64,000 nucleotides of DNA from Armatimonadota bacterium. GTDB taxonomy: Bacteria > Armatimonadota > Fimbriimonadia > Fimbriimonadales > Fimbriimonadaceae. The translations under genes were made by a program, and so were the position numbers. The DNA lies in contig JAFDWX010000001.1 of assembly GCA_018268255.1 (NCBI GenBank), positions 558,001-622,000 on the forward strand, written 5' to 3'. The notes beneath the pieces were generated by a model. The model was not told the DNA's origin. It worked only from the letters and a program-made list of their open reading frames with translations, and ran no database searches. Below are positions 1 through 64,000 of the stretch, piece by piece (the stretch's first letter is position 1; the number at the start of each line of letters is the position of its first letter).

Positions 1-351
1 GAGCTTCTCGGTCTGGTTCACGACGAGTTCTCCCTCAATTAGGTCTCGGAAAAAGCACGAACGGTAGTTTTCATGACAAGCTGCTCCGACCTGATCCACT
101 TTGATGAGGAGCGTATCTTGGTCGCAGTCGACGGAGATCGACTGAACGTGCTGCACGTGGCCACTCGATTCGCCCTTAACCCAAAATTTCGCTCTTGACC
201 GACTCCAATAAGTGCAGAGCTTCGTCTTGATGGTCTGCTCCAGCGATGCTTCATTCATCCAGGCCATCATCAGAACCTCGCCGTTGGCAGCGTCTTGAAT
301 AATGGCGGGGATCAGACCATCGGAGTTGTACTTGAGGGAGTCTAAATTCAC
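1..351 (-). CDS. hisI: Phosphoribosyl-AMP cyclohydrolase, 3' end cut by window edge
   Basis: HisI opens the adenine ring of phosphoribosyl-AMP in histidine biosynthesis (cytoplasmic, metal dependent). The minus-strand reading from a GTG at 351 shows the family signature in order: [10 protein letters not shown] near the N-terminus, YWSRSR, the [11 protein letters not shown] block, the DCDQD metal-binding motif and [10 protein letters not shown]. All 117 codons to the window edge are open; the end of the protein lies outside, so a HisE fusion cannot be excluded. No ATG suits the start, and the GTG places the conserved core about 20 residues in, as expected for HisI. It is divergent from the regulator at 484. 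Confidence 0.9.
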
Positions 352-483
352 GGTGCAGAGGGTACCTGCACCTTTGAATGCGATAAATCGATTTCCCTAA
401 GGTACGATGGCGGCAACAAATTTGAGCAATTTGGCGAGACTCCCCCGTGACGTGCTCGGCCGTTGCCGAAAATGGGAATTTGG

Positions 484-1554
484 ATGTTCAGCGACGCAAT
501 CGACAAGCTTAATGCCACACCTGCCTACCGCCAGGTGAAGTTGCACATCCGCTCGCTGATCGAAGGCGGCCAACTGGTCCCTGGAGATCGTCTGCCACCC
601 GAACCGGAGTTTGCTCGGGCGCTCGGCGTTTCCCGAATGACCGCCAATCGAGCCCTCAACGAACTGGCGGCGGAAGGATTTCTGGAGCGCAGAAAGGGAT
701 ACGGCACCTACGTTTTAGGGACCGTTCGGAGCAATGCCGACGTCGCCGTGCTCTGTCATGAGGATATCATCGCTGCCAGCGACAACCACTATTTCGGGAA
801 GCTCCTGCTAGGTATCCACAGCAATTTGGTTCATTCGGGCCATAAGGTCCGCATGGAAAGGTGGGAAGAGGAGTTCCCCGAATCAGCGCTGGGTGCTCAC
901 GCAGCGGTTCTCATCTGCCCACGCCAAGCTGCTTTGACGATGTGGGAGCGCCGAGCATCGATCCCCACCGTGGTAGTCGGCGCATCGTGGGATACCGACA
1001 CGTCCGCTGTGGTAGATACCAACAACCGCTCAGGGATCCAGATTGCCTTTGAGCATCTCCGCTCACTGGGGCACACCCGAATTACGTTCGTTGGAGCTCT
1101 CCCTAGAGACGCCAACACGATCGATCGTATTCAGGCATTTCGAGAACTCCGGCAGCACCACCACTTGGAGAAGGCTCATCCAGCGCTGGTTTTTGAATAC
1201 GCTATTCACTTTTCGGATGAAGAACGCCAAGAGGTTGCGGCCATGCTTCAATCCCCCGATCGACCGACCGCGGTCATCGCAGCGGGGGCCCACGTAGCCA
1301 TGATGGTGGTGAGAGAAGCAGCTCGGGTAGGGCTATCAATTCCGGACGATCTATCCGTCGTCGGCTTTGACGATCCGCCATTTTTGAGCTTGATCGATCC
1401 GCCCATAACGACCGTGAAACAGCCTCTGGAGAAAATGGCCAAAGTGACAGCTGATCTTTGTCAGAAGTTGCTGTCCGACCCTCTTGCGAAGCCAACGATC
1501 ACCATCATCGATCCTGAACTGGTTGTTCGGGGAAGCACTGCGCCCGCCCCCTGA
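484..1554 (+). CDS. GntR-headed, LacI-type sugar-sensing transcriptional regulator
   Basis: The N-terminal ~70 residues form a GntR winged helix (YRQVKLHIRSLI, PPEPEFARALGVSR, TANRALNELAAEGFLERRKGYGTYV). The remaining ~280 residues are a LacI/periplasmic-binding-like effector domain (VVVG, NNRSGIQIAFEHLRSLGHTRITFVG, IPDDLSVVGFDD, TTVKQP). This is the AraR-like architecture, usually a repressor released by a sugar. ATG 484 is preferred because GGGA lies five bases upstream and it begins just before the first helix; TTG 463 and ATG 472 are in-frame alternatives with weaker upstream sequence. The glycosyltransferase at 1576 follows after 21 bp and may be co-transcribed. The effector is unknown. 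Confidence 0.85.
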   Translation: MFSDAIDKLNATPAYRQVKLHIRSLIEGGQLVPGDRLPPEPEFARALGVSRMTANRALNELAAEGFLERRKGYGTYVLGTVRSNADVAVLCHEDIIAASDNHYFGKLLLGIHSNLVHSGHKVRMERWEEEFPESALGAHAAVLICPRQAALTMWERRASIPTVVVGASWDTDTSAVVDTNNRSGIQIAFEHLRSLGHTRITFVGALPRDANTIDRIQAFRELRQHHHLEKAHPALVFEYAIHFSDEERQEVAAMLQSPDRPTAVIAAGAHVAMMVVREAARVGLSIPDDLSVVGFDDPPFLSLIDPPITTVKQPLEKMAKVTADLCQKLLSDPLAKPTITIIDPELVVRGSTAPAP

Positions 1555-1575
1555 AGAGGGTGCCACAATCCAGTC

Positions 1576-3030
1576 GTGAATCATCGTCCGAATCCGCTGG
1601 ACTCCTTGGGCAAGATTCCTGCTTGGATTTGGGCAGTATTGCCCCTGTTGGGCTGGTGGACTTACGGCCTTTTTGATCTGGACGAAGGCTTCTACGCGGC
1701 AATTTCGGGAGAGATGATCCGCCGCAACGACTGGATCACCCCGTATTACAACGGAACTCCCTGGTTTGAAAAGCCAATTCTGCTGTACTGGGCTGCGGTT
1801 CCGTGCATCAAGGTGTTTGGGATCTGGCTTGGTCCGAGACTTCCCTCGATTTTGGCGACGCTCTGCACCTATTGGCTCGTCAACCGGTGGTCGAACCGAA
1901 TGCTAACGAAGGGATCTGCGAGCATGCTCGTGCTGGCAACCAGTCTCTTGGTAATCGGCGTGGGCCGGATGATGATGACCGATGCGTTGTTCGTCCTGAT
2001 GCTCAGCGTCGGCCTTCTGCTGTACTTTGACTCGCTCTCCGACCCTTCGAGCGTTACCAAGAAAGCAATATGCGGAGCGGCAATCGGCGGTGCGGTTTTG
2101 GCAAAAGGTCCTGTCGGCATCGCGCTGTTCGGTATGGTCGTCCTTGCTGATCTATCGACCCATCGGCCGGAAACGAGAGCGGCGTTCGGCAGGTTTTGGG
2201 CATGGCTCGCTGCTTTGGCGGTGGTGGTCAGTCTTTGGTACGTTCCCTGTTACTTAGCGAATCGGGATACCTTTGTACAGGAATTTCTGATCAAGCAGAA
2301 TGTACAGCGGTTTCTTGGGGGCGACAAGGCTCACGCCGTTCCAGTCTTTCTCAGCCCGATCTACTACGTCGTCGTTGTTCTTGTCGGGATGTTCCCCTGG
2401 TCTCTTGCCGCTGTTCGATCTATTCGCAACGGGTGGTCGAGTCAAGACAGATTCCTGCAGTTTCTGGTGGCGTGGTTCGGCGTGATTTTCGTTTTCTTCA
2501 CCGTGAGCGGGAGCAAGCTCCCGCACTACATCCTTCCGGTCACAGTTCCTCTCGCCCTCCTCATTGGGCGAGAACTCTGCACCTCCAAGGTATTGGGCGG
2601 AGATTTGCGAACAGGCGGGGTGGCACGTTTTGCCATCGCTTCGGTAGCCACTTGCGTGCTAGCGAATGGCCTTTTCTGGAGCTACTACAACGGGAAACTC
2701 GGGGGGGATTCTCATGCGGAGGTTCATCGATTGGCACTCTACGCAAAAGCCAAAGGTGGCCCCCTTGTAACCTACCAACTCGCGCGACGCTCTGCCGACC
2801 TGGGGACTGGAAAGCTCCAGATTCAAGAAACCAGCCACCCCTCTTTGATGTTCTATCTTGATGCCAACACCACCGAAGTCGAAGATCCTGAAACGCTTTC
2901 GACGCGTCACCGCCCGTACTGGCTTTTCACTCGGAAAGACCGAGTTGAGACAATTCCAAAGACCCTGAAACTACAGCCAACTATGGACCGAGTAGCCCAA
3001 GACCGATACCGTCTCTTCAGGGTGCCCTAG
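1576..3030 (+). CDS. ArnT/PMT-like membrane glycosyltransferase (GT39/GT83 type)
   Basis: This is a 484-residue polytopic membrane protein. Near the N-terminus, after the first membrane segment, it has LFDLDEGFYAAISGEMIRRN and FEKPILLYW, the extracytoplasmic acidic loop typical of ArnT/PMT glycosyltransferases that use polyprenyl-phosphate sugars. About ten hydrophobic segments follow (for example around residues 75-165, 195-215 and 250-350), then a soluble C-terminal ~130 residues. The start is GTG. It probably transfers a sugar to lipid, glycan or protein on the outer face of the cytoplasmic membrane; donor and acceptor cannot be read from the sequence. It ends 4 bp inside the convergent methyltransferase. 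Confidence 0.85.
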   Translation: MNHRPNPLDSLGKIPAWIWAVLPLLGWWTYGLFDLDEGFYAAISGEMIRRNDWITPYYNGTPWFEKPILLYWAAVPCIKVFGIWLGPRLPSILATLCTYWLVNRWSNRMLTKGSASMLVLATSLLVIGVGRMMMTDALFVLMLSVGLLLYFDSLSDPSSVTKKAICGAAIGGAVLAKGPVGIALFGMVVLADLSTHRPETRAAFGRFWAWLAALAVVVSLWYVPCYLANRDTFVQEFLIKQNVQRFLGGDKAHAVPVFLSPIYYVVVVLVGMFPWSLAAVRSIRNGWSSQDRFLQFLVAWFGVIFVFFTVSGSKLPHYILPVTVPLALLIGRELCTSKVLGGDLRTGGVARFAIASVATCVLANGLFWSYYNGKLGGDSHAEVHRLALYAKAKGGPLVTYQLARRSADLGTGKLQIQETSHPSLMFYLDANTTEVEDPETLSTRHRPYWLFTRKDRVETIPKTLKLQPTMDRVAQDRYRLFRVP

Positions 3031-3593
3031 CGCTTTTTGGCGATGATATGAAAGACGTGCCAGTGCTTTGCGTCACCCATCAGCGTGTAGCCGTCTTTCT
3101 CAACCTCGTCGAATTCGATAAGATCGAATCCCGAGAACATGCGTTGGACTTCCTCCCGCTCAAAGGCTGAGTACCCCCGAGCCGTCCACTCGTCGCGCAC
3201 ACCGAGTATCTGGCCGATAAAGACGCCACCGGGCTCAATGGCTCCGGTTATGTGCTCCCAAAATGATGGGAACCGATCCGGCTCAATAAAGAAAACGCAG
3301 AATAAAGCGAGCACCACGGTGCAGGGCTTGAATTCGAGGGACTCCATCGGCTGCTGGAGAACCGCCAGTTCGGGCCGTTCACCCAAGCGACCTCGGACTT
3401 GGTCGCAAGCTTCCTGCTCCGCATCAACAGCGATTACCTGGAACCCATGGTCGAGGAGCCAACGGGTCGAATCACCGATGCCACAGCCGAGATCATAGGC
3501 AAGTCCGTCTTGCGGAAGGTGGGGTTCTGCAAGTTCTAGGATGGGATGCAGCGGTTTGGACTGTGATGCGGCGTAATAGTCGGACCAGCTCAT
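3027..3593 (-). CDS. Class I SAM-dependent methyltransferase (TehB/UbiE-like fold)
   Basis: This 188-residue protein has the class I motif I glycine loop YDLGCGIGDSTRW (about residues 33-45), a motif II acidic residue in FQVIAVDAEQEA, and a post-II hydrophobic strand CTVVLALFCVFFIEP. The late GVFIGQILGVRDEW segment resembles motif III of TehB-like enzymes. A small-molecule substrate is likely but cannot be named. Its ATG overlaps the stop of the upstream ComEA-like gene by four bases (ATGA), so the two are translationally coupled. It is convergent with the glycosyltransferase, overlapping by 4 bp. Confidence 0.8.
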   Translation of the reverse strand: MSWSDYYAASQSKPLHPILELAEPHLPQDGLAYDLGCGIGDSTRWLLDHGFQVIAVDAEQEACDQVRGRLGERPELAVLQQPMESLEFKPCTVVLALFCVFFIEPDRFPSFWEHITGAIEPGGVFIGQILGVRDEWTARGYSAFEREEVQRMFSGFDLIEFDEVEKDGYTLMGDAKHWHVFHIIAKKR

Positions 3594-4255
3594 AATCGAA
3601 GATAGGGTTGCATTTTTTGATAGGTCTTGGGGCCGATGCCGCTGACGTCCATCAACTGATCCAGTGACTTGAAACCCCCAAGCTGGCTTCGCAACGCAAT
3701 GATCTTTTGGGCAGTGGAGGGTCCGACTCCGGGCAACTTCTGCAAGTCTTCGAGAGATGCCTGGTTAATCGAGATCGATCCAAGTGCTGGAAGTTCCTTT
3801 CGACCGGATTTCGCAACCGAGCCGGACTTCTTGCCGGAAGATCTGACCGACCCTGAGTTCTTCCCGTAGAAGCTGGACTTCTGGGATGCCATCGAAGGAG
3901 CCATGACGATGGGTTCATCCGACATATCTCCCAAACTCGGGATGTTCACCTTGCAGCCATCGACCAGTGGGTCGGCGAGATTGATTCGGTTGTTATCTGC
4001 CTCGCGAGAGAGACCGCCTGCTTTCTTGATCAGGTCGTTCATCCTTGCCCCAGCGGGAAGCTCATATAGTCCGGGATTTTGAACCTGGCCGCGGATTTCC
4101 ACCATGATCACGCCGCTCGCGCTCGAACGTTCGAACGTTAGATCGCCGCTCTGGGATTTGAACGACCGAACTGCGTATCCACCTGCCCCGAGCCCTAGAA
4201 CGAGCGCGCCCGCAATGATGGCCTGTGAACGAGGCGACTGGTTGCTTAACCGCAT
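3590..4255 (-). CDS. comEA: ComEA-like protein: membrane anchor, SLBB domain, helix-hairpin-helix DNA-binding domain
   Basis: In order: one N-terminal membrane segment (AIIAGALVLGLGAGGYAV), an SLBB-type domain (VEIRGQVQNPGLYELPAGAR, IKKAGGL, VNIPSLGD), a Ser/Lys-rich linker, and two HhH motifs (SINQASLEDLQKLPGVGPSTAQKII, then DVSGIGPKTYQK). This is the architecture of ComEA, which binds incoming double-stranded DNA at the outer face of the membrane during transformation. No ComEC or comF is nearby, so competence is an inference. The ~35-residue Lys/Ser/Gly linker between SLBB and HhH may itself contact DNA. It is the first gene of a coupled pair with the methyltransferase. Confidence 0.85.
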   Translation of the reverse strand: MRLSNQSPRSQAIIAGALVLGLGAGGYAVRSFKSQSGDLTFERSSASGVIMVEIRGQVQNPGLYELPAGARMNDLIKKAGGLSREADNNRINLADPLVDGCKVNIPSLGDMSDEPIVMAPSMASQKSSFYGKNSGSVRSSGKKSGSVAKSGRKELPALGSISINQASLEDLQKLPGVGPSTAQKIIALRSQLGGFKSLDQLMDVSGIGPKTYQKMQPYLRL

Positions 4256-4351
4256 GAATTGAGTTATACATCACAACCAAACAACATGAGTTAAGAGTGG
4301 TTCGTAACGCTTTCGGGCTGGAATCGTTGTACAGTTGAGGTGGGTAAATCA

Positions 4352-5305
4352 ATGAGATATTTCGCTTGGATGCTGGCACTCGTGATATCGGCTGCGGCAG
4401 TGGCCATTCCGACCGTCCCCGGAGATCCGCTCCACACCGTCAAGTGGTCCAACTACAGAAGCGGAACGACGAGTCGGTATGAAAAGGAATCGTGCCAGGT
4501 CCTCGTCAACGAAGGAGATTTTCAGCGATACTGGGTGCAGGCGATGGGGCAGCCTTCCACTTCAGCTCCCAAGGATGTTGATTGGAACACCTACCAACTG
4601 ATCGCAATCCACCTAGGCAAACGCCAGACGGGCGGCTACAGTGTTTTTGTCCGCTCGGTCACGTTGGATGTTCGCGATCTCGCCATCACGTACGTTGCTC
4701 AAAGTCCGGGCAAGCATGATCGCGTGTCCCAAAATGTAACGAGCCCGTGGGTCATCATCAAGGTGGAGCGCAATGGTGGTGTCGCGCGATTTGTCCGCAC
4801 TGAGCAAGTCGGCAGCGATTCCGGTAGCCACGGTGGGCATGACGGTTATCCTGGTCATGCACCGGGCTGCCTATGTTGCTGCTGCCAGCATCGCCATGGA
4901 AGCGTCGGAAGAAACCACTGCCCGCACTATCCGTTCGAGATTATCAAGTACGGATACATGACCGGTTCCGGTTTTCCCTACAACTACTGGATCAACAACT
5001 CTCGGGATTTCGCCAACTACTGGATCAACGTTCTGGGCAACGACAGCAAGGACTTGCCGGATGAAGGCATCGACTGGCGGACAAACAGCATCATCGCCAT
5101 TCAATTGGACGAAAGCACGGCGTCGCAAAAAATCAGCATTGAGGAACTGATCTTGGACAATGGCAAACCTACCATTCGCTACTCGGTGGATGATCAGCCG
5201 GGGAGCGGTACCAAGTTGAGGACCTTTATCATCGTCAGAATTCCGCGAGTCAGCCAGATGCCGGTGATTCAGAAGGTAGCCAAGGGTTCAGGCGAGCGCT
5301 ATTGA
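4352..5305 (+). CDS. Secreted protein with two PrcB-like domains joined by a Cys/His cluster
   Basis: The start ATG 4352 has GAGGTG about 10 bases upstream and opens a signal peptide (MRYFAWMLALVISAAAVA). Two similar ~120-residue domains follow: each has a tyrosine-rich opening, the pattern DF-x-YW and then DW-x-T-x-x-I-I-A-I-L/H (first copy at about residues 45-100, second at 205-260), and an ending beta strand I-I-V/K-x-R. This resembles the PrcB C-terminal family. Between them (about residues 155-190) lies an extraordinary His/Gly/Cys stretch including GCLCCCCQHRH, a plausible metal-binding hinge. Function unknown; the envelope location is inferred from the signal peptide. Confidence 0.7.
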   Translation: MRYFAWMLALVISAAAVAIPTVPGDPLHTVKWSNYRSGTTSRYEKESCQVLVNEGDFQRYWVQAMGQPSTSAPKDVDWNTYQLIAIHLGKRQTGGYSVFVRSVTLDVRDLAITYVAQSPGKHDRVSQNVTSPWVIIKVERNGGVARFVRTEQVGSDSGSHGGHDGYPGHAPGCLCCCCQHRHGSVGRNHCPHYPFEIIKYGYMTGSGFPYNYWINNSRDFANYWINVLGNDSKDLPDEGIDWRTNSIIAIQLDESTASQKISIEELILDNGKPTIRYSVDDQPGSGTKLRTFIIVRIPRVSQMPVIQKVAKGSGERY

Positions 5306-5354
5306 CCCGGTGACTGCGCACTTTCGCTGAGGCTGTCTGCTAAGATAGGTTCGG

Positions 5355-6656
5355 ATGGGAGATATGCGCAGTCGCCTACTCATCAGTCTTGGACTGGTGG
5401 TCGGCACAGCTTTCTTTGTCGCAGCTGAGTACGCCATGGTCAGCGCGAAGCGCACCAAGGTGGAGCAGCTGGCCAAGAAGGGCCATCGTGGGGCCAAGTT
5501 GCTGTTGTCAGCTCTCGACAATCTGTCCTACTATCTCGCCGGAACACAGGTCGCCATCACCATGCTGGGCATCGGGATTGGTGCCATCACAGAACCGCTG
5601 ATCACCGAGTGGTTGAGTCACATCATGGGTCCCGTGCTGGGGAAAGCAGCGAGCATTTTCGCTTTGGTCCTCATGACCTATGCAGTGGTGCTCATTGGTG
5701 AGTTGATTCCAAAGTATCTGGCTCTGAGATACTCGGAACGAGTTGCCTCCGCAACGGTGCCACTGCTCCGCTATTTTGTTTTGCTGCTCCATCCTGTGGT
5801 TTGGGTCCTGCAGCATTCAGCGAGACTGCTCCTGAAACTGTTCGGCATATCCATGCATGACGAAGAGGCGACCGGAATTTCCAAGCACGAACTCGCCCTG
5901 CTACTCCGATCTGGTACGCAGGAAGGGGGTCTCGACCAAGTTCACGCCCAGTTAATGGGGCGAGCGTTGCGGTTCGATGTCTTAGACGCAGCAGACATCA
6001 TGGTTCACCGCCTGGATATCAAGTGGGTCTCGCTCGACAGCGACCGTGACGAGCTTCTCAGAAAAATCGCGTCGTTTGGGCACAGTCGGGTGCTGGTGGG
6101 CCGCGAAGATCTGGACGATCTCGTGGGCGTCCTCTATCTCCAAGATTTGGTTGGCCAATTTGTCAACGACGAGTTCGATCTTGAAAAAATCCTCCGACCC
6201 ATCGAAGTTGTTCCGGAACCAATGACCTTGAACCGGCTGATCGACAGAATGCGCGATGCGAAAACGCAACTCCTAGTAGTTGTTGACGAGTACGGCGGAA
6301 CCAGTGGTCTCATCACGCTGGAAGATATCGTTGAAGAGGTGTTTGGCGATATTGACGATCGCCTCGAGGCTGAGCGTCCCAGCATCGAGCGTGTGAATGA
6401 TGAACGACTATCGGTCCGAGCGGATGTGCGCTATGACGAGATCGCCCAGTTCCTTGGTTCCCCAACCGATGAAGAGCACCTCAACACAAAGACCGTGGCT
6501 CAAATTATCGTGGAATCGCTTGAGCGCATGCCTAGGCTTGCTGACTCAGTAGAAACAGATCTCGGCACGTTGAGGGTCGAGAACATGGCTCGGCGTCGAA
6601 TTACGCGTGTGCAGCTTCAGCTACCCAAAACTGAGGTGGATGGCCCCGCTTCGTAG
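5355..6656 (+). CDS. CNNM/CorC-family membrane transporter (DUF21, CBS pair, CorC_HlyC)
   Basis: This 433-residue protein has the standard three-part layout. Residues 1-~175 are a DUF21 membrane domain (LVVGTAFFVAAEYAMVSAKR, and LIGELIPKYLALRYSERVA with the conserved E-x-I-P-K). About residues 195-320 are two CBS motifs (HSRVLVGREDLDDLVGVLYL; LLVVVDEYGGTSGLITLEDI). The last ~85 residues are the transporter-associated CorC_HlyC domain. The family moves or senses Mg2+, Co2+ or Na+; the CBS pair usually binds adenine nucleotides. The older name hemolysin C is not supported. It is convergent with phoU, overlapping by 40 bp. Confidence 0.9.
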   Translation: MGDMRSRLLISLGLVVGTAFFVAAEYAMVSAKRTKVEQLAKKGHRGAKLLLSALDNLSYYLAGTQVAITMLGIGIGAITEPLITEWLSHIMGPVLGKAASIFALVLMTYAVVLIGELIPKYLALRYSERVASATVPLLRYFVLLLHPVVWVLQHSARLLLKLFGISMHDEEATGISKHELALLLRSGTQEGGLDQVHAQLMGRALRFDVLDAADIMVHRLDIKWVSLDSDRDELLRKIASFGHSRVLVGREDLDDLVGVLYLQDLVGQFVNDEFDLEKILRPIEVVPEPMTLNRLIDRMRDAKTQLLVVVDEYGGTSGLITLEDIVEEVFGDIDDRLEAERPSIERVNDERLSVRADVRYDEIAQFLGSPTDEEHLNTKTVAQIIVESLERMPRLADSVETDLGTLRVENMARRRITRVQLQLPKTEVDGPAS

Positions 6657-7282
6657 TGCATTCTCAATCGCTTGACCACAGCCACGCTTCGGTCCGCAAT
6701 GTGTTCCAGTGCATGGAAAATTTGCATCGTCGCAAGCAAGTCCTCAATGCGCTGTGGATCCTGGCGCATCAAAACTACGATCTGAGAACAGGCAATGGAG
6801 TACTGCGTGTCAATCTGCTCGTCCGACTCGATGAGCTCTGATGCGAGGTCGATTTCATACTCGGCGTAGAGCTTGATTGCCACAGCCAAGGCTTTTCGCG
6901 CCATTTGCCCCATTTCAAGCAGTGGAGCTCGGAGTTCTCCCGGGAACCGGTTGCCGAGTTGCTTGGATCTTCGCGCCAACTTGACAGCATCATCCGCGAC
7001 CTTTTCAATTTCGCCGATGACACCAAGCGTCGAAGTCAACAGCCGTAGATCCTGCGCGACCGGAGCTTCTCTGGCCATGATGGTCAGGGCCTCTCGTATC
7101 ACCTGTTCTTCTAGGTCGTCAACAACTGCATCCCTTTCGATGACAGAGTCGGCACGCGCGGGGTTCCCCGAAGTGGCAGCCTCGACAGCTCGTTCAATCA
7201 TCTCGCTGCTGAGATTTGCCATTCGGACGATCTCCGTGCGTATCTTCTGCAGTTTTTCATCGTAATACGCGCGAAGTGTCAT
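6617..7282 (-). CDS. phoU: PhoU phosphate-signalling regulator
   Basis: This 221-residue all-helical protein has the repeated PhoU signature: RADSVIERDAVVDDLEEQVIREALTI with the acidic metal-binding D-x-x-x-D/E cluster, RDLRLLTSTLGVIGEIEKVADDA, and the second copy IESDEQIDTQYSI with ALEHIADRSVAVVKRL. PhoU represses the PhoR/PhoB response through the Pst phosphate transporter. No pst or phoBR gene is in this window, so it is an orphan here. It is divergent from the small membrane gene at 7358. Its 3' end overlaps the CorC-type gene by 40 bp. Confidence 0.92.
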   Translation of the reverse strand: MTLRAYYDEKLQKIRTEIVRMANLSSEMIERAVEAATSGNPARADSVIERDAVVDDLEEQVIREALTIMAREAPVAQDLRLLTSTLGVIGEIEKVADDAVKLARRSKQLGNRFPGELRAPLLEMGQMARKALAVAIKLYAEYEIDLASELIESDEQIDTQYSIACSQIVVLMRQDPQRIEDLLATMQIFHALEHIADRSVAVVKRLRMHYEAGPSTSVLGS

Positions 7283-7340
7283 TGTTAAGAAATATTCTGG
7301 GCTACAAAACTGCCGCCCTTCTCTATTTAACGTTTTATTT

Positions 7341-7369
7341 TTGACAAACGTCGGAAAATGTCACGAAAT
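7341..7369 (+). promoter_or_regulatory. Possible promoter/operator: TTGACA with inverted repeat TGACA-N12-TGTCA
   Basis: A perfect TTGACA hexamer lies at 7341-7346, and TGACA (7342-7346) is mirrored by TGTCA (7359-7363). This is the divergent region between phoU and the membrane gene. No good -10 hexamer follows at 17 bases. If the hexamer is a true -35, the ATG at 7358 would lie inside the promoter and translation would have to start further downstream (for example GTG 7385). Confidence 0.3.
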
Positions 7370-7750
7370 TGGTACTCTGGCTCAGTGATTTGGGCGCAAG
7401 GCGCAGTATGTTTCGTGATTTGGTTGGGATATGGGCTCTGGCTTCGCCGCGGTGCCGACCAGATGCGAACGCGATTGCGGGGTCTGGCACGAGGCAAGCG
7501 GGTGGCATTGGGTTCAGTAGGGCTGATTGGCGCAATGGTCGTCCTCTTAGCAGGATTGGTGGGGATTGCTCAACTCAATGGATTGCAACAGGGAACGCTC
7601 GTACCCTGGGCATGGATCGCGGTGGCTCTGCTGGGTGTGATATTCGTCCACATGCAGGTTTTGGCCGCAGGTGCCATGATCACATTGATTCAAGACGAGC
7701 AAAGCCTTGGTAGTGTGGGCTCGTCCAAAAAAGAAGAGGTTTCTGAATGA
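7358..7750 (+). CDS. Small polytopic membrane protein, unrecognised
   Basis: This 130-residue protein has three predicted membrane segments (about residues 9-28, 48-70 and 81-109) and a charged C-terminus. I do not recognise a family. Its stop overlaps the start of the next gene by four bases (ATGA), so the two are coupled: a membrane protein followed by a secreted helical protein, which suggests they act together at the envelope. The start is uncertain: ATG 7358 sits within an inverted repeat and has no clear ribosome-binding site. Confidence 0.6.
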   Translation: MSRNWYSGSVIWAQGAVCFVIWLGYGLWLRRGADQMRTRLRGLARGKRVALGSVGLIGAMVVLLAGLVGIAQLNGLQQGTLVPWAWIAVALLGVIFVHMQVLAAGAMITLIQDEQSLGSVGSSKKEEVSE

Positions 7751-8340
7751 AAAGGGTTCTTACCGGCGTTTTTCTGATTGCCGTAATGGTGTTTGCGGCC
7801 ATGCCAGCGGTAGCGTTTTCCGCGGATCCGAAGGTGGACAAGGCAGATGCTACGATCAAAAAGCTCCATGAACTGGAACTGCTCAACCAAATCCTGCCGA
7901 TCCTCATGACCAAGGAACAGATTCGCAAGATCCTTCCGGAAGTTGAAAAGGCCAGAGACAAGGTCAAAAAAACTCAGGAACTGGAGCGTCAAGAGCTTGC
8001 CAAACTGGAAGCCAAAGTCGACTCGGCCCTGAAGGATGCGTACGACACGGGCAAAGTGCCAACAACCGAGGTCATCGGAGAATACATCGCGACTTTTCGA
8101 AAGATGATCGGCGCGAGGCAGCTCATCTCATCGGCCAACGCCGACAACGTTTTGGAGAAGATGAAAGAAACGCTGAATGATGGGCAGCTTAAAGCGCTGG
8201 AGAATGCGCTGGATCCCAGGATTTCAGATCCGGACTTGGAAGTGAGCAAGCTGACCAGTGCCCAAAAACAGCTTTATTTCGTCAAGATGATCCTTCTCGA
8301 TCCGCTCTCCTACGATATCCTGCTCAAGCTAAGCAAGTAA
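7747..8340 (+). CDS. Secreted/periplasmic helical protein, unrecognised
   Basis: This 197-residue protein begins with a signal peptide (MKRVLTGVFLIAVMVFAAMPAVAFS). The mature part is almost wholly helical and charged, with a Lys/Glu-rich stretch (about residues 60-95, PEVEKARDKVKKTQELERQE) compatible with a coiled coil. No catalytic motif is visible. It is translationally coupled to the preceding three-TM protein. Periplasmic adaptor or chaperone-like roles (as in CpxP/Spy helical proteins) are possible, but this is a guess from shape only. Confidence 0.65.
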   Translation: MKRVLTGVFLIAVMVFAAMPAVAFSADPKVDKADATIKKLHELELLNQILPILMTKEQIRKILPEVEKARDKVKKTQELERQELAKLEAKVDSALKDAYDTGKVPTTEVIGEYIATFRKMIGARQLISSANADNVLEKMKETLNDGQLKALENALDPRISDPDLEVSKLTSAQKQLYFVKMILLDPLSYDILLKLSK

Positions 8341-8374
8341 AATAACGTCCGTTTTGAAGCGAACTTCCCACGGT

Positions 8375-9556
8375 ATGTCCCCGCTGTTTGCGGTCTTCCT
8401 CACGGTGTTTGTGGACATGCTGGGGTTCGGCCTGTTGATTCCCGATCTCCAGATTCGTGCAGACAATTTGGGAGCCGCAGGCTGGGTACGCGGCGCAGTG
8501 CTTGCTGTGTTCAGCTTGGCGCAACTGTTGGCGGCGGCGCCTTTGGGCCGATTGAGCGACCGAATCGGACGAAAGAGGATCCTGCTTATTACCGCGAGCA
8601 TGTCGTGTCTGAGCTATCTCGTGTACAGCCAAGCCACCGTGCTCTGGGTGATGTTTCTCTCCCGAATCCTCTGCGGGATCGGAGGTTCCAACGTCGGCGT
8701 AGCTTTTGCCCTCGCGGCCGACGTGACCAAGCCCGAGGAACGTGCCAAAGGCTTGGGTTTGGTCGGCGCAGCGTTCGGCTTAGGTTTCATCTTTGGGCCA
8801 CCGTTTGGCGGAATGCTCATTCAAGTCGGTGGTGGCAATCCCCTCTTGCTCGGCTTGGTAGCGGCATCGCTTTGCGTTGTCAACGTTATCGTCATCTGGA
8901 AAGTGCTCCCTGAAACAGTGTCCAATGGAGCAAGTTCCTACCGAGGAGGCATCTTTGCACCGGTCATCCAAGCGTTCCAGAATCCCGCTCTGAGCCTGCT
9001 GCTCACAATGTTCTTCGTAGCAAACTTCGCTTTCGCGAACTTGGAAAGCACCTTCATCTTGCTGTCCGAAAAGGAGTTTCACCTAGACGAACTCCATAGC
9101 AGCTACATTTTGATGTGGGTTGGGATTGTCATCGCCATCATGCAAGGCGTGGTTCTACCGCGCTTTGTCAAGAAGTTTGGCGAAGTGAAGCTTCTCCGCC
9201 TTGGCTATCTGTTTTTGGCTCCAGCGCTCTTTATGGTGCCGTTCGCGCGGCCGTGGGTTCCTGCATTGCTGGTAGCGATGTTCTTGGGAATCGGCAGTGG
9301 GTTCGCGAACCCGTCGTTATCGAGTTTAATCTCCAGGACAGCGGGATCCGACATTCAGGGTGGAACGTTTGGAATCACCCAATCCTTGGGTGCACTGGGC
9401 CGGATCGTGGCACCAATGGTCGGCAATTTCGCGTTTGACTACGGTCACTGGATTCCTTATGCCATCGCTGGCACGCTCACGGCGATTCCGTTGCTTCTGG
9501 CCTGGTGGGTCAAAATGCCGGATCGACCCGCAGGCGAAGTTGCCGTCGCTGGCTGA
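8375..9556 (+). CDS. MFS transporter, TetA-like drug:H+ antiporter family
   Basis: This ~393-residue protein has twelve hydrophobic segments. Its N-terminus (FAVFLTVFVDMLGFGLLIPDL) is typical of the TetA/DHA1 branch, motif A is GRLSDRIGRKRILL between TM2 and TM3, and the TM5 antiporter motif is GLVGAAFGLGFIFGPPFGG. The family exports drugs or metabolites in exchange for protons; the substrate is not predictable. ATG 8375 is chosen by analogy with TetA N-termini; TTG 8354 would add seven residues. It follows the helical secreted gene by 34 bp. A weak pair of hairpins at about 9560-9600 separates it from convergent polA. Confidence 0.85.
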   Translation: MSPLFAVFLTVFVDMLGFGLLIPDLQIRADNLGAAGWVRGAVLAVFSLAQLLAAAPLGRLSDRIGRKRILLITASMSCLSYLVYSQATVLWVMFLSRILCGIGGSNVGVAFALAADVTKPEERAKGLGLVGAAFGLGFIFGPPFGGMLIQVGGGNPLLLGLVAASLCVVNVIVIWKVLPETVSNGASSYRGGIFAPVIQAFQNPALSLLLTMFFVANFAFANLESTFILLSEKEFHLDELHSSYILMWVGIVIAIMQGVVLPRFVKKFGEVKLLRLGYLFLAPALFMVPFARPWVPALLVAMFLGIGSGFANPSLSSLISRTAGSDIQGGTFGITQSLGALGRIVAPMVGNFAFDYGHWIPYAIAGTLTAIPLLLAWWVKMPDRPAGEVAVAG

Positions 9557-9624
9557 CCATACCCAGAATCTGGTATCCGGGGGAGCCCATCGGGCTTAAC
9601 CACCCAATCGCTCTGCAGGCTGAC

Positions 9625-12213
9625 CTACACCACCGCCATTTCATTCCAGTTTGGCCCGATCTTGGCGTCGACCTCGGTCGGTACTTCAAGCGGCATCGCG
9701 TTTTCCATCAAGCGCCGGATCGGTTCCACTTGATCGTCTTCACCCTTCGCAAGTTCAAACACAAGCTCGTCGTGAACCTGGAGCAGCATGCGCGTAGCAA
9801 CGGCTCCCAATTCCCGACGAACGTCGATCATGGCGAGCTTGATCATGTCCGCCGCTGCGCCTTGAATAGGAGCATTCATGGCTTGCCGTTCCGCGTACAG
9901 CCGTTCGTTCCGGTTTGCCGCGTGAATATCGGGGAAGTAACGGCGGCGGCCCCAAAGGGTCGTTGTAAACCCTTTCGAGCGTGCGTCCTCGATGACTGAA
10001 TCCGTGAATTGCTTCACGCTGGGGAACCGTTCAAAGTACTGCTTGATGAGCTCTCGTGATTCCGCCAGACCGAACCCGGCTCCCAGCTGGGCAGCGAGTC
10101 CGTAGTCGGTTACGCCGTACAAAACGGCGTAGTTGAGCAGCTTGGCCAATCGCCTCTGATCTTTGGTGACCTGGTCCTGCTCTACGTGAAACATCAGCGC
10201 CGCAGTGACGGTGTGGACGTCGACACGTTTGTGGAATGCGTCGCACAGAGCCTCGTCCTTGCAAAGATGCGCCAAGAGTCGAAGCTCAATTTGAGAGTAG
10301 TCGAACGAGGCCAGTCGATAGCCTTCCTCAGCTACAAATGCTCGCCGAATCTGTCGGCCAAGCTCGGTCCGAATCGGGATGTTCTGAAGGTTGGGTTCGT
10401 TGGAGCTTAACCGTCCCGTCGCGGCAACGGTTTGATTGTACGAAGTGTGGATTCTTCCGTCGTCTCCGATTGCAGCGGGCAACGCATCTGAATAAGTCGA
10501 CTTGAGCTTGGTGAGCTCGCGCCAGTTCAGCACCTCTTGAACGATGGGATACTCGGCTGCAAGTTCCTGGAGAATCTCGGCCCCGGTCGCGTAGCCGGTT
10601 TTGGTCTTTTTCGCGCCCGGGATCTCCAACTTTTCGAACAGAATCTGGCCCAGCTGCTTCGGAGAGCCGATAGTGAACTTCTCTCCCGCTAGTTCGTGGA
10701 CTTTCTCTTCGAGCTTCTTGATTTCCACTTCCAGACTTTTGCTGAAGTCCGTCAGAAAGTCTCTGCTCACTTTGATGCCGAAACCTTCCATCTCAGCCAA
10801 AATCGGAACCAGTTTCAACTCAACTTCGGAATAGACCTTGAACTGGTTTTCCTTTTCGAGCCGTTCTCGCATCACGGGTTCCAAGAGCGAGACGCTGGCT
10901 GCAAGTTCCTCGGGTTTCACCGGCGCGACAATCTCCAGATATCCCTGAGCTAGCGCGGGAAGCGAGTACTCCGATCGACCCGACTGAAGCACGTATCCGG
11001 CGAGCATCGCGTCGAAAGCGGCTGGGGTTTGAGTCGGCTTGATGCGTTTGAAAGCCTGCTTGGAGTCATGGAGCATTGCTCGGCCGGGCTGATCCGCAAA
11101 AAGGTGTTCGAAGACCGAGACCGGCGTAGTCCACACGTCTTTGCCGACCGAAAGGTAGACCTGCTCAACCGGATCGTCGAAAAAGCTGGCTTGGGCCGGT
11201 GGTGCAATATAGGCTCCGTAGTTCTTCTCTTCCAGGGCCCTTTGGGCTTCTTCCACGGATCGAAAATGCCCTCTGAGAGTCACTTCCAGTCGCTCGGCTT
11301 GAACTTCTACCGCGGCTGACGCTGCCATCCCCTCGACATAAGGCCCCAAGACCTTGGCCAATCGTTTCTGGATGGCTCGGAATTCCAGCCACACCATCAT
11401 GGCCTCTGCTTTTTGGAATCCTTCTTGGGTGAGTTTGTACGGTGCGAAATCCCACTCGATGGGAGCGTCGCGGACGATGGTCGCAAGCTTCTTCATCAAG
11501 GGAATGTTGTCTCGCTCAGGTTCGATCTTTTTTCGAAACTTTTCCTCAAGCTCCTCGATTCGCTCCAGCATCACTTCGACTGGCCCAAAGCGCTGAATCA
11601 GAGTCGAAGCGGTTTTTTCGCCAACTCCCGGAACACCCTTGATATTGTCGCTGCTATCGCCAGCGAGAGATTTGTAGTCGGGGACAAACTCGGGCCCGAA
11701 ACCATATCTCTGCTTGACCGCCTCGATATTGTAGGTAACCACGTCGCTGACTCCGACTTTCGGAGTCACGACCGAGATGCAATCATCGACCAACTGCAGG
11801 GAATCCAAATCTCCCGTGATGATGGTGGTGTAGTAGCCGTTCTTTTCCGCCTGGCACGCAATGGTCCCGATAATATCGTCCGCTTCGTATCCCACCAATT
11901 CGATCTGAGGAATTCCAAGAGCTGCGATCAAGTCGCGGGCTACGGGCATTTGGGCGAGCATTTCGGGAGGCATTTCGCGCCTTGTGCCTTTGTATTCGGC
12001 GTAGTCCGCATGCCGGAAGGTCTTTCCCGGAGCATCCAACGCAACCAGTACGGCATCAGGCTTTTGCTGTTCGATAAGCTGAAACAGCATAGAAGTGAAG
12101 CCATAGAGAGCATTCGTGGGGCGCCCGTCGGTCGTGCTCAAGAACCGGGTGGAATAGAACGCACGATAGAGAAGGCTATAGCCATCGACAAGGATAAGGC
12201 GGTGGTCAGGCAC
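9625..12213 (-). CDS. polA: DNA polymerase I (Tyr-type, with degenerate 3'-5' exonuclease domain)
   Basis: This 862-residue enzyme removes RNA primers and fills gaps in replication and repair. The 5' nuclease domain (about 1-290) is complete: VDGYSLLYRAFYS, YEADDIIGTIA, ITGDLDSLQL, AGDSSDNIKGVPGVGEKTA. The middle domain (about 310-460) lacks the D-x-E and other metal-binding acids of a proofreading exonuclease. The polymerase domain has motif A (ASFDYSQIELRLLAHL), motif B (RRLAKLLNYAVLYG) and motif C (VHDELVFE). Tyr695 takes the place of the Phe762 of E. coli Pol I in the O helix. It is a single gene between a convergent MFS gene and the prepilin gene. Confidence 0.96.
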   Translation of the reverse strand: MPDHRLILVDGYSLLYRAFYSTRFLSTTDGRPTNALYGFTSMLFQLIEQQKPDAVLVALDAPGKTFRHADYAEYKGTRREMPPEMLAQMPVARDLIAALGIPQIELVGYEADDIIGTIACQAEKNGYYTTIITGDLDSLQLVDDCISVVTPKVGVSDVVTYNIEAVKQRYGFGPEFVPDYKSLAGDSSDNIKGVPGVGEKTASTLIQRFGPVEVMLERIEELEEKFRKKIEPERDNIPLMKKLATIVRDAPIEWDFAPYKLTQEGFQKAEAMMVWLEFRAIQKRLAKVLGPYVEGMAASAAVEVQAERLEVTLRGHFRSVEEAQRALEEKNYGAYIAPPAQASFFDDPVEQVYLSVGKDVWTTPVSVFEHLFADQPGRAMLHDSKQAFKRIKPTQTPAAFDAMLAGYVLQSGRSEYSLPALAQGYLEIVAPVKPEELAASVSLLEPVMRERLEKENQFKVYSEVELKLVPILAEMEGFGIKVSRDFLTDFSKSLEVEIKKLEEKVHELAGEKFTIGSPKQLGQILFEKLEIPGAKKTKTGYATGAEILQELAAEYPIVQEVLNWRELTKLKSTYSDALPAAIGDDGRIHTSYNQTVAATGRLSSNEPNLQNIPIRTELGRQIRRAFVAEEGYRLASFDYSQIELRLLAHLCKDEALCDAFHKRVDVHTVTAALMFHVEQDQVTKDQRRLAKLLNYAVLYGVTDYGLAAQLGAGFGLAESRELIKQYFERFPSVKQFTDSVIEDARSKGFTTTLWGRRRYFPDIHAANRNERLYAERQAMNAPIQGAAADMIKLAMIDVRRELGAVATRMLLQVHDELVFELAKGEDDQVEPIRRLMENAMPLEVPTEVDAKIGPNWNEMAVV

Positions 12214-12254
12214 TCCTCACCCTACCTCACGAATTCGCCTTGCCGATGGCCCAT

Positions 12255-12941
12255 TTACTCTCTTCTCGGGTCGAAGCGGTCTACTCTGCCATCGCCGGAG
12301 AAAAGAGATTCAAATACGAGCGATTTGGCATGCCCGTCCATAAACACGAAATTTGATCGACCTACGTGGATGAGTCGAATCAATTCCTTTTTTGGATCGA
12401 GGGTCAGCCCTTGATCATTGTTGCGATACCAGTACCCAGGATGAAAGTGCTCCTGAATGTTATTCACGCTCAGTTCTGCAATGTATCCAGTTCCTGCGGG
12501 ATTGACTACTTTGGTCAACGTGTTGAAACCTCGTGTCGTGCTTGGCTCGCCAGGGATTTCCGGTGTCGCGTAGTAGTTCGTCCCGTATGACGTAAGCCTC
12601 TTCGACTGGCTGCCTTGCAGGGGTTGCTCGAAGTTCACGCTTGGGTCGCTGGGGCATCTCCACAGCAACTTGGTCCGTGAATACTGGGTCAACGTTTCGA
12701 ACCACGAACTGCCACTTCCTGAATGGGAGTCGAGCGGAAAGAAGTCGTCGTTATCGTTCATGTAAAGTGTGGCCGCGAGGCCCATCTGTCGAGAGTTGCT
12801 CAGACAGACGGACCCCTTGGCGGTATCTTTCGCGCGGGCAAACGCCGGAAAGAGCAGCGCGGCAAGAACTGCGAAAATCGCAATTACCACCAGTAGCTCG
12901 ATCAAGGTGAAGGCTCCTCGCAGCTTGGTACGCTTACTCAT
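12255..12941 (-). CDS. Prepilin-like protein (type II secretion pseudopilin, H-X9-DG type)
   Basis: This 228-residue protein carries a class III prepilin leader: a short basic head (MSKRTKLRGA) followed by FTLIELLVVIAIFAVLAALLFP, with the conserved Glu at +5 of the mature protein. The C-terminus has the sequence NFVFMDGHAKSL, as in the large DUF1559-like prepilin families of Planctomycetes and Armatimonadetes. It would be cleaved and N-methylated by a prepilin peptidase and assembled in or exported through the envelope. Its start overlaps the end of the dockerin gene by 8 bp, so the two are an operon. The GspF/PilC-like gene at 18651 could supply part of the machinery. Confidence 0.85.
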   Translation of the reverse strand: MSKRTKLRGAFTLIELLVVIAIFAVLAALLFPAFARAKDTAKGSVCLSNSRQMGLAATLYMNDNDDFFPLDSHSGSGSSWFETLTQYSRTKLLWRCPSDPSVNFEQPLQGSQSKRLTSYGTNYYATPEIPGEPSTTRGFNTLTKVVNPAGTGYIAELSVNNIQEHFHPGYWYRNNDQGLTLDPKKELIRLIHVGRSNFVFMDGHAKSLVFESLFSGDGRVDRFDPRRE

Positions 12942-13989
12942 CCCCTTGCTGATCGAAACTATCGCTCAGAATAAGGTAATCGAAGACGGTCACCGATCCA
13001 TCGCCATCCAAATCGGCATTGGGATTCCAAGCTGAGTCTCCTGCGCTTGAGTCAAATGCATCGGAGAGTGCAAGATAATCAAAAATGGTGACCTGGTTAT
13101 CGCCATCCACATCGCCTCCAACCAGACTGACATTGCCTTTGTTGACGGTTTCCGTACTGATTTCGACATTTCGGACCACCTTGCGCAGGAACGTATTTGA
13201 CCGAATTGCCAGGTCAAAGCTCCCTTGGAGATTGGTGAAGAAGGTGAAGCCACCTTCGTCACTCAGGCCGCAAGTGTGGGACTCCACCACGGAGGTCGAG
13301 CCCATCTCCCGCACATCGACCTGAACAGTGCGTTCAGACAGATTTCCCGTGAATCCTCCTAAGGACACGCTCGACCGTACCATGGTCGATGACCCCAGTT
13401 CATCGGTCACCAAGTCAATGGCGGCGTCATGGACGGTTTCGTCTTGACCGAGGTTAAACACGATGAAGTATGGTTGTGTGGCTCCAAAGCCGTGGCTCAG
13501 ATCGGTGGTTTCACATGCCAACACGTACACGGACGGTGTCGCGTTCTCAGGGAGTCCCGGCAACGTGTACGCAAAATGGTAGTGGCTGGCGGGAATGGCA
13601 TAGTCAAAACTCGGGCCAGGTCCTGATGCCGACGAGATCTGATTTGCCAAGTAGCTCACTGCTACCCTCTGATCCGTGGGGACCAATTCTGCGCCATTGT
13701 ATTCCCAAACTTGGTGAACCAGGCTGATACGAAGCGGATCGCCACTTTGGAGATCGAGTCCCCATGAATGGCCCGGCGTCGTGCTGCGAAAGACCGAACT
13801 CGCGGCGTTCCACACAAACTCCGAGCCAAACACCCGACTGGGTGTGACCACGCCGGTGATCTCCGACATGAGTCCGGTGACCAGGCGACTGCTGTCCACA
13901 GAGAAGTCGAGGGTGTCACCGTGTGCAAACGCAATGGTGATGTTCGTGCACGCAGCCATGAGCGCTGCGATTCTAAATGTCGATTTCAT
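12934..13989 (-). CDS. Secreted protein with C-terminal dockerin type I repeats
   Basis: ATG 13989 has AGGAG seven bases upstream and opens a signal peptide (MKSTFRIAALMAACTNITIAFA). Residues ~25-280 are a beta-rich region I do not recognise. The last ~60 residues hold two Ca2+-loop repeats of the dockerin type: GDVDGDNQVTIFDYLALSDAF and ADLDGDGSVTVFDYLILSDSF. No cohesin is in this window; in related phyla such domains occur on many secreted proteins without cellulosomes. It overlaps the prepilin gene by 8 bp, suggesting joint expression and possibly joint export. Confidence 0.8.
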   Translation of the reverse strand: MKSTFRIAALMAACTNITIAFAHGDTLDFSVDSSRLVTGLMSEITGVVTPSRVFGSEFVWNAASSVFRSTTPGHSWGLDLQSGDPLRISLVHQVWEYNGAELVPTDQRVAVSYLANQISSASGPGPSFDYAIPASHYHFAYTLPGLPENATPSVYVLACETTDLSHGFGATQPYFIVFNLGQDETVHDAAIDLVTDELGSSTMVRSSVSLGGFTGNLSERTVQVDVREMGSTSVVESHTCGLSDEGGFTFFTNLQGSFDLAIRSNTFLRKVVRNVEISTETVNKGNVSLVGGDVDGDNQVTIFDYLALSDAFDSSAGDSAWNPNADLDGDGSVTVFDYLILSDSFDQQGDE

Positions 13990-14071
13990 ATAAATCTCCT
14001 ATGAATGCGAAAGAGAATGGGGAAGCTGGGTCGAACCCAGCTTCGAATGCCGAACGTGCGTCTGATTGCAT

Positions 14072-14452
14072 TCAGGAGATTGGAGGAGGCGTTTCGGGTG
14101 TTGAGTCTGGCTTTCCGCTCAACTGCGAATTGCTTCCCGGAATATAGCTGCGTTCTAAACCTGAGAGCCTTAACTTCAGATCTGGGTCGGCTGCGCTCAT
14201 TAATGCTGGCATCGGCAAAACCGTCACAGTTCGGGCATCGGGCGTCTGTGACTTTCGCTCAGCGCAACAGCATTGCTTAAATGCCGACTCGTTGGGTGTC
14301 GGCTGATGTTCATACGGGATGTCTTTAGTCGGCGGGACCCATTGAACCGCTGCGGTAGGGCAGTGCTTACCCACGACGGACTTAGGCCATGTCTGAAATG
14401 CCGAACATAGCAAGAACGAGATCAGTGCAAGAGTCCAGAATCGAGCCAGCAC
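14072..14452 (-). CDS. Small Cys-containing secreted protein, hypothetical
   Basis: This 126-codon frame opens with a signal-peptide-like segment (MLARFWTLALISFLLCSAF). It continues with a Pro/Thr-rich mature part containing a CCCAE cluster near residue 63 and a PPP-rich end. Without it the 554 bp between the dockerin gene and the dehydrogenase would be empty. I do not recognise a family, and the absence of paralogue or operon support keeps the call tentative. The three adjacent cysteines could bind metal. Confidence 0.45.
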   Translation of the reverse strand: MLARFWTLALISFLLCSAFQTWPKSVVGKHCPTAAVQWVPPTKDIPYEHQPTPNESAFKQCCCAERKSQTPDARTVTVLPMPALMSAADPDLKLRLSGLERSYIPGSNSQLSGKPDSTPETPPPIS

Positions 14453-14543
14453 GAATCGCTAGGATACCTAGTCCTGACATCCGTGCCAATCCAATGAATA
14501 TTGATGGTTGCAAAGCAAGTAGTATGTATTTAGAAGTCACGTC

Positions 14544-15527
14544 ATGCCACAAAGAGTCGTATTCACCAAACCCAACGAAATCCGCCTGGAGAGCTTTGAG
14601 TCGCAACCACTCGCACCCGATGAAGTGCGCATTATCACCCAGAAGAGCATTATCAGCCCCGGCACCGAACTGCGCTGCTTGAGAGGAGACTTTGCTCCCG
14701 GCACTCACTGGGCTCACTGGGTTAAATATCCGTTCTGCACGGGTTATTGCTCAATCGGCGAGATATCCGAAGTCGGATCCATGGTTGAGGGTTTTTCGGA
14801 GGGGGATCGAGTCACTGCTCGATGCTTCCACGCCTCGGAGAATGTGGCTCATGTAAATCAATTGGCCCACATTCCAGATGAAATCTCCGATGACGATGCT
14901 GTCTTCTACGCGCTGGGAATGATCACCTTTATGGGTGCGAAAAACACGGAGTGGAAAACCGGAGATCGGGTGCTGTGCATCGGCGCGGGACCCATTGGGC
15001 AGCTGTCAGTTCGGTGGGCATTTGCTGGTGGGTGTTCTCCGATAGTGGTTCTTGATCCAGTCGAGTCAAGGTTGCAGCTTGCTCAGCGTGGTGGCGCCCA
15101 CAAGACCATTCTCAGTTCGGCCGCTCACGCAAAGGACGCCGTTCTGGAGGCCTTCGATGGTGAACTCCCTGACATTGTGATCGACACCACTGGGAGCCCA
15201 GCGGTCTTTCCCCACGCATTGAATCTCACTCGAAGCCATGGGAAAGTGCTCCTCATCGGTGATGTGGGCGATCCCAGCCAGCAGGTGCTGACCCCCGACG
15301 TGGTTTTACGAGGAGTCAAGATCATCGGAGCCCATGTCCAGCACGAGACCGCGCGATGGCCTGAAAAGGAGATTATTCGGCTCTTCTTCTCTTTGATCGC
15401 TGATCACCGGATCGATCTTTCGGGACTCATTTCGCACCGTTTCTCCATCGAGGAGTGCGATGAAGCGTTCGCGCTGCTGCAAAAAGATCCCGCCAGTACG
15501 ATGGGCGTCGTATTCGAGTACAGCTAA
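14544..15527 (+). CDS. Medium-chain dehydrogenase/reductase (zinc-type alcohol dehydrogenase-like)
   Basis: This 327-residue protein has the MDR layout: an N-terminal GroES-like domain (PDEVRIITQKSIISPGTELR, with CTGYCSIGEISEVGS), then a Rossmann domain with the nucleotide loop VLCIGAGPIGQLSVRWA, an acidic residue after strand 2 (VVLDPVESRLQLAQRGGAH), and HGKVLLIGDVG. The catalytic Cys and His that bind zinc in classic ADHs are not clearly conserved, as in the bacteriochlorophyllide/sorbitol-like branch. The substrate is unknown. It stands alone, convergent with metG. Confidence 0.8.
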   Translation: MPQRVVFTKPNEIRLESFESQPLAPDEVRIITQKSIISPGTELRCLRGDFAPGTHWAHWVKYPFCTGYCSIGEISEVGSMVEGFSEGDRVTARCFHASENVAHVNQLAHIPDEISDDDAVFYALGMITFMGAKNTEWKTGDRVLCIGAGPIGQLSVRWAFAGGCSPIVVLDPVESRLQLAQRGGAHKTILSSAAHAKDAVLEAFDGELPDIVIDTTGSPAVFPHALNLTRSHGKVLLIGDVGDPSQQVLTPDVVLRGVKIIGAHVQHETARWPEKEIIRLFFSLIADHRIDLSGLISHRFSIEECDEAFALLQKDPASTMGVVFEYS

Positions 15528-15574
15528 AATAGTCGCCTATCGCATTTGGCATCGGACCCAACCGGCGACGGATC

Positions 15575-17512
15575 TTAGTGGACGCTAGTACCTTCGGGCG
15601 CTTCCGCTTCTGGCTGCAGAAGGATTGCCGTTCCATTTGGACCATCGGCCGCAAGCACCATGCCTTGGCTTTCGTGTCCCATCAGCTTCGCCGGCTTGAG
15701 ATTGGTCACCACAACCACTTGTCGTCCGACCAGATCGACCGGATTGTAGGATTTTTTGATGCCAGCAAGGATTTGGCGCTTCTCATCACCCACCATGACC
15801 TGCAGCTTCACAAGCTTCTCGCTTCCTTCGAGTGGTTCGGCTTCCAGAATACGGGCAACCTTAAGCTGCACTTTCATGAAGTCTTCGATACCAATCTCTG
15901 CTGGTGGCTCAAAGGCGGGCTTCTTGGCCTTGACAGGTGCTTCGGGTTTGGGTTCGTTTTCCATAGCTTTCTTGGGTTCGGCGGGTTTTACTTGGAGGCG
16001 CGGGAACATAGGCTCGGGCTGCTGAATCGATGTGCCCGCAGGCAACGAGTCGACGCTGCCAATTGCGTCCCAGTGCGTCGTTGGGTCTAGTCCGAGTTGG
16101 GCTGCCATTCGGTCCGCAGTGGATGGCATAAATGGGCGAATCATGCCCTCGGCCGCGCGAACATACGCAAGCATGCCCTTGATGACCGCACCCAACCGAG
16201 GATCGGAGTTCTTGGCGAGGTCCCAAGGCTTGCAAGCATCGACATACCGGTTAAGTTCGCGAGCCATCGAAAGAGCGTGATCCACGACGAGATGGACTTT
16301 GCTTTCGACAAATTCAGCGGCGAATGCTGCCTTCGCGGCCTGGATTTTCTCTTCGACTTCCGGCTCCAGAGCGTCAGCAGGGATCTTTCCCTCTGTGAAC
16401 TTGTGGGTCATCGAGAGCGTCCGGTTCAAAGCATTGCCTAAATCGTTGGCTAGGTCGCTGTTGTACATTCGCTCGGCTTCCGACATGGAGTAGTTCGAAT
16501 CGTTGTCGTATGGGAAGCAGCGAATCAGTGTGAACCGGGTGGCGTCCACGGCAAGATCGTGCGTGCATCCGTTTTCTTCAAAGAACTGGATGACTTCTGC
16601 CGGCGCGAGAACATTCCCCTTGGACTTGCTCATCTTGGCGTCGTTGAATGTGAACCACCCGTGAGCGATGACTGTTTTGGGAAGGGGAAGACCCGCTGCC
16701 ATCAACATGGCTGGCCAGAGGGTTGCGTGGAATCGTACATAGATTTCCTTCGCCATCCAATGAATCTCGGCGGGCCAGAGCTCTTCCCAGCCCTCTTTCG
16801 GCCATCCGGTTGCGGCTAGGTAGTTGATCAGTGCGTCAAACCAAACATAAATGACCTTTGAATCATCGCCGGGAACTGGGATTCCCCAACCGGCTTGTGT
16901 ACGCGTGATGCAGATATCGCGGAGGCCCTGTTTGATGAAGCTCTCGACTTCCGCACGACGGCCGACCGGCAACCAAAATTCGGGGTTGGCCGCAGCGTGC
17001 TCCATCAGCTTGTCCCCAAAGGCAGACAGCTTGAAAAAGTAATTTTCCTCGCTGACCCATCTCACTTCGTTTCCGTCCGGGGATTTGCCGTCGACCAAAT
17101 CGCTCTCTCGGACGAATGTTTCCGCCGAAACGTCGTACCAGCCCTCATACTTGTCGGAGTAGATGTAGCCGCTCTCGCGAAGTCGTTCGAAGAGTGCTTG
17201 GACCGAAACCTTGTGCTGTTCCGATGTGGTTCGGAAGAAGATGTCGTAATCGATGTGCATCAAGTCGGCCACATCTCGGAATGCCTGGCTGATCCAATCC
17301 ACGAACTTCATGGGATCCTCACCAGCAGCCACGGCCGCTTCATAAACCTTGAGTCCGTTTTCGTCCGTGCCGGTTAGGAACACCACCTTCTCGCCCCTCA
17401 TCTGCCGGTAACGCTTGGTGACGTCGCAAACCAGCATCGTCAACGCATGCCCCACGTGCGGGACGCTATTGACGTAATAGATCGGGGTAGTGATATAGGT
17501 GGTTTTGGCCAT
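15575..17512 (-). CDS. metG: Methionyl-tRNA synthetase with C-terminal tRNA-binding domain
   Basis: This class I synthetase charges tRNA-Met. ATG 17512 is the proper start: it begins directly before the first strand (TTYITTPIYYVNSVPHVGHA, HIGH motif HVGH); the longer frame to 17626 would run into the J-domain gene. KMSKS is at AKMSKSKGNVL. The connecting insert around YDVSAETF lacks both cysteine pairs of the zinc knuckle, so this is the zinc-free form. The C-terminal ~110 residues are an OB-fold Trbp111-like dimerising tRNA-binding domain (IGIEDFMKVQLKVARILEAE, GHESQGMVLAA), preceded by a Lys/Pro-rich linker. It is the last gene of the leftward cluster. Confidence 0.95.
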   Translation of the reverse strand: MAKTTYITTPIYYVNSVPHVGHALTMLVCDVTKRYRQMRGEKVVFLTGTDENGLKVYEAAVAAGEDPMKFVDWISQAFRDVADLMHIDYDIFFRTTSEQHKVSVQALFERLRESGYIYSDKYEGWYDVSAETFVRESDLVDGKSPDGNEVRWVSEENYFFKLSAFGDKLMEHAAANPEFWLPVGRRAEVESFIKQGLRDICITRTQAGWGIPVPGDDSKVIYVWFDALINYLAATGWPKEGWEELWPAEIHWMAKEIYVRFHATLWPAMLMAAGLPLPKTVIAHGWFTFNDAKMSKSKGNVLAPAEVIQFFEENGCTHDLAVDATRFTLIRCFPYDNDSNYSMSEAERMYNSDLANDLGNALNRTLSMTHKFTEGKIPADALEPEVEEKIQAAKAAFAAEFVESKVHLVVDHALSMARELNRYVDACKPWDLAKNSDPRLGAVIKGMLAYVRAAEGMIRPFMPSTADRMAAQLGLDPTTHWDAIGSVDSLPAGTSIQQPEPMFPRLQVKPAEPKKAMENEPKPEAPVKAKKPAFEPPAEIGIEDFMKVQLKVARILEAEPLEGSEKLVKLQVMVGDEKRQILAGIKKSYNPVDLVGRQVVVVTNLKPAKLMGHESQGMVLAADGPNGTAILLQPEAEAPEGTSVH

Positions 17513-17525
17513 CAGAGGCCAAAGT

Positions 17526-18647
17526 TTACTCGCGGAAGGCGTCGGCGACCATCCAGCCGAGCAGCGACCCGATATAGGCGACGTTTCCTCCCCACAAAAA
17601 CACTTGCATCGGATGGATGGGTCCAATGATCTGGCACACCATGGAAAAGGCTAGGGTCGCTAGGCTCACGGCGATGACCAATCGAGTGGCATTGGAATTC
17701 AGCGCATTCTGGGAAAGGCCGATTCCTAAGTACAACGCCGCTGCAAACCAGAAGTTGATCGCCGCGATGGCACCCAAGAGCACCATGGGCGAAACGCGTG
17801 CGAGTGCCGCACCATGCGCCGAAGAAAACGGATCGAGGTAGTTGCCGGCGGAAAGAGAAGCTCCAATTGCGATTCCACCCAAGACTAAGACCATGAGAAT
17901 CCCCAACGTCCAGGTGCTGACCCACGGTATCGATCCAAGGACCGCAGGCTCGTGGGATAGAGCCAGGTAGCAGCATCCCGCGAAAATCACTGCAGCTGGC
18001 ACATTGAGTGCCTGTGTTTTCGGTGCATAAGGATCCTGAAATCTAGGTGCGGGGGAGGGGCGGACCTGCCGAGCAATCGCGTTGAGCACTTCTTCATGTT
18101 TTCGCTGGTAAATCGAGTTGGCAGGAGACATCTGCGCGGCGTAGCTGTACATTTCAGCCGCTTTTCCAAACTCCCCTCGAAAACGGTGGATGTCGCCCAT
18201 GACTGCATAAGGAACAGGTTGCTTTGGATCAGCTTTCATGAGGCGCTGGGCGAGTTTCTCTGCATCGAGCAATTTGCCTCGTGTGATCATCTGCGTCAAC
18301 TTCAGCAAGTCGTTGGTCAGATCTGGGCGAGTTGCTTTCGGCCCAGGGGATTCTGCTCTGGGTCGGGGCCGTGCTGTGGTTTGCGCACTTTGTTGTCGGA
18401 CTGCTCGCTGTCGATTGGCTTCCAGCTCCTCACGACGCAGGTCATCGTCGTATGCAGCCTTTTTGGTGACGTCACTTAGGATTTCGTACGCGGATTGAAC
18501 TTCGATGAACCGTTCCTTGGCATTGGCCGCAGTTGATCGATCGGGGTGGAACTCAAGGACGAGCTTCCGATACGATCTCCGAATTTCTTCTTTGGTCGCG
18601 CTCCGGTCGAGACCCAGTATCTGGTAGTGGTTGCGTTTGCTTGCCAA
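17526..18647 (-). CDS. Membrane-anchored J-domain protein with TPR-like middle
   Basis: Residues 7-70 form a J domain with the obligatory HPD (LEFHPDRS), which stimulates a DnaK partner. A basic Gln/Arg/Pro linker (about 75-110) follows. Residues ~110-185 are TPR-like (RGKLLDAEKLAQRLMKADP, GEFGKAAEMYSYAAQMSP). From ~215 on there are about five membrane segments. So the J domain is tethered to the membrane and probably recruits an Hsp70 there. It has no Gly/Phe or zinc-finger region, so it is not DnaJ itself. It sits 3 bp downstream of the GspF-like gene and 13 bp upstream of metG. Confidence 0.85.
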   Translation of the reverse strand: MASKRNHYQILGLDRSATKEEIRRSYRKLVLEFHPDRSTAANAKERFIEVQSAYEILSDVTKKAAYDDDLRREELEANRQRAVRQQSAQTTARPRPRAESPGPKATRPDLTNDLLKLTQMITRGKLLDAEKLAQRLMKADPKQPVPYAVMGDIHRFRGEFGKAAEMYSYAAQMSPANSIYQRKHEEVLNAIARQVRPSPAPRFQDPYAPKTQALNVPAAVIFAGCCYLALSHEPAVLGSIPWVSTWTLGILMVLVLGGIAIGASLSAGNYLDPFSSAHGAALARVSPMVLLGAIAAINFWFAAALYLGIGLSQNALNSNATRLVIAVSLATLAFSMVCQIIGPIHPMQVFLWGGNVAYIGSLLGWMVADAFRE

Positions 18648-18650
18648 AGG

Positions 18651-19967
18651 CTAATTGGCTCCACCCATCACTGTGCTGAAGTAGCTCAGGTAGAAGTTCA
18701 GCACGATATAGAAAACATAGATTGCGACAATAACGAACACGAGGATTCCGAGCCACATACCCAGTTTTCGTGCACGGATGGCTGCTTCCTGTTCGTAGTA
18801 CTCAGCCATTTTGAGCAGCATGAAATCGATGTTTCCGGTTCGTTCGCCGGTGGCAACCATATCGATGACTGCCCAGTCAAAGACGTTCGTCGCTTTCATG
18901 GCTTCGGTAATGCTCTGCCCATTCCTCAGCGGCTGTTCGGCGCTATAGATCTTCGAGCGCAGGTACTCGTTACCGCAGGTATCGGCGGCCAAGACCAGTG
19001 ATTCTGGGTGAGGCAACCCGCCCCGATACATGGCTCCGAAAGCTCGGCCAAATCGGGCCATCGCAAATTCCCTCATCGTACGGCCTATCCCAGGAAATGG
19101 CGTCCAAATCGTGTCCCAAACGGATCGAATGGACGGAATGTTGAGACCTACTCGCCAAAACAGAAAAACGAAGGCGAGAACGGGGCCGTATACGATCCAG
19201 TTTTTGGGGGTAGTCAGGGGTGAGGACAACCCGAACGGAGAGCCCGGGGCGACCAGAGAGATGATTAGATTTACGGCAGGGACCAAAACACAAGCAAAAG
19301 CGAGAACTATTTTGGGATACATCGTCTCTCGCCGGATGAGATTGCGGAGTTCGATGTCCTGTTCGACATAGCGGGCGGTATCCATCAGCGCCCTGGACAA
19401 GAATCCACCTCTTTCGCCAGCATTAACCATCGCAATCATCAATGGAGAAAAGATGTCTTCATACCGGGCCATGACTGCGGCAAGGCTAATTCCCTCCATC
19501 GTGAAGGCGCGCATTTCCCTTGCGACTTGTTGATAACGGCGATTTCGAGTTTGTCGAGACAAGGAATCGAGTGCATCCGAAATCGAAATCCCCGCATCGA
19601 CCAAATGCGCGAACTGGCGGAAAAAGAAGTAGTGATGGTCGAGTTTGATGCCGTTGAAAGCTCGAGACCAGTGAATTGCGAGAGCGCTGCGCTCATTAGG
19701 AACGCCCCGCGGACTGAATACGACCGGCTTGGCACCTACTAGGGCTGGGTTCTGAGGAGGCTGCTGCGGACGTTCAATGACTGGCGCGGGTCGAGGTGCC
19801 GTGACGGGCATGTTCGGCTCGATCCCCGTCGATGCGGCGGTGACACCCGTCACAACAAAGCCACGGTGTTGGAGGATCTTGGTGGCCTCAGCGGCAGAGC
19901 CTTGCACGATCGTGCCTCGGACCTGGTTTCCGGCCGTATCGATTGCCTGGTATTCAAAAATCGGCAT
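18651..19967 (-). CDS. Type II secretion/type IV pilus inner-membrane protein, GspF/PilC family
   Basis: This 438-residue protein has an N-terminal MPIFEYQAIDTAGNQVRGTI segment typical of PilC/GspF, a Pro-rich linker (about 45-85), and two T2SSF domains. The first is at about 120-245 (FFRQFAHLVDAGISISDALDSL, GERGGFLSRAL), the second at about 310-430 (RFGRAFGAMYRGGLPHPESL, ATGERTGNIDFMLLKMAEYYEQE). Membrane segments lie near 235, 270 and 410. GspF-type proteins form the platform that works with the assembly ATPase. No GspE/PilB or PilD is in the window. The substrate may include the prepilin at 12255. Confidence 0.9.
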   Translation of the reverse strand: MPIFEYQAIDTAGNQVRGTIVQGSAAEATKILQHRGFVVTGVTAASTGIEPNMPVTAPRPAPVIERPQQPPQNPALVGAKPVVFSPRGVPNERSALAIHWSRAFNGIKLDHHYFFFRQFAHLVDAGISISDALDSLSRQTRNRRYQQVAREMRAFTMEGISLAAVMARYEDIFSPLMIAMVNAGERGGFLSRALMDTARYVEQDIELRNLIRRETMYPKIVLAFACVLVPAVNLIISLVAPGSPFGLSSPLTTPKNWIVYGPVLAFVFLFWRVGLNIPSIRSVWDTIWTPFPGIGRTMREFAMARFGRAFGAMYRGGLPHPESLVLAADTCGNEYLRSKIYSAEQPLRNGQSITEAMKATNVFDWAVIDMVATGERTGNIDFMLLKMAEYYEQEAAIRARKLGMWLGILVFVIVAIYVFYIVLNFYLSYFSTVMGGAN

Positions 19968-19990
19968 TGCGGTCCACGGGATTACTTCTA

Positions 19991-20491
19991 TTACGACGGA
20001 TTTGGAGCCGAAAAATTCGGCGGAGTTGGGAGTCGGTCTGCACGTTGACCCATCAATTCCGGTCCAAATGCTCCCAAGTCCAACACACCCAGTTCAATCA
20101 TCGGTTCCACAACAAATCTTCGTTCCCTGTAGCGCGGGTGCGGTATCTGGAGTTTTGGAAATTCAGGATCGGTGAAGTCGTAGTGGAGAAATCCATAAAG
20201 GATGAGATCCAAGTCGATGGGGCGCGGGCTGTTTCGAGGACCAACCGCACGACCCAATCTGGCTTCAATCGATTTCAACAGAGACAGCAACGCCCGCGGA
20301 CCCAGGTCAGTCTGTACGAGCCAGCAGCCGTTGATAAAGTCTGGCTGGTCCTCCAGGTACATAGGTGCGGTTTGGTAAAACGAACTCTGGCGGAGCATCG
20401 TTACGTGGTGCGACAGCTCTTGCTCGGCGGCCTTTATGTTTGCGATCGGATCGCCGATGTTGCTCCCAAAAGCGATGATTGCCTGGATCAC
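19991..20491 (-). CDS. folK: 2-amino-4-hydroxy-6-hydroxymethyldihydropteridine diphosphokinase
   Basis: FolK transfers pyrophosphate from ATP to hydroxymethyl-dihydropterin in folate synthesis. The 166-residue protein shows the opening IIAFGSNIGDP, the SSFYQTAPMYLEDQPDFIN block, and the signatures GPRNSPRPIDLDLILYG and IPHPRYRERRFVVEP. It lies 23 bp upstream of the GspF-like gene in the same direction. It is a monofunctional enzyme of normal length; no folB or folP is adjacent. Confidence 0.93.
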   Translation of the reverse strand: MIQAIIAFGSNIGDPIANIKAAEQELSHHVTMLRQSSFYQTAPMYLEDQPDFINGCWLVQTDLGPRALLSLLKSIEARLGRAVGPRNSPRPIDLDLILYGFLHYDFTDPEFPKLQIPHPRYRERRFVVEPMIELGVLDLGAFGPELMGQRADRLPTPPNFSAPNPS

Positions 20492-20533
20492 GCCTTACTA
20501 TAGCAAAGTCGTCGGGTATCCTCTTACGAGCTT

Positions 20534-20610
20534 GGCGGGTATAGCTCAGCGGTTAGAGCGCCTGACTGTGACTCAGGAGGTCGCGGGTTCAAATCTCGTT
20601 ATCCGCCCCA
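20534..20610 (+). tRNA. tRNA-His (anticodon GTG), with encoded G-1 and CCA
   Basis: A complete cloverleaf can be drawn: acceptor arm GCGGGTA/TATCCGC, D arm GCTC/GAGC, anticodon arm CCTGA-CTGTGAC-TCAGG, and T arm GCGGG-TTCAAAT-CTCGT. The anticodon GTG reads His codons. The G at 20534 pairs with C73, as the G-1 that histidyl-tRNA synthetase requires, and CCA (20608-20610) is encoded. A 13-bp hairpin follows within eight bases. Confidence 0.96.
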
Positions 20611-20617
20611 AAAAATT

Positions 20618-20646
20618 ATCCCCACTGACCCGAGGTCAGTGGGGAT
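20618..20646. terminator. Perfect 13-bp hairpin, bidirectional terminator
   Basis: ATCCCCACTGACC and GGTCAGTGGGGAT pair perfectly around a CGA loop, between tRNA-His (rightward) and the MerR-like gene (leftward, stop at 20661). Read leftward, the hairpin is followed by AATTTTT, a fair U-tract; read rightward only TT follows. Confidence 0.8.
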
Positions 20647-20660
20647 TTGCATTGATGAAC

Positions 20661-21188
20661 TTACTTGAATTGGCCAATCAGACCATCGATGGCATCTCTA
20701 GCACGCTCTAGCTCAACCTTCATGGTGGAGCGGCTGACGACCGTGAGTGAGCTGTTAGGAGTGAGCTGAATAAATCGAGATGCAGTCCCGATGTTCGGCT
20801 CTTCTTCGCTTTCCTCGTCGTAGGAAGCACCATGCTCCCGGACGGTTCCGACGCTTTGGCTGTGATCTAACCAGCCTTCGACGACTGATTCAAGCCTCTT
20901 GAAGTGGCCCCGCTGAATCTCAGCGACCTCGCTAACAATTTGATGGAGCTTGAATCCTTGGTCTTGTAGGGCCCGAGCAGCAAGGAGCGTCAGAAGATGC
21001 TCGTATCCGTAACGGGCGAATTTGGGCGAACCCAATGGTCGGGGCACAACGCCCTGGGCAGTGTAGAAACGTAGTGTTCTTTTGCTTAGGGCGGGTGAGC
21101 CGCTGTTTGATAGCACGACGTTCGCCGCCTCAATCAAACGATCAGCGGTGAAAGGTGCATATTTCCGGTAAGTTGCGAGGACTGACAT
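20661..21188 (-). CDS. MerR-like winged-helix transcriptional regulator
   Basis: Residues ~12-100 match a MerR-type DNA-binding head: a HTH with SKRTLRFYTAQGVVPRPLG, then RYGYEHLLTLLAARALQDQGFKLHQI, where the fold's second wing and linker helix begin. No cysteine cluster for metal sensing follows; instead there is an acidic Glu-rich stretch (EESEEE, about residue 130) and a C-terminal helix (VELERARDAIDGLIGQFK) that could dimerise. The inducer is unknown. It is read from a 376-bp upstream region that holds an inverted repeat, and ends at the shared hairpin next to tRNA-His. Confidence 0.75.
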   Translation of the reverse strand: MSVLATYRKYAPFTADRLIEAANVVLSNSGSPALSKRTLRFYTAQGVVPRPLGSPKFARYGYEHLLTLLAARALQDQGFKLHQIVSEVAEIQRGHFKRLESVVEGWLDHSQSVGTVREHGASYDEESEEEPNIGTASRFIQLTPNSSLTVVSRSTMKVELERARDAIDGLIGQFK

Positions 21189-21564
21189 TAGCTTGGATCT
21201 GTTCTATGGGCAAGTTTGGCACGGTCAGAAAATTCTTTGCCACTGCAAATTTTTATTTCTGAACGAATAAGCGTTTATGATGACCTTTTTATTGCAATTA
21301 TCGTGCCACTTCGTATCAGAGCCATTCGCCTCCCTTTTTAAGTCTGACTTAGATTCGTAACCACGTTATGACCACTCTAAGTCACATTTAGGTACGAATT
21401 CTCGCCAAATTACGCGCCGCAACTTGACCGAATGCGTGAATATCGTCAAAAACGTCAAGTTTCGATCACTTCAACACTCAGTTATTCGATGGTAAGCGCG
21501 GACGGTTAAAAGTTAGCATGATTCACACTGCAAATGCCCGAATAATTTTCAGTGAAAATTTAGA
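21189..21564. other. 376-bp non-coding region upstream of the MerR-like gene
   Basis: No convincing coding frame is visible on either strand. The stretch is AT-rich compared with its neighbours. It contains a perfect 9-bp inverted repeat (21345-21353 and 21376-21384) and a 7-bp AT hairpin (21544-21560) just after the fabG stop that may be its terminator. In this window most other gaps are under 150 bp, so this is the longest gene-free stretch. Confidence 0.6.
21345..21384. promoter_or_regulatory. Inverted repeat TGACTTAGA-N22-TCTAAGTCA, possible operator
   Basis: TGACTTAGA at 21345-21353 is exactly mirrored by TCTAAGTCA at 21376-21384, and ATTCGTA (21353-21359) is mirrored by TACGAAT further right (about 21393-21399). 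It lies about 160 bp upstream of the MerR-like start codon. Spacing is longer than a usual MerR operator, so binding by that protein is only a hypothesis. Confidence 0.35.
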
Positions 21565-22305
21565 TCATAGGAATAATCCGCCGTCAACTTCGATGACTTG
21601 ACCCGTGATAAACGAAGCTGAATCACTCGTCAAAAAACTGACTACGCCCGCAATGTCTTCAGGTGCACCCAAGCGCCCCAGTGGGCATTTATCCACACAA
21701 AAGGCTCTCATATCTTCCGTGAGGTCAGCTGTCATGTCCGTTTCGATGAAGCCCGGCGCGACAACGTTGCACGTAATGTTACGTGGGCCTAGCTCTTTTG
21801 CAAGAGACTTCGAGAATCCGATGATTCCGGATTTGGCTGCCGCATAGTTTGCCTGACCAGCCCCACCGTGGATGCCGATTACGCTGGAAACGTTGATCAC
21901 GCGACCCCAACGAGCCTTCATCATCGGCCTTGTGAGCGCACGAGCAAGATAGAAGATCGAACTTAAGTTCGTTTGGATCACGGCGTTCCAGTCTTCGTCG
22001 GACATCCGCATCAGCAATCCATCGCGAGTGATTCCGGCGTTGTTTACGACGATGCTCGGCTCACCCACCGAACTCGCAACATCTTTCACCAATTGGTCCA
22101 CAGAGGATAAGTCGCCGACGTTAACCCCAAACGCATGAGCTTTCCCGCCACCGGAAAGAATCGCCTCGACGGTTCCCTGAGCATTTTCTGCTTTTGTCGC
22201 CGCGCAAGCAACGGTGGCACCATCCTGAGCGAGTTGAAGAGCGATTGCCCTCCCGATTCCCCGACTAGCTCCAGTTACGAGAGCGACTTTCCACTCCAAA
22301 CTCAT
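21565..22305 (-). CDS. fabG: 3-oxoacyl-[acyl-carrier-protein] reductase
   Basis: This classic 246-residue short-chain dehydrogenase reduces beta-ketoacyl-ACP in fatty-acid elongation. It has the NADPH loop VTGASRGIGRAIA, the NNAG motif (VVNNAGITRDGLLMRMSDEDW), the catalytic Ser (INVSSVIG) and Tyr-x-x-x-Lys (NYAAAKSG), and the typical end (SFITGQVIEVDGG). Its ATG overlaps the fabD stop by four bases, so the two form a coupled fatty-acid synthesis operon. The downstream acpP and fabF usual in such clusters are absent. Confidence 0.94.
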   Translation of the reverse strand: MSLEWKVALVTGASRGIGRAIALQLAQDGATVACAATKAENAQGTVEAILSGGGKAHAFGVNVGDLSSVDQLVKDVASSVGEPSIVVNNAGITRDGLLMRMSDEDWNAVIQTNLSSIFYLARALTRPMMKARWGRVINVSSVIGIHGGAGQANYAAAKSGIIGFSKSLAKELGPRNITCNVVAPGFIETDMTADLTEDMRAFCVDKCPLGRLGAPEDIAGVVSFLTSDSASFITGQVIEVDGGLFL

Positions 22306-23246
22306 ACTTTGCCTCCAACTCGAAGACTGGACGAAGCGTTTTCCAATGTCGCCCCGTCGACCACCGCAAATCCGGTGACGTCCCGATCAATTCTTTTTAG
22401 AAGTCCTGTCAGGACTTCGCCGCTCCCACATTCAATAAATGTGTCTGTTCCCAGTGAAATCATGGTTTGTACAGACTCGGTCCAGCGCACCGAACGCTTA
22501 AGTTGCGCTTCGAGAAGCGGCCCGAACTCTTTTGCGGAACTTACGGGTTGGGCTGTAACATTGCTGATGACCGGGACGCTTGTGTCAGCGAAGGAGACCG
22601 CTTTCAGCGCGTTGCCCATCGCCTGAGCTGGTTTGTCCATCAGCGGACTATGAAAAGCTCCTGAGACGTTAAGGGGCAAAACTCTCTTTGCTCCTCGTTC
22701 ACTGGCGAGTGCGCTGGCTCGCTGCACGGCATCGGTGTCGCCGCTGATAACCAATTGACCCGGACAGTTGTCGTTGGCGATGACCACCTCTTTAACACCA
22801 GAACTGTCTTGACAGACCCGTTCTAAGTCTTTAGAATCCATTCCCAGTACGGCGGCCATGGTTCCCGGCCGCTCCGTGCCTGAGGTAGCCATGAGTTCCC
22901 CGCGCAACATCACGAGGCGGGCGGCGTCCGCGATATCTAGACCGCCGGCAGCAACGATGGCTGCATATTCGCCCACGCTGTGCCCGGCAAAAAATGAGGG
23001 TTTGATCCCGACCAATTCGCTGAGAGCATTCCAAGCCGCAAGCGAGCAAGTGAACAAGGCTATTTGGGCATTTTGGGTCTTGCGCAAGTCCTCTTCGGAT
23101 AAGGAGAAGCAGATCGTCCTCATGTCCAGATCGATGGCAGACGAAACGGCATCAAACGTAGCGGCGGCAGCATCGGAGTGGGCGATAAGGTCTTGTCCCA
23201 TTCCGGGCCGTTGGGAGCCCTGTCCAGGGAAGGTTACGGCTATCAT
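22302..23246 (-). CDS. fabD: Malonyl-CoA:ACP transacylase
   Basis: FabD loads malonate onto acyl-carrier protein. The 314-residue protein starts with VTFPGQGSQRPGMGQDL, has the nucleophile elbow FAGHSVGEYAAIVAAG (Ser of GHSVG), a partner Arg in VMLRGELM, and a catalytic His in SGAFHSPLMDKPA. The ending FIECGSGEVLTGLLKRID is also typical. It is the first gene of fabD-fabG and divergent from queF, with only 55 bp between the start codons. Confidence 0.94.
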   Translation of the reverse strand: MIAVTFPGQGSQRPGMGQDLIAHSDAAAATFDAVSSAIDLDMRTICFSLSEEDLRKTQNAQIALFTCSLAAWNALSELVGIKPSFFAGHSVGEYAAIVAAGGLDIADAARLVMLRGELMATSGTERPGTMAAVLGMDSKDLERVCQDSSGVKEVVIANDNCPGQLVISGDTDAVQRASALASERGAKRVLPLNVSGAFHSPLMDKPAQAMGNALKAVSFADTSVPVISNVTAQPVSSAKEFGPLLEAQLKRSVRWTESVQTMISLGTDTFIECGSGEVLTGLLKRIDRDVTGFAVVDGATLENASSSLRVGGKV

Positions 23247-23301
23247 AGACCGGTTGTACCCGGTGAACAGACCCTCCTCGGGTACCCTATCCCCTCGTTT
23301 G

Positions 23302-23658
23302 ATGAGTACCGAAATCCTGGATACATTTCCAAATCCTGCCCCGCACCGAAACTACGTGATCACCCATTCCTGCCCGGAATTCACGAGCGTCTGCCCCAAA
23401 ACGGGCCTTCCGGATTTCGCCACGATCGAACTGGCATACATCCCCGATCAAACCTGCATCGAACTCAAGTCGCTCAAGTATTACTACTTCAGCTTCCGGG
23501 ATCAGGGAATTTTCTACGAGGCCGTAGTGAACCAACTCCTCGATGAGCTCTCGGCGGCCTGCAATCCTCGCTGGATGCGGGTGACTGGCTATTTTGCCGT
23601 TCGTGGGGGCATCGAATCTGTAATCGTCGCTGAAACGGGACCCCTGCCCACTTCTTAG
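23302..23658 (+). CDS. queF: NADPH-dependent 7-cyano-7-deazaguanine (preQ0) reductase, type I
   Basis: QueF reduces the nitrile of preQ0 to preQ1 in queuosine synthesis. ATG 23302 is the proper start; the frame stays open upstream but that part is the complement of fabD. The 118-residue product has the catalytic Cys in SVCPKTGLPDF, the QueF motif ELKSLKYYYFSFRDQGIFYE, and a partner His/Asp region (RNYVITHSCPEFTS). This is the short unimodular form. queC and queE are 39 kb away at the other end of the window. Its stop overlaps that of the convergent hydrolase gene by 4 bp. Confidence 0.92.
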   Translation: MSTEILDTFPNPAPHRNYVITHSCPEFTSVCPKTGLPDFATIELAYIPDQTCIELKSLKYYYFSFRDQGIFYEAVVNQLLDELSAACNPRWMRVTGYFAVRGGIESVIVAETGPLPTS

Positions 23659-24845
23659 GCAACCGCGGGCATAATCCACGGAACCGATGTGATTCGGACC
23701 ATCCTTCCATCCCGATAGAAGTCAGCAGATAGAAAGAATGCGTTGTTGGGTCCCGTGAGCGGGAGCACGCACTCTGCGGATTCTAAGTCGCGCCAGCTTG
23801 CGACACGTTGCCACAGCGAATTGTGGAAGTGAAAGCTCTCGGACGTGGCCCGAAAGAGGTTCACTCTGTGGGCTGCTTCGCCGAGCGTCCATTGAATCCC
23901 CAAGGTGTCCCTGGCAGACACGCGGAGTGATGGCAACGAATTTCCCTGCGCCACCATGCGGGCCCAGTGAGCGATGGTGGGTTCGTTCCAGATCGCATCG
24001 CCCACCCAGTGGCCCATATTAGGCACGACATGGAAGGATGCGGAAGAAGGTAGCGAATCGGAGTACAGGCGACCAGCGTCAACGGCCCAGTACAGGTCGT
24101 TGGAACCGGTGACGATAAGCACCGGCGCCGATATCCGATCTAAAAAGGTCATCGGATCGATCATTTGGGCCAACTCTCGACCACGTTCGGAAGTGGAAAG
24201 GATGTGGAGAGATCGTCGCGTGTAGTCGTCCAGCATCGGGCTGATTTCTCCCCATAGCGAAATCTGGTGCTGGAGTTGTTGGACCATATTCAGGTTGTCG
24301 AAGACCCGCGGAATGATGGCTGCGGTTCGTTTTGCGTCCATAAGCCCGGCCAGCCACGCCGTCCAGCCTCGTTTCGATGCTCCTGTGTAGATCACCCTGA
24401 GCTTTTGCTGTGTGATCTGTTCCAAGGTGTCCACAGCTCGGATAGCAGTCAGAGTCATCGGAAAGAGGAGAGGCCACGACGTATCGCCCGTTTCGAAGGT
24501 CTGCGCCAATGTGTGCGCGATCAAATCGTCTTCGATCATGTCCCACATCGGTTGGAAGGGAATATCGAAAAGAACCGCAACTCTCAATCCCGATTGATTC
24601 GCAGCAAGTTGGGCCATTCGCAAGTCGGCTCCGATCATCGGTCCGCCTGTGATTTCCATCATCACGACGTCGGAATCGATGGGATGCTCGGGATGGACGA
24701 TCTTAAGGCTGTGGACCCAATCTGTTCCCTGCCATGTTTGGCTCTTGAGACAAAAGGTGTCGCAGGAGACCTCTTGCCATCCCCAATCGTCTCCAGCATT
24801 GCGAATAAAGTCCGGAAGAGCGTTCTGGTAGTCGAGGGGATCCAT
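23655..24845 (-). CDS. PhoPQ-activated pathogenicity-related (PqaA-type) alpha/beta-hydrolase
   Basis: This 396-residue protein matches the PhoPQ-activated family: a diverged lid and core, LRVIYTGASKRGWTAWLAGLMD (nucleophile region with GASKRGW), then MLDDYTRR, MIDPMTFLDRISAPVLIVTGSNDLYWAVDAGR (acid) and VPNMGHWVG (His). Most family members carry a signal peptide; none is visible here, so this copy looks cytoplasmic. Substrate unknown. The gene is divergent from the stalk-domain gene at 24939 and convergent with queF. Confidence 0.8.
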   Translation of the reverse strand: MDPLDYQNALPDFIRNAGDDWGWQEVSCDTFCLKSQTWQGTDWVHSLKIVHPEHPIDSDVVMMEITGGPMIGADLRMAQLAANQSGLRVAVLFDIPFQPMWDMIEDDLIAHTLAQTFETGDTSWPLLFPMTLTAIRAVDTLEQITQQKLRVIYTGASKRGWTAWLAGLMDAKRTAAIIPRVFDNLNMVQQLQHQISLWGEISPMLDDYTRRSLHILSTSERGRELAQMIDPMTFLDRISAPVLIVTGSNDLYWAVDAGRLYSDSLPSSASFHVVPNMGHWVGDAIWNEPTIAHWARMVAQGNSLPSLRVSARDTLGIQWTLGEAAHRVNLFRATSESFHFHNSLWQRVASWRDLESAECVLPLTGPNNAFFLSADFYRDGRMVRITSVPWIMPAVA

Positions 24846-24879
24846 AGGCTAAGAAAGGTCAATCAGATTGAACTGATCC

Positions 24880-24908
24880 TTGACATTCCCAAGTCTACAT
24901 GGGAGAAT
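24880..24908 (+). promoter_or_regulatory. Sigma-70-like promoter, TTGACA-N17-GAGAAT
   Basis: A perfect -35 TTGACA at 24880-24885 is followed after 17 bases by GAGAAT (24903-24908, four of six matches to the -10 consensus). The start of transcription would fall near 24915, about 24 bases before the ATG of the stalk-domain gene at 24939, with a purine-rich AGAAGAGG ribosome-binding site between them. Confidence 0.55.
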
Positions 24909-24938
24909 AGGCGCTAAGGGTAGAGAAGAGGCTTGTCC

Positions 24939-26375
24939 ATGAAATCGAAGTTGATCAAACGCACCGCTGTTGCACTGGTTGCCACCATGCTTGCTGGAGT
25001 GGCATTCGCCTGGAAGCGCGATGTCACCATCGATCGGGCGGTCAACAGCCCCATCATTACTGTTAAGTTCAAGGATGTTCGAGCAACGCTGGTTGAATTC
25101 TTCATCAATGGCGTCAGCGCAGGAACTCGAGCCATCGGTTCTGATGAGACCGCGGGGGCTGTTGAATTCAAGCTGGATACGGACCTTCTCGAAGACGGAG
25201 ATAACAAAATCGAGGCTCGCCTGTATGATTCAACCGGCAAGTTGGTTGCAACTGAATCAAGCACGATCCGAGCCAGCGTCGCCGACAACAGCCCGATTTC
25301 CCTTCAAAATCTCTCCTCCAACGAAAAAGTTCAAGGCGCCGTCGAACTGAAACTCGAAATTGACCGCGAGTTCAAAGAGATGTACGTGAGCTTTTTCATT
25401 AACGGTGCTTGGAAGGCCATGCGCAATACGCCGCCGTTCACCTACACCTGGGATACTACGCTCTATCCCAACGGTTGGCACGAGGTCCAGGCTTGGCTTG
25501 TCGATGAAGACAACCACACCTTCAAGACCAAAAAGATTAAGGTTTTCGTAAATAATCCGGGTGGTCGAACAGATCGCACCATGTCGGTGACGACTGCGGC
25601 TGGAACGACGGCAATCAAGACGGCTCCAGAAGCTGTGAAGACGGTAGCGAACACGGCGACAGCAGTTGCGGTGCCTGCACGACTGGTTTCCACAACCATC
25701 ACCGCCATCGTGGGAAAAACCAAGGGACTTCAACACGTCAAGCCGCTGCCGGGAATTCAAACCGACCAGCGAATCTTGACTCCAACTGGAAAGCGAGTCG
25801 TGGCTCCAAAGGTCACCACGCCCGTGGCGAAACCCGTTGCTCCCAAGGTCCAACCACCAAAGGTTGTGGCACCCAAGCCAGTGGCTCCCAAAGTGGTCGC
25901 TCCCAAGGCTCCCAAAACCACGTTGCCCAAGGTGACCGCTCCAGTGGTCAAGCCAGCCGCAAACGCCGCATCCGCAGCCAAAACGGTTGCCGTTGCGTAT
26001 GGCACTCGACTCCCCAACATCGGTTCGTACAGCATCTTGATGAACGGAAAGCCAGTGAGCTTCGACGTGCTGCCGAAGGTCGTGAAGGGAATCCCATTCA
26101 CCCCGTTCCGGTATCTTTTCGAGGAAGCGGGCGGAAAGGTGAAGTGGTCGCACTCCACCAAGGTCGTGACGGCTGATGGGCTCGGCAAAGAAATTATTAT
26201 CACGATCGGCGAGCGACGGGCTCTGATCGACCAAAAATGGGTGAATATGGAACTCGCGGCATACATTGAAGGTAGCCGCACCATCGTTCCTTTAAGCTTC
26301 ATCAAGGATTCGCTGAACGTGAACGTGGACTTCGATCCCGAGACCAATCACGTACTCATCACGAACAAGAAGTAA
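24939..26375 (+). CDS. Secreted envelope protein with two Ig-like domains and a copper-amine-oxidase-N (stalk) domain
   Basis: After a signal peptide (MKSKLIKRTAVALVATMLAGVAFA) come two Ig-like domains with the FFINGVSAGTR / FFINGAWKAMR repeats (about residues 25-110 and 115-205, Big_9-like). A ~120-residue low-complexity Lys/Pro/Val/Ala linker (about 265-355) follows, and finally a Cu_amine_oxidN1-type domain (SILMNGKPVSFDVLP, TPFRYLFEEAGGKVKWSHSTK, NMELAAYIEGSRTIVPLSFI). The stalk domain is non-catalytic and found on many surface proteins of Firmicutes and Armatimonadetes. ATG 24939 is favoured over TTG 24933. A strong terminator follows. Confidence 0.8.
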   Translation: MKSKLIKRTAVALVATMLAGVAFAWKRDVTIDRAVNSPIITVKFKDVRATLVEFFINGVSAGTRAIGSDETAGAVEFKLDTDLLEDGDNKIEARLYDSTGKLVATESSTIRASVADNSPISLQNLSSNEKVQGAVELKLEIDREFKEMYVSFFINGAWKAMRNTPPFTYTWDTTLYPNGWHEVQAWLVDEDNHTFKTKKIKVFVNNPGGRTDRTMSVTTAAGTTAIKTAPEAVKTVANTATAVAVPARLVSTTITAIVGKTKGLQHVKPLPGIQTDQRILTPTGKRVVAPKVTTPVAKPVAPKVQPPKVVAPKPVAPKVVAPKAPKTTLPKVTAPVVKPAANAASAAKTVAVAYGTRLPNIGSYSILMNGKPVSFDVLPKVVKGIPFTPFRYLFEEAGGKVKWSHSTKVVTADGLGKEIIITIGERRALIDQKWVNMELAAYIEGSRTIVPLSFIKDSLNVNVDFDPETNHVLITNKK

Positions 26376-26396
26376 CGGCGTACACTAAATCAGGAC

Positions 26397-26432
26397 AAAA
26401 CAACCTCAGTTTTCTGCTGGGGTTGTTTTTTT
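26397..26432 (+). terminator. Rho-independent terminator
   Basis: A 13-bp stem (AAAACAACCTCAG against CTGGGGTTGTTTT, with one G-T pair) and a 7-base loop are followed by a run of seven Ts (26426-26432). It lies directly after the stalk-domain gene. It also shows that the frame opening at TTG 26423 cannot be the real start of the next gene. Confidence 0.9.
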
Positions 26433-26458
26433 ATGCGCCGATACAAAAAGTGAGGGGC

Positions 26459-27712
26459 ATGGGCAGAATCAAACGACTCCTGACACCCGAGCTGCTGTTC
26501 GCATCAGCATGGGTTGGATTGATCGTTGCTAGCGTGGCGATGATAGCCGCGTCGCATTTTGCCGTGTCAGGAGAATTCGAACTTCCCTGGCAGTCGACTG
26601 CGGTTCCGTCGATCCTCGTGCTTGCCGCCTTTGCCCTTCACAGCCTTCATCTACGCCGATATCGTGCGGTTCTCTTACAGCTTGCCGAAGACTCCAAGAG
26701 CAAGTCCAAGCAGCTTGCAGAGCTCGTGGATAGCCTCCCCGAATGCATGTTTTTCTTTCGGCACGGAGTCGGAACTCTGGTCAATATCCGCTTGCAACAA
26801 GAACTTGCAGTTGTTGACGAATCCACCAACTGGGACTCCCTCCTCAAGTGGATCCATCCTCTTGATCGGCTTTTCTTTCTGAACACCCTGGTACGGAGCG
26901 AGGACGAGAAACGCTCGTTCTCCGTGGACATTCGCCATGAAATCTCAGAAGGCGTCCATCGGTACTTTGAGTGCCATGGATCCCCGGTATTCGACCATGA
27001 GGGAGAGTTCGTTCACTTGGCCGTGTTCTTGGTGGAAGTCACGGAAAGGGTGGAAAACCAGCGGTGGATCCAGCAGCAGAATCGGGAACTCGAGGAAGCG
27101 CTCCATGCCCTGAGCGAAAACTTTGAGGCAACCGTGACGGCTCTGATCAAAGCTGTCGACGCGAAAGACCCCTACACCCGCGGCCACAGCGAACGTGTCA
27201 AGCAGTACAGCATGATGCTTGGTGAAGCGGTCAACCTGCGCGACGACCAGATGCAGATTCTGGAGATGGGCGCGCTCATCCACGATATTGGGAAGATCGG
27301 CGTTCCCGACGAGATTCTAACGAAGCCAGGTGCGCTGACGGATGAGGAATTTGCCATTATCAAACGCCATCCGGTCATCGGCTACCAGATGATTGCCGAT
27401 ATTCCGTTGTTCGAAAAATGCTGCGCGATCGTTCGAGATCACCACGAAAAACTGAATGGAAGAGGCTATCCCAACGGCATCGCCGGCGACGAAATCCCGA
27501 CGCTTGTCCGCATCGTCACCATCGCAGATATCTTTGATGCTTTAACAAGCACGCGATCCTACCGGGGGAGTATGTCGCTGGATAAGGCATTAGAGATTTT
27601 GGGGAAGGAGTCCGATCAAGGCGCTTTAGACCGAGATTTGGTCAACGTCTTTTCGGAACTCATCATCAAGGTAGGGATCATTCCGTCCAGCGATGATTCG
27701 CTTGCAGCTTAA
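26459..27712 (+). CDS. Membrane-bound HD-GYP cyclic di-GMP phosphodiesterase with PAS-like sensor
   Basis: Two membrane segments (about residues 12-34 and 45-65) are followed by a PAS-like domain (about 85-215) and a short coiled linker. The HD-GYP domain occupies about residues 235-400 and is complete: GHSERVKQYS, LIHDIGKIGVPDEIL, HPVIGYQMI, and HHEKLNGRGYPNG (the GYP). This family hydrolyses c-di-GMP with a two- or three-metal site. ATG 26459 is chosen because the terminator covers everything upstream of about 26433. A PilZ effector gene follows 17 bp downstream, so signal removal and reception are probably co-expressed. Confidence 0.88.
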   Translation: MGRIKRLLTPELLFASAWVGLIVASVAMIAASHFAVSGEFELPWQSTAVPSILVLAAFALHSLHLRRYRAVLLQLAEDSKSKSKQLAELVDSLPECMFFFRHGVGTLVNIRLQQELAVVDESTNWDSLLKWIHPLDRLFFLNTLVRSEDEKRSFSVDIRHEISEGVHRYFECHGSPVFDHEGEFVHLAVFLVEVTERVENQRWIQQQNRELEEALHALSENFEATVTALIKAVDAKDPYTRGHSERVKQYSMMLGEAVNLRDDQMQILEMGALIHDIGKIGVPDEILTKPGALTDEEFAIIKRHPVIGYQMIADIPLFEKCCAIVRDHHEKLNGRGYPNGIAGDEIPTLVRIVTIADIFDALTSTRSYRGSMSLDKALEILGKESDQGALDRDLVNVFSELIIKVGIIPSSDDSLAA

Positions 27713-27729
27713 GAGGGGATAGAACAACG

Positions 27730-28119
27730 ATGAGCACGACGCAGGGCCAGTACGAAAAGCGCCGACACACTCGATACGAGACCATGGAGTACGCACTCCT
27801 GTTTCCGAATGGAGCACCAGATCCAGTTTCAGGAATTGTTTTGGATATCAGCATCGGCGGATTGCGGTTCGAGAGCCGCACCAATTTTGAAGAAGGCACC
27901 GTCCTGCTGATGCAGATTGGGCAAGGGGGTGAATTGCCCATCATGACGAGCGTGGAGGTGCGTTATTGCGGAATCGACCGGGAGACCGGCCTCTATTCAG
28001 TTGGCGTGAAGTTCATGCCGGGCGCATCCGAAAACCGGATGAGAGTTGTCAAATATATCCATGACCACTTCCTGGCCAACAACGATTTGAAATCGGCGCA
28101 AAGTTCTCAACCTTCCTGA
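27730..28119 (+). CDS. Single-domain PilZ protein, likely c-di-GMP receptor
   Basis: This 129-residue protein has both c-di-GMP-binding elements of PilZ: R-x-x-x-R in KRRHTRYE near residue 11 and D-x-S-x-x-G in DISIGGLRF near residue 41. The rest of the beta barrel (TSVEVRYCGIDRETGLYSVGVKF) is normal. The AAGAGGGG box before the ATG is strong. It is the second gene after the HD-GYP phosphodiesterase. The likely outputs are pilus, motility or secretion; no flagellar genes are in the window. Confidence 0.88.
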   Translation: MSTTQGQYEKRRHTRYETMEYALLFPNGAPDPVSGIVLDISIGGLRFESRTNFEEGTVLLMQIGQGGELPIMTSVEVRYCGIDRETGLYSVGVKFMPGASENRMRVVKYIHDHFLANNDLKSAQSSQPS

Positions 28120-28120
28120 A

Positions 28121-28162
28121 ACGAAAAATCCGTTGTCGCGCTCGCGACAACGGATTTTTCGT
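28121..28162. terminator. Perfect 20-bp hairpin, bidirectional terminator
   Basis: The sequence from 28121 to 28140 is the exact reverse complement of 28143-28162, with only CT between. The arms include AAAAATCC and GGATTTTT, so each direction has a short U-run inside the stem. It lies between convergent PilZ and the A-type Fe-S carrier gene. Confidence 0.85.
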
Positions 28163-28178
28163 ATTGGATTGATGCTGA

Positions 28179-28565
28179 CTATCCGTGGCAACCGCAGGAG
28201 CCGCATCCGCCGCCCCCAGCAACCTCTTCGCCGTCCTCTGTCTTAAAGCTGGAGCCGCAGCCGCAGGAACTCACGGCGTTTGGATTTTCGATCTTGAATC
28301 CGCCGCCGAACTGGTCTTCCACAAAATCGACAATAGATCCTTCCATGTATCGAAGGCTCATCGGGTCGACCAGGATTTTTACGCCGTCCTGTTCAAAGAT
28401 ATTGTCGCCCGCCTCCGGATCGTTCTCATCCAGAGCCATGCCGTAAGAAAGACCCGAGCATCCGCCTCCGGCAACCCAAACCCGCAATGCGGCTGAGGGT
28501 GTGCTTTGGGAAGTGATGAGCTCCTTGAGCTCGGTGGTCGCGCGTTCGGTCAGCGTAATCGCCAT
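28179..28565 (-). CDS. A-type iron-sulfur cluster carrier (IscA/ErpA/SufA family) with Cys-rich tail
   Basis: The protein receives and delivers Fe-S clusters. The three family cysteines are visible: C36 in VAGGGCSGLSYGM, and C101 and C103 in SSCGCGSSF. The core (LRVW, DPMSLRYMEGSIVDFVED, GFKIENPNA) is typical. Unusual is a C-terminal extension of about 20 residues ending in GGGGCGSCGCHG, which adds Cys121, Cys124, Cys126 and a His; it could hold a second metal. No isc/suf operon is adjacent. ErpA, IscA and SufA cannot be separated by sequence alone here. Confidence 0.88.
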   Translation of the reverse strand: MAITLTERATTELKELITSQSTPSAALRVWVAGGGCSGLSYGMALDENDPEAGDNIFEQDGVKILVDPMSLRYMEGSIVDFVEDQFGGGFKIENPNAVSSCGCGSSFKTEDGEEVAGGGGCGSCGCHG

Positions 28566-28669
28566 ATCAGATCGTTCTACTCCGGTTTAGGTTCAAGAAT
28601 TCTCAAATTCTCGCTTTTCAGAGTATACGCCGCGTGCTTTGGGATCGATGCAGGAATATTTGACGTGGT

Positions 28670-29083
28670 TTAGTCAAACTCAAGATGACGCCGCATCACG
28701 GACAACGTCGTCTCGCTGACATGGTGCTCGATACCTTCTGCATCGACCTCGGCGATTTCGTCCGGAACGCCTATCTTCCGCAGAAACTGCACCACAACTT
28801 GGTGGCGGTCACGCGATCGCTCGGCGAGTTCTCGGCCTGACTCGGTAAGGAAAATGCTTCGATAAGGCTCAGCGGTGATTAACCCATCACGGATCAATCG
28901 GCGAAGGGTCTGCGAAACAGTGACCTGGGAGATACCAAGACGCTGGGCAATATCCGTAGATCTGGCCTCACCGAGTTCCTCCGAAAGGACGAGAATCAGT
29001 TCGACGTAATCCTCTGCGGTCTCGCGCGCATGGTCTGCTCGAGTCCGCATAAATCGGGTGGAGCCCGTATTCTCGGAGGTCAT
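28670..29083 (-). CDS. mntR: MntR/DtxR-family metal-dependent repressor
   Basis: This 137-residue winged-helix protein has a DtxR-type head (AEDYVELILVLSEELGEARSTDIAQRLGISQVTVSQTLRRLIRDGLI) and a short dimerisation/metal domain (RHQVVVQFLRKIGVPDEIAEVDAEGIEHHVSETTL), with the Glu, His, His and Asp ligands of the MntR class and no SH3-like third domain. ATG 29083 is chosen because AGGGAGCAGG stands just upstream; TTG 29110 is the longer option. It is divergent from mntH, the usual target of Mn2+-MntR repression. Confidence 0.87.
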   Translation of the reverse strand: MTSENTGSTRFMRTRADHARETAEDYVELILVLSEELGEARSTDIAQRLGISQVTVSQTLRRLIRDGLITAEPYRSIFLTESGRELAERSRDRHQVVVQFLRKIGVPDEIAEVDAEGIEHHVSETTLSVMRRHLEFD

Positions 29084-29132
29084 CCTGCTCCCTAAGATAC
29101 CTTCGCGCAAGTCCTTTCTAAGAAAATTTGAC

Positions 29133-29162
29133 TTGACTCATAAACTTAGCCTATACTATACT
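29133..29162 (+). promoter_or_regulatory. mntH promoter, TTGACT-N18-TATACT
   Basis: TTGACT at 29133-29138 and TATACT at 29157-29162 are spaced 18 bases; a second overlapping TATACT is at 29152. The flanking TTTCTAAGAAA (29116-29126) and ACTTAGCCTA are near-palindromic and could be part of an MntR site. Transcription would begin near 29169, downstream of the ATG at 29164, which calls that start into question. Confidence 0.5.
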
Positions 29163-29163
29163 T

Positions 29164-30576
29164 ATGGTTCGGTGGTGGGAAGAGTCTGGAGGAGAAGGAG
29201 CGGAGCACAAATCCTTGCCCGAGGTGCATCGCTCCGTTCCGGTCCCAAAGGACTCCAAGGGTTTGCGGCGATTTCTTGCCTTCGCAGGTCCAGGGTTTCT
29301 CGTGAGTGTGGGTTACATGGATCCGGGAAACTGGGGCACCGATCTCGCAGCTGGCTCCAAATTCGGATACACACTCCTCTGGGTGATCCTCCTGTCCAAC
29401 CTCATTGCCCAGTTTCTGCAAGTGCTTTGTGCCAAGCTTGGTCTGGTCACGGGCAAAGATCTTGCCATGGCTTGCCGCGACTATTACAAAAAGCCCGCGG
29501 GAATCGTCCTATGGCTCCTTTGTGAGGTGGCTATCATCGCGTGCGACCTCGCGGAAGTCCTAGGCTCCGCGATTGCGCTGAACCTGCTTCTGGGTATCCC
29601 GCTGTTGATCGGAGTCCTCATCACGGCTGCAGATGTTCTGCTTCTGTTGGCGTTGATGCGCTTTGGTTTTCGGAAGATCGAGGCCATCATTTTGACCTTG
29701 GTGGCAACCATTGCTGGGTGTTTTCTGCTGCAGGTAACCATGGCAGGAGCCGATTGGGGTGCGGTGGGGCGGGGACTGGTGGTGCCGGAGATGCCCAACA
29801 AAGAAGCGCTTCTCATCTCCTTGGGCATCCTTGGCGCGACCGTCATGCCCCACAACCTGTACTTGCATAGCAGCATTGTGCAGACAAGAAAGACGGGCAG
29901 CGATCCGCAATCCACCCGCGATGCAATACGGCAAAACCGCTTCGACACGGTGTTCTCCTTGAGTGCCGCGTTCTTTGTCAATGCAGGAATACTTATCCTT
30001 GCCGCAGCTGTATTCGGTTCCCGTGGGCACGTTGTCGAAGAACTGCAGCAGGGTCACATGATGCTCGGTTCACTTTTGGGTGGTGCGAGCGCCACAGCCT
30101 TCGCGGTTGCGCTGCTAGCCTCGGGGCAGTCGTCCACGATCACAGCGACGCTTGCCGGCCAGATCGTGATGGAAGGATTTCTTCGCATTCGAATCAAGCC
30201 ATGGGTACGCCGGCTTTCGACACGGCTCCTGGCGATCATCCCTGCTTTGATTCTGATTCAAGCATCCGGCGGTAAGGGTACGGTCGACCTGCTGGTACTT
30301 TCGCAGGTAGTGCTCTCCCTGCAATTGCCGTTCGCGGTGTTTCCATTGGTGATGATCACGGGTGATCGGACCAAGATGGGCGAGTTCGCGAACGCCCGAT
30401 GGGTTACCTGGCTCGGCATGGTCGTCGCTTTTGCGATTTCATCGTTGAACTTGTGGCTGTTGGCCAACGTAATCGGCCTCATGTGGCTCGGACTCATCGC
30501 GACCATTTTCGTTGGATTCGCTGCATGGGTTATGTTCGGCTATCGCGAGCCGAAACGAGGCGCGTGGGTTCCATAG
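29164..30576 (+). CDS. mntH: Nramp-family Mn2+ (divalent metal) transporter
   Basis: This polytopic protein of ~11 membrane segments has the metal-binding DPGN of TM1 in SVGYMDPGNWGTD and the TM6 motif in VMPHNLYLHSS. It imports Mn2+ with protons. The start is unsure: ATG 29164 lies against the -10 box, whereas TTG 29215 has GGAG at 29202-29205 (nine-base spacing) and lies within a transcript from the predicted promoter; homologues known to me have similar SLPEVHRSV N-termini, which fits either. Divergent mntR supports manganese as substrate. The TM1 Asp-Asn and TM6 Met match Mn rather than Mg or Al variants. Confidence 0.92.
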   Translation: MVRWWEESGGEGAEHKSLPEVHRSVPVPKDSKGLRRFLAFAGPGFLVSVGYMDPGNWGTDLAAGSKFGYTLLWVILLSNLIAQFLQVLCAKLGLVTGKDLAMACRDYYKKPAGIVLWLLCEVAIIACDLAEVLGSAIALNLLLGIPLLIGVLITAADVLLLLALMRFGFRKIEAIILTLVATIAGCFLLQVTMAGADWGAVGRGLVVPEMPNKEALLISLGILGATVMPHNLYLHSSIVQTRKTGSDPQSTRDAIRQNRFDTVFSLSAAFFVNAGILILAAAVFGSRGHVVEELQQGHMMLGSLLGGASATAFAVALLASGQSSTITATLAGQIVMEGFLRIRIKPWVRRLSTRLLAIIPALILIQASGGKGTVDLLVLSQVVLSLQLPFAVFPLVMITGDRTKMGEFANARWVTWLGMVVAFAISSLNLWLLANVIGLMWLGLIATIFVGFAAWVMFGYREPKRGAWVP

Positions 30577-30640
30577 GTGAACCATTGGCCCGACCATTGA
30601 ATCGATGGAAGTGCCAAACGAGCCAGCGCTTTGCGTGATT

Positions 30641-31711
30641 TCAATTCTTGTGCCGGCGCTGGACAATTCCAGCCAACCCAAGTCCGACTGCGACCAGACT
30701 CATCGGTTCAGGGACAGCTTGCAGGCGGACGACCTGCTTACTGGCACCGCCGACTCCGCCGATCGTAGCGTAAAGGTCGCCATTGACTGGGTCGATGATG
30801 GGGAGCGTCAAGTATTTGCCAGACGGAAGGTTGGTGACAAGGTCGTCCAGGAACGACACGCCGTCGACAGGATCTACCACAAGACCTCGGGGGCCGATTG
30901 AAGTGTCACTGTTCGTGGCGACGATCAATCCGTTGTTTCCCAAACCCCAGATTGCCGTGTTGTCATACTTTGGCCAATCCTGATATATGGGCGCGTGGCC
31001 CTCTTGATACCACCAGAATCCTCCGATCACAAACGATGCTATTTGCCCGCTTTCGTTGATCGCCCGTGGGCTCCCCGGGCCGAGAATCGTAAAGGTGTTG
31101 GTCTTGATGTGAAGAATCGCAGTATCAGCGCTACCGTTCCCATCTTGTCCGCCTTCGAACGAGAATGAGGCGGCGATGTCGCCCGAGTTGTTGATGTCAT
31201 AGGCCTTGGTAAAGGTCGCGATTCGAAAGTCCAGCCGATCTCCCGTCACTGTGTTGTAGATGAACGAGTTCGTGTGATCGTACGTCGAGTTCGGGTGCGT
31301 GTAACCCACGACTATCCCCGAGTCGTTGATGCCGGTGGGGATGATCCAAGAGACGGGTTCCTTCGATGGGATCGTGTGGAGTGTATCGCCCTGAATGTAG
31401 CCTCCTTTGTAATCTGGATTAGCTTCGTTCGGGATGTAAGTGAGTGCCATTCCGCTACTGGAAATTCCTGAACCAAAGATATTCCTAACATTGAATTTGG
31501 CAGTCAAATCCGTGATCACGCCGTTCTTGCGGTAATAGCTCTTCTGAGCAGTGCCTGCCCCACCACCAAAGTTCAATTCACCGTTGTAGGCGGCGTACGC
31601 GCGCTCCACTGGTGCGCCACCTACGCTGATGTACTCCTTAATTTCGTACTTAGGTGTCGCCCAAACGGCCGAGCCAGCAGCAAACAAAGCCGCCAAACAA
31701 AGTCCTCTCAC
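30641..31711 (-). CDS. PEP-CTERM secreted protein with HAF-type repeats (copy A of inverted pair)
   Basis: From GTG 31711 the ~356-residue product has a signal peptide (VRGLCLAALFAAGSAVWA), repeats of the type G-I-N-x-S-G-x-I/V-V/A (GINDSGIVVGYTHPN, DINNSGDIAAS, AINESGQIAS, LGNNGLIV) as in the extracellular HAF family, and a PEP-CTERM tail (VPEPMSLVAVGLGLAGIVQRRHKN). Such tails are cut by an exosortase; none is in this window. GTG is chosen because the same start context (CACTGGAAGTGTG) is shared with copy B at 43218; TTG 31729 is the in-frame extension. Protein identity with copy B is high but patchy. Function unknown, probably cell-surface or extracellular matrix. Confidence 0.82.
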   Translation of the reverse strand: MRGLCLAALFAAGSAVWATPKYEIKEYISVGGAPVERAYAAYNGELNFGGGAGTAQKSYYRKNGVITDLTAKFNVRNIFGSGISSSGMALTYIPNEANPDYKGGYIQGDTLHTIPSKEPVSWIIPTGINDSGIVVGYTHPNSTYDHTNSFIYNTVTGDRLDFRIATFTKAYDINNSGDIAASFSFEGGQDGNGSADTAILHIKTNTFTILGPGSPRAINESGQIASFVIGGFWWYQEGHAPIYQDWPKYDNTAIWGLGNNGLIVATNSDTSIGPRGLVVDPVDGVSFLDDLVTNLPSGKYLTLPIIDPVNGDLYATIGGVGGASKQVVRLQAVPEPMSLVAVGLGLAGIVQRRHKN

Positions 31712-31801
31712 ACTTCCAGTGTACGACAAGTGTCAGCAAAGCACTGTGCGAATTTCCCCCTCACAAGCGAAGCACGTTGAGGGGGATTAAGGGGGAGACT
31801 C
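30669..31801 (-). repeat. Left arm of a 1.13-kb inverted repeat (PEP-CTERM gene plus upstream element)
   Basis: This segment is homologous to 43129-44260 on the opposite strand. Homology starts in the C-rich element upstream of the gene and stops abruptly within the codons for the Arg-rich tail of the PEP-CTERM signal. The longest identical tract I traced is 86 bp (31227-31312 against 43617-43702). Confidence 0.9.
31755..31799. repeat. C-rich intergenic hairpin element, copy 1
   Basis: On this strand TCCCCCTCA (31755-31763) pairs with TGAGGGGGA (31778-31786) around an AGCGAAGC-containing loop, followed by TTAAGGGGGAGA. The same element stands at 43131-43174, also upstream of the paralogue. 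It resembles dispersed REP-like elements built on GGGGGATTAAGGGGG. Confidence 0.65.
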
Positions 31802-31827
31802 CGTTGACCATTAGCTGACTGAAGCTG

Positions 31828-33054
31828 TCATTCCTCGATCTCAAGGGTGAGATCGGGCTCAGAATGGCTTTCATTGCTCTCACCGCCGTTATCGCGACCA
31901 TCCGCGCCAAGGCTGTAGACCTCGAATTCGCTCCCACTCGCACGATAAGGAAACGCCGATCCTGTGTACGGGTCCATCGTGTTATCGCCAAGTTCCTTCG
32001 CGAGGGCCGTTGGCGCTGATCCCGAACTGGCTTGAGCTCTCGCCCAGCACCAAACGATTAGGAGCCGGGTTCGAGCAAGAACCTCATCTTGCGGTCCCAA
32101 TGCCGAACGGCCTGTTCGGAGGAAGGTCCGTGCGACCACCCACCAAGGTCTCCCTGCAGCCTTGAGTTCTGGCATCGGAGTTCGACGACTGGCTGGCTCT
32201 TTCGCTCGGGCGATGAGCTCATTTGTCTCGGTCCGAGCTTCTCGGGCCAAAGCGCGGAAATAGTCCGGAGCGGTTTCGGGCTTTTCGTTCTTGAGTGTCT
32301 TGAGTGCTTCGATCAAACCCTTGGACCCCGATTGCATCGAGGTCTCAAGCTGCGCAAACGACTGCTTTCGGTAAGCATCCTGAACCATCTGAACAGCCAT
32401 GAGCATGTTCTGCTCTTCATTCTTAAGCATCCGAGCGGTATCAGGGCGGCGGCTCAGGATCGCTGCTAGACCGCTTCGGATCGATCCCAACTGGCCCGGA
32501 TTCAACTCGGGCAGGCACGGTAAGAGGGCTTTTCGCACGCGGTTGATCACAGTCGCACCCATGGAAGCATCGATAGCGCCGCCACCGCATAGGTCGAATC
32601 CGAACTGCGTGGCCGTGAGAAAAATCTGGATCGCTGCTCCGAAATCCTTCGCACGGACCGCATCCTCGATTTTCCACGCGAAACTTCGGCTGAGCAAGCT
32701 CCATCCCGGATATTCCCGCCGGGAATCGAACGGACCAGTTGGAGTGAACACGAAACTCCCTTCGCTTTGAGTTCCCTGAGCAATCTTTCGCATGGCGGGT
32801 GCCAAGTTTTTGAGTAAGGCTGCTCGCCGTGTCCCAACCACGTTGGGCCGGAAGATATCGTCCGCACCCACCGATGCTGCCTCGAGAGCGGCTTCTGTAT
32901 AGAATTCCGCTTTGGTCGATTTCTGCGCAGCCAGCAGGATCGGCGCAAAGTCGTCGAAAACCACCTCTGATTTCGATTTGCAGCCAGTCTGTCCAATCGC
33001 CAGAAATAGAGTTCCGGCCATCACAAACGAACAGCGAACGGGTGAGACAGGCAT
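31828..33054 (-). CDS. Lipoprotein with pseudopilin-like C-terminus, unrecognised
   Basis: ATG 33054 opens a lipoprotein signal peptide ending in LAIGQTGCKS (lipobox), so the protein should be membrane anchored. Residues ~30-330 are mainly helical, with no motif I recognise. The last ~50 residues (NTMDPYTGSAFPYRASGSEFEVYSLGADGRDNGG) resemble the C-terminal Ca2+-binding segment of GspG-type major pseudopilins, an odd combination with a lipobox. It is divergent from the nucleotidyltransferase gene, with 35 bp between the starts. The longer frame to 33084 lacks support. Confidence 0.7.
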   Translation of the reverse strand: MPVSPVRCSFVMAGTLFLAIGQTGCKSKSEVVFDDFAPILLAAQKSTKAEFYTEAALEAASVGADDIFRPNVVGTRRAALLKNLAPAMRKIAQGTQSEGSFVFTPTGPFDSRREYPGWSLLSRSFAWKIEDAVRAKDFGAAIQIFLTATQFGFDLCGGGAIDASMGATVINRVRKALLPCLPELNPGQLGSIRSGLAAILSRRPDTARMLKNEEQNMLMAVQMVQDAYRKQSFAQLETSMQSGSKGLIEALKTLKNEKPETAPDYFRALAREARTETNELIARAKEPASRRTPMPELKAAGRPWWVVARTFLRTGRSALGPQDEVLARTRLLIVWCWARAQASSGSAPTALAKELGDNTMDPYTGSAFPYRASGSEFEVYSLGADGRDNGGESNESHSEPDLTLEIEE

Positions 33055-33089
33055 AATGAATTTAGGCAATTTCAGGACGAACACACGCT

Positions 33090-34028
33090 ATGAAAGGAGT
33101 CATTCTCGCTGCTGGAAAGGGTTCTCGCCTTTATCCGATCACTCATCATATTCCAAAGCCTCTGCTCCCGCTTGGCAACCGAGTCACCTTGGAGTATGCC
33201 TTTGATCGACTCAAAGAAATCAACGTGCACGAGATTTGCCTCGTTGTGGGCGAGAATGAGCCTCGGATGAAGGAGGCGCTGGGTGATGGCCACCAATTCG
33301 GGGTGAAACTCACTTACGTCCGCCAGCCGGAACCCAAGGGGCTAGCCCATGCGGTGGGATTCACGAAGGAGTTCTGCGGAAACGACTCGTTTGTCCTTTA
33401 CCTCGGAGATGCGATCTACTCCGATGGCTTTGCTCAGTTTCGGCATCAGTTCGAGTCTGCGGGCTGCGCGAACCTAAACTTGGTCAAGCCGGTAGAGGAT
33501 CCCCGGCGATTCGGAGTGGCCAATGTCAGCGGGGACCGAATCACAAAACTTGTCGAAAAACCAGCGAACCCCGAATCCAACTTGGCTATGGCGGGGCTCT
33601 ATTTCTTCAGCTCGGCCTTGTGGCAGGTGTTGCCCGACCTCCAGCCGAGTGCGCGCGGGGAGTACGAGATCACCGATGCGATTCAACTCCTCATCGATCG
33701 CGGGTTCGACGTCCGGGCGGGAATATACGAGCATCTCTGGTTCGACACCGGCACCTTAGATTCTTTCTTGGATACGAGTCGTTATCTGGCAGGCGAAGAA
33801 CTCTTGGATGGCGGGTCAACGCTCTCAGGAGCTCACGGACGCCACGTGGTACTGGGCGCGGGAGCGGATGTGGAGTGCGAGGCGATTGAGGATTCCGTCG
33901 TCATGCCTGGCGCTGTGGTGCGATGCAAAGGCAAGATCTCGCGCGCGATCCTCGCCGGAAAGGTCTCCGCCGAAGGCGATATCAGCCGCGAAATTCGGTT
34001 CGGAGACGAGTTGATTCGATATGAGTAG
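33090..34028 (+). CDS. Sugar-1-phosphate nucleotidyltransferase (RmlA/GalU-like) with C-terminal beta-helix
   Basis: The N-terminal ~230 residues are an NTP-transferase: VILAAGKGSRLYPIT, IPKPLLPLGNR, DSFVLYLGDAIYSDG and YFFSSALW. The C-terminus (HVVLGAGADVECEAIEDSVVMPGAVVRCKG) is a short left-handed beta-helix, as in the long RmlA (dTDP-glucose type) branch common in archaea and some bacteria. It activates a hexose-1-phosphate, probably glucose, for polysaccharide or glycogen-related synthesis. It is followed after 9 bp by a GH31 glycosidase, so making and trimming of one glycan may be co-regulated. Confidence 0.85.
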   Translation: MKGVILAAGKGSRLYPITHHIPKPLLPLGNRVTLEYAFDRLKEINVHEICLVVGENEPRMKEALGDGHQFGVKLTYVRQPEPKGLAHAVGFTKEFCGNDSFVLYLGDAIYSDGFAQFRHQFESAGCANLNLVKPVEDPRRFGVANVSGDRITKLVEKPANPESNLAMAGLYFFSSALWQVLPDLQPSARGEYEITDAIQLLIDRGFDVRAGIYEHLWFDTGTLDSFLDTSRYLAGEELLDGGSTLSGAHGRHVVLGAGADVECEAIEDSVVMPGAVVRCKGKISRAILAGKVSAEGDISREIRFGDELIRYE

Positions 34029-34047
34029 ACTCGGGTTATGCCGAGTC
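34028..34047 (+). promoter_or_regulatory. Hairpin enclosing the start codon of the GH31 gene
   Basis: GACTCGG (34028-34034) pairs perfectly with CCGAGTC (34041-34047); the six-base loop GTTATG contains the ATG at 34038-34040. No Shine-Dalgarno sequence is seen. The left arm begins at the last base of the upstream stop codon, so a ribosome ending the previous gene would melt it. Confidence 0.45.
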
Positions 34048-36581
34048 ATTTCGTTCGATTTGGATATCGCCCTGGGCTAGCTGTTACCGCCGCACTTGCC
34101 GCATCTGTTGCATGGTCGGAGCCGCTGGAGGTGGTGGAAGGCAATGTCCGCGTCCAATTCCTCTCGCCAACTCTCCTCAGGATTGAGGAAAAAGGGCCAT
34201 CCGGGTTTGAAAACCGCCCAACATTTCATGTAGTCGAGCGAAAATGGTCCGGAGCAGACTATAAAGTCGAGGTTCGCGGTCAGATTCGGCGAATTCAAGT
34301 TTCCGACTGGACTCTCCTGCTTCCGCTTGGAGCAAGTTCGATAAGCCAAATCCAAATCGTCGATAACCGGGGTAAGGCTCTTTGGCAAGACAGTTCCGCA
34401 ATCACCAATTCGGTCCTTCTGCCCTCTCCGGGGACAAAGCCCAACGTCTGGTCGTTTGCAGACAACCCCCGCCTAGCGAGAACTGCGGCGCCCATGCCCG
34501 AGCATCGAAATCCGGTCGAGAATTGGGACAGAGGCAACGATGCCCGAGATGTGTACGTGTTTCTTCCAAAGGGCTCCTATAACCAGCTGCGGACTGACTT
34601 CCTGAGGCTCACGGGTCCGACGGAGATGCCGCCGCTATATGCATTGGGATACATCCATAGCCGATATCACGAGTACACCCAGCAATCGGTCAAGGACCTT
34701 ACCGAAAAGTACCTCTCAGAGCAGATCTATCCGTCGATCTTTGTGATCGACACCAACTGGAGGATCGGCGCCTCCCACGGCTATGGCGAGGAAAAGAAGC
34801 TTTTCCCAGATTTCGAGGAGTTGTTTGGGTGGTTCAAGGAGAAAGGAATCCACACGATGTTCAACGACCACCCCGAGCCACAAGCGAAGGATGCGTTCAG
34901 CTCGACAGAACTGGACTATCGTTGGAAAGGGCTTTCGGGTTGGATCAATCGCGGGCTGGACGCCTGGTGGTACGACAGGAACTGGTACATCGGGCTTGTC
35001 GAGCCGCTGCCTGGTCTTCGCAAAGAGGTGTGGGGCATGTACCTTTATCGAGACATGACCCTCAGTGCTCGTCCGGGCGTACGGCCGCTGATCATGGCGA
35101 ACATCGATGGAATCGACAACGGACGTTGGAATCGACCGCCGAATGTTGCAGCTCACCGGTATCCGATTCAATGGACAGGCGATACGAGCTCGACGTTTGA
35201 GTTCCTCAAGTTCGGTGTCGAGAATGCGGTTCGCCAAGGCGTGGAGGCGGTCTACCCGTACGTAAGCGAGGACCTGGGAGGACATATCGGCAATCCACCA
35301 GCTGAGCAATATCTGCGGTGGATGGAATATGGCGCCCTCTCACCCACGATGAGGCTCCACTACACTATGGGTGCGAAGGATCGAGAGCCTTGGGCTTACG
35401 GTCCGGAGGTCACCGCAACCGTTCGCGATTACGTCCATCTTCGGTATTCCTTGTTGCCCACGCTTTACGCCTTGTGCCGAGAGAATTTCGAGACTGGCAG
35501 CCCACTGTTGGCTCGCCTCGATTTAAAGTGGCCGCAACACAAGCAGGCCGCCGCCAACAACCAATATCTGCTCGGAGACACGCTTCTGGTCGCGCCGATA
35601 ACTTCGGGGAACGATCCAAAGCCTGTCCCAGCAGCGCAGCTTTCCGAGATAAAAGGCGCATTCTTTGCTGGGGACGATCTCAAAGGAGACCCCATTGCCA
35701 CCGCGACGGCCAAGGATATCGCTTTTCGGTGGGGGCAGGAAGCTCCCGTGAAGGGCGTGCCCGTGGATCACTTCTCGGATCGATGGACGCTTAACTATGC
35801 AGTGCTCGCCGAGGCACAAGACCTCTTTGTTAAGTCTGATGACGGAATTCGCGTGTATGTCGATGGCAAGCTTGTCGTGGATGAATGGAAGCCCCTGGAT
35901 TCCCCTTTGATTCCGATCAAGTTTGATTTCCAGCCAAACACGAAATATGCGCTCACCATCGAACACCAGGAGTTGGACGGGAACTCAAGACTTGAACTTC
36001 TGGCTCGATCAAAGAACGCCGATCCGAGTGAACAGCGCTCTGTTTGGGTTCCACCCGGAATATGGCGCGATTTGTGGACCGGCACCGAATTCAAAGGTCC
36101 CAAGACCATTCAAACCAAAGCGCGACGGGAGCAGATTCCGCTTTACGCCCAGGTTCCAGGCGCGGTCGTTCGAGTGCCTGTCTCAGATCGTCCCATCGAC
36201 GCCCCTTGGAAGGATGTAATCTTGGACGTGTTTGCAGGGAAGGACGGTAAGGCTTCGGCGACCCTCTACGAAGATGACCGAACCTCGACGAAATACGCCA
36301 GCGAGTATCGCAAGACACGATTCGACGTCGAGATTTCCGGCAAATCCATCTCGATTTCTCCGACCGCAGCGGGACCGGGTTTCCCAGGCGCGCTCAAGTC
36401 ACGTCGGCTGACTGTGCGACTCCACCTGCCCGCGAAATCCAAGGTGCCTCAAGATTTCGATCTTGAGCCAGCAGGCAACGGCTTGCCGTTCTTGGTTGCG
36501 AAGGATTTTGAGGTGGTGGCGCATCGGGTGTTCCGGTTCAACGCGGTTCAGCCTGACCCGATTCAGATCGAACTTCCCTAA
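34038..36581 (+). CDS. Secreted GH31 alpha-glycosidase with inserted PA14 domain
   Basis: A signal peptide (about residues 1-27) precedes an N-terminal galactose-mutarotase-like domain (30-185). The GH31 barrel (about 190-520) has MPPLYALGYIHSRY, IFVIDTNW, the nucleophile Asp313 in GLDAWWYDRNW and the acid/base Asp382 in IQWTGDTSSTF. A PA14-like domain (about 575-660, VDHFSDRWTLNYAVLAEA to KYALTIEHQELDG) is inserted before the C-terminal beta-sheet domains. Expected activity is removal of alpha-linked glucose or xylose from oligosaccharides outside the cytoplasm; PA14 probably binds glycan. The nucleophile block YDRN is diverged from the usual DMNE, so specificity is uncertain. Confidence 0.88.
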   Translation: MPSHFVRFGYRPGLAVTAALAASVAWSEPLEVVEGNVRVQFLSPTLLRIEEKGPSGFENRPTFHVVERKWSGADYKVEVRGQIRRIQVSDWTLLLPLGASSISQIQIVDNRGKALWQDSSAITNSVLLPSPGTKPNVWSFADNPRLARTAAPMPEHRNPVENWDRGNDARDVYVFLPKGSYNQLRTDFLRLTGPTEMPPLYALGYIHSRYHEYTQQSVKDLTEKYLSEQIYPSIFVIDTNWRIGASHGYGEEKKLFPDFEELFGWFKEKGIHTMFNDHPEPQAKDAFSSTELDYRWKGLSGWINRGLDAWWYDRNWYIGLVEPLPGLRKEVWGMYLYRDMTLSARPGVRPLIMANIDGIDNGRWNRPPNVAAHRYPIQWTGDTSSTFEFLKFGVENAVRQGVEAVYPYVSEDLGGHIGNPPAEQYLRWMEYGALSPTMRLHYTMGAKDREPWAYGPEVTATVRDYVHLRYSLLPTLYALCRENFETGSPLLARLDLKWPQHKQAAANNQYLLGDTLLVAPITSGNDPKPVPAAQLSEIKGAFFAGDDLKGDPIATATAKDIAFRWGQEAPVKGVPVDHFSDRWTLNYAVLAEAQDLFVKSDDGIRVYVDGKLVVDEWKPLDSPLIPIKFDFQPNTKYALTIEHQELDGNSRLELLARSKNADPSEQRSVWVPPGIWRDLWTGTEFKGPKTIQTKARREQIPLYAQVPGAVVRVPVSDRPIDAPWKDVILDVFAGKDGKASATLYEDDRTSTKYASEYRKTRFDVEISGKSISISPTAAGPGFPGALKSRRLTVRLHLPAKSKVPQDFDLEPAGNGLPFLVAKDFEVVAHRVFRFNAVQPDPIQIELP

Positions 36582-36584
36582 AGC

Positions 36585-36620
36585 AACATAGGCCCGAGCA
36601 ATTTTGCTCGGGCCTATGTT
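36585..36620. terminator. Perfect 17-bp hairpin between convergent genes
   Basis: The arms 36585-36601 and 36604-36620 are exact reverse complements around a TT loop, between the GH31 gene and the chemoreceptor gene. There is no T-run on either side, yet position and strength make it a likely bidirectional terminator. Confidence 0.75.
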
Positions 36621-36639
36621 CACCCTCTCGGTGCCACTT

Positions 36640-38583
36640 CTATGCGGCAAGTTGGAGGTGGCTCGATGAACTTTCCACCTGGAACTGGCTGACATCTTCG
36701 GCAAGTTCCTCCGCGGCGGTTTCGATACGGTTGCTCACCTCTCGAATTTCCAGCACACGACGATCCTGCTCGTGGACGTTAGCAGCAACTTCCTGGGCCG
36801 ACGCAGCCATCTCCTGGGTCATTGCCGAAAGCTCTTCCGCGGCGGCCGCTGTATTTTGGCTCACTTCGGTGACTGCGCTGAAGGACTCTGTCACATCCTT
36901 CGCCCCGGTTTCCATATCTCGAACGGCGTGAGTATTGAGTGTGGCGATCGTCCCCAACTCGGTAATCGTTTCAAGGATCTGAGAATATCCCGCCTGGATT
37001 GCCGAACTTTGGGTTGCGCCTTTCTCCACCTCGTCGGAGGTTGTGTCCATTGCTTTAACAGCATCTTCCACACCGACCCTTACCGATTCGATCAGGTCCG
37101 CGATTTCTTTGGTTGCTCCGCTGGAGCGCTCGGCAAGCCGTCGAACTTCGTCGGCGACAACCGCGAATCCTCGACCATGTTCTCCAGCGCGGGCCGCTTC
37201 AATGGCCGCGTTGAGTGCGAGAAGATTCGTTTGCTCCGCAATTTCATCAATGGTTTTGACGATGGCGCCGATTTCCTCCTGCTTGCGGCCAAGCTCCCGG
37301 ACAGTCGAAGCAGACACTTCGACCTGCGCTTGGATTCGAGCGAGGCTTGTAACGGTGTTCTCGAACGCCTTGCCGCCCTCGGTCGCCGTTCTCGTGGCCT
37401 CGTCAACGGCGTTCTGCTGTCGATGACTGCCTTCACTTACCTGAGCGATAGCGGATTCGAGATGATCCACCGCCGTGGCGGCAACGGTTACCAATCGAGC
37501 GAGGTCTTCGCTTCCGGACGCAATCTTTGCAGTCGTCTGGGCAGCTTGATCGGTTGCCTGTGCAACCTGCTCGACTGTTTTGGCGATTTCCGTGGACGAT
37601 TCCGCGGTGTAGCGAGCAGCTTCGCCAAGTTGTTGGCCAATTTCGCGATTCTCGGTGATCCGTGTATTAAGCGAGTGAACAAGCGCGCGCATTCCATCAA
37701 CCATGCCCCCTAGCGCCCTTCCAAGTGCATCGCGCTCCGAAGCGAGTGATGGCTGAACCGTAAGATCCCCATGGCTGACTCTTGTCAGGAGATCAGCATT
37801 CTGTTTGAGATAGGAAATCATCCGTTGGAAGGCTTGAGCCAGAGTTCCGATCTCGTCCTTGCTGGAGTACGTGAGCGCGAGATTTACGTCGCCCTCCGCG
37901 ATCTTGGTCGCTACCATCTGCATTTCGCCAAGAGGTTTGGTGATAGCATTCGAAATCAGCCATGCTGCCAACACAGAAATCAGTGCTGCGAGAGCGCTCA
38001 AAAGTTTTGCCGATTCGGCCGCTTTCTTTCCTTCGGCATTGGCCTTTATGTAGACCTCTTTTGCCACGCGAAGCTGCAGTTCGGTCAGTTGGGAAATTTT
38101 GTCAGTGATCGGGTCGATGCTAGGATACAACTCTGAAATGGTGAAATTGGCGAGAGCTGTCTGATCACCGCTCTTGAGAATGCTCTCAAGTTTGTTGATG
38201 CTCTGGTCGCCTTTCTCCATCAGCGGTTTGACCTCAGCGATTAACTTGTCTTCCTCTGGAGTCATTTGGGTCGAGGTGTACTCAGTCCAATTCTTCTTGA
38301 TCGTCTCTCGAGCTTTGCCAATGCCGGATAAAGCCTCCGCATGAGTGAAGTTCCCGTTGCGAGCCTTGTGGCTTGCGTCCACGATAAACACCGCATACGC
38401 GTCCGAAACTGCCTTCAACTGAGTGAGAGGTGCAACTCGATCCTGATAAATGGATTCAAGCGATTTTCCTCCAGACTCCAACGCTCGTTCCGTGGTGTAG
38501 TTCACGAAAAAGCCAAGCGCCACAACAATCGCGAACGCCAAACCAAGCTTCCGCGAGACCTTCAAATTTTTCAGCCAATTCAT
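36640..38583 (-). CDS. Methyl-accepting chemotaxis protein with four-helix-bundle sensor
   Basis: Order of parts in 647 residues: TM1 (about 12-29), a periplasmic 4HB_MCP sensor (30-190), TM2 ([19 protein letters not shown], about 195-213), a HAMP domain ([22 protein letters not shown]), a second HAMP-like stretch, and a signalling domain with the conserved hairpin tip [22 protein letters not shown]. It signals through CheW/CheA, neither of which is in the window. The ligand is unknown. It is convergent with the GH31 gene and divergent from the YceI gene, which fits sensing of an extracellular nutrient but does not prove it. Confidence 0.93.
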
Positions 38584-38718
38584 ATAGTTCCCATCAAGAT
38601 GTCATGCCCTGGGGGACACTTCTTCCTAAATATATCGGGAGGGCCAAGCAATCCGTCTAGGGAGAATCTTTCCAAGTGCTTGAAACATTGCATGGCGGAA
38701 ATGCGTTAGTCTGAAAAG

Positions 38719-39333
38719 ATGGAAATGAAGTCGCTTTCCCGAAGTTTGATGATCATCGGGCTGGGTATCGCCGCAGCCATGACTTGGGCTGCACCCAAGA
38801 CGTTTACGGTTGTCGGCGAGAAACTGTCTTATCGCAATGTGGCATCCGTTGAAAGTGTTGCCGAATTCGAGACATTTGTCGGGCGAACCAACAATGTATC
38901 CGGCAAGCTCAGCTACGATCCCGCTAAGAAGACGGGATCGGGAATGTTCAGTGTAGATGTTGCCTCGATTGATACGGGAATTCCCTTGCGGAACGAACAC
39001 ATGCGCAGCCCAGATTGGCTCAACGCCGCGAAGTATCCGAGCATCAAGTTCGAATCGACAAAAGTCGCCAAGGCCAGTGGGGATGACTATAAGGTCACGG
39101 GCAAGCTGACGATCAAAGGAAAATCCAAAGTGATTACAGTTCCGGCCCGAATCCGATATCGAGCGGAAGGAGAAGCCACCAAGAAAGCAGGCTTTAACGG
39201 GGACGTGATCCAGATCTCCAGCTCGTTCAAGATCAAACTCTCAGAATTTGGGGTCGTTATTCCCCAGATGGCTGGTGGTAAAGTGTCCGATACGGTCACA
39301 ATCAGCCTCAGCGCGTATGCCACAACGAAGTAG
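38719..39333 (+). CDS. YceI-family periplasmic lipid-binding protein
   Basis: A signal peptide (MEMKSLSRSLMIIGLGIAAAMTWA) is followed by a lipocalin-like YceI barrel: FETFVGRTNNVSGKLSYDP, SVDVASIDTGIPLRNEHMRSPDWLNAAKYPSIKF cut here into the usual family blocks, then KVTGKLTIKGKSKV. YceI proteins bind polyisoprenoid or other amphiphilic molecules; the role is usually unknown. The next gene starts 17 bp before this one ends, so they are an operon. Confidence 0.88.
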   Translation: MEMKSLSRSLMIIGLGIAAAMTWAAPKTFTVVGEKLSYRNVASVESVAEFETFVGRTNNVSGKLSYDPAKKTGSGMFSVDVASIDTGIPLRNEHMRSPDWLNAAKYPSIKFESTKVAKASGDDYKVTGKLTIKGKSKVITVPARIRYRAEGEATKKAGFNGDVIQISSSFKIKLSEFGVVIPQMAGGKVSDTVTISLSAYATTK

Positions 39334-39799
39334 CGGGACAGAGCAGTCCAAGAGATTGAGGAAGCGGCGAACGCTCAATGCAGTCGCCGCTCTCCTTGCG
39401 TTATTCCTGGTGGGATTGGTCGTTGTCCGCGTTATTGAACGCAGCTATCAAAACCGAGCAGTTTTCGCGCAACGTGTTCAACTTGATCGAACGGCCGATG
39501 ACCTCTTCGGTGACAAGAATTCCTATATTGAAATCGGTGGGCCCGAGTACTTCGTGGTCGACGATCAACGGGCATTTCTTGATGGAATTACCACGCGTGG
39601 GGCGCGGAAACTCGATGATGAGTATTTAAGAGAGCACAAAATCTATCCCCTCCAGATGCAATCCGTGAGATTTGTGGCGAAGTGGGTCAATATCGCTCTG
39701 GGCGCATTGGCCTTTGTCTCGATCGGAATCTTGCTTTGGGCCGCCAATCGCACGCCCAAATTCAAGGTCGATCCGGTTACCGACGCACCGGAGCCCTAA
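39317..39799 (+). CDS. Two-TM membrane protein, unrecognised
   Basis: ATG 39317 lies inside the end of the YceI gene and gives 160 residues: a basic N-terminus (RLRKRRT), TM1 (VAALLALFLVGLVVVRVI), an extracytoplasmic loop of ~80 residues, TM2 (NIALGALAFVSIGILLWAA) and a short tail. The positive-inside rule puts both ends in the cytoplasm. No family is recognised. Overlap with YceI suggests a joint envelope function. Confidence 0.6.
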   Translation: MPQRSSGTEQSKRLRKRRTLNAVAALLALFLVGLVVVRVIERSYQNRAVFAQRVQLDRTADDLFGDKNSYIEIGGPEYFVVDDQRAFLDGITTRGARKLDDEYLREHKIYPLQMQSVRFVAKWVNIALGALAFVSIGILLWAANRTPKFKVDPVTDAPEP

Positions 39800-39841
39800 A
39801 ACTTCCCATTTCCGTCGTGATTTTCGAGTAAAACGGCGTCT

Positions 39842-42800
39842 GTGACGAACAGACGAACTTTGGTGTTTACGATTGCGCTGGGCGCACTCTCATTCGCGAG
39901 CCAACTAGCTTACGGGCAGACTTCCCTTTCTGCCGAATGGGGCAATGCGATGAAGTGGCGGGAAATCGGTCCAGCTGGCATGGGTGGCCGAGTGACATGC
40001 ATCGAAGTCGATCCCAACGATCCAAGCACTTTCTGGGTCGGATTTGGCGCGGGCGGTGTTGTTAAAACCGTCAACAAAGGGGTCACGTTCGAACACCAAT
40101 TCAACGATGGGGGAACATCGAGCATCGGTAGCATAGCTGTCTCTCCCAGCGATTCAAAGATCGTCTGGATCGGAACGGGCGAAAACAACCCGCGGAACTC
40201 CGTGAGCTATGGGGATGGCGTCTACAAGTCCGAAGACGGAGGAAAGACGTGGAAAAACATGGGTCTCAAAGAGACCTTCCAGATCGGCAAGATCATCGTC
40301 CACCCGAAGAATCCGAACATTGTATACGTCGGTGCCCTCGGCAGATTGTGGGGCCCCAACGCAGATCGCGGCCTCTTCAAAACGACCGATGGGGGCAAAA
40401 CGTGGCAGAAGATTCACTACGTCGATGACAAAACGGGCGTGATCGATATGGTGATGGATCCGCGGAATCCGGACACGCTGTACTTCGCCACTTGGGAGCG
40501 CCAACGAGACCCCTACGATCAAAGCACAGGCACCCCGCCCGTGCCCGATGGATTTGACGGATATGATCCCATGCATAAGTGGGGCCCCGGAGCGGGGATT
40601 TGGAAGACCACGGATGGCGGCAAAACTGTTCGGCGCCTACGCAATGGCTTGCCCACCGCGTACCTAGGTCGTGTGGGTCTGAGCATTTATGCCAAGAACC
40701 CTCGCATTCTCTACGCCATTGTCGATAGTGAGCGCATCGGCGGAGGCGAACCCTTACCCACGGTTTATTTCGGATTTTTGGCCGATCCAGACAAAGGTGG
40801 AATCAAAGTCACGCAGGTCACGAACGACGGGCCCTCCGGCAAGGCGGGGCTCAAGCAAGGCGACATCATCACTGGCCTCAATGGGAAAAAGCCGGAGTCG
40901 ATGCGGGAGGTCTTCGCGCTACTGAGATCCAGCAAGGAAGACGACAAGGTTAAGATCGACTACCTCCGAGATGGGAAGAAAGCAACCGCTGAAGTCACGC
41001 TTGCCCGTAGGCCGGGTGTTGCGTCGGGTTCGGCCACCGCAAACCAGGTATTTGGCGGAATCCTCGAACGCGAAAACGAGGGACTCAAGGTGGTTCGAGT
41101 GCGCGAGTCGGGTCAAGCGAAAAAAGCCGGATTTCTGGAGAACGACATCCTGCTTGAAGCTGATGGGAAGGCGCTCAAAGACCCCTCGGACCTAATCGCG
41201 ATATTCAAATCCAAAAAGGTGAAGGATACGGTCAAGTTCAAGGTGAAACGTGGCCAGGAAATCAAAGAATTCACCTTTACCATGGTGGATCCGCTCCCGG
41301 GTTCTGCAGAAAAGCAGAGGCCGTACCTGGCTGAATTAGCCGGGCAAGATGCGAACCTGCAGGATCAGCAGGGCGAGCCTGACAAGGAGTTCGGCGGCAT
41401 CTACCGCAGCGATGATGGAGGAGAAAACTGGAAACGGGTGAACAGCCTTAATCCACGGCCGATGTACTTTGGCCGCGTAGCGGTGGACCCGAACGACGAC
41501 AAGAATGTTTACGTTCTGGGCGTCAGCCAATACCAGTCCCACAATGGAGGGATTACGTTCACAGAGGATTTTGGAAACTCGGTTCACGCAGACGGACATG
41601 CGATCTGGATCGACCCGAGCGACTCACGCCATATGCTCATTGGATGCGATGGCGGCTTCTACTCGACCTACGATACGGGCAAGACCTGGGAGCATCTCAA
41701 CAACGTCGCGGTTGGGCAGTTCTATCACGTGGCATTCGATTCTCGAGCTCCTTACCACGTTTATGGCGGGCTCCAAGATAACGGAAGCTGGGGAGGTCCT
41801 ACTCAGTCGGTTTCGGATCAGGGTCCGATGAATGAGGACTGGATCAACATCGGCGGTGGCGACGGATTCGTCTGCCAAGTCGATCCTTTTGACCCCAACA
41901 TCGTGTATGGCGAGAGCCAGGGCGGTGCGATGTACCGCAGAAACCTTAAGACGGGCGAGGTCCGCGGAATCCGGCCCAAGGCGGTGCCCAACAAGAAGTT
42001 CGTTTTCAACTGGGATAACCCGTTCATTGTGTCCAAACACAATCCCGGCATCTTCTACACGGCTGGAAACTACGTGTTCAAATCGGTGGACCGGGGCGAT
42101 ACGCTGCTTCCGATTTCACCCGAGATCACACGCAGCAGCAAAGGATGCGGTTCGGCGATTTCGGAGTCCCCGAAGAATTCGAACGTAGTATGGGCGGGTA
42201 CCGATGACGGATACGTTTGGATCACCCAGGACGGTGGCCAGAAGTGGGAGAACATCACCGACAAGATCGGCGTGAACAAACCGTTCTATGTCGCGACGCT
42301 AGAGGCTTCTCGGTTTAGCGAGGGTCGAGCCTACGTCTGTTTTGCCGCTCACCGGTCCAACGACGACAACCCGTACATCTACGTTACGGAGGATTTTGGC
42401 AAGACTTGGAAATCGCTGAAAGGCAATCTTCCCTGGGGTACTTCTCGCTCTCTGCGCGAGGACCCTTTGAACGAAAATCTCCTCTACTGCGGTACCGAAA
42501 CGGGCCTCTATGCCTCGACTGATCGCGGAACGACATGGTCCCGTATAAACGGCAACCTTCCAACTGTTCCGGTGTTCGATGTGGCGATCAACCCAGCTAC
42601 TCGCGAGTTGATCGCGGCGACCCATGGCCGCAGCTTGTGGGTGTGCGATGTGTCTCCGCTTCAAGGGATGACGGAGGCGTCGGGCAAAGAGACAGCAAAT
42701 CTCTACGCTCCTGCTCCGGCAATCTTGTGGCGGAGGGAAGCCAGCCGCGGTTACGGTAGCGGTGACGAGAAGTTCTTTGGCACCAACCGCGCTCGGGGGG

Positions 42801-43117
42801 CAACAATTTGGTACTCCCTCACCCAAGAAGCCAAGAAGGTCACCATCAAACTGCTGGACATCACCGGAAAAGTGGTCCGAGAGTTTCCTGGGCAAACGAA
42901 ACCTGGGCTCTACAACGTGCAGTGGGACGGCCGGATGGGCCCCGTCACGGGAGATTTCCAATACAAGGTCGTCATGACTGTCGATGACAAGGAGTATTCG
43001 ACTGTCCTCGACGTTCGGCGCGACCCGACACTGGAAGAGGTTCCCGAGCGCGGTGACGCGGAGTTTGACGAAGAGGAAGAACACGGCGAGCCGATCAAGC
43101 GAGCGATCGGCGTTTAG
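39842..43117 (+). CDS. Sortilin/VPS10-like beta-propeller with two inserted PDZ domains
   Basis: From a GTG start with signal peptide (to about residue 25), the 1091-residue protein has many BNR/Asp-box repeats (SEDGGKTW, TTDGGKTW, SDDGGENW, TYDTGKTWE, TEDFGKTW, STDRGTTW). They form one long or two propellers split at about residue 305 by two PDZ domains: PDZ1 ~306-388 (GPSGKAGLKQGDIITGLNG) and PDZ2 ~403-480 (GQAKKAGFLENDILLEADG). A FlgD-like Ig domain (about 985-1055, VTIKLLDITGKVVREFPG) ends it. Similar propellers are annotated as glycosyl hydrolases, but no catalytic residues can be named. Probably an extracellular protein- or peptide-binding scaffold. Confidence 0.82.
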   Translation: MTNRRTLVFTIALGALSFASQLAYGQTSLSAEWGNAMKWREIGPAGMGGRVTCIEVDPNDPSTFWVGFGAGGVVKTVNKGVTFEHQFNDGGTSSIGSIAVSPSDSKIVWIGTGENNPRNSVSYGDGVYKSEDGGKTWKNMGLKETFQIGKIIVHPKNPNIVYVGALGRLWGPNADRGLFKTTDGGKTWQKIHYVDDKTGVIDMVMDPRNPDTLYFATWERQRDPYDQSTGTPPVPDGFDGYDPMHKWGPGAGIWKTTDGGKTVRRLRNGLPTAYLGRVGLSIYAKNPRILYAIVDSERIGGGEPLPTVYFGFLADPDKGGIKVTQVTNDGPSGKAGLKQGDIITGLNGKKPESMREVFALLRSSKEDDKVKIDYLRDGKKATAEVTLARRPGVASGSATANQVFGGILERENEGLKVVRVRESGQAKKAGFLENDILLEADGKALKDPSDLIAIFKSKKVKDTVKFKVKRGQEIKEFTFTMVDPLPGSAEKQRPYLAELAGQDANLQDQQGEPDKEFGGIYRSDDGGENWKRVNSLNPRPMYFGRVAVDPNDDKNVYVLGVSQYQSHNGGITFTEDFGNSVHADGHAIWIDPSDSRHMLIGCDGGFYSTYDTGKTWEHLNNVAVGQFYHVAFDSRAPYHVYGGLQDNGSWGGPTQSVSDQGPMNEDWINIGGGDGFVCQVDPFDPNIVYGESQGGAMYRRNLKTGEVRGIRPKAVPNKKFVFNWDNPFIVSKHNPGIFYTAGNYVFKSVDRGDTLLPISPEITRSSKGCGSAISESPKNSNVVWAGTDDGYVWITQDGGQKWENITDKIGVNKPFYVATLEASRFSEGRAYVCFAAHRSNDDNPYIYVTEDFGKTWKSLKGNLPWGTSRSLREDPLNENLLYCGTETGLYASTDRGTTWSRINGNLPTVPVFDVAINPATRELIAATHGRSLWVCDVSPLQGMTEASGKETANLYAPAPAILWRREASRGYGSGDEKFFGTNRARGATIWYSLTQEAKKVTIKLLDITGKVVREFPGQTKPGLYNVQWDGRMGPVTGDFQYKVVMTVDDKEYSTVLDVRRDPTLEEVPERGDAEFDEEEEHGEPIKRAIGV

Positions 43118-43128
43118 TTTGGCGTCGA

Positions 43129-44260
43129 AGTCTCCCCCTTAATCCCCCTCAACGCGCTTCGCTTGTGAGGGGGAAAACCGCTCTCTGCTTTGCTGACACC
43201 TGTCGTACACTGGAAGTGTGAGAGGACTTTGTTTGGCGGCTTTGTTTGCTGCTGGCTCGGCCGTTTGGGCGACACCTAAGTACGAAATTAGGGAGTACAT
43301 CAGTGTCGCTGGGGCACCGGTGGAGCGAGCCTACGCAGCCTACAACGGTGAATTGAACTTTGGTGGTGGGGTCTATCCGAATTTTAAAAGCTTCTACCGG
43401 AAAAATGGTGTCGTTACAGACTTGACCGTAAAGTACAACCTCGGATATCTGGCCGGTAGTAGTATTTCCAGTAGTGGAATGGCTTGTATGTTCAGGGATA
43501 ACTACGAATTGGCGGATTTCAAAGGAGGCTACATTCAGGGCGATACGCTCCATACGATCCCATCCAAGGAACCCGTTTCTTGGATCATCCCCAAAGGTAT
43601 CAACGACTCGGGGATCGTCGTGGGTTACACGCACCCGAACTCGACGTACGATCACACGAACTCGTTCATCTACAACACAGTGACGGGAGATCGGCTGGAC
43701 TTCAGAATCGCGACCTTTACTAAGGCTTATGGCATCAACAACTCGGGCGACATCGCCGCCTCATTCTCATTCGAAGGCGGGCAAGATGGGAACGGCGGCG
43801 CAGACACGGCGATTCTTCACACCAAGACCAACACCTTTACGATCCTCGGCCCGGGGAGCCCACGGGCGATCAATGAAAACGGGCAAATCGCTTCATACAG
43901 TCACTCAGGTTTCTGGTGGTATCAAGAAGGCCACGCACCTATATATCAGGATTGGCCAAAGTATGACAACCCAGTGATCCTTGGTTTAGGTAACAACGGC
44001 CTGGTGGTCGGCGCTAACTATGACCCCACAATTGGCGGGCGAGGCCTAGTTGCCGATCCTGTCGACGGAGTAGCGTTCTTGGATGATCTTGTCACCAACC
44101 TTCCGTCAGGCAAATACTTGACGCTCCCCATCATCGACCGAGTCAATGGCGATCTTTACGCTACGATCGGCGGAGTTGGCGGTGCCACTAAGCAGGTCGT
44201 CCGGCTACAAGCTGTCCCTGAACCGATGAGTCTGGTCGCAGTCGGACTTGGGTTGGCTGG
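43129..44260 (+). repeat. Right arm of the 1.13-kb inverted repeat
   Basis: This is the partner of 30669-31801, in inverted orientation, 11.3 kb apart. Similarity ends sharply at 44260, inside the last codons of the gene, where the two C-termini (VRRRVRR against VQRRHKN) no longer align at the DNA level. Homologous recombination between the arms would invert the seven genes between them. Confidence 0.9.
43131..43174. repeat. C-rich intergenic hairpin element, copy 2
   Basis: TCCCCCTCA (43143-43151) pairs with TGAGGGGGA (43166-43174), preceded by TCTCCCCCTTAA. It is nearly identical, inverted, to the element at 31755-31799, and each copy stands about 45-75 bp upstream of a PEP-CTERM paralogue. 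It may act as terminator for the propeller gene, as a REP-like element, or as the border of the duplication. Confidence 0.65.
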
Positions 44261-44288
44261 CATCGTTCGCCGACGCGTCCGGCGTTAA
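43218..44288 (+). CDS. PEP-CTERM secreted protein with HAF-type repeats (copy B of inverted pair)
   Basis: This 356-residue paralogue of the gene at 30641 has the same signal peptide (VRGLCLAALFAAGSAVWA), HAF-like repeats (GINDSGIVVGYTHPN, GINNSGDIAAS, AINENGQIAS, LGNNGLVVGANYD) and PEP-CTERM end (VPEPMSLVAVGLGLAGIVRRRVRR), recognised in other bacteria by an exosortase. Differences are concentrated in patches: about residues 35-75 (YPNFKSFYRKNG to MFRDNYELADF), near 220 (SYSHSG), and near 250-270. Start codon GTG. The two genes face outward from the shared 11-kb interval. Confidence 0.82.
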   Translation: MRGLCLAALFAAGSAVWATPKYEIREYISVAGAPVERAYAAYNGELNFGGGVYPNFKSFYRKNGVVTDLTVKYNLGYLAGSSISSSGMACMFRDNYELADFKGGYIQGDTLHTIPSKEPVSWIIPKGINDSGIVVGYTHPNSTYDHTNSFIYNTVTGDRLDFRIATFTKAYGINNSGDIAASFSFEGGQDGNGGADTAILHTKTNTFTILGPGSPRAINENGQIASYSHSGFWWYQEGHAPIYQDWPKYDNPVILGLGNNGLVVGANYDPTIGGRGLVADPVDGVAFLDDLVTNLPSGKYLTLPIIDRVNGDLYATIGGVGGATKQVVRLQAVPEPMSLVAVGLGLAGIVRRRVRR

Positions 44289-44323
44289 TCGGTTCAGCTG
44301 TTCGCAACAAACAAAGGCAAGCC

Positions 44324-45091
44324 TCACTCAGTTTCTTCACGCGGAACGTATTCGAAGAACGAAAACCAGTACGACGCTGCGGCGACCAGAGCCACGCTCA
44401 GCAACACCAAAACCGAAACCGCGGTGATGACCGGCACCGATTGAGAGCCGATCTGCTGCGACAGAAACTGCATGAACGACCGCCGCGATTCAGATTCGGG
44501 ATGGTGTGCAAACGAGTTCAGATAGCTATTGATGCTGAGATAGAACGTCGATCCCGGCATGTTTGGCACCGCAACTTCCCAGCCGAACGCGAATAGCAAG
44601 CACCAGATCATCGGTCGGTGGATGAGCAGCGACACCATCACGAACAGTGCACTGTACGCGAACGACCCCAGGAGCAACGTGACGATGTCTCGAAGCACCA
44701 ACTGGTGGAGCGGCCCAATATCGGGGACGCCGATCGAGACTGCGATGAGCGAGAACAGGGTCACCACAAACGTTGCCGTAACCGCAGCAAGGTACCGGCA
44801 AATCAAAATCTGCCAACGAGGAATGGGCCGCGTCAGGAGGTAGGTAATGGTCTTTTGTTCGACTTCCTGATTGACTACGGCGGTGGCGAACATGGTAGCA
44901 GCCAGGGCGACAATGCGATACACCATGAGGCCAGAAATCTGGCCAAATTGGTAGATTGCCTGGCGCTCTTGCATGATCCGAGTCAGGAGGTTCGCAAGCA
45001 CTCCAATAACAACAGCCATCAGCACCCATGTAATCACACGGGCGGGGCGCAGAAAGTCTTTGAGTGTCGAGCCGTAAAGGTAAGCCAGCAT
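44324..45091 (-). CDS. ABC-2 type transporter permease
   Basis: This 255-residue protein has six hydrophobic segments (about 18-38, 55-78, 104-128, 138-160, 165-180 and 225-247) and the ABC-2 pattern NQEVEQKTITYLLTRPIPRWQIL after TM2. It is the last gene of a four-gene operon; its start overlaps the stop of the preceding ATPase by one base (TAATG). It probably pairs with that ATPase as an exporter; the substrate is unknown. Confidence 0.85.
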   Translation of the reverse strand: MLAYLYGSTLKDFLRPARVITWVLMAVVIGVLANLLTRIMQERQAIYQFGQISGLMVYRIVALAATMFATAVVNQEVEQKTITYLLTRPIPRWQILICRYLAAVTATFVVTLFSLIAVSIGVPDIGPLHQLVLRDIVTLLLGSFAYSALFVMVSLLIHRPMIWCLLFAFGWEVAVPNMPGSTFYLSINSYLNSFAHHPESESRRSFMQFLSQQIGSQSVPVITAVSVLVLLSVALVAAASYWFSFFEYVPREETE

Positions 45092-46002
45092 TAGTTATCC
45101 ACCAGGTACCGAAAAACGGCTTCCAAATTATTATCAGGGCTGGAAATGGATTCGATCTCGATGCCTTGGTCCAGCACAAGGTTCGGAAGCAGATCGTAAA
45201 ACTGATCGGGTTCGCGTGTTTCCAATTCCACCCCGTGAGCCTCGATGCTCAAGCTGACGGTCATGGGCAAGGAGGCGAAAGCTGCTGCCGCTTTCCGAGG
45301 ATCGGTGGTGACCACGCTGATTCGGTGCGGGTGTTTGTCAATTAGGTCGCGAATCTGTCGCAGATCGCCATCTGCCAGCAATCGGCCTCGGTGCAGCAGA
45401 ATGATGTGCCGGGTCATCTGCTCGACTTCGAACAAAATGTGGCTGCTCACGACGATCGTCTTGCCCTCGTTCCCCAGCTGATGGAGCATGTCCATAAACT
45501 CGCGCCGGCCGATCGGGTCTAACCCGTTGAGAGGCTCGTCCAGCAGAATGATCTTGGGATCGTGGAGAATCGCTTGGGCCAGCTTGATCCGTTGGCGCAT
45601 GCCTTTGGAGTAGCCCTGAATCGGTTTGTCGCACCGGTCGGCCATGCCTACCCGCTCGATGGCATCGCCTGCGCGCTTTTTAGCCTCCACTGCAGAGAAT
45701 CCGGTAAGCCTTCCCAGGTGGGTGACAAACTGTCGCCCGGTCATGTTCTCGTAGAAATTGTCGATATCCGGACAGTAACCGAGCGAGCGGAAAATCTCTG
45801 GGTTTGCGAAGGGGGGCTCGCCGTCCACCAACACTTCGCCGGTGGTTGGCTTGATCTGCCCCATGATCATCCGCATCATGGTGGATTTGCCCGCTCCGTT
45901 TTGCCCGAGAAGCGCTGTTATCCCGACGGGAATGGTGCAGGTTACGTCGTTGAGGCCGATGACCTGGCCATACCAGCGGCTGGCGTTGCCAAAGGTGATC
46001 AC
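45091..46002 (-). CDS. ABC transporter ATP-binding protein
   Basis: All motifs are present: Walker A LLGQNGAGKST, signature YSKGMRQRIKLAQ, Walker B KIILLDEPLNGLDP and the switch His in VVSSHILFEVEQM. The C-terminal ~75 residues are the accessory region of ABC-2 exporters. GTG 46002 is the better start: it forms a GTGA overlap with the upstream stop and has GGAGGTGATC, fully complementary to the 16S rRNA end, six bases before it; ATG 46035 would add eleven residues without such support. Confidence 0.93.
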   Translation of the reverse strand: MITFGNASRWYGQVIGLNDVTCTIPVGITALLGQNGAGKSTMMRMIMGQIKPTTGEVLVDGEPPFANPEIFRSLGYCPDIDNFYENMTGRQFVTHLGRLTGFSAVEAKKRAGDAIERVGMADRCDKPIQGYSKGMRQRIKLAQAILHDPKIILLDEPLNGLDPIGRREFMDMLHQLGNEGKTIVVSSHILFEVEQMTRHIILLHRGRLLADGDLRQIRDLIDKHPHRISVVTTDPRKAAAAFASLPMTVSLSIEAHGVELETREPDQFYDLLPNLVLDQGIEIESISSPDNNLEAVFRYLVDN

Positions 46003-46976
46003 CCGATCACCTCCACGGCTCGGACTCGCTTCCACGCGAGCCCCGTCATCCCGAACGAAACCAGGGCCAAAACGGGGATGGTATATGCCAACGGGGCCGC
46101 GCTGATACCCATCGGCTGGTTACCGGTGGCTCCTTGGGGCAGCGGCAATCCGCCGACGGTTGATCCCGTCATGTTCTTGGCCAACGAGAGCACCAACCCA
46201 TCCACAGACGAATGAAACGCCATGCGAATCGGAACCGAGTTGTTCACTTTGACCGAACCATTCGAGAAGTCGATTTGCATGGAACTGGACTGCACCATGA
46301 CGGTGAAAAAGAATCCCAAAAAGTACACGGCGGCCATCGTCGCGCCGGCATTCCGACCCAGGTTAAAGACGCTGCTGATTCCCAGAATCAGGCTGGTATA
46401 GAAAGCAGAAGACACCATGCACAGCAACACCAGCTTGAAAAACATGAGTTTGTCCTGAGACAGGAATCCGTAAGAGTGATAGCTGAGCGCCCCGTAGAAG
46501 TAGAAGATGAGGTTCGGCAGCAAGCTGAACACCATCAGCGACAGGAAAATCCCGAGCCATTTGCCAAATACATAGTCGGACTTGGTGCAAGGCTTGCTGA
46601 GATACGCCAACAGGGCGTTAGCCCGGTTATCGGCCGCGATGGCGCCTGCTCCAGCTAGAATCGCCACAAAGCAGAAGAACATTTGGGCAGTTCCTATTCC
46701 GCCCAAAAACACGCCCTTCCATTCGATCCGGTCCAGAAAGTTAGCTGCCTCTCCGGCACCCCGCTGTCGAGCGGACTGTGCGATCTGCTCCATCACAAAT
46801 ACGATGATGAGCGTGACCGCATAGAACCAGCCCGAAAATCCGGTCAGGATCCAGAACGCCTTCTTTTTGATGGTCGTGAGAAAGACGTGTCGAGCGATGG
46901 GTAGCCAGGCGTGGTCGTGTTCGACCAGAGCCGCGCCGTAATTGCGATAGCTCAGGTCGAAAATGGATCGCTTCAC
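45999..46976 (-). CDS. ABC-2 type transporter permease
   Basis: The 325-residue protein has six or seven hydrophobic segments (about 40-60, 95-118, 150-172, 190-215, 225-245, 295-315) and the segment NRANALLAYLSKPCTKSDYVFGKW, equivalent to the EKxxGTL region of ABC-2 permeases. Before the last helices comes a long extracytoplasmic loop (SSSMQIDFSNGSVKVNN). It overlaps the upstream ATPase gene by 4 bp and the downstream one by 4 bp. Two ATPase-permease pairs in one operon suggest either a hetero-tetrameric exporter or two related exporters. Confidence 0.85.
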   Translation of the reverse strand: MKRSIFDLSYRNYGAALVEHDHAWLPIARHVFLTTIKKKAFWILTGFSGWFYAVTLIIVFVMEQIAQSARQRGAGEAANFLDRIEWKGVFLGGIGTAQMFFCFVAILAGAGAIAADNRANALLAYLSKPCTKSDYVFGKWLGIFLSLMVFSLLPNLIFYFYGALSYHSYGFLSQDKLMFFKLVLLCMVSSAFYTSLILGISSVFNLGRNAGATMAAVYFLGFFFTVMVQSSSMQIDFSNGSVKVNNSVPIRMAFHSSVDGLVLSLAKNMTGSTVGGLPLPQGATGNQPMGISAAPLAYTIPVLALVSFGMTGLAWKRVRAVEVIG

Positions 46977-47887
46977 CTGATCACCTCAAGGAACGCTTCT
47001 TCCAGAGATCGCTCGGCGGGCTTCATCATGCGCACTTGAGCCTTGGATTCTCGAGCTGCCTCCATCACCAGGCGGTTTACCACTGCGGGAGCACCCGACG
47101 CTTGGACTCGGTAGTTGTATCCCGAGTTGTTGAGCAGCATGATTTGTCGGCGGAGCAACGCGCTGACAAAATCCGGGCTGGGTTCCTTGAGTTCGATATC
47201 GATGGGGAGCCCCTCGATCTTCTTGAGCTCGGCAATGTTGCCCTGCTTGCGGAGGCGCCCTCCAAAGACAACGACCACTTCCTGGCACGTCTTTTCGATA
47301 TCAGGCAGCAGGTGGGAGGAAACGATGACGTTCACCTGCTTGTTGCGGGAAATATCGATGATGAGCTTGAGCATCTCGTCTCGGCCCCGAGGATCGAGTC
47401 CGTTGGTGGGTTCATCCAGGAGCAAAAGCTTAGGACCGTGGACCAAGGCCTGAGCGAGCTTGATGCGCTGCTTCATGCCTGTGCTGAAGGTCTCGACGTT
47501 GCGGTACCGAGCTTCGCCCAGTCCGCAATACTCCAGCACCTCGTGCGCCCGGCGAAGCGCCTGGTTCGGGGGAAGTCCCGCGAGTTCGGCCAGATAGGCC
47601 ACGTAGCCCACACCAGTCATCCCGGGGATGTGGCAATCCTGTTCGGGCATATAGCCCACTCGGCGGCGGACTTCTCGCGGCTCTTTGGTGATGTCGATCC
47701 CGAGCACCTTTGCCGAGCCTTCTGCTGGCTCAACGAATCCGAGCAGCGTTTTGATGAGCGTCGTCTTGCCGGCGCCATTCGGTCCGAGCAATCCGATGCA
47801 ACCCTCTGGAATGGTGCATGTAAAGTCCTGGAGAGCCTTAAATTCCCCGTATTGGACTGTGAGATTTTTGAGTTCGACAACCGGCAC
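46973..47887 (-). CDS. ABC transporter ATP-binding protein, first gene of the exporter operon
   Basis: Walker A LLGPNGAGKTT, signature FSTGMKQRIKLAQ, Walker B LLLLDEPTNGLDP and the switch His in IVSSHLLPDIEK are intact in 304 residues. The C-terminus (LEEAFLEVIR) is typical of ABC-2 subfamily A ATPases, which often work in antibiotic, lipid or polysaccharide export or in gliding-type systems. It starts at 47887 in front of a 49-bp gap and the rightward small gene at 47937, so the promoter region is short and divergent. Confidence 0.93.
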   Translation of the reverse strand: MPVVELKNLTVQYGEFKALQDFTCTIPEGCIGLLGPNGAGKTTLIKTLLGFVEPAEGSAKVLGIDITKEPREVRRRVGYMPEQDCHIPGMTGVGYVAYLAELAGLPPNQALRRAHEVLEYCGLGEARYRNVETFSTGMKQRIKLAQALVHGPKLLLLDEPTNGLDPRGRDEMLKLIIDISRNKQVNVIVSSHLLPDIEKTCQEVVVVFGGRLRKQGNIAELKKIEGLPIDIELKEPSPDFVSALLRRQIMLLNNSGYNYRVQASGAPAVVNRLVMEAARESKAQVRMMKPAERSLEEAFLEVIR

Positions 47888-47936
47888 AACCGTACTTTAC
47901 AGTTTCAAGGGCAAAAGAGTTTCGACGGGTTCCTGA

Positions 47937-48077
47937 ATGGGCCCTTTGTCCTGCGGCAAGGTGATTAGTCAGCTCTATGATGCCAAAGACGAAGAAAGGA
48001 TTGAAATTACCGGTATCGACGAGATCTACAAATACGCAGATCGAATCCAGGACCGAGTGAAGAAGTACCTAGGATAG
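47937..48077 (+). CDS. 46-residue acidic/helical small protein, unrecognised
   Basis: ATG 47937 to TAG 48077 encodes a 46-residue protein whose composition is clearly protein-like: MGPLSCGKVISQLYDAKDE, then IEITGIDEIYKYADRIQDR, then VKKYLG. The alternation of Ile/Leu/Tyr with charges predicts one or two amphipathic helices. A single Cys lies at position 6. It sits between the divergent ABC operon and ftsK, leaving 98 bp to the latter. No Shine-Dalgarno sequence stands out. Family unknown. Confidence 0.6.
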   Translation: MGPLSCGKVISQLYDAKDEERIEITGIDEIYKYADRIQDRVKKYLG

Positions 48078-48175
48078 TGTATCGCCCCAGTGGTTGCAAT
48101 AGTTGGAGCAAATTGGCCTATACTGGGGCAAACGAACCCGATCATGGAGGATCGCGTTCACAATAGAGAGGCAGG

Positions 48176-50395
48176 ATGCCGACACAAACTCGAACCGGAG
48201 CCCGAAAGAGCGCGGTGGCCGTTGCCGCCGTCTCTACCCACCGCCACACCGATGTTGGCGGGATCATTCTCGTTGCGCTCGGAGTCGTGATGCTCATCAG
48301 CCTTGCGGTAGGGAAGACGGGGCTTCTGGGCGACGCTCTCACCGGGCTGTTTCGGGGACTCTTTGGTAAGGCTGCTTGGTTCATCCCCTTTGGATTTTTG
48401 GCAGCCGGAACGGCGCTAATCACCGGCAAGTCTGCCAACCGGAGCCATCGAATCGCGTGGGGCGTGGCACTCGTTCTTCTTGCCGTCGTAGGATTTCTAG
48501 CCCAAGAACACCAAGGTGACTATTTCGACCCCGAAATGGTGAGTGCAACGGGGGGCTATGTTGGAGCCGTGGTTCGATACCTCTTTGCGGCACTACTGGG
48601 GCAGGCGAACGCAATCGGAATGGTTGTGCTGGCGCTTGTCGGAGCTGTGCTCGTGGCAGACACACCCATTCGGATGCTGCTGAAAGCGCGAGCGCCGAGC
48701 ATGCCGCAAATCTCCATCACCAAACCTGGAGCCAAGTTGCCTGCGCGAGCCGAACCCACTCAACCTCAAACCAAAAAGCAGGCTCTCCGCGAGGCTCTTA
48801 TTCGGGCAGCGGCCGATATTCCGCTGGACGAAGTCGAAATTCAGCCTGGCGCTACGGTCAAGCCACTCAAAACCAAGGCTGCTCCGATTATCCGCGAGAC
48901 CAAGCAATCTGAAACGGCCCAGCTGGAATCCACCCAAAAGGAAGGCTACATTCTGCCGCCGGTCACGCTTTTGCGTGAGGCTCAGAGCCGAGAAAAGCGC
49001 TCCGCAGAAGAGATGCAGCGCAACATTGAGACTCTGGAACGCACCCTGGAGGAGTTCGGCATCGAGGCCAACGTCGTGGAGATCGCGACGGGTCCGACAA
49101 TCACTCGCTACGAGGTTCAGCTTGGCCCTGGTATCCGCGTGAGTCGAATCACCCAGCTGGCCGACAACATTGCGATGTCGCTTTCGGCCAGCCATGTGCG
49201 TGTGGAAGCCCCTATCCCGGGCAAGAATGCAATCGGCGTCGAGGTTCCGAACCTCAAGCCCGCAATGGTCAGCCTGCGCGAGCTCTGTGAGACTAAGGAA
49301 TTTGTCGAGAATCCGCAAAGGCTGTTGGTTGGCTTAGGGCAAGATGTCAGCGGCCACAACAAGTACGCCGACCTCACTCGAATGCCGCACCTCTTGATCG
49401 GTGGCGCGACTAACTCGGGCAAGTCCATCGGCCTCGCAACGATCATCACGTCGCTATTAATGCGAAACACGCCGAAGGATCTGCGGCTCGTCATGATCGA
49501 CCCAAAGCGTGTCGAGCTGTCCCTGTTCGACCATGTTCCGCATCTAATGTGCCCTGTGGTCAAGGATGTCAAGGAAGCTCCCGGAGTGCTGCGCGCGATC
49601 TGGCGAGAGATGGATATCCGCTACGACCTGTTCAGCGAAAAAGGGGTCCGGAACATCGACGGCTGGAACAGCAAGGTGAGCTTTGCTGAAAAGCTGCCGT
49701 ATATCGTGGTGATCATCGACGAGTTGGCAGACCTCATGATCCAGGCGTCTGCCGAAGTCGAGACGAGTATCGTCCGTCTGGCTCAACTGGCTCGCGCGGT
49801 GGGGATCCATCTCATCATCGCTACCCAGCGACCCAGCGCGGATGTCATCACCGGCCTGATCAAAGCCAATATCCCCTCGCGAATCGCCTTTGCCGTTTCA
49901 TCTTCCATCGACTCGCGAATCATCATCGACGGCTCGGGGGCCGACAAGCTAGTCGGTCGCGGCGACATGCTCTTCATGCCGATCGATGCGAACAAGCCGA
50001 CTCGCATCCAGGGATGTTACGTGAGCGAGAAGGAAATCGAGGACGTCTGCCATCACTGGAAAGAGCAAGAAAAGCCCATTTATGTGCTCAATCCTATACA
50101 GGCTGCCATCGCAGGTAAGGAAAGCTCGATGTCGGAGGATGATTCCGATCCTCTATGGGAAGAGGCGGTGAGGTTTGTGGTCGATCGAGGCCAGGCATCC
50201 ACGTCGATGCTCCAGCGAAAATTCTCGATCGGTTTTCAGAGGGCCTCTCGCTTACTGGACATGATGGAGGAGCGGGGAATTGTGGGTCCGCGTGATGGTC
50301 CAAGACCGCGAGAGGTTTTGGTCGATCCTATGGAAGTCGAAACCATGTTTGGCCGATACACGCAACCACCCATCGAAATGGATCCCCTGGATTAG
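48176..50395 (+). CDS. ftsK: DNA translocase FtsK/SpoIIIE
   Basis: This hexameric motor pumps chromosomal DNA through the closing septum. In 739 residues: four N-terminal membrane segments (about 22-45, 58-82, 90-105 and 122-165), a short linker, the alpha/beta motor with Walker A IGGATNSGKSIGLATI and Walker B YIVVIIDELADLM, and a C-terminal gamma winged helix (EEAVRFVVDRGQASTSMLQR, SRLLDMMEERGIV) that reads KOPS-type polarity sites. The linker is short, so the protein is of SpoIIIE size, not E. coli FtsK size. A GAGAGGCAGG box precedes the ATG. Confidence 0.95.
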   Translation: MPTQTRTGARKSAVAVAAVSTHRHTDVGGIILVALGVVMLISLAVGKTGLLGDALTGLFRGLFGKAAWFIPFGFLAAGTALITGKSANRSHRIAWGVALVLLAVVGFLAQEHQGDYFDPEMVSATGGYVGAVVRYLFAALLGQANAIGMVVLALVGAVLVADTPIRMLLKARAPSMPQISITKPGAKLPARAEPTQPQTKKQALREALIRAAADIPLDEVEIQPGATVKPLKTKAAPIIRETKQSETAQLESTQKEGYILPPVTLLREAQSREKRSAEEMQRNIETLERTLEEFGIEANVVEIATGPTITRYEVQLGPGIRVSRITQLADNIAMSLSASHVRVEAPIPGKNAIGVEVPNLKPAMVSLRELCETKEFVENPQRLLVGLGQDVSGHNKYADLTRMPHLLIGGATNSGKSIGLATIITSLLMRNTPKDLRLVMIDPKRVELSLFDHVPHLMCPVVKDVKEAPGVLRAIWREMDIRYDLFSEKGVRNIDGWNSKVSFAEKLPYIVVIIDELADLMIQASAEVETSIVRLAQLARAVGIHLIIATQRPSADVITGLIKANIPSRIAFAVSSSIDSRIIIDGSGADKLVGRGDMLFMPIDANKPTRIQGCYVSEKEIEDVCHHWKEQEKPIYVLNPIQAAIAGKESSMSEDDSDPLWEEAVRFVVDRGQASTSMLQRKFSIGFQRASRLLDMMEERGIVGPRDGPRPREVLVDPMEVETMFGRYTQPPIEMDPLD

Positions 50396-50517
50396 CGTTT
50401 ACCCGCTTGCTGTTCTTGACGTTTTGTTAATAGGATAACGAGATAGATTATCCCCACAATGGTCAGTAAAGACAGCACTGTGGCAACGCTGATGATTATG
50501 AGTCCTTGAGTTCCCAT
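50392..50517 (-). CDS. 41-residue single-TM small protein
   Basis: From ATG 50517 the minus strand encodes MGTQGLIIISVATVLSLLT followed by IVGIIYLVILLTKRQEQQAG: one continuous hydrophobic helix of about 28 residues and a basic/polar C-terminus. The TAA overlaps the convergent ftsK stop by 3 bp. It fills most of the gap before the esterase gene. The clean TM pattern and positive cytoplasmic tail favour a real gene, but no ribosome-binding site is evident. Confidence 0.5.
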   Translation of the reverse strand: MGTQGLIIISVATVLSLLTIVGIIYLVILLTKRQEQQAGKR

Positions 50518-50617
50518 ATCTTAAGACTATCCATAAAATCGTGACAATTTAGGCTATAAGTAGATTGAGCACCATTTCGTTAGAAATAGGACCTTCGTCC
50601 CTGCCTTACTCGCAATA

Positions 50618-51427
50618 ATGCCAATGCAACTGAACAAAACCGCGTGGTACGCGTTGGGAGCCATCATGGTTACAGCTTTACTTGCTTCCGTCGTCATGTA
50701 TGCACCTGTCGCACCCACCAATTGGAGCTTGGTGGTGGATGGTGTGGAAAGACAGGCAATCGTCGAGGCCCCGAATGTCAACGACTCCAAGCCCCATCCG
50801 GTGGTTTTTGTGTTCCACGGCCACGGGGGAAGCATGCGGTTTACTGCCCGCCGCTACAAACTCGGCAACCTCTGGCCCGAGGCGATCGCCGTCTATCCGC
50901 AAGGGCTCCCCACCAAGGGAAAAACGGATCCCGAAGGCAAGAAGAACGGTTGGCAGCAGTCCCAAGGCGAGTACGAGGATCGCGACCTCAAGTACTTCGA
51001 TGCACTTCTTGCACAAGTCAAGAAGACCTACAAGGTGGATGACAAGCGGATATACACCTGCGGACACAGCAACGGCGGAAGATTCACGTACTTACTTTGG
51101 GCGGAACGTCCAAGCATTTTTGCGGCGTACGGACCGTCGGCCTCACCCATGGTGCTAAAGAACGCGAACCACCCGGCTCCGATGTTCATCACGGCAGGCG
51201 AAAAGGACCAGATTGTACCGTTCAAGACTCAACAACTCTCCATGGAGCGCATCAAGCAGGTGGATGGTGCCGATGGCGAAGGAGAAAAGCTTGGAGAGTA
51301 CGCAACACTCTTTAAGGGAAAGAACGGGAACGATGTCGTGACCTTTATCCATCCCGGCGGCCACACGATGGGTGAGGAGGCTCTCGCCATGATGATTGAC
51401 TTCTTTAAAGCGCATCCCAAAAAGTAA
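50618..51427 (+). CDS. Secreted PHB-depolymerase-like/LpqC-type esterase
   Basis: An N-terminal membrane/signal segment (TAWYALGAIMVTALLASVVMY) is followed by an alpha/beta-hydrolase of the esterase-PHB/CE1-like class. It has the oxyanion loop VFVFHGHGGS, the nucleophile elbow CGHSNGGRFTY (Ser), the acid in FITAGEKDQIVPF (Asp) and the His in HPGGHTMGEEA. The substrate may be a polyester, feruloyl ester or similar; the Trp-rich loop KNGWQQSQGEYEDRD is shared with LpqC-type proteins. It is monocistronic, with a hairpin terminator after it. Confidence 0.82.
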   Translation: MPMQLNKTAWYALGAIMVTALLASVVMYAPVAPTNWSLVVDGVERQAIVEAPNVNDSKPHPVVFVFHGHGGSMRFTARRYKLGNLWPEAIAVYPQGLPTKGKTDPEGKKNGWQQSQGEYEDRDLKYFDALLAQVKKTYKVDDKRIYTCGHSNGGRFTYLLWAERPSIFAAYGPSASPMVLKNANHPAPMFITAGEKDQIVPFKTQQLSMERIKQVDGADGEGEKLGEYATLFKGKNGNDVVTFIHPGGHTMGEEALAMMIDFFKAHPKK

Positions 51428-51429
51428 AA

Positions 51430-51461
51430 GCTCCCCCGAGGAGTTGAGGTCTCGGGAGAGC
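51430..51461. terminator. 11-bp hairpin between convergent genes
   Basis: GCTCCCCCGAG (51430-51440) pairs with CTCGGGAGAGC (51451-51461) with one mismatch, around a 10-base loop. It lies between the esterase gene and the leftward Pro/Ala-rich gene. No good T-run follows in either direction. Confidence 0.6.
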
Positions 51462-51482
51462 GTTGACCGACTAGGTGGGTTT

Positions 51483-53450
51483 TTAGGCTACGTCGATGTC
51501 CTCGGGAACGGTGAACCGGTTGCGCACAGGTGGCGGAGTCGGTTCGCCCGGTCTCGGACCAGCCGGAACTGTCGGACGAGCCGGTGGTGCGGCAACGGTG
51601 GCAGGAACTCCCGCCTCGGGCATTTCTGCCGAAGTGTTGCCCTTCGGGTTTGACATCTTTGGCTTGGGGGCCGGTCGTCTCAACTTCATCTGAAGGCGTG
51701 ATCGGAACCCTGCCTTAGCAGACTGGGGACTCCCAGGTCCACGCTTGAGCATCGTGGCATCCTCCTCGATCTCAGGAGGCGTCACGCTTAATCCCATCTG
51801 CTCCATCTCGCGACGTCGCTTTTTCTCCTCGGCAAAGTCCCAAGTGCCCAAGTCTCCTTCTTCGCGTTCGTTAGAGGTGGCTTTGGTGCTCAAAAGGTCC
51901 TGCCATTCCTGAGTGCCAGGTTGTGGGATGCTCGGCGGAGCAACTGAGACTGGCGCGGGAGACGGTACTGGCGTCGGTGCGGGTGCCGGTGCTGGAGCTA
52001 CTGTAGGTGCAGGTGCGCTTGCTACAGGAGCTACGGCCGGAGCAGGCTGAGCGGGCACAGGAGTTGGAACTGGTGGTGCAGATGCTCCAGGCGCCGAAAC
52101 GCTTGGGGCTGCCGAAACTGGGGGTGTTGGCACGCTGGGACCTTTCGGTGCTTCCGCAACGGGCTTGGGGGGTGCGACTGGCTCAGGTGTCGGCGCGGGT
52201 GCCGGAATCGGAATCGGAATCGATGCCGCTGGTGTTGGTATAGCTGGCGGTGTCGGCGCCGCGACTGGAGTCGGCACGACTGGAGGCGTTACCGAGACAG
52301 GTGCTGATGGCACCGGCGGAGCCGTGGGTGAACTGGTCGCAGGTGCGGCTACTGCAGGTGTCGGCGTGGGAGGTGGTGGGACCGACTTACCGGCCATGAG
52401 AGCGTCGCCCAAGGTCTTCGGGATCTCCGGTGTCGCTGGCTTGGGTTCTCCAGCATTGGTAGGAGCACTGGACTCGATCTTGTCGAGCAGCTCGGCAAGA
52501 TCGTCCTCATCGGATTTCGCCTCGACCTTTGTTTCTTCAGCAAACTTGGTGTCCTTCAGCCAATGCATCTGCTCACCCGATGGTGTTGGAACAGGTGCTG
52601 ATGCCGCCGACTCGACGGCCTTGGGTGCTTCGGGTGTTTTGACCTCAGGCACGACTGGCTTCGATGGCTCTGGAGCCTTCAATTCTGCAACCGGCTCTAC
52701 TGGCTTGGCTGCTTCGGGCGCCTTGAATTCTGGTACGACCGGCTTCGGTGGCTCTGGAGCTTTCACTTCCGCAATCGGCTCGACTGGCTTGGGTGCTTCT
52801 GGTGCTTTGAATTCTGGTACGACCGGCTTCGGTGGCTCAGGAGCTTTCACTTCCGCAATCGGCTCGACGGGCTTCGGAGCTTCGGGTGCCTTGGCTTCTG
52901 CCATCGCTGGCTTGATAGGCTTGGGTTCTTCTGCTTCAATATCGATGACCGGCTTCGGAGCGGGTGCGGCGGGAACGTTCTTCTTCTCGAATTCGGCAAG
53001 GAGGTCGCCAGCTTCTTCGTCTTTTGCAGGTCCACTCAATGGAACACTTGGTGCTACGGGTGCTTCGACTTTGGGTTTGATGCCCGCAGAAGGGGAAGTC
53101 CGTGGAGGAACCGCCGTCGACAGTCCCGGACTCGATTTGGTCCCCTCAGCGGTAGTTTCTTCCACTGATTGGGCCACAAAGGTGGATTTGGCAAGGTCGC
53201 TCGGGCGAGATGCAGATCGAACGGCTGTTGCCACCTTTACTGCGGCTTCAGCCTGACTGAACTCCTCTTCACCTTCTTCATTCTCGAGTCGTTCCTGCTC
53301 TTCGAGCGCCAGTTGGAGCAGTTCTCCCAACTCGGTTAAGCTCTTTGCGATTTTCATTCCCAGCGGCCGCGAAGCCTGCAGCGCTGCTGGTGCAAACAAA
53401 GCTGCCAAGAAAAACCACTCTGGTCCTGCATTCGAGATCTTTTTATCCAT
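51483..53450 (-). CDS. Pro/Ala-rich repeat protein with N-terminal membrane segment
   Basis: This 655-residue low-complexity protein has an N-terminal hydrophobic stretch (GPEWFFLAALFAPAALQA, about residues 9-26), an acidic helix (ELLQLALEEQERLENEEGEEEF), then long Pro/Ala/Val/Lys tracts. Near residues 190-275 stand copies of a 28-residue unit (KPVEPIAEVKAPEPPKPVV). A Glu/Asp-rich patch follows, then P-T-P/A-P runs, then a basic C-terminal ~120 residues. Such segments usually span the periplasm or link surface domains. It is the third gene of ileS-lspA, overlapping lspA by 8 bp. The opposite strand is also open for 363 codons, but operon context supports this strand. Confidence 0.7.
   Translation of the reverse strand: MDKKISNAGPEWFFLAALFAPAALQASRPLGMKIAKSLTELGELLQLALEEQERLENEEGEEEFSQAEAAVKVATAVRSASRPSDLAKSTFVAQSVEETTAEGTKSSPGLSTAVPPRTSPSAGIKPKVEAPVAPSVPLSGPAKDEEAGDLLAEFEKKNVPAAPAPKPVIDIEAEEPKPIKPAMAEAKAPEAPKPVEPIAEVKAPEPPKPVVPEFKAPEAPKPVEPIAEVKAPEPPKPVVPEFKAPEAAKPVEPVAELKAPEPSKPVVPEVKTPEAPKAVESAASAPVPTPSGEQMHWLKDTKFAEETKVEAKSDEDDLAELLDKIESSAPTNAGEPKPATPEIPKTLGDALMAGKSVPPPPTPTPAVAAPATSSPTAPPVPSAPVSVTPPVVPTPVAAPTPPAIPTPAASIPIPIPAPAPTPEPVAPPKPVAEAPKGPSVPTPPVSAAPSVSAPGASAPPVPTPVPAQPAPAVAPVASAPAPTVAPAPAPAPTPVPSPAPVSVAPPSIPQPGTQEWQDLLSTKATSNEREEGDLGTWDFAEEKKRRREMEQMGLSVTPPEIEEDATMLKRGPGSPQSAKAGFRSRLQMKLRRPAPKPKMSNPKGNTSAEMPEAGVPATVAAPPARPTVPAGPRPGEPTPPPVRNRFTVPEDIDVA
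52723..52890. repeat. Two tandem 84-bp repeats plus a diverged third, within the Pro/Ala-rich gene
   Basis: Units starting at 52723 and 52807 are nearly identical (TTGAATTCTGGTACGACCGG and what follows) with a period of 84 bp, coding 28 residues. A third, diverged unit lies just before 52723. Copy number may vary between strains. Confidence 0.85.
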
Positions 53451-54027
53451 TCCCTAAGTCCTCGCCCGCCGAATGGGCAACAGGGGCGCAATAGTCCCCG
53501 GTATTTGTTATTGGCTTGTCCTCATGTGTTTCTTGAGGTTTTGAGTCCAATAAGGCATGGAAGGCTAGCAAGATCGCTCCAAAAGTGATCCAACAGTCTG
53601 CAAAATTGAATACAGGAAATTGAATGAACCTCACCCAGAGCATATCTGTGACGTGACCAAACAGCATACGGTCGATGAGGTTTCCGATAGCGCCGCTGGC
53701 AAGAAATCCCAGAGCCCAGTGGATGAGGGCGCGGTCGTCTTGCTTTTTCATCGCATACCAGCTGGCGAACCAAGCCATTGCAAGCGCGACTGGAATAAAT
53801 AGAATCCCAAGTCCCTGGAGCATGCCGAACGCAATGCCCCGATTGTAGGTAAGGGTCACCTCAAGAATTCCAGGTAGGGGGAAAGCGTGGCTTTGGCCCA
53901 CCGCCAAGTTTCCTCGGACGTAGGCTTTTACGATCTGATCGATGACCAAGCCTCCGATAAAGACGCCCCAGAACAACCCAGGGTGGATTCTTTTGCGTTG
54001 AGGCAGTGAGGTTACGACCGTGCTCAT
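53443..54027 (-). CDS. lspA: Lipoprotein signal peptidase (signal peptidase II)
   Basis: LspA cuts prolipoproteins before the lipidated Cys. The 194-residue membrane protein has four membrane segments and both catalytic aspartates: GNLIDRMLFGHVTDM and FNFADCWITFG, with the conserved VTLTYNRGIAFGML loop. Its start overlaps the ileS stop by 4 bp, the classic ileS-lspA order. An unusual soluble C-terminal tail of ~35 residues follows the last helix. Predicted clients in this window include the lipoproteins at 31828 and 61590. Confidence 0.94.
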   Translation of the reverse strand: MSTVVTSLPQRKRIHPGLFWGVFIGGLVIDQIVKAYVRGNLAVGQSHAFPLPGILEVTLTYNRGIAFGMLQGLGILFIPVALAMAWFASWYAMKKQDDRALIHWALGFLASGAIGNLIDRMLFGHVTDMLWVRFIQFPVFNFADCWITFGAILLAFHALLDSKPQETHEDKPITNTGDYCAPVAHSAGEDLGNG

Positions 54028-56888
54028 GCTTGATTTACTAGACCCAGTTCCGCCAACGCGCGCTGATCTCTCTTGGATAAGGGAAGAGCGGAGCCGTTGA
54101 CAGAAACCTCCGCTACATCTGGTCTACGCAATCTTGATCGTGAACACTCCATAAATGGAGATGGCGCAAATGAAACGGATGGCTCACCCACCTGGATTTC
54201 AACCCAGCTCATCTTGAAATAGTTCGCGATATCCTCGGCAAAGCTCTTGAGAAACTCTGCTTCGTCTTCGCTCGTGGAGATCGTCGTGATCACACCCTGG
54301 CTATCCTTGACGTTTGCCTGGCTCTTCCACTGCTCAAACTGAGCAAAGACCTGACTGCGGATACCTAGCATTCGAGCGAACCGCTCTTGAACAGAGCCAC
54401 CCGCGATCTCTTCCACGCGCTCGATCCCTTTGCTGTCGAAGGTCTCCAAGTGAACGCTCTCCAAGCGTCCGACCATCGGGATCAGCTGGTAGACCTCTTC
54501 GGCCGTGTGGACCAAGATCGGCGCGACCAGCTTCACAAGCGCGATGAGCACATACCGACACGCCCATTGACCGCTGCGGCGACTTGCCCATTCCGGCAAG
54601 TCGCAATACATCCGGTCTTTGATCGAGTCCAGATAAAACTTCGAAATCTCGTTGCTGCAGAAGTTGTGGACCGAGGTCAACACCTTGGTGAAGTCGTATC
54701 TGGAATATGCATCGACGCAGTCAGCAACCAGCAAATCGGTCTGTTCCATGACCCATTGATCAAGCTCATAGATCGCATCAGGCTCCTTCTCGACAAACCC
54801 CTTGAGGTTGCCCAAGAGAAAACGGAATGTGTTGCGGATCGTGCGGTAGTTTTCCCCGCACTGCTTGAGGATGTTTTCGCCGCACGGGACGTCGTTGGGA
54901 TAATCCACGCTGGCGCACCAGTATCTCAAAATGTCGGCCCCGAGCTTGTTGGAAACTTCCACTGGGTCGATCACATTGCCCTTGCGCTTCGACATTTTCT
55001 CGTTGTTCTCGTCGACAACAAAACCGTGGGTGACGACTTGTTTGTAAGGAGCCTCACCTCGCGTGCCCATTCCGATGACGAGCGACGTGTTGAACCAACC
55101 GCGATGCTGATCCGAGCCTTCGAGGTAGAGGTCGGCGGGAAGTTCTGCCTTCCAGGCAGGTTCGACATTGCCTTCCAGAACACAGAGGTGGGTCGATCCG
55201 CTATCAAACCACACGTCAAAAACATCAACTTCTTTGATGAATTCGGTCTCCTCTGTCTGTGGATGCTTGTATCCAGCTGGAAGTATTTCTTCCGGCGACC
55301 GCAAGAACCAAGCATCCGAGCCTTCTGTCTCGACGAGCTTGGCGACGGCTTCGATTGCCACTGGGTCCATGACGGGCACACCGCTCTCTTTGCCATAGAA
55401 GATCGGCAGACCCACACCCCAAGGCCGCTGACGCGAAATGCACCAATCGGGCCGATTTTCGATCATCTTGCCGATGCGATGGACGCTATTTCCTGGATGC
55501 CAGGTCACCTTGTTGTAGATTGCGTCCACCATGCGCTCCCGCAGATCATTGGCATCGATGCTGACGAACCATTGATGAGTCGCACGGAAGATCACGGGCT
55601 GGCCGTCCCGCTCTGCATGAGGATATTGGTGGACGTAATCGCTCACGGTGAGGAGCGCGCCCAATTCCTGCAAACGCTCTACGACAACCTTGTCGCACTG
55701 CTTGTAGAACAATCCTTCGAATTCGCCAGCTTCAGCCGTGAGCATTCCGCGCTCATCGACCGGGCAGAGGATGTCCAGGTTGTACTTGAGACCGGTGATG
55801 AAGTCCTCACGTCCGTGGCCGGGTGCAGTATGCACAACGCCTGTTCCGTCTTCGGTCGTGACGTAATCCGCCAAGACCGCGCGGGAATCTCGCCCAAACA
55901 CTGGATGAGCGAACACGAGTTTCTCCAGTTCTTCGCCCCTGACCTGTTGAAGAACCTCACCGCTGCCCAAATTGCAGGCAGCAAGAACCTTTTCCATCAG
56001 CTCTTCGAGGATCAGGTACCGGGCGCCGCTTGCTTCTACCAGGACATAGGTCAACTCTGGATGGAACGCACACGCCAGGTTTGCGGGAATGGTCCAAGGC
56101 GTCGTCGTCCAGATGATCGTAAATACGTTCTCGTTCGTGCAGAGAACCGCCTCAGGATCGCTCTTCAGGGCGAATCGAACGTAGATTGCTTTGCTCGTGT
56201 GCTCGGCGTAGACGATCTCGGTATCCGCCAACGCGGTTCGGCTGGTCGGCGACCAAAGCACTGGGCGAAGGCCGCGATAGACTTGATCGGCCTGCACCAG
56301 TCGCTTGAACACACGCACGATCTCAGCTTCGTATTTGAAGCTCATCGTGGTGTATGGCTTTTCCCAAAGGCCGAAAACGCCCAAGCGTTTGAATTGGTCT
56401 CGCTGAACATCGAGATAGCGTTCGGCGTGAGCACGGCACCGAGTTCGAAGCTCGACGATTTCCTCTTTCAGGCGGTGGTTCAGGGCAACGTCACTTGGTT
56501 TTTCTTGGAATCCGAGTTCCTTGAGCTTCACTGGATCGGCTTTGACTTCGTCAGCCCATGCAGTCAACACGGCTTGTTCGATCGGCAACCCGTGGTTATC
56601 GAATCCAGGAACATAGGGAGTTCGGAAGCCCATCATGGTGCGCGACTTGACCACAAAATCCTTGAGCATCTTGTTCATCGCCGTGCCCAAGTGGATCGGA
56701 CTGTTGGTGTATGGCGGGCCATCGTGCAAAAGGAAAGTAGGCTGGCCCTGCCGAGCTTCCATGATTCGATGGTAAATCTCGCCTGAATCCCAGCGTGCTT
56801 GAATGGCCGGCTCACGCGTGGCGAGGTCGGCTTTCATCGGAATCGTAAATTCCGGATCGGGAAGATTCAGGGTTGATTTGAGGTCCAT
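54024..56888 (-). CDS. ileS: Isoleucyl-tRNA synthetase (HxGT variant, no C-terminal zinc finger)
   Basis: This class I synthetase of 954 residues charges tRNA-Ile. The HIGH box reads HLGT at residues 66-69 (PIHLGTAMNKMLKDF), the editing domain has TTPWTIPANLA, and KMSKR is in EKMSKRKGNVIDP. The last ~90 residues, where bacterial enzymes carry a four-Cys zinc finger, retain only ECSRSRLRRPDV with one Cys, so zinc binding is lost. HxGT in place of HIGH is, to my knowledge, seen in some other phyla. It is the first gene of ileS-lspA-repeat protein. Confidence 0.96.
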   Translation of the reverse strand: MDLKSTLNLPDPEFTIPMKADLATREPAIQARWDSGEIYHRIMEARQGQPTFLLHDGPPYTNSPIHLGTAMNKMLKDFVVKSRTMMGFRTPYVPGFDNHGLPIEQAVLTAWADEVKADPVKLKELGFQEKPSDVALNHRLKEEIVELRTRCRAHAERYLDVQRDQFKRLGVFGLWEKPYTTMSFKYEAEIVRVFKRLVQADQVYRGLRPVLWSPTSRTALADTEIVYAEHTSKAIYVRFALKSDPEAVLCTNENVFTIIWTTTPWTIPANLACAFHPELTYVLVEASGARYLILEELMEKVLAACNLGSGEVLQQVRGEELEKLVFAHPVFGRDSRAVLADYVTTEDGTGVVHTAPGHGREDFITGLKYNLDILCPVDERGMLTAEAGEFEGLFYKQCDKVVVERLQELGALLTVSDYVHQYPHAERDGQPVIFRATHQWFVSIDANDLRERMVDAIYNKVTWHPGNSVHRIGKMIENRPDWCISRQRPWGVGLPIFYGKESGVPVMDPVAIEAVAKLVETEGSDAWFLRSPEEILPAGYKHPQTEETEFIKEVDVFDVWFDSGSTHLCVLEGNVEPAWKAELPADLYLEGSDQHRGWFNTSLVIGMGTRGEAPYKQVVTHGFVVDENNEKMSKRKGNVIDPVEVSNKLGADILRYWCASVDYPNDVPCGENILKQCGENYRTIRNTFRFLLGNLKGFVEKEPDAIYELDQWVMEQTDLLVADCVDAYSRYDFTKVLTSVHNFCSNEISKFYLDSIKDRMYCDLPEWASRRSGQWACRYVLIALVKLVAPILVHTAEEVYQLIPMVGRLESVHLETFDSKGIERVEEIAGGSVQERFARMLGIRSQVFAQFEQWKSQANVKDSQGVITTISTSEDEAEFLKSFAEDIANYFKMSWVEIQVGEPSVSFAPSPFMECSRSRLRRPDVAEVSVNGSALPLSKRDQRALAELGLVNQA

Positions 56889-56927
56889 AAAGGCCTCTAT
56901 TGTACCGGGCTGAGACCCGCCTACCTG

Positions 56928-58025
56928 TCATTTGGTGTAGGTTCGGCCCTTCCACTGCACCTTGCCAGACTTCCGCCAGTGCACTGACCGTACAAGCGTA
57001 TAGGCTCCCATAAGGATGGAGACAGGGGTCAACAGGCCAGTTACCAGCTGGGTTACGGGGCTTTTTCGAACGGCGAACGAAACCAGAAGCCCCGATAGAA
57101 GGAGAAGGGCCAGATTCAAGAGCGAAGGCGCAATCAGCCATCCCGTTCCCAAAAGCAGCATCAGAACCGCGAGAAGATAGGTGCCCCAGGCTGACCCTGC
57201 GATCTCGAATGCGTTCTTCGACATGCCATCGAGCGCGGCCTGTTCGTTGGCGTACATTTGGACCTGGATCTGAGGTCCAAGTTGCATGGTTTCGACTCGA
57301 ATACCGCTTTTGGCCAGCAATCGGCCAATCAGCACATCTTCCAAGATCACCCTCCTTACGGCCGAGTGGGGCTGAATGTCCCAATAGGCCGACGACTTCC
57401 ACGCAGTGAATTGGCCATTGGTAAAGTGGTTGTGGCCCATACCCGTTTTGGAAACCAATCCAAACGGATTGGTGGATAGAATGATCCAGGGAACCCACTG
57501 AAAGTAGATTGCCTCGAACCAATTTGCGGCGAGGATGGTGGGGAAGCCAGTCACCACCGAACGTCTGCGACCCACTCTTGCAAGCGAAGAGGCCAACGCG
57601 TCGCACGCCTGGGGCTGGAATCGAACATCTGCATCGACGAATACTAGCCAATCACCATCGAAATCCTCGCTGGCCACTTTCGCAAGCTCGTGGCAAGCGC
57701 GGTTTTTTCCCGTCCAGTCTTCCGGCAGTGGTTCTGGAGGTGAGACCACTCTGGCTCCAAGCGACCGTGCGACCTCGGCGGTCCCGTCGTTCGACTCGTC
57801 GTCGAATACGTAGACGGGCGATCCAGATTTCACCAATTCCGGGAGGAGATGAGTTAGGTTCTGTGCCTCATTTCTAGCTGGTATCAGAAATGCGAGCGAA
57901 GCCTTCTCTCGACCGCGTCGCAGCCGTGGCATCCACGCCAGGTTGATCGCGGAGACTAGGACCAATACCCCGTACACCGACGAAATGATCCAACCCACCA
58001 CAACATCTGGACGATACCGCCCCAC
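56928..58025 (-). CDS. Membrane-anchored family 2 glycosyltransferase
   Basis: This ~365-residue protein has an N-terminal membrane helix, then a GT-A domain with ASLAFLIPARNEAQNL, VFDDESNDGTAEVA and the metal-binding D-x-D in FVDADVRF, a later acidic/QxxRW-like region, and three or four C-terminal membrane segments (about 270-340). It resembles glycosyltransferases of carotenoid or glycolipid synthesis (CrtQ/diaponeurosporenoate type). The start is doubtful: the longest frame begins at TTG 58076 inside dps, so GTG 58025, which leaves 19 bp, or GTG 58001 is preferred. Confidence 0.8.
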   Translation of the reverse strand: MGRYRPDVVVGWIISSVYGVLVLVSAINLAWMPRLRRGREKASLAFLIPARNEAQNLTHLLPELVKSGSPVYVFDDESNDGTAEVARSLGARVVSPPEPLPEDWTGKNRACHELAKVASEDFDGDWLVFVDADVRFQPQACDALASSLARVGRRRSVVTGFPTILAANWFEAIYFQWVPWIILSTNPFGLVSKTGMGHNHFTNGQFTAWKSSAYWDIQPHSAVRRVILEDVLIGRLLAKSGIRVETMQLGPQIQVQMYANEQAALDGMSKNAFEIAGSAWGTYLLAVLMLLLGTGWLIAPSLLNLALLLLSGLLVSFAVRKSPVTQLVTGLLTPVSILMGAYTLVRSVHWRKSGKVQWKGRTYTK

Positions 58026-58044
58026 CCGGACGTAATACCAACTG

Positions 58045-58524
58045 ATGGCTACAAGACATTTGCCAGTAGCTGCCAAAGACGCAAAAACCGTCGCGGGCTA
58101 CCTGGCACCCATACTCTTGAACGTGCTTGAACTTCACAACCAAGTCAAATCTGCGCACTGGAATCTCCGCGACCCGGATTTCCACGCGGTCCATACGTAC
58201 CTGGATGAGGTCGCAGAAGCGGTCTATGGTGCTGGCGATGAGATCGCTGAACGCATTCGCCAGTTGGGTGAAGTCGCAGTGGCAGATACTCAGACCGTTG
58301 CCAAAAACAACTCGCTTGACGCATTCCCCAAGGGAGAGCTCAATAAGCAGCAGGCTCTCGGAGCGGTTGCCAACGGGCTCCAAAAAGCAGTGGAATCACT
58401 CAGAAAGGGAATTGCTCAAACGAGCGATGAAACAGACGAGCCGATCACAGCCGATCTACTGACGGGCATCTCAGGTGATTTCGAGAAGCACCTGTGGTTC
58501 GTCGATTCACATCTCAAAAATTGA
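58045..58524 (+). CDS. dps: Dps/ferritin-like DNA-protection protein
   Basis: This 159-residue helical protein has the Dps ferroxidase signature HNQVKSAHWNLRDPDFHAVH, then YLDEVAEAVYGAGDEIAERI, and a C-terminal helix (EKHLWFVDSHLKN). Dps dodecamers oxidise and store iron and shield DNA in starvation and oxidative stress. The N-terminus (MATRHLPVAAKDAK) has few Lys, so direct DNA binding may be weak. It is divergent from the glycosyltransferase, and the two promoters must overlap the coding starts or lie inside the neighbour. Confidence 0.9.
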   Translation: MATRHLPVAAKDAKTVAGYLAPILLNVLELHNQVKSAHWNLRDPDFHAVHTYLDEVAEAVYGAGDEIAERIRQLGEVAVADTQTVAKNNSLDAFPKGELNKQQALGAVANGLQKAVESLRKGIAQTSDETDEPITADLLTGISGDFEKHLWFVDSHLKN

Positions 58525-58536
58525 CTCGGGAGCGGT

Positions 58537-58869
58537 CTATTCAGGCCGCTCCAAAACCACGACGGCAGCAGCATGGCTTCGTTCGTGGGTGATGCTGACG
58601 TGCCATTTCCAGAGAGCGGGGAATCCGTGGACCCACATGGTGGGCCTCCCGTCGGGTCCCGTGAGAACTTCCACTTGGTGCCACTTCTCAATGAGCGGGA
58701 ATGCCTTCTTGGCTGCTTCCTTTGCCGCCCATCGACCGGCGACGTAGCGCGCAGTTAGTGTTCGGTCTCGCTCACCCGGGGTGAGGATACGTCGAGCAAA
58801 TCCCTTGCGGGCGAGCGCTTGTTCAATGCGATCAATTTCGACGATATCGATCCCGAGGCCAACAATCAT
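58537..58869 (-). CDS. acpS: Holo-[acyl-carrier-protein] synthase
   Basis: AcpS adds the 4'-phosphopantetheine arm to acyl-carrier protein. The 110-residue protein shows VGLGIDIVEIDRIEQAL, RYVAGRWAAKEAAKKAF (the W-A-A-K-E-A metal/CoA motif) and WHVSITHERSHAAAVVV. It is the last gene of a seven-gene operon and overlaps the Fe-S oxidoreductase gene by 4 bp. It is convergent with dps, 12 bp away. Confidence 0.94.
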   Translation of the reverse strand: MIVGLGIDIVEIDRIEQALARKGFARRILTPGERDRTLTARYVAGRWAAKEAAKKAFPLIEKWHQVEVLTGPDGRPTMWVHGFPALWKWHVSITHERSHAAAVVVLERPE

Positions 58870-60857
58870 GCGTTTGCATCCCGCACCATCTCGGCTAAAT
58901 CGATCAGCTTGATTTCTTCCTCACTCACTTGTTTGATCGAGGCGTCGAGCATGATGCGGCAGAATGGGCACCCCAGTGCAACTGTTTTCGCCCCAGTGGC
59001 GACCAATTCCCTCGCTCGATTCTCGCTTGGCCGCTGATTGGGTTCCTCCTCCATCCACATCCGTCCACCACCGGCGCCGCAACATAAGGTCTTGCGACCA
59101 TAGTGCTCCGGTTCGGCAAGATTGCGGCGGTCTGGGGTGTCGGCATAGGCACGTTCCATCTCTGTGCCCATTTCATTCAGCTGTGTTCGCTCTCCCAGCA
59201 GGGCGCGGGGAGCATCCGATTGGTTGTTGATCCTTGCGAGGTAACACGGATCGTGGTAGGCGACCTCCCCTTTGGATGGCTTGGCTGACTTGAGTTTGCC
59301 TGCCGCGATCAGCTCAGAGAGAAGTTCTGAATGGTGCTTTACCTCGTATTGTCCGCCGAATTGGCCGTATTCATTCGCAAGCGTGTTGAAGCAGTGAGGA
59401 CAAGGCGTGACGATCGTTTTGAATTCGTAGCTGCCAAAACGTCCGACGTTTTGCTGCGCCATTTCCTGGAAGAGGAATTCATCGCCAATCCGCCGGGCCG
59501 GATCCCCGGTGCATGCCTCCTCGTTGCCGAGACACGCAAAATCGATGCCCGCCTTAAGCAGTAGCTCTGCAACTGCCCGAGTTGTTTTCATCGCGCCTGG
59601 ATCTGTCGCGCCTGCGCATCCGACCCAAAAGAGCACGTCGAACTTCTTCTTGTCTCGGGCGAGTGGAACTTCCATCCCCTTCATCCACTCCTCGCGGCTG
59701 CCGGGTTGAGCACCCCACGCGTGGCTGGTGCTGGTGATCTGGCGAAGCATGACTGCTCCTGTGCCTGCGAGCTTGCCTTCGGCCACGAGATTCCGCCGAG
59801 CATCGACGATCAAATCGACGTGTCGGATTAAGACAGGGCAAGCCTCGACGCACGCATTGCAGGTCGTGCACTGCCAGAGAGCCTCTTCGCTAACGGCGCC
59901 CGCAACCGGAGTTTCCGTGCCCGCCACTCCCGCAATGTCCTGAACAACGCGCTTGGGATTTAGAATCTTACCCACCAAGTTGGCAGGACACACCTCCGTA
60001 CACCGACCGCATTCCATGCACGCATCCAGCGACATAAGGTGCCAGCGGCTGTACTCTTTGGCGACAGCCACCCCTATTTGGCCAGTCTGCTCAACTTCTT
60101 CGAGCGAAATTGGTTGGAGAACTCCATATTTACGCTCCGGGCTGCCTGCGGACGCAGCCACCGCCATCACGATGTGCTTGAGTCGCATGTGCGGCAACGC
60201 CGCGATGAAAGCCATGACCAAGAGAGCGTGGATCCACCAGATCGCAACGTAGCCTCCGTCGCTGATATTGGGAATTCCCCGAGCCAGTGCTGCGCCCACC
60301 CACGAGGCGCTAGCATCCCATGTTTGGGGATGGTTGGAGATCCGAGCCGCTTCCACCAAGTATCCAGTCAATCCCAAAGCAAAAAGCAGAGCCAGCGCCC
60401 ACACATCCTTCCATTCTTGGGTCAAAACCTTCGGTCGAAACGCGCCCCGGCGGACCATCGCCCAGGTGATGCCCACCAAAAACACCAAGCCCATCGCGTC
60501 GAAGACGATCTCGTAGACAACGTAATAAGTGCCCTGGTGGAACTTGATCGGGCTATAAGTGTTGATGCCCAGGAGCGTCGTGGCTAAAAGGAGGGCGAGG
60601 AATCCGTAAAAAATGAACAGGTGCATCGGCGCACCTGAACGCGGTCGAGCGTTGCGCACCTTTCTTTGGGCCGCGATGTACCGAACGACGTTCTGCAGGT
60701 ACGAAGGCTTCCAATCAATCGGTTTGCCCTGTCGCCACACCTTTGCGCGCTCAAAAAAGCGCCAGCCCGCGTAGATGCAGCATCCAAGAATCAGGAAATA
60801 GAACGCTAGCTTCTGCGGTAGCGACTGATGTAGAAACTCGGATCGAGTTGGAACCAC
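58866..60857 (-). CDS. Membrane-bound Fe-S oxidoreductase, FadF/HdrD-like
   Basis: The first ~250 residues hold five or six membrane helices like the gamma subunit of nitrate reductase, with His residues that could bind heme b. Two [4Fe-4S] motifs follow: CMECGRCTEVCP and CTTCNACVEACP (about residues 285-345). Then come two CCG domains (WVGCAGATDPG, TPCPHCFN; YHDPCYLARIN, LCCGAGGGRMWME, LGCPFCRIM). This layout is that of FadF/EMO-type enzymes, which pass electrons from electron-transfer flavoprotein (fatty-acid oxidation) to menaquinone. No etfAB is nearby, so the donor is inferred. Confidence 0.88.
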   Translation of the reverse strand: MVPTRSEFLHQSLPQKLAFYFLILGCCIYAGWRFFERAKVWRQGKPIDWKPSYLQNVVRYIAAQRKVRNARPRSGAPMHLFIFYGFLALLLATTLLGINTYSPIKFHQGTYYVVYEIVFDAMGLVFLVGITWAMVRRGAFRPKVLTQEWKDVWALALLFALGLTGYLVEAARISNHPQTWDASASWVGAALARGIPNISDGGYVAIWWIHALLVMAFIAALPHMRLKHIVMAVAASAGSPERKYGVLQPISLEEVEQTGQIGVAVAKEYSRWHLMSLDACMECGRCTEVCPANLVGKILNPKRVVQDIAGVAGTETPVAGAVSEEALWQCTTCNACVEACPVLIRHVDLIVDARRNLVAEGKLAGTGAVMLRQITSTSHAWGAQPGSREEWMKGMEVPLARDKKKFDVLFWVGCAGATDPGAMKTTRAVAELLLKAGIDFACLGNEEACTGDPARRIGDEFLFQEMAQQNVGRFGSYEFKTIVTPCPHCFNTLANEYGQFGGQYEVKHHSELLSELIAAGKLKSAKPSKGEVAYHDPCYLARINNQSDAPRALLGERTQLNEMGTEMERAYADTPDRRNLAEPEHYGRKTLCCGAGGGRMWMEEEPNQRPSENRARELVATGAKTVALGCPFCRIMLDASIKQVSEEEIKLIDLAEMVRDANA

Positions 60858-60866
60858 TCCCGCATT

Positions 60867-61580
60867 TTACAGGATGAAGCCTTCGCCTTCTGCAACGGAC
60901 CAATTCACAAACTCGGGACAAAGCTCCCTCGCAACGTTGGCAACTGGTTCGATCCTAACGGAATCATCGCAGTTGAGAAGGAACGTCATAAGCTCAAAAT
61001 GGGCTCGCAGATCGACGCTGGGCTCCCCTACGCCCACACCCCTGAACGAGAAAATCGCCCACGCCTTGGATTCGATCGCTTTCCGGGCGAGTTGGATGAG
61101 TTCTCGACCGGAGTACTCTTCACATCGCAAAATCTTGAGGTCATTCCAACGCAAATCCTGGGTGTTCAGGCCTTCGGAACCGCTTCGGACGACAGGGTAT
61201 TGAGTCACAAGCTCGCGTTGAACCTGAAGGAGATCGAAAGAGCTGTCGTCGAGCCACGGGATCCCCAGAGTGGTGCGCGACTGCGTCAGTTCCCAGACTA
61301 ACTGCGCCCCGGTGTGGACATCCATGAGGTTGGCTTCGAATGTATCCTCTGATGTCGAAAGGTAAGGATCAAACAGCGTGCCGATGCCAATCTCATGCCC
61401 GTTCCGAGCCATCTCACGCCAATCCTCCCCAGATTCGATAAGGAAGTCGTTTGGTACGTAGAAGGTGCCCTTGAATCCAAGATCGTCCAGTTGCGGAAGC
61501 ACCAGTTCTGAGTGATCGATCAGTCCCCCATCGTACGTGAGGCTGATGACACAAGATGCGTTCCAAGGCCAACTGGTCAT
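60867..61580 (-). CDS. NodB-fold polysaccharide-deacetylase-like protein, metal site lost
   Basis: This 237-residue protein follows the polysaccharide deacetylase pattern SLTYDDGLDSH...GTFY...GHEIGNHTxxHP, but reads SLTYDGGLIDHSE (Asp17 kept, metal Asp18 replaced by Gly) and GHEIGIGTLFDPYL (both metal His replaced by Gly and Asp). All three metal ligands are therefore missing and deacetylase activity is unlikely. No signal peptide is present. It lies 9 bp after the lipoprotein gene and 9 bp before the Fe-S gene. It may bind a sugar or act as a regulatory relic. Confidence 0.75.
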   Translation of the reverse strand: MTSWPWNASCVISLTYDGGLIDHSELVLPQLDDLGFKGTFYVPNDFLIESGEDWREMARNGHEIGIGTLFDPYLSTSEDTFEANLMDVHTGAQLVWELTQSRTTLGIPWLDDSSFDLLQVQRELVTQYPVVRSGSEGLNTQDLRWNDLKILRCEEYSGRELIQLARKAIESKAWAIFSFRGVGVGEPSVDLRAHFELMTFLLNCDDSVRIEPVANVARELCPEFVNWSVAEGEGFIL

Positions 61581-61589
61581 CGTCTCGGG

Positions 61590-62240
61590 CTATCCCTTGT
61601 GGTCGAAGTAAAGCAACGTCTGGCCTTGACCGCGATCCCACTCCAAAGCCGCGAAGTTATCGTCTATACGAATGCTGAGTTCGTTGGTCATGTCCTCCGG
61701 CAAGGTGAGTTTTGCTCCAGCCTTATTTGTTACGCCCTCAGCTTTGGCTCTTTCAAACGCCTTTCCTCCGATCGTCTCGATGGTTGCATCCAAGTAGCGG
61801 TTGGTCCGCTCGAGCGTGCCCTTGTACTCGACGCCCAGATACGTGAGAGTAAAGCGGCTGTCGGGGGTGATCTCCAAGGAGATAGGCCCGACCTTTTTGA
61901 GGATGACTTCCTCCTGGTTGAGCCGTGCAGTCACTGCGTTGCCGGCTCCCATGGGCAATTTGAGGAGACCGGTCCACTTGCCAACAACCTTCTCCATGAC
62001 AGCCGAGTCAGGAGCATTGGTCGGATCGGTGTACTCCACTTTCCCTTGGCCGCTGTTCGGCATTCCAGCCGGATTTTTCGTGCCGCCAGAGGTGTCCTGC
62101 GGCATCCCCGCGAATGGGGGAGGAGCTTCCATCTTGCGCGTCGTTTTGGTCGGAGCAAGCATTTGGCATCCAGACAAAACCGAGACAACCGCAATCACGG
62201 TGGAAATGGATATTCGCGATGCGTATTGATTCAGTTTCAT
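61590..62240 (-). CDS. Lipoprotein, unrecognised
   Basis: The signal peptide ends in a lipobox (VVSVLSGCQM), followed by a Pro/Gly/Thr-rich stretch (about residues 30-75) and a beta-rich domain (about 85-216) beginning VVGKWTGLLKLP and including SRFTLTYLGVEYKGTLE, as in small lipocalin-like stress proteins. No catalytic residues can be named. Its ATG overlaps the queE stop by 4 bp, though queuosine synthesis is cytoplasmic, so coupling may reflect operon packing only. Confidence 0.75.
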   Translation of the reverse strand: MKLNQYASRISISTVIAVVSVLSGCQMLAPTKTTRKMEAPPPFAGMPQDTSGGTKNPAGMPNSGQGKVEYTDPTNAPDSAVMEKVVGKWTGLLKLPMGAGNAVTARLNQEEVILKKVGPISLEITPDSRFTLTYLGVEYKGTLERTNRYLDATIETIGGKAFERAKAEGVTNKAGAKLTLPEDMTNELSIRIDDNFAALEWDRGQGQTLLYFDHKG

Positions 62241-62935
62241 GTTCCTCTAGTATTGCCGAAGAGCTGGATATGGAATCGAGGTGTGATTCTCCAACCACGG
62301 TCCAAGACGACGCTTACCAACTGCTGCTGGCAGGTCTCTAGTGTGGTTTGATCAATTCCTTGGGCCATCAGCAATACTCGCTCGGGTTCAACGCTTTTTA
62401 GTGCGTTTAGAATTCCATCAATCTGTTGGACATCTTCCACAATTGTCGCCGTTTGGACAACGAATTTAAGCTGATAAGTGTAAGTTTCTATGAGTTTCAG
62501 AAGTGTATCCTGGGAGATGCGCTGGGCCTCATGTCTATCTTTCCATGGACCTTCTGGGGTGGAATGGGCCAACTTCGGGCTGATGCTCATGAGATCACAT
62601 TCCACCGTGCGAAATCGGGTGCCTGCCGTCTCGATGGTGATGTGGAAACCTCGTGCTTTGAGTTCCCGGGCGAGACCTTCGATGGGTTCGAAGATCATCG
62701 GTTCACCGCCTGTCAGGACCACGTGTCTCGACCGGTAGGGTGCGATCGCGTCTAGGATCTCGTTGATCGACATGACCGGTCCTTCCGGATTCCAACTGGC
62801 GTATGGGGTGTCACACCAAACGCATCTCAGATTGCATCCGCTTACACGCACAAAAATGCTGGGGACTCCGAGTAAGAGCCCCTCACCTTGAACGGACTCG
62901 AAGATTTCTGAGATTCGGAGCTGGCTCTCGGTCAT
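62237..62935 (-). CDS. queE: 7-carboxy-7-deazaguanine synthase (radical SAM)
   Basis: QueE converts carboxy-tetrahydropterin to CDG with a [4Fe-4S] cluster and SAM. ATG 62935 is the start: it makes the ATGA overlap with queC and begins directly before [12 protein letters not shown]. The cluster motif [15 protein letters not shown] is C-x3-C-x2-C, followed by [10 protein letters not shown] (GGE motif). The protein is 232 residues. The cysteine desulfurase two genes upstream could help supply its cluster. Confidence 0.93.
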
Positions 62936-63618
62936 AACCTCAAATGTGCGAGCACCGGGTCGTCCATCCCAAGACTGTGGAAAGCAGCGCTTCGAATCTG
63001 GCACGAATCGCATGCGCCGCACGCTCTCCCCGTGGAGTCAGGATCATAACAGGAGTGGGTGAGGCCGTAATCGACACCCAGGCCGAGACCCGTTTCGATG
63101 ATTTGCGCTTTGGTCATGGAGATTAGAGGCGCGTGGATGGTGATCTTCTCGCCAGAGACTCCCACCTTCGTGGCGACATTGGCAAGATGCTCGAATGCCT
63201 CGATAAACTCTGGCCGACAGTCTGGATAGCCGCTGTAGTCCACTGCATTGACTCCCACGAAGATGTCGAAAGCACCGGAAACCTCTGCAAACGCCAACGC
63301 GAGGCTCAGCATCACTGTGTTGCGGGCCGGGACATAGGTGATTGGAATATCTTCGACCATTTCCGATTCGGTTCGGTTCTTCGGAACATCAAGATTGTCC
63401 GTGAGAGCCGAGCCCCCGAAATCCGAAAGTGGCACACGGACCAACTTATGCTTTACCTGCAGCGCGTCGGCGATCCGTCGCGCTGCATCCAGTTCCACCC
63501 GGTGGCGTTGTCCGTACTCGACAGTCAACGCGATGGTTTCAAACCCCTGGTGCCGGGCGATCGCCAAAACTGTCGCCGAATCAAGACCACCGCTGAGAAG
63601 TACGATCGCTTTTTTCAT
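62932..63618 (-). CDS. queC: 7-cyano-7-deazaguanine (preQ0) synthase
   Basis: QueC turns CDG into preQ0 with ATP and ammonia. It has the PP-loop [14 protein letters not shown] and the C-terminal zinc site with four Cys in THSCYDP and RACGACDSC, ending in the usual manner. ATG 63618 is preferred: it overlaps the desulfurase stop as ATGA and has GGGAG about nine bases upstream; ATG 63633 would add five residues. queD and the Tgt/QueA steps are not seen. Confidence 0.94.
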
Positions 63619-64000
63619 TCGTCCGCTCCCCATTGTGACGGGTCGAGAACTCGCGAAATGCGTCTGGCGGCTTCTGTGGCCTCTTCCAGCGTGGTCGAAT
63701 CTCCAAAGGTGAACCTCAAACCGCGATTTGCCCTTGCCTCATCGAATCCCACAGCAAGGAGCACGTGAGAAGGTTCCAACGATCCGGAACTGCATGCGGC
63801 ACCACTGGAACAGCTCACTCCCGCACGGTCGAGCTTGATGAGAGCAACTTCTGCGGATGATTTCTGCAACACAAAGTGCGCGTGGCTCGGAAGGACATCA
63901 TCACCGACCCCGACTGTGAGCCCGAGCGGAACCTGCATCTTTTCCAATACCGCGACGAATTGATTTCGAGCTGCCTTCCGCAGGCTAGGTTCACGGTTTA
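63615..64000 (-). CDS. Cysteine desulfurase (NifS/IscS family), 5' end cut by window edge
   Basis: Only the C-terminal 128 residues are inside the window; the frame is open to base 64000. It includes the active-site loop [20 protein letters not shown] (catalytic Cys in AAC, just before SSG), the SHAHFVL strand, and the fold end LRFTFGDST. The family removes sulfur from cysteine with PLP for Fe-S cluster and tRNA thiolation. It is the first visible gene of the operon and overlaps queC by 4 bp. Confidence 0.92.

Follow-up and report, generated by a model that had tools for sequence, protein, structure and literature searches.

Evidence for short-tract recombination among five PEP-CTERM paralogues with a predicted beta-propeller fold

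The paralogues and their predicted products

The window, a stretch of 64,000 nucleotides from the genome of an Armatimonadota bacterium (a draft assembly of 9 contigs, 98.5% complete), holds two related genes for PEP-CTERM proteins, here called copy B and copy A:

43218..44288, forward strand: copy B (L001), an ORF with a GTG start for a putatively exported PEP-CTERM protein of 356 aa
30641..31711, reverse strand: copy A (L002), a paralogue of 356 aa, 85% identical, inverted, 11.5 kb from copy B

A genome-wide search found the remaining full-length paralogues on C4 (L003), C6 (L004) and C5 (L005), giving a family of five in which all frames are open; protein identity to L001 is 100, 85, 77, 52 and 49% for L001 to L005, respectively. 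For copy A, the GTG at 31711 is the best-fitting start and not the TTG at 31729, since the C4 paralogue has a stop between these two positions. Close relatives were not found in the named genome collections or in viral contigs, and other genomes of the taxonomic family and order gave only distant matches, either at ~24-30% identity across much of the protein or limited to its C-terminal part. Synteny around copies A and B is scattered when compared with two congeneric genomes. L005 (in L086, around 4095-5189) lies head to head with a likely ribosomal protein operon from rplC, its genes being named by eye from the protein sequences.

A structure model of copy B (pLDDT 82, pTM 0.80) leads us to predict a seven-bladed beta-propeller as the fold of the family: in our reading of the model the strands form seven blades, the last of which would be completed by an N-terminal strand (residues 21-27). 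Solved propellers match the model at Z 18-25, virginiamycin B lyase among them at Z 22 and 2.6 Å over 238 residues, and identity to solved propellers is about 10%. With their repeated N-x-x-G turns and predicted seven-bladed fold, the proteins resemble the HAF-repeat proteins (TIGR02913) and virginiamycin B lyase, although at 11.3 and 15.5 bits they score below the TIGR02913 cut-off of 22.65 bits.

The PEP-CTERM system described by Haft et al. 2006 links a C-terminal tail and an exosortase (EpsH) to surface sorting (PMC1569441). The two copies share with it the C-terminal PEP motif, hydrophobic helix and basic cluster as well as the hydrophobic N-terminal segment (in the model, residues 2-17 form a hydrophobic helix of low pLDDT), and the genome has both an exosortase (PF09721, 167 bits, E 5e-49, G000:C8) and many PEP-CTERM matches, 68 in all. 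The tails score 20.2 (copy B) and 20.5 bits in TIGR02595, above the cut-off of 16; in Pfam PF07589 they fall just below it, at 19.9 and 18.9 against 20.7. Given this TIGR02595 match and the exosortase, we consider the products to be probably exported and sorted to the surface, and a role as a cell-surface or matrix binding protein is likely.

Mosaic divergence along the gene

A sequence-only reading of the window had drawn attention to an 86-bp tract that is identical in copies A and B, and to the uneven divergence of these genes around it:

43617..43702, forward strand: 86-bp identical tract in copy B
31227..31312, reverse strand: partner of this tract in copy A

The two stretches agree, as reverse complements, at 86 of 86 bases, with a mismatch at both flanks. 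The unevenness is also confirmed: codon windows with a dS of about 0.04-0.2 adjoin windows above 1.5 or saturated, and over sliding 30-codon windows dS ranges from 0.04 (alignment codons 134-163) up to saturation (codons 54-93). The patches of strong difference, which had been placed at about residues 35-75, near 220 and at 250-270, do exist, but their limits differ: the first is longer, running over residues 52-101 with silent differences already from residue 37, while the second, at residues about 227-290, takes in both of the others. The chance of an 86-bp run is P = 0.0002 over the whole gene, P = 0.024 inside the conserved core and P = 0.44 in a five-gene silent-site test. The tract is modestly unusual within the core, and other conversion signals are stronger; equal or stronger tracts link copy A to the C4 paralogue (116 bp, with 89 bp adjoining) and the C6 to the C5 paralogue (68 and 41 bp).

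Aligning all five genes brings out a far stronger mosaic than a single pair could and resolves the body of the gene into segments with different histories:

43371..43520, forward strand: patch V1, residues 52-101, the length of one blade; copy B of ancient divergence, copy A and L003 almost identical
31409..31558, reverse strand: patch V1 of copy A; same codon as L003, on another contig, at 96% of 49 shared residues
43521..43898, forward strand: core (residues 102-227); L001-L003 at roughly equal distances from one another (dS about 0.1-0.5), under strong purifying selection
43899..44207, forward strand: patch V2 (residues 228-330); copies A and B of one lineage (dS about 0.1-1.1), L003 saturated

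The nearest relative thus changes along the gene by segments of roughly 50-400 bp, silent sites included. When L001-L003 are compared, 69 of the 71 variable sites at residues 37-101 set L001 apart, and over residues 52-101 this 43.2-kb copy is saturated at silent sites; in the core (residues 109-227) the variable sites are mixed 13/16/15 among the three genes; and over residues 228-356, 104 of 171 set L003 apart, with 28 of the remainder differing in all three. The grouping of A with B, with the C4 copy saturated, extends over residues 228-337. Variable sites cluster in runs at P = 0.0002, also with third positions only, and on third positions only separate branch lengths per segment are preferred (delta lnL 54, 12 df, BIC better by 39). 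Codon usage at shared residues follows the same pattern: in V1 the codon is the same at a fraction of 0.96 for L002/L003, 0.90 for L004/L005 and 0.44 for L001/L002 (expected about 0.35-0.38), in the core at 0.82-0.84 for all three of L001-L003, and in V2 at 0.72 for L001/L002 and 0.43 for L001/L003 (expected 0.37).

Segment trees favour L001 with L002 in V2 (AU 0.98; alternatives about 0.05 or less) and L002 with L003 in V1; in V1, putting L001 in either of the alternative positions is not rejected by the AU test (p about 0.2), and the argument there is carried by branch lengths and shared codons. A strict five-gene silent-run test gave no significant run; in the three-gene test the runs are significant (global P 0.001 for L001/L002 at codons 294-316, and 0.04 for L002/L003). 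L004 and L005 share a tract at codons 73-109. V1 and V2 each exist as three anciently diverged versions, differently combined among the copies.

The ends of the genes add a further layer:

43130..43217, forward strand: upstream block of copy B, 88 nt, with a 45-nt dispersed hairpin repeat and promoter-like sequence
31712..31799, reverse strand: equivalent upstream block of copy A
43218..43290, forward strand: putative signal-peptide segment, 73 bp identical to copy A; first 42 bp identical in L004 too; not in L005
44208..44260, forward strand: PEP-CTERM tail tract, 53 bp identical to copy A; largely common to L003 and L004, not L005

The 88-nt block shows 6-11 mismatches among L001-L004, with unrelated flanks beyond it, and L005 is without it. 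At shared residues, L004 uses the same codons as L001-L003 at 0.88-0.94 in the signal peptide and 0.79-0.92 in the tail, while with L005, its sister in the body, the figure for the tail is 0.25 (expected 0.29). In the C6 copy (L004) the body thus stems from one lineage, and the upstream block, signal peptide and PEP-CTERM tail around it from another. Haft et al. 2006 (PMC1569441) assigned the tail clades to paralogous expansion; here, tail DNA and body of L004 differ in lineage, which points to segment exchange.

The dispersed ~45-nt hairpin repeat (TCTCCCCCTWARTCCCCCTCAACGCGCTTCGCTTGTGAGGGGGA; 43130-43174 and 31755-31799, also L037-L048) looks like a REP-type element. It has about 24 genomic copies, and in four cases a gene of this family follows immediately downstream; the hairpin of the upstream block has a folding energy of -19.6 kcal/mol (z -3.9). 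The shared block begins sharply at the left edge of this repeat, and in all copies the 3' similarity ends a few codons short of the stop. Transposition was considered as the means of spreading and rejected: about 20 of the hairpin repeats stand elsewhere without a gene of this family, and the right edge lies in the last codons with no common end sequence. We therefore retain old duplication and conversion over transposition. A -10-like hexamer, TACACT, ends 6 nt before the GTG in L001-L004 (43206-43220) and is TACAAT in L005, which suggests leaderless transcription.

Recombination, import and selection

Since shared silent sites change partner along the gene and one set of branch lengths is rejected, we regard recombination in the five-gene family, whether by gene conversion or by import from an unsampled donor, as well supported. 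Such switching of partners at silent sites is what conversion between paralogues is expected to leave, and the earlier suggestion of gene conversion between the copies is borne out by the five-gene alignment. We are confident that the family is best described as five exosortase-sorted beta-propeller paralogues that go back to old duplications and have repeatedly undergone short-tract homologous recombination, presumably through RecA-type gene conversion between paralogues. Most widely shared are the two ends (the upstream block with the signal peptide, and the PEP-CTERM tail) and the central core; conversion would keep promoter and sorting signals uniform and swap propeller segments, and the bacterium may in this way retain several related surface propellers that differ in their faces, with purifying selection acting on each. 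As one genome is compared, the direction and date of each event are not readable.

Some versions may have been imported from other strains, since the assembly contains no donor for copy B's V1 or for L003's V2; searches of this genome, of 85 genomes of the taxonomic family and of the named collections found no donor for these two divergent versions. We find it distinctly less probable that the segments were generally acquired from other strains or species, by transformation, instead of passing between paralogues within a genome. For other tracts, the genome itself has a matching sister copy (V1 of L002/L003, codons 73-109 of L004/L005, the ends of L004 with L001-L003), so that paralogue exchange accounts for them directly, and no relative outside the genome is near enough for a donor.

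The variable patches had been interpreted as diversifying surface loops around a converted core, with amino-acid change favoured in them as in antigen families or self/non-self matrix proteins, and a dN/dS above 1 had been expected there. We consider such selection improbable, even though the patches are rich in amino-acid differences and one 15-codon window (alignment codons 94-108) has a pN of 0.44 against a pS of 0.25 for L001 vs both L002 and L003. That window spans a mosaic junction at which divergent codons are joined to converted ones, and its ratio is thus probably no measure of selection. No sliding 30-codon window of four close pairs reaches a dN/dS of 1; the maximum, about 0.7, occurs where V1 ends on the right and, in the L001/L003 pair, in the tail window. 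Synonymous sites within the patches are saturated, dN/dS being about 0.1-0.4 where measurable, and copies with a common patch differ by few, silent changes (in L002/L003, residues 52-101, silent only). In the model, the patches take up entire sections of the fold and include strands of the core in addition to loops. Because dS is saturated and no 30-codon window has a dN/dS above 1, the patches appear to be old divergence that conversion has either spared or introduced. Purifying selection within each patch version is the simplest reading; weak or old positive selection inside the patches could lie beneath the saturated dS.

Cassette-type antigenic variation, as in vlsE of Borrelia and msp2 of Anaplasma, proceeds by segmental conversion between paralogues with conserved ends. 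The present family differs from those systems in being made up of five complete genes, four of which each carry the shared upstream block. Silent partial cassettes were not found in the genome (98.5% complete assembly), where the 5' block occurs in four full genes only; there is likewise no single expression site, and the family consists of five complete open copies plus distant relatives. The comparison of the two PEP-CTERM paralogues with antigen or self/non-self systems is thus not supported, and nothing ties the proteins of the family to self/non-self recognition. This is ordinary gene conversion, with no sign of antigen-style selection for change. A likeness, as a mosaic of segment versions among surface proteins, is to bacterial families that gene conversion or allelic exchange has diversified (for example Porphyromonas gingivalis RagAB, Tpr), where such mosaics have been attributed to homologous recombination (PMC5266723), although the mosaic described here lies among the paralogues of one genome and is without sign of immune selection.

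Chimeric joins among similar copies during assembly are very unlikely to have created the pattern: the draft nature of the 9 contigs and the presence of one or more N gaps in a different PEP-CTERM gene give some reason for caution, but the five loci and the window are free of N, patches common to two copies still carry a few differences, the divergent versions are not reciprocal swaps, and the identical tracts (42-116 bp) fit within ordinary read length. Least credible is a single tree without recombination, in which site-specific constraint gives slow and fast stretches, since this would account for the varying protein-level conservation along the fold, to which the five-gene run test is sensitive, but leaves unexplained that different gene pairs are silent-site identical in different stretches, and linked-branch models are rejected on third positions.

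Within the framework of repeated recombination between paralogues, we speculate, with little confidence, that blade-sized modules of an exosortase-anchored propeller are exchanged as a blade-shuffling system. In the model the apparent breakpoints (at about residues 51/52, 101/102 and 228/229) would all fall in the loop connecting strands B and C, of blades 1, 2 and 5, and they sit a few residues past the conserved N-x-x-G turn, a regularity noticed after the fact. The plain alternative is that each breakpoint comes after the best-conserved stretch of the repeat, which offers strand exchange the most homology. If true, blade shuffling would recombine the binding faces of matrix proteins while conversion holds the promoter and sorting signals uniform.

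Other PEP-CTERM genes

In 60 other PEP-CTERM genes of the genome, taken as a control, tail codons are at about chance (0.307 vs 0.286), which speaks against codon bias as the source of the tail sharing within the family. The same control led us to reject a genome-wide homogenisation of tails in this genome.

PEP-CTERM proteins have been described as one of the fastest-evolving sets in their genomes, with very fast protein turnover, and where similar tails form clades within a lineage, family expansion has been the explanation given (PMC1569441). Segment exchange can yield the same tail-clade pattern, and whole-gene or tail trees can mislead. Among the papers searched, none mentions both PEP-CTERM and gene conversion; segmental conversion is a known kind of process, seen here in a family for which no report of it was found.

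A congeneric genome has ten propeller-like PEP-CTERM genes (L049, L056, L059, L061, L063, L065, L067-L070) with nearly identical 3' ends of 60-90 bp. Their bodies are mostly about 30% identical at the protein level, with body codons near chance in seven, and the codon sharing of their tails is 0.72 vs 0.27 expected by chance. Across 29 PEP-CTERM genes of the sister species, a set that includes L068 read in the wrong frame, the tail sharing is mostly gone (0.40 vs 0.31).

Two gene pairs, L150/L176 and L165/L166, have no step in their divergence, though L150/L176 is somewhat uneven. A second stepped PEP-CTERM pair of the same genome is L174/L190 (G000:C6:233963-234988 and G000:C4:234884-235909), which is near codon-chance up to about residue 125 and then rises in a sharp step to a codon identity of about 0.8. 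L174, in which there is an N gap, has L004 as a neighbour at about 5 kb; what had looked like a gap in L174/L190 is a run of N.
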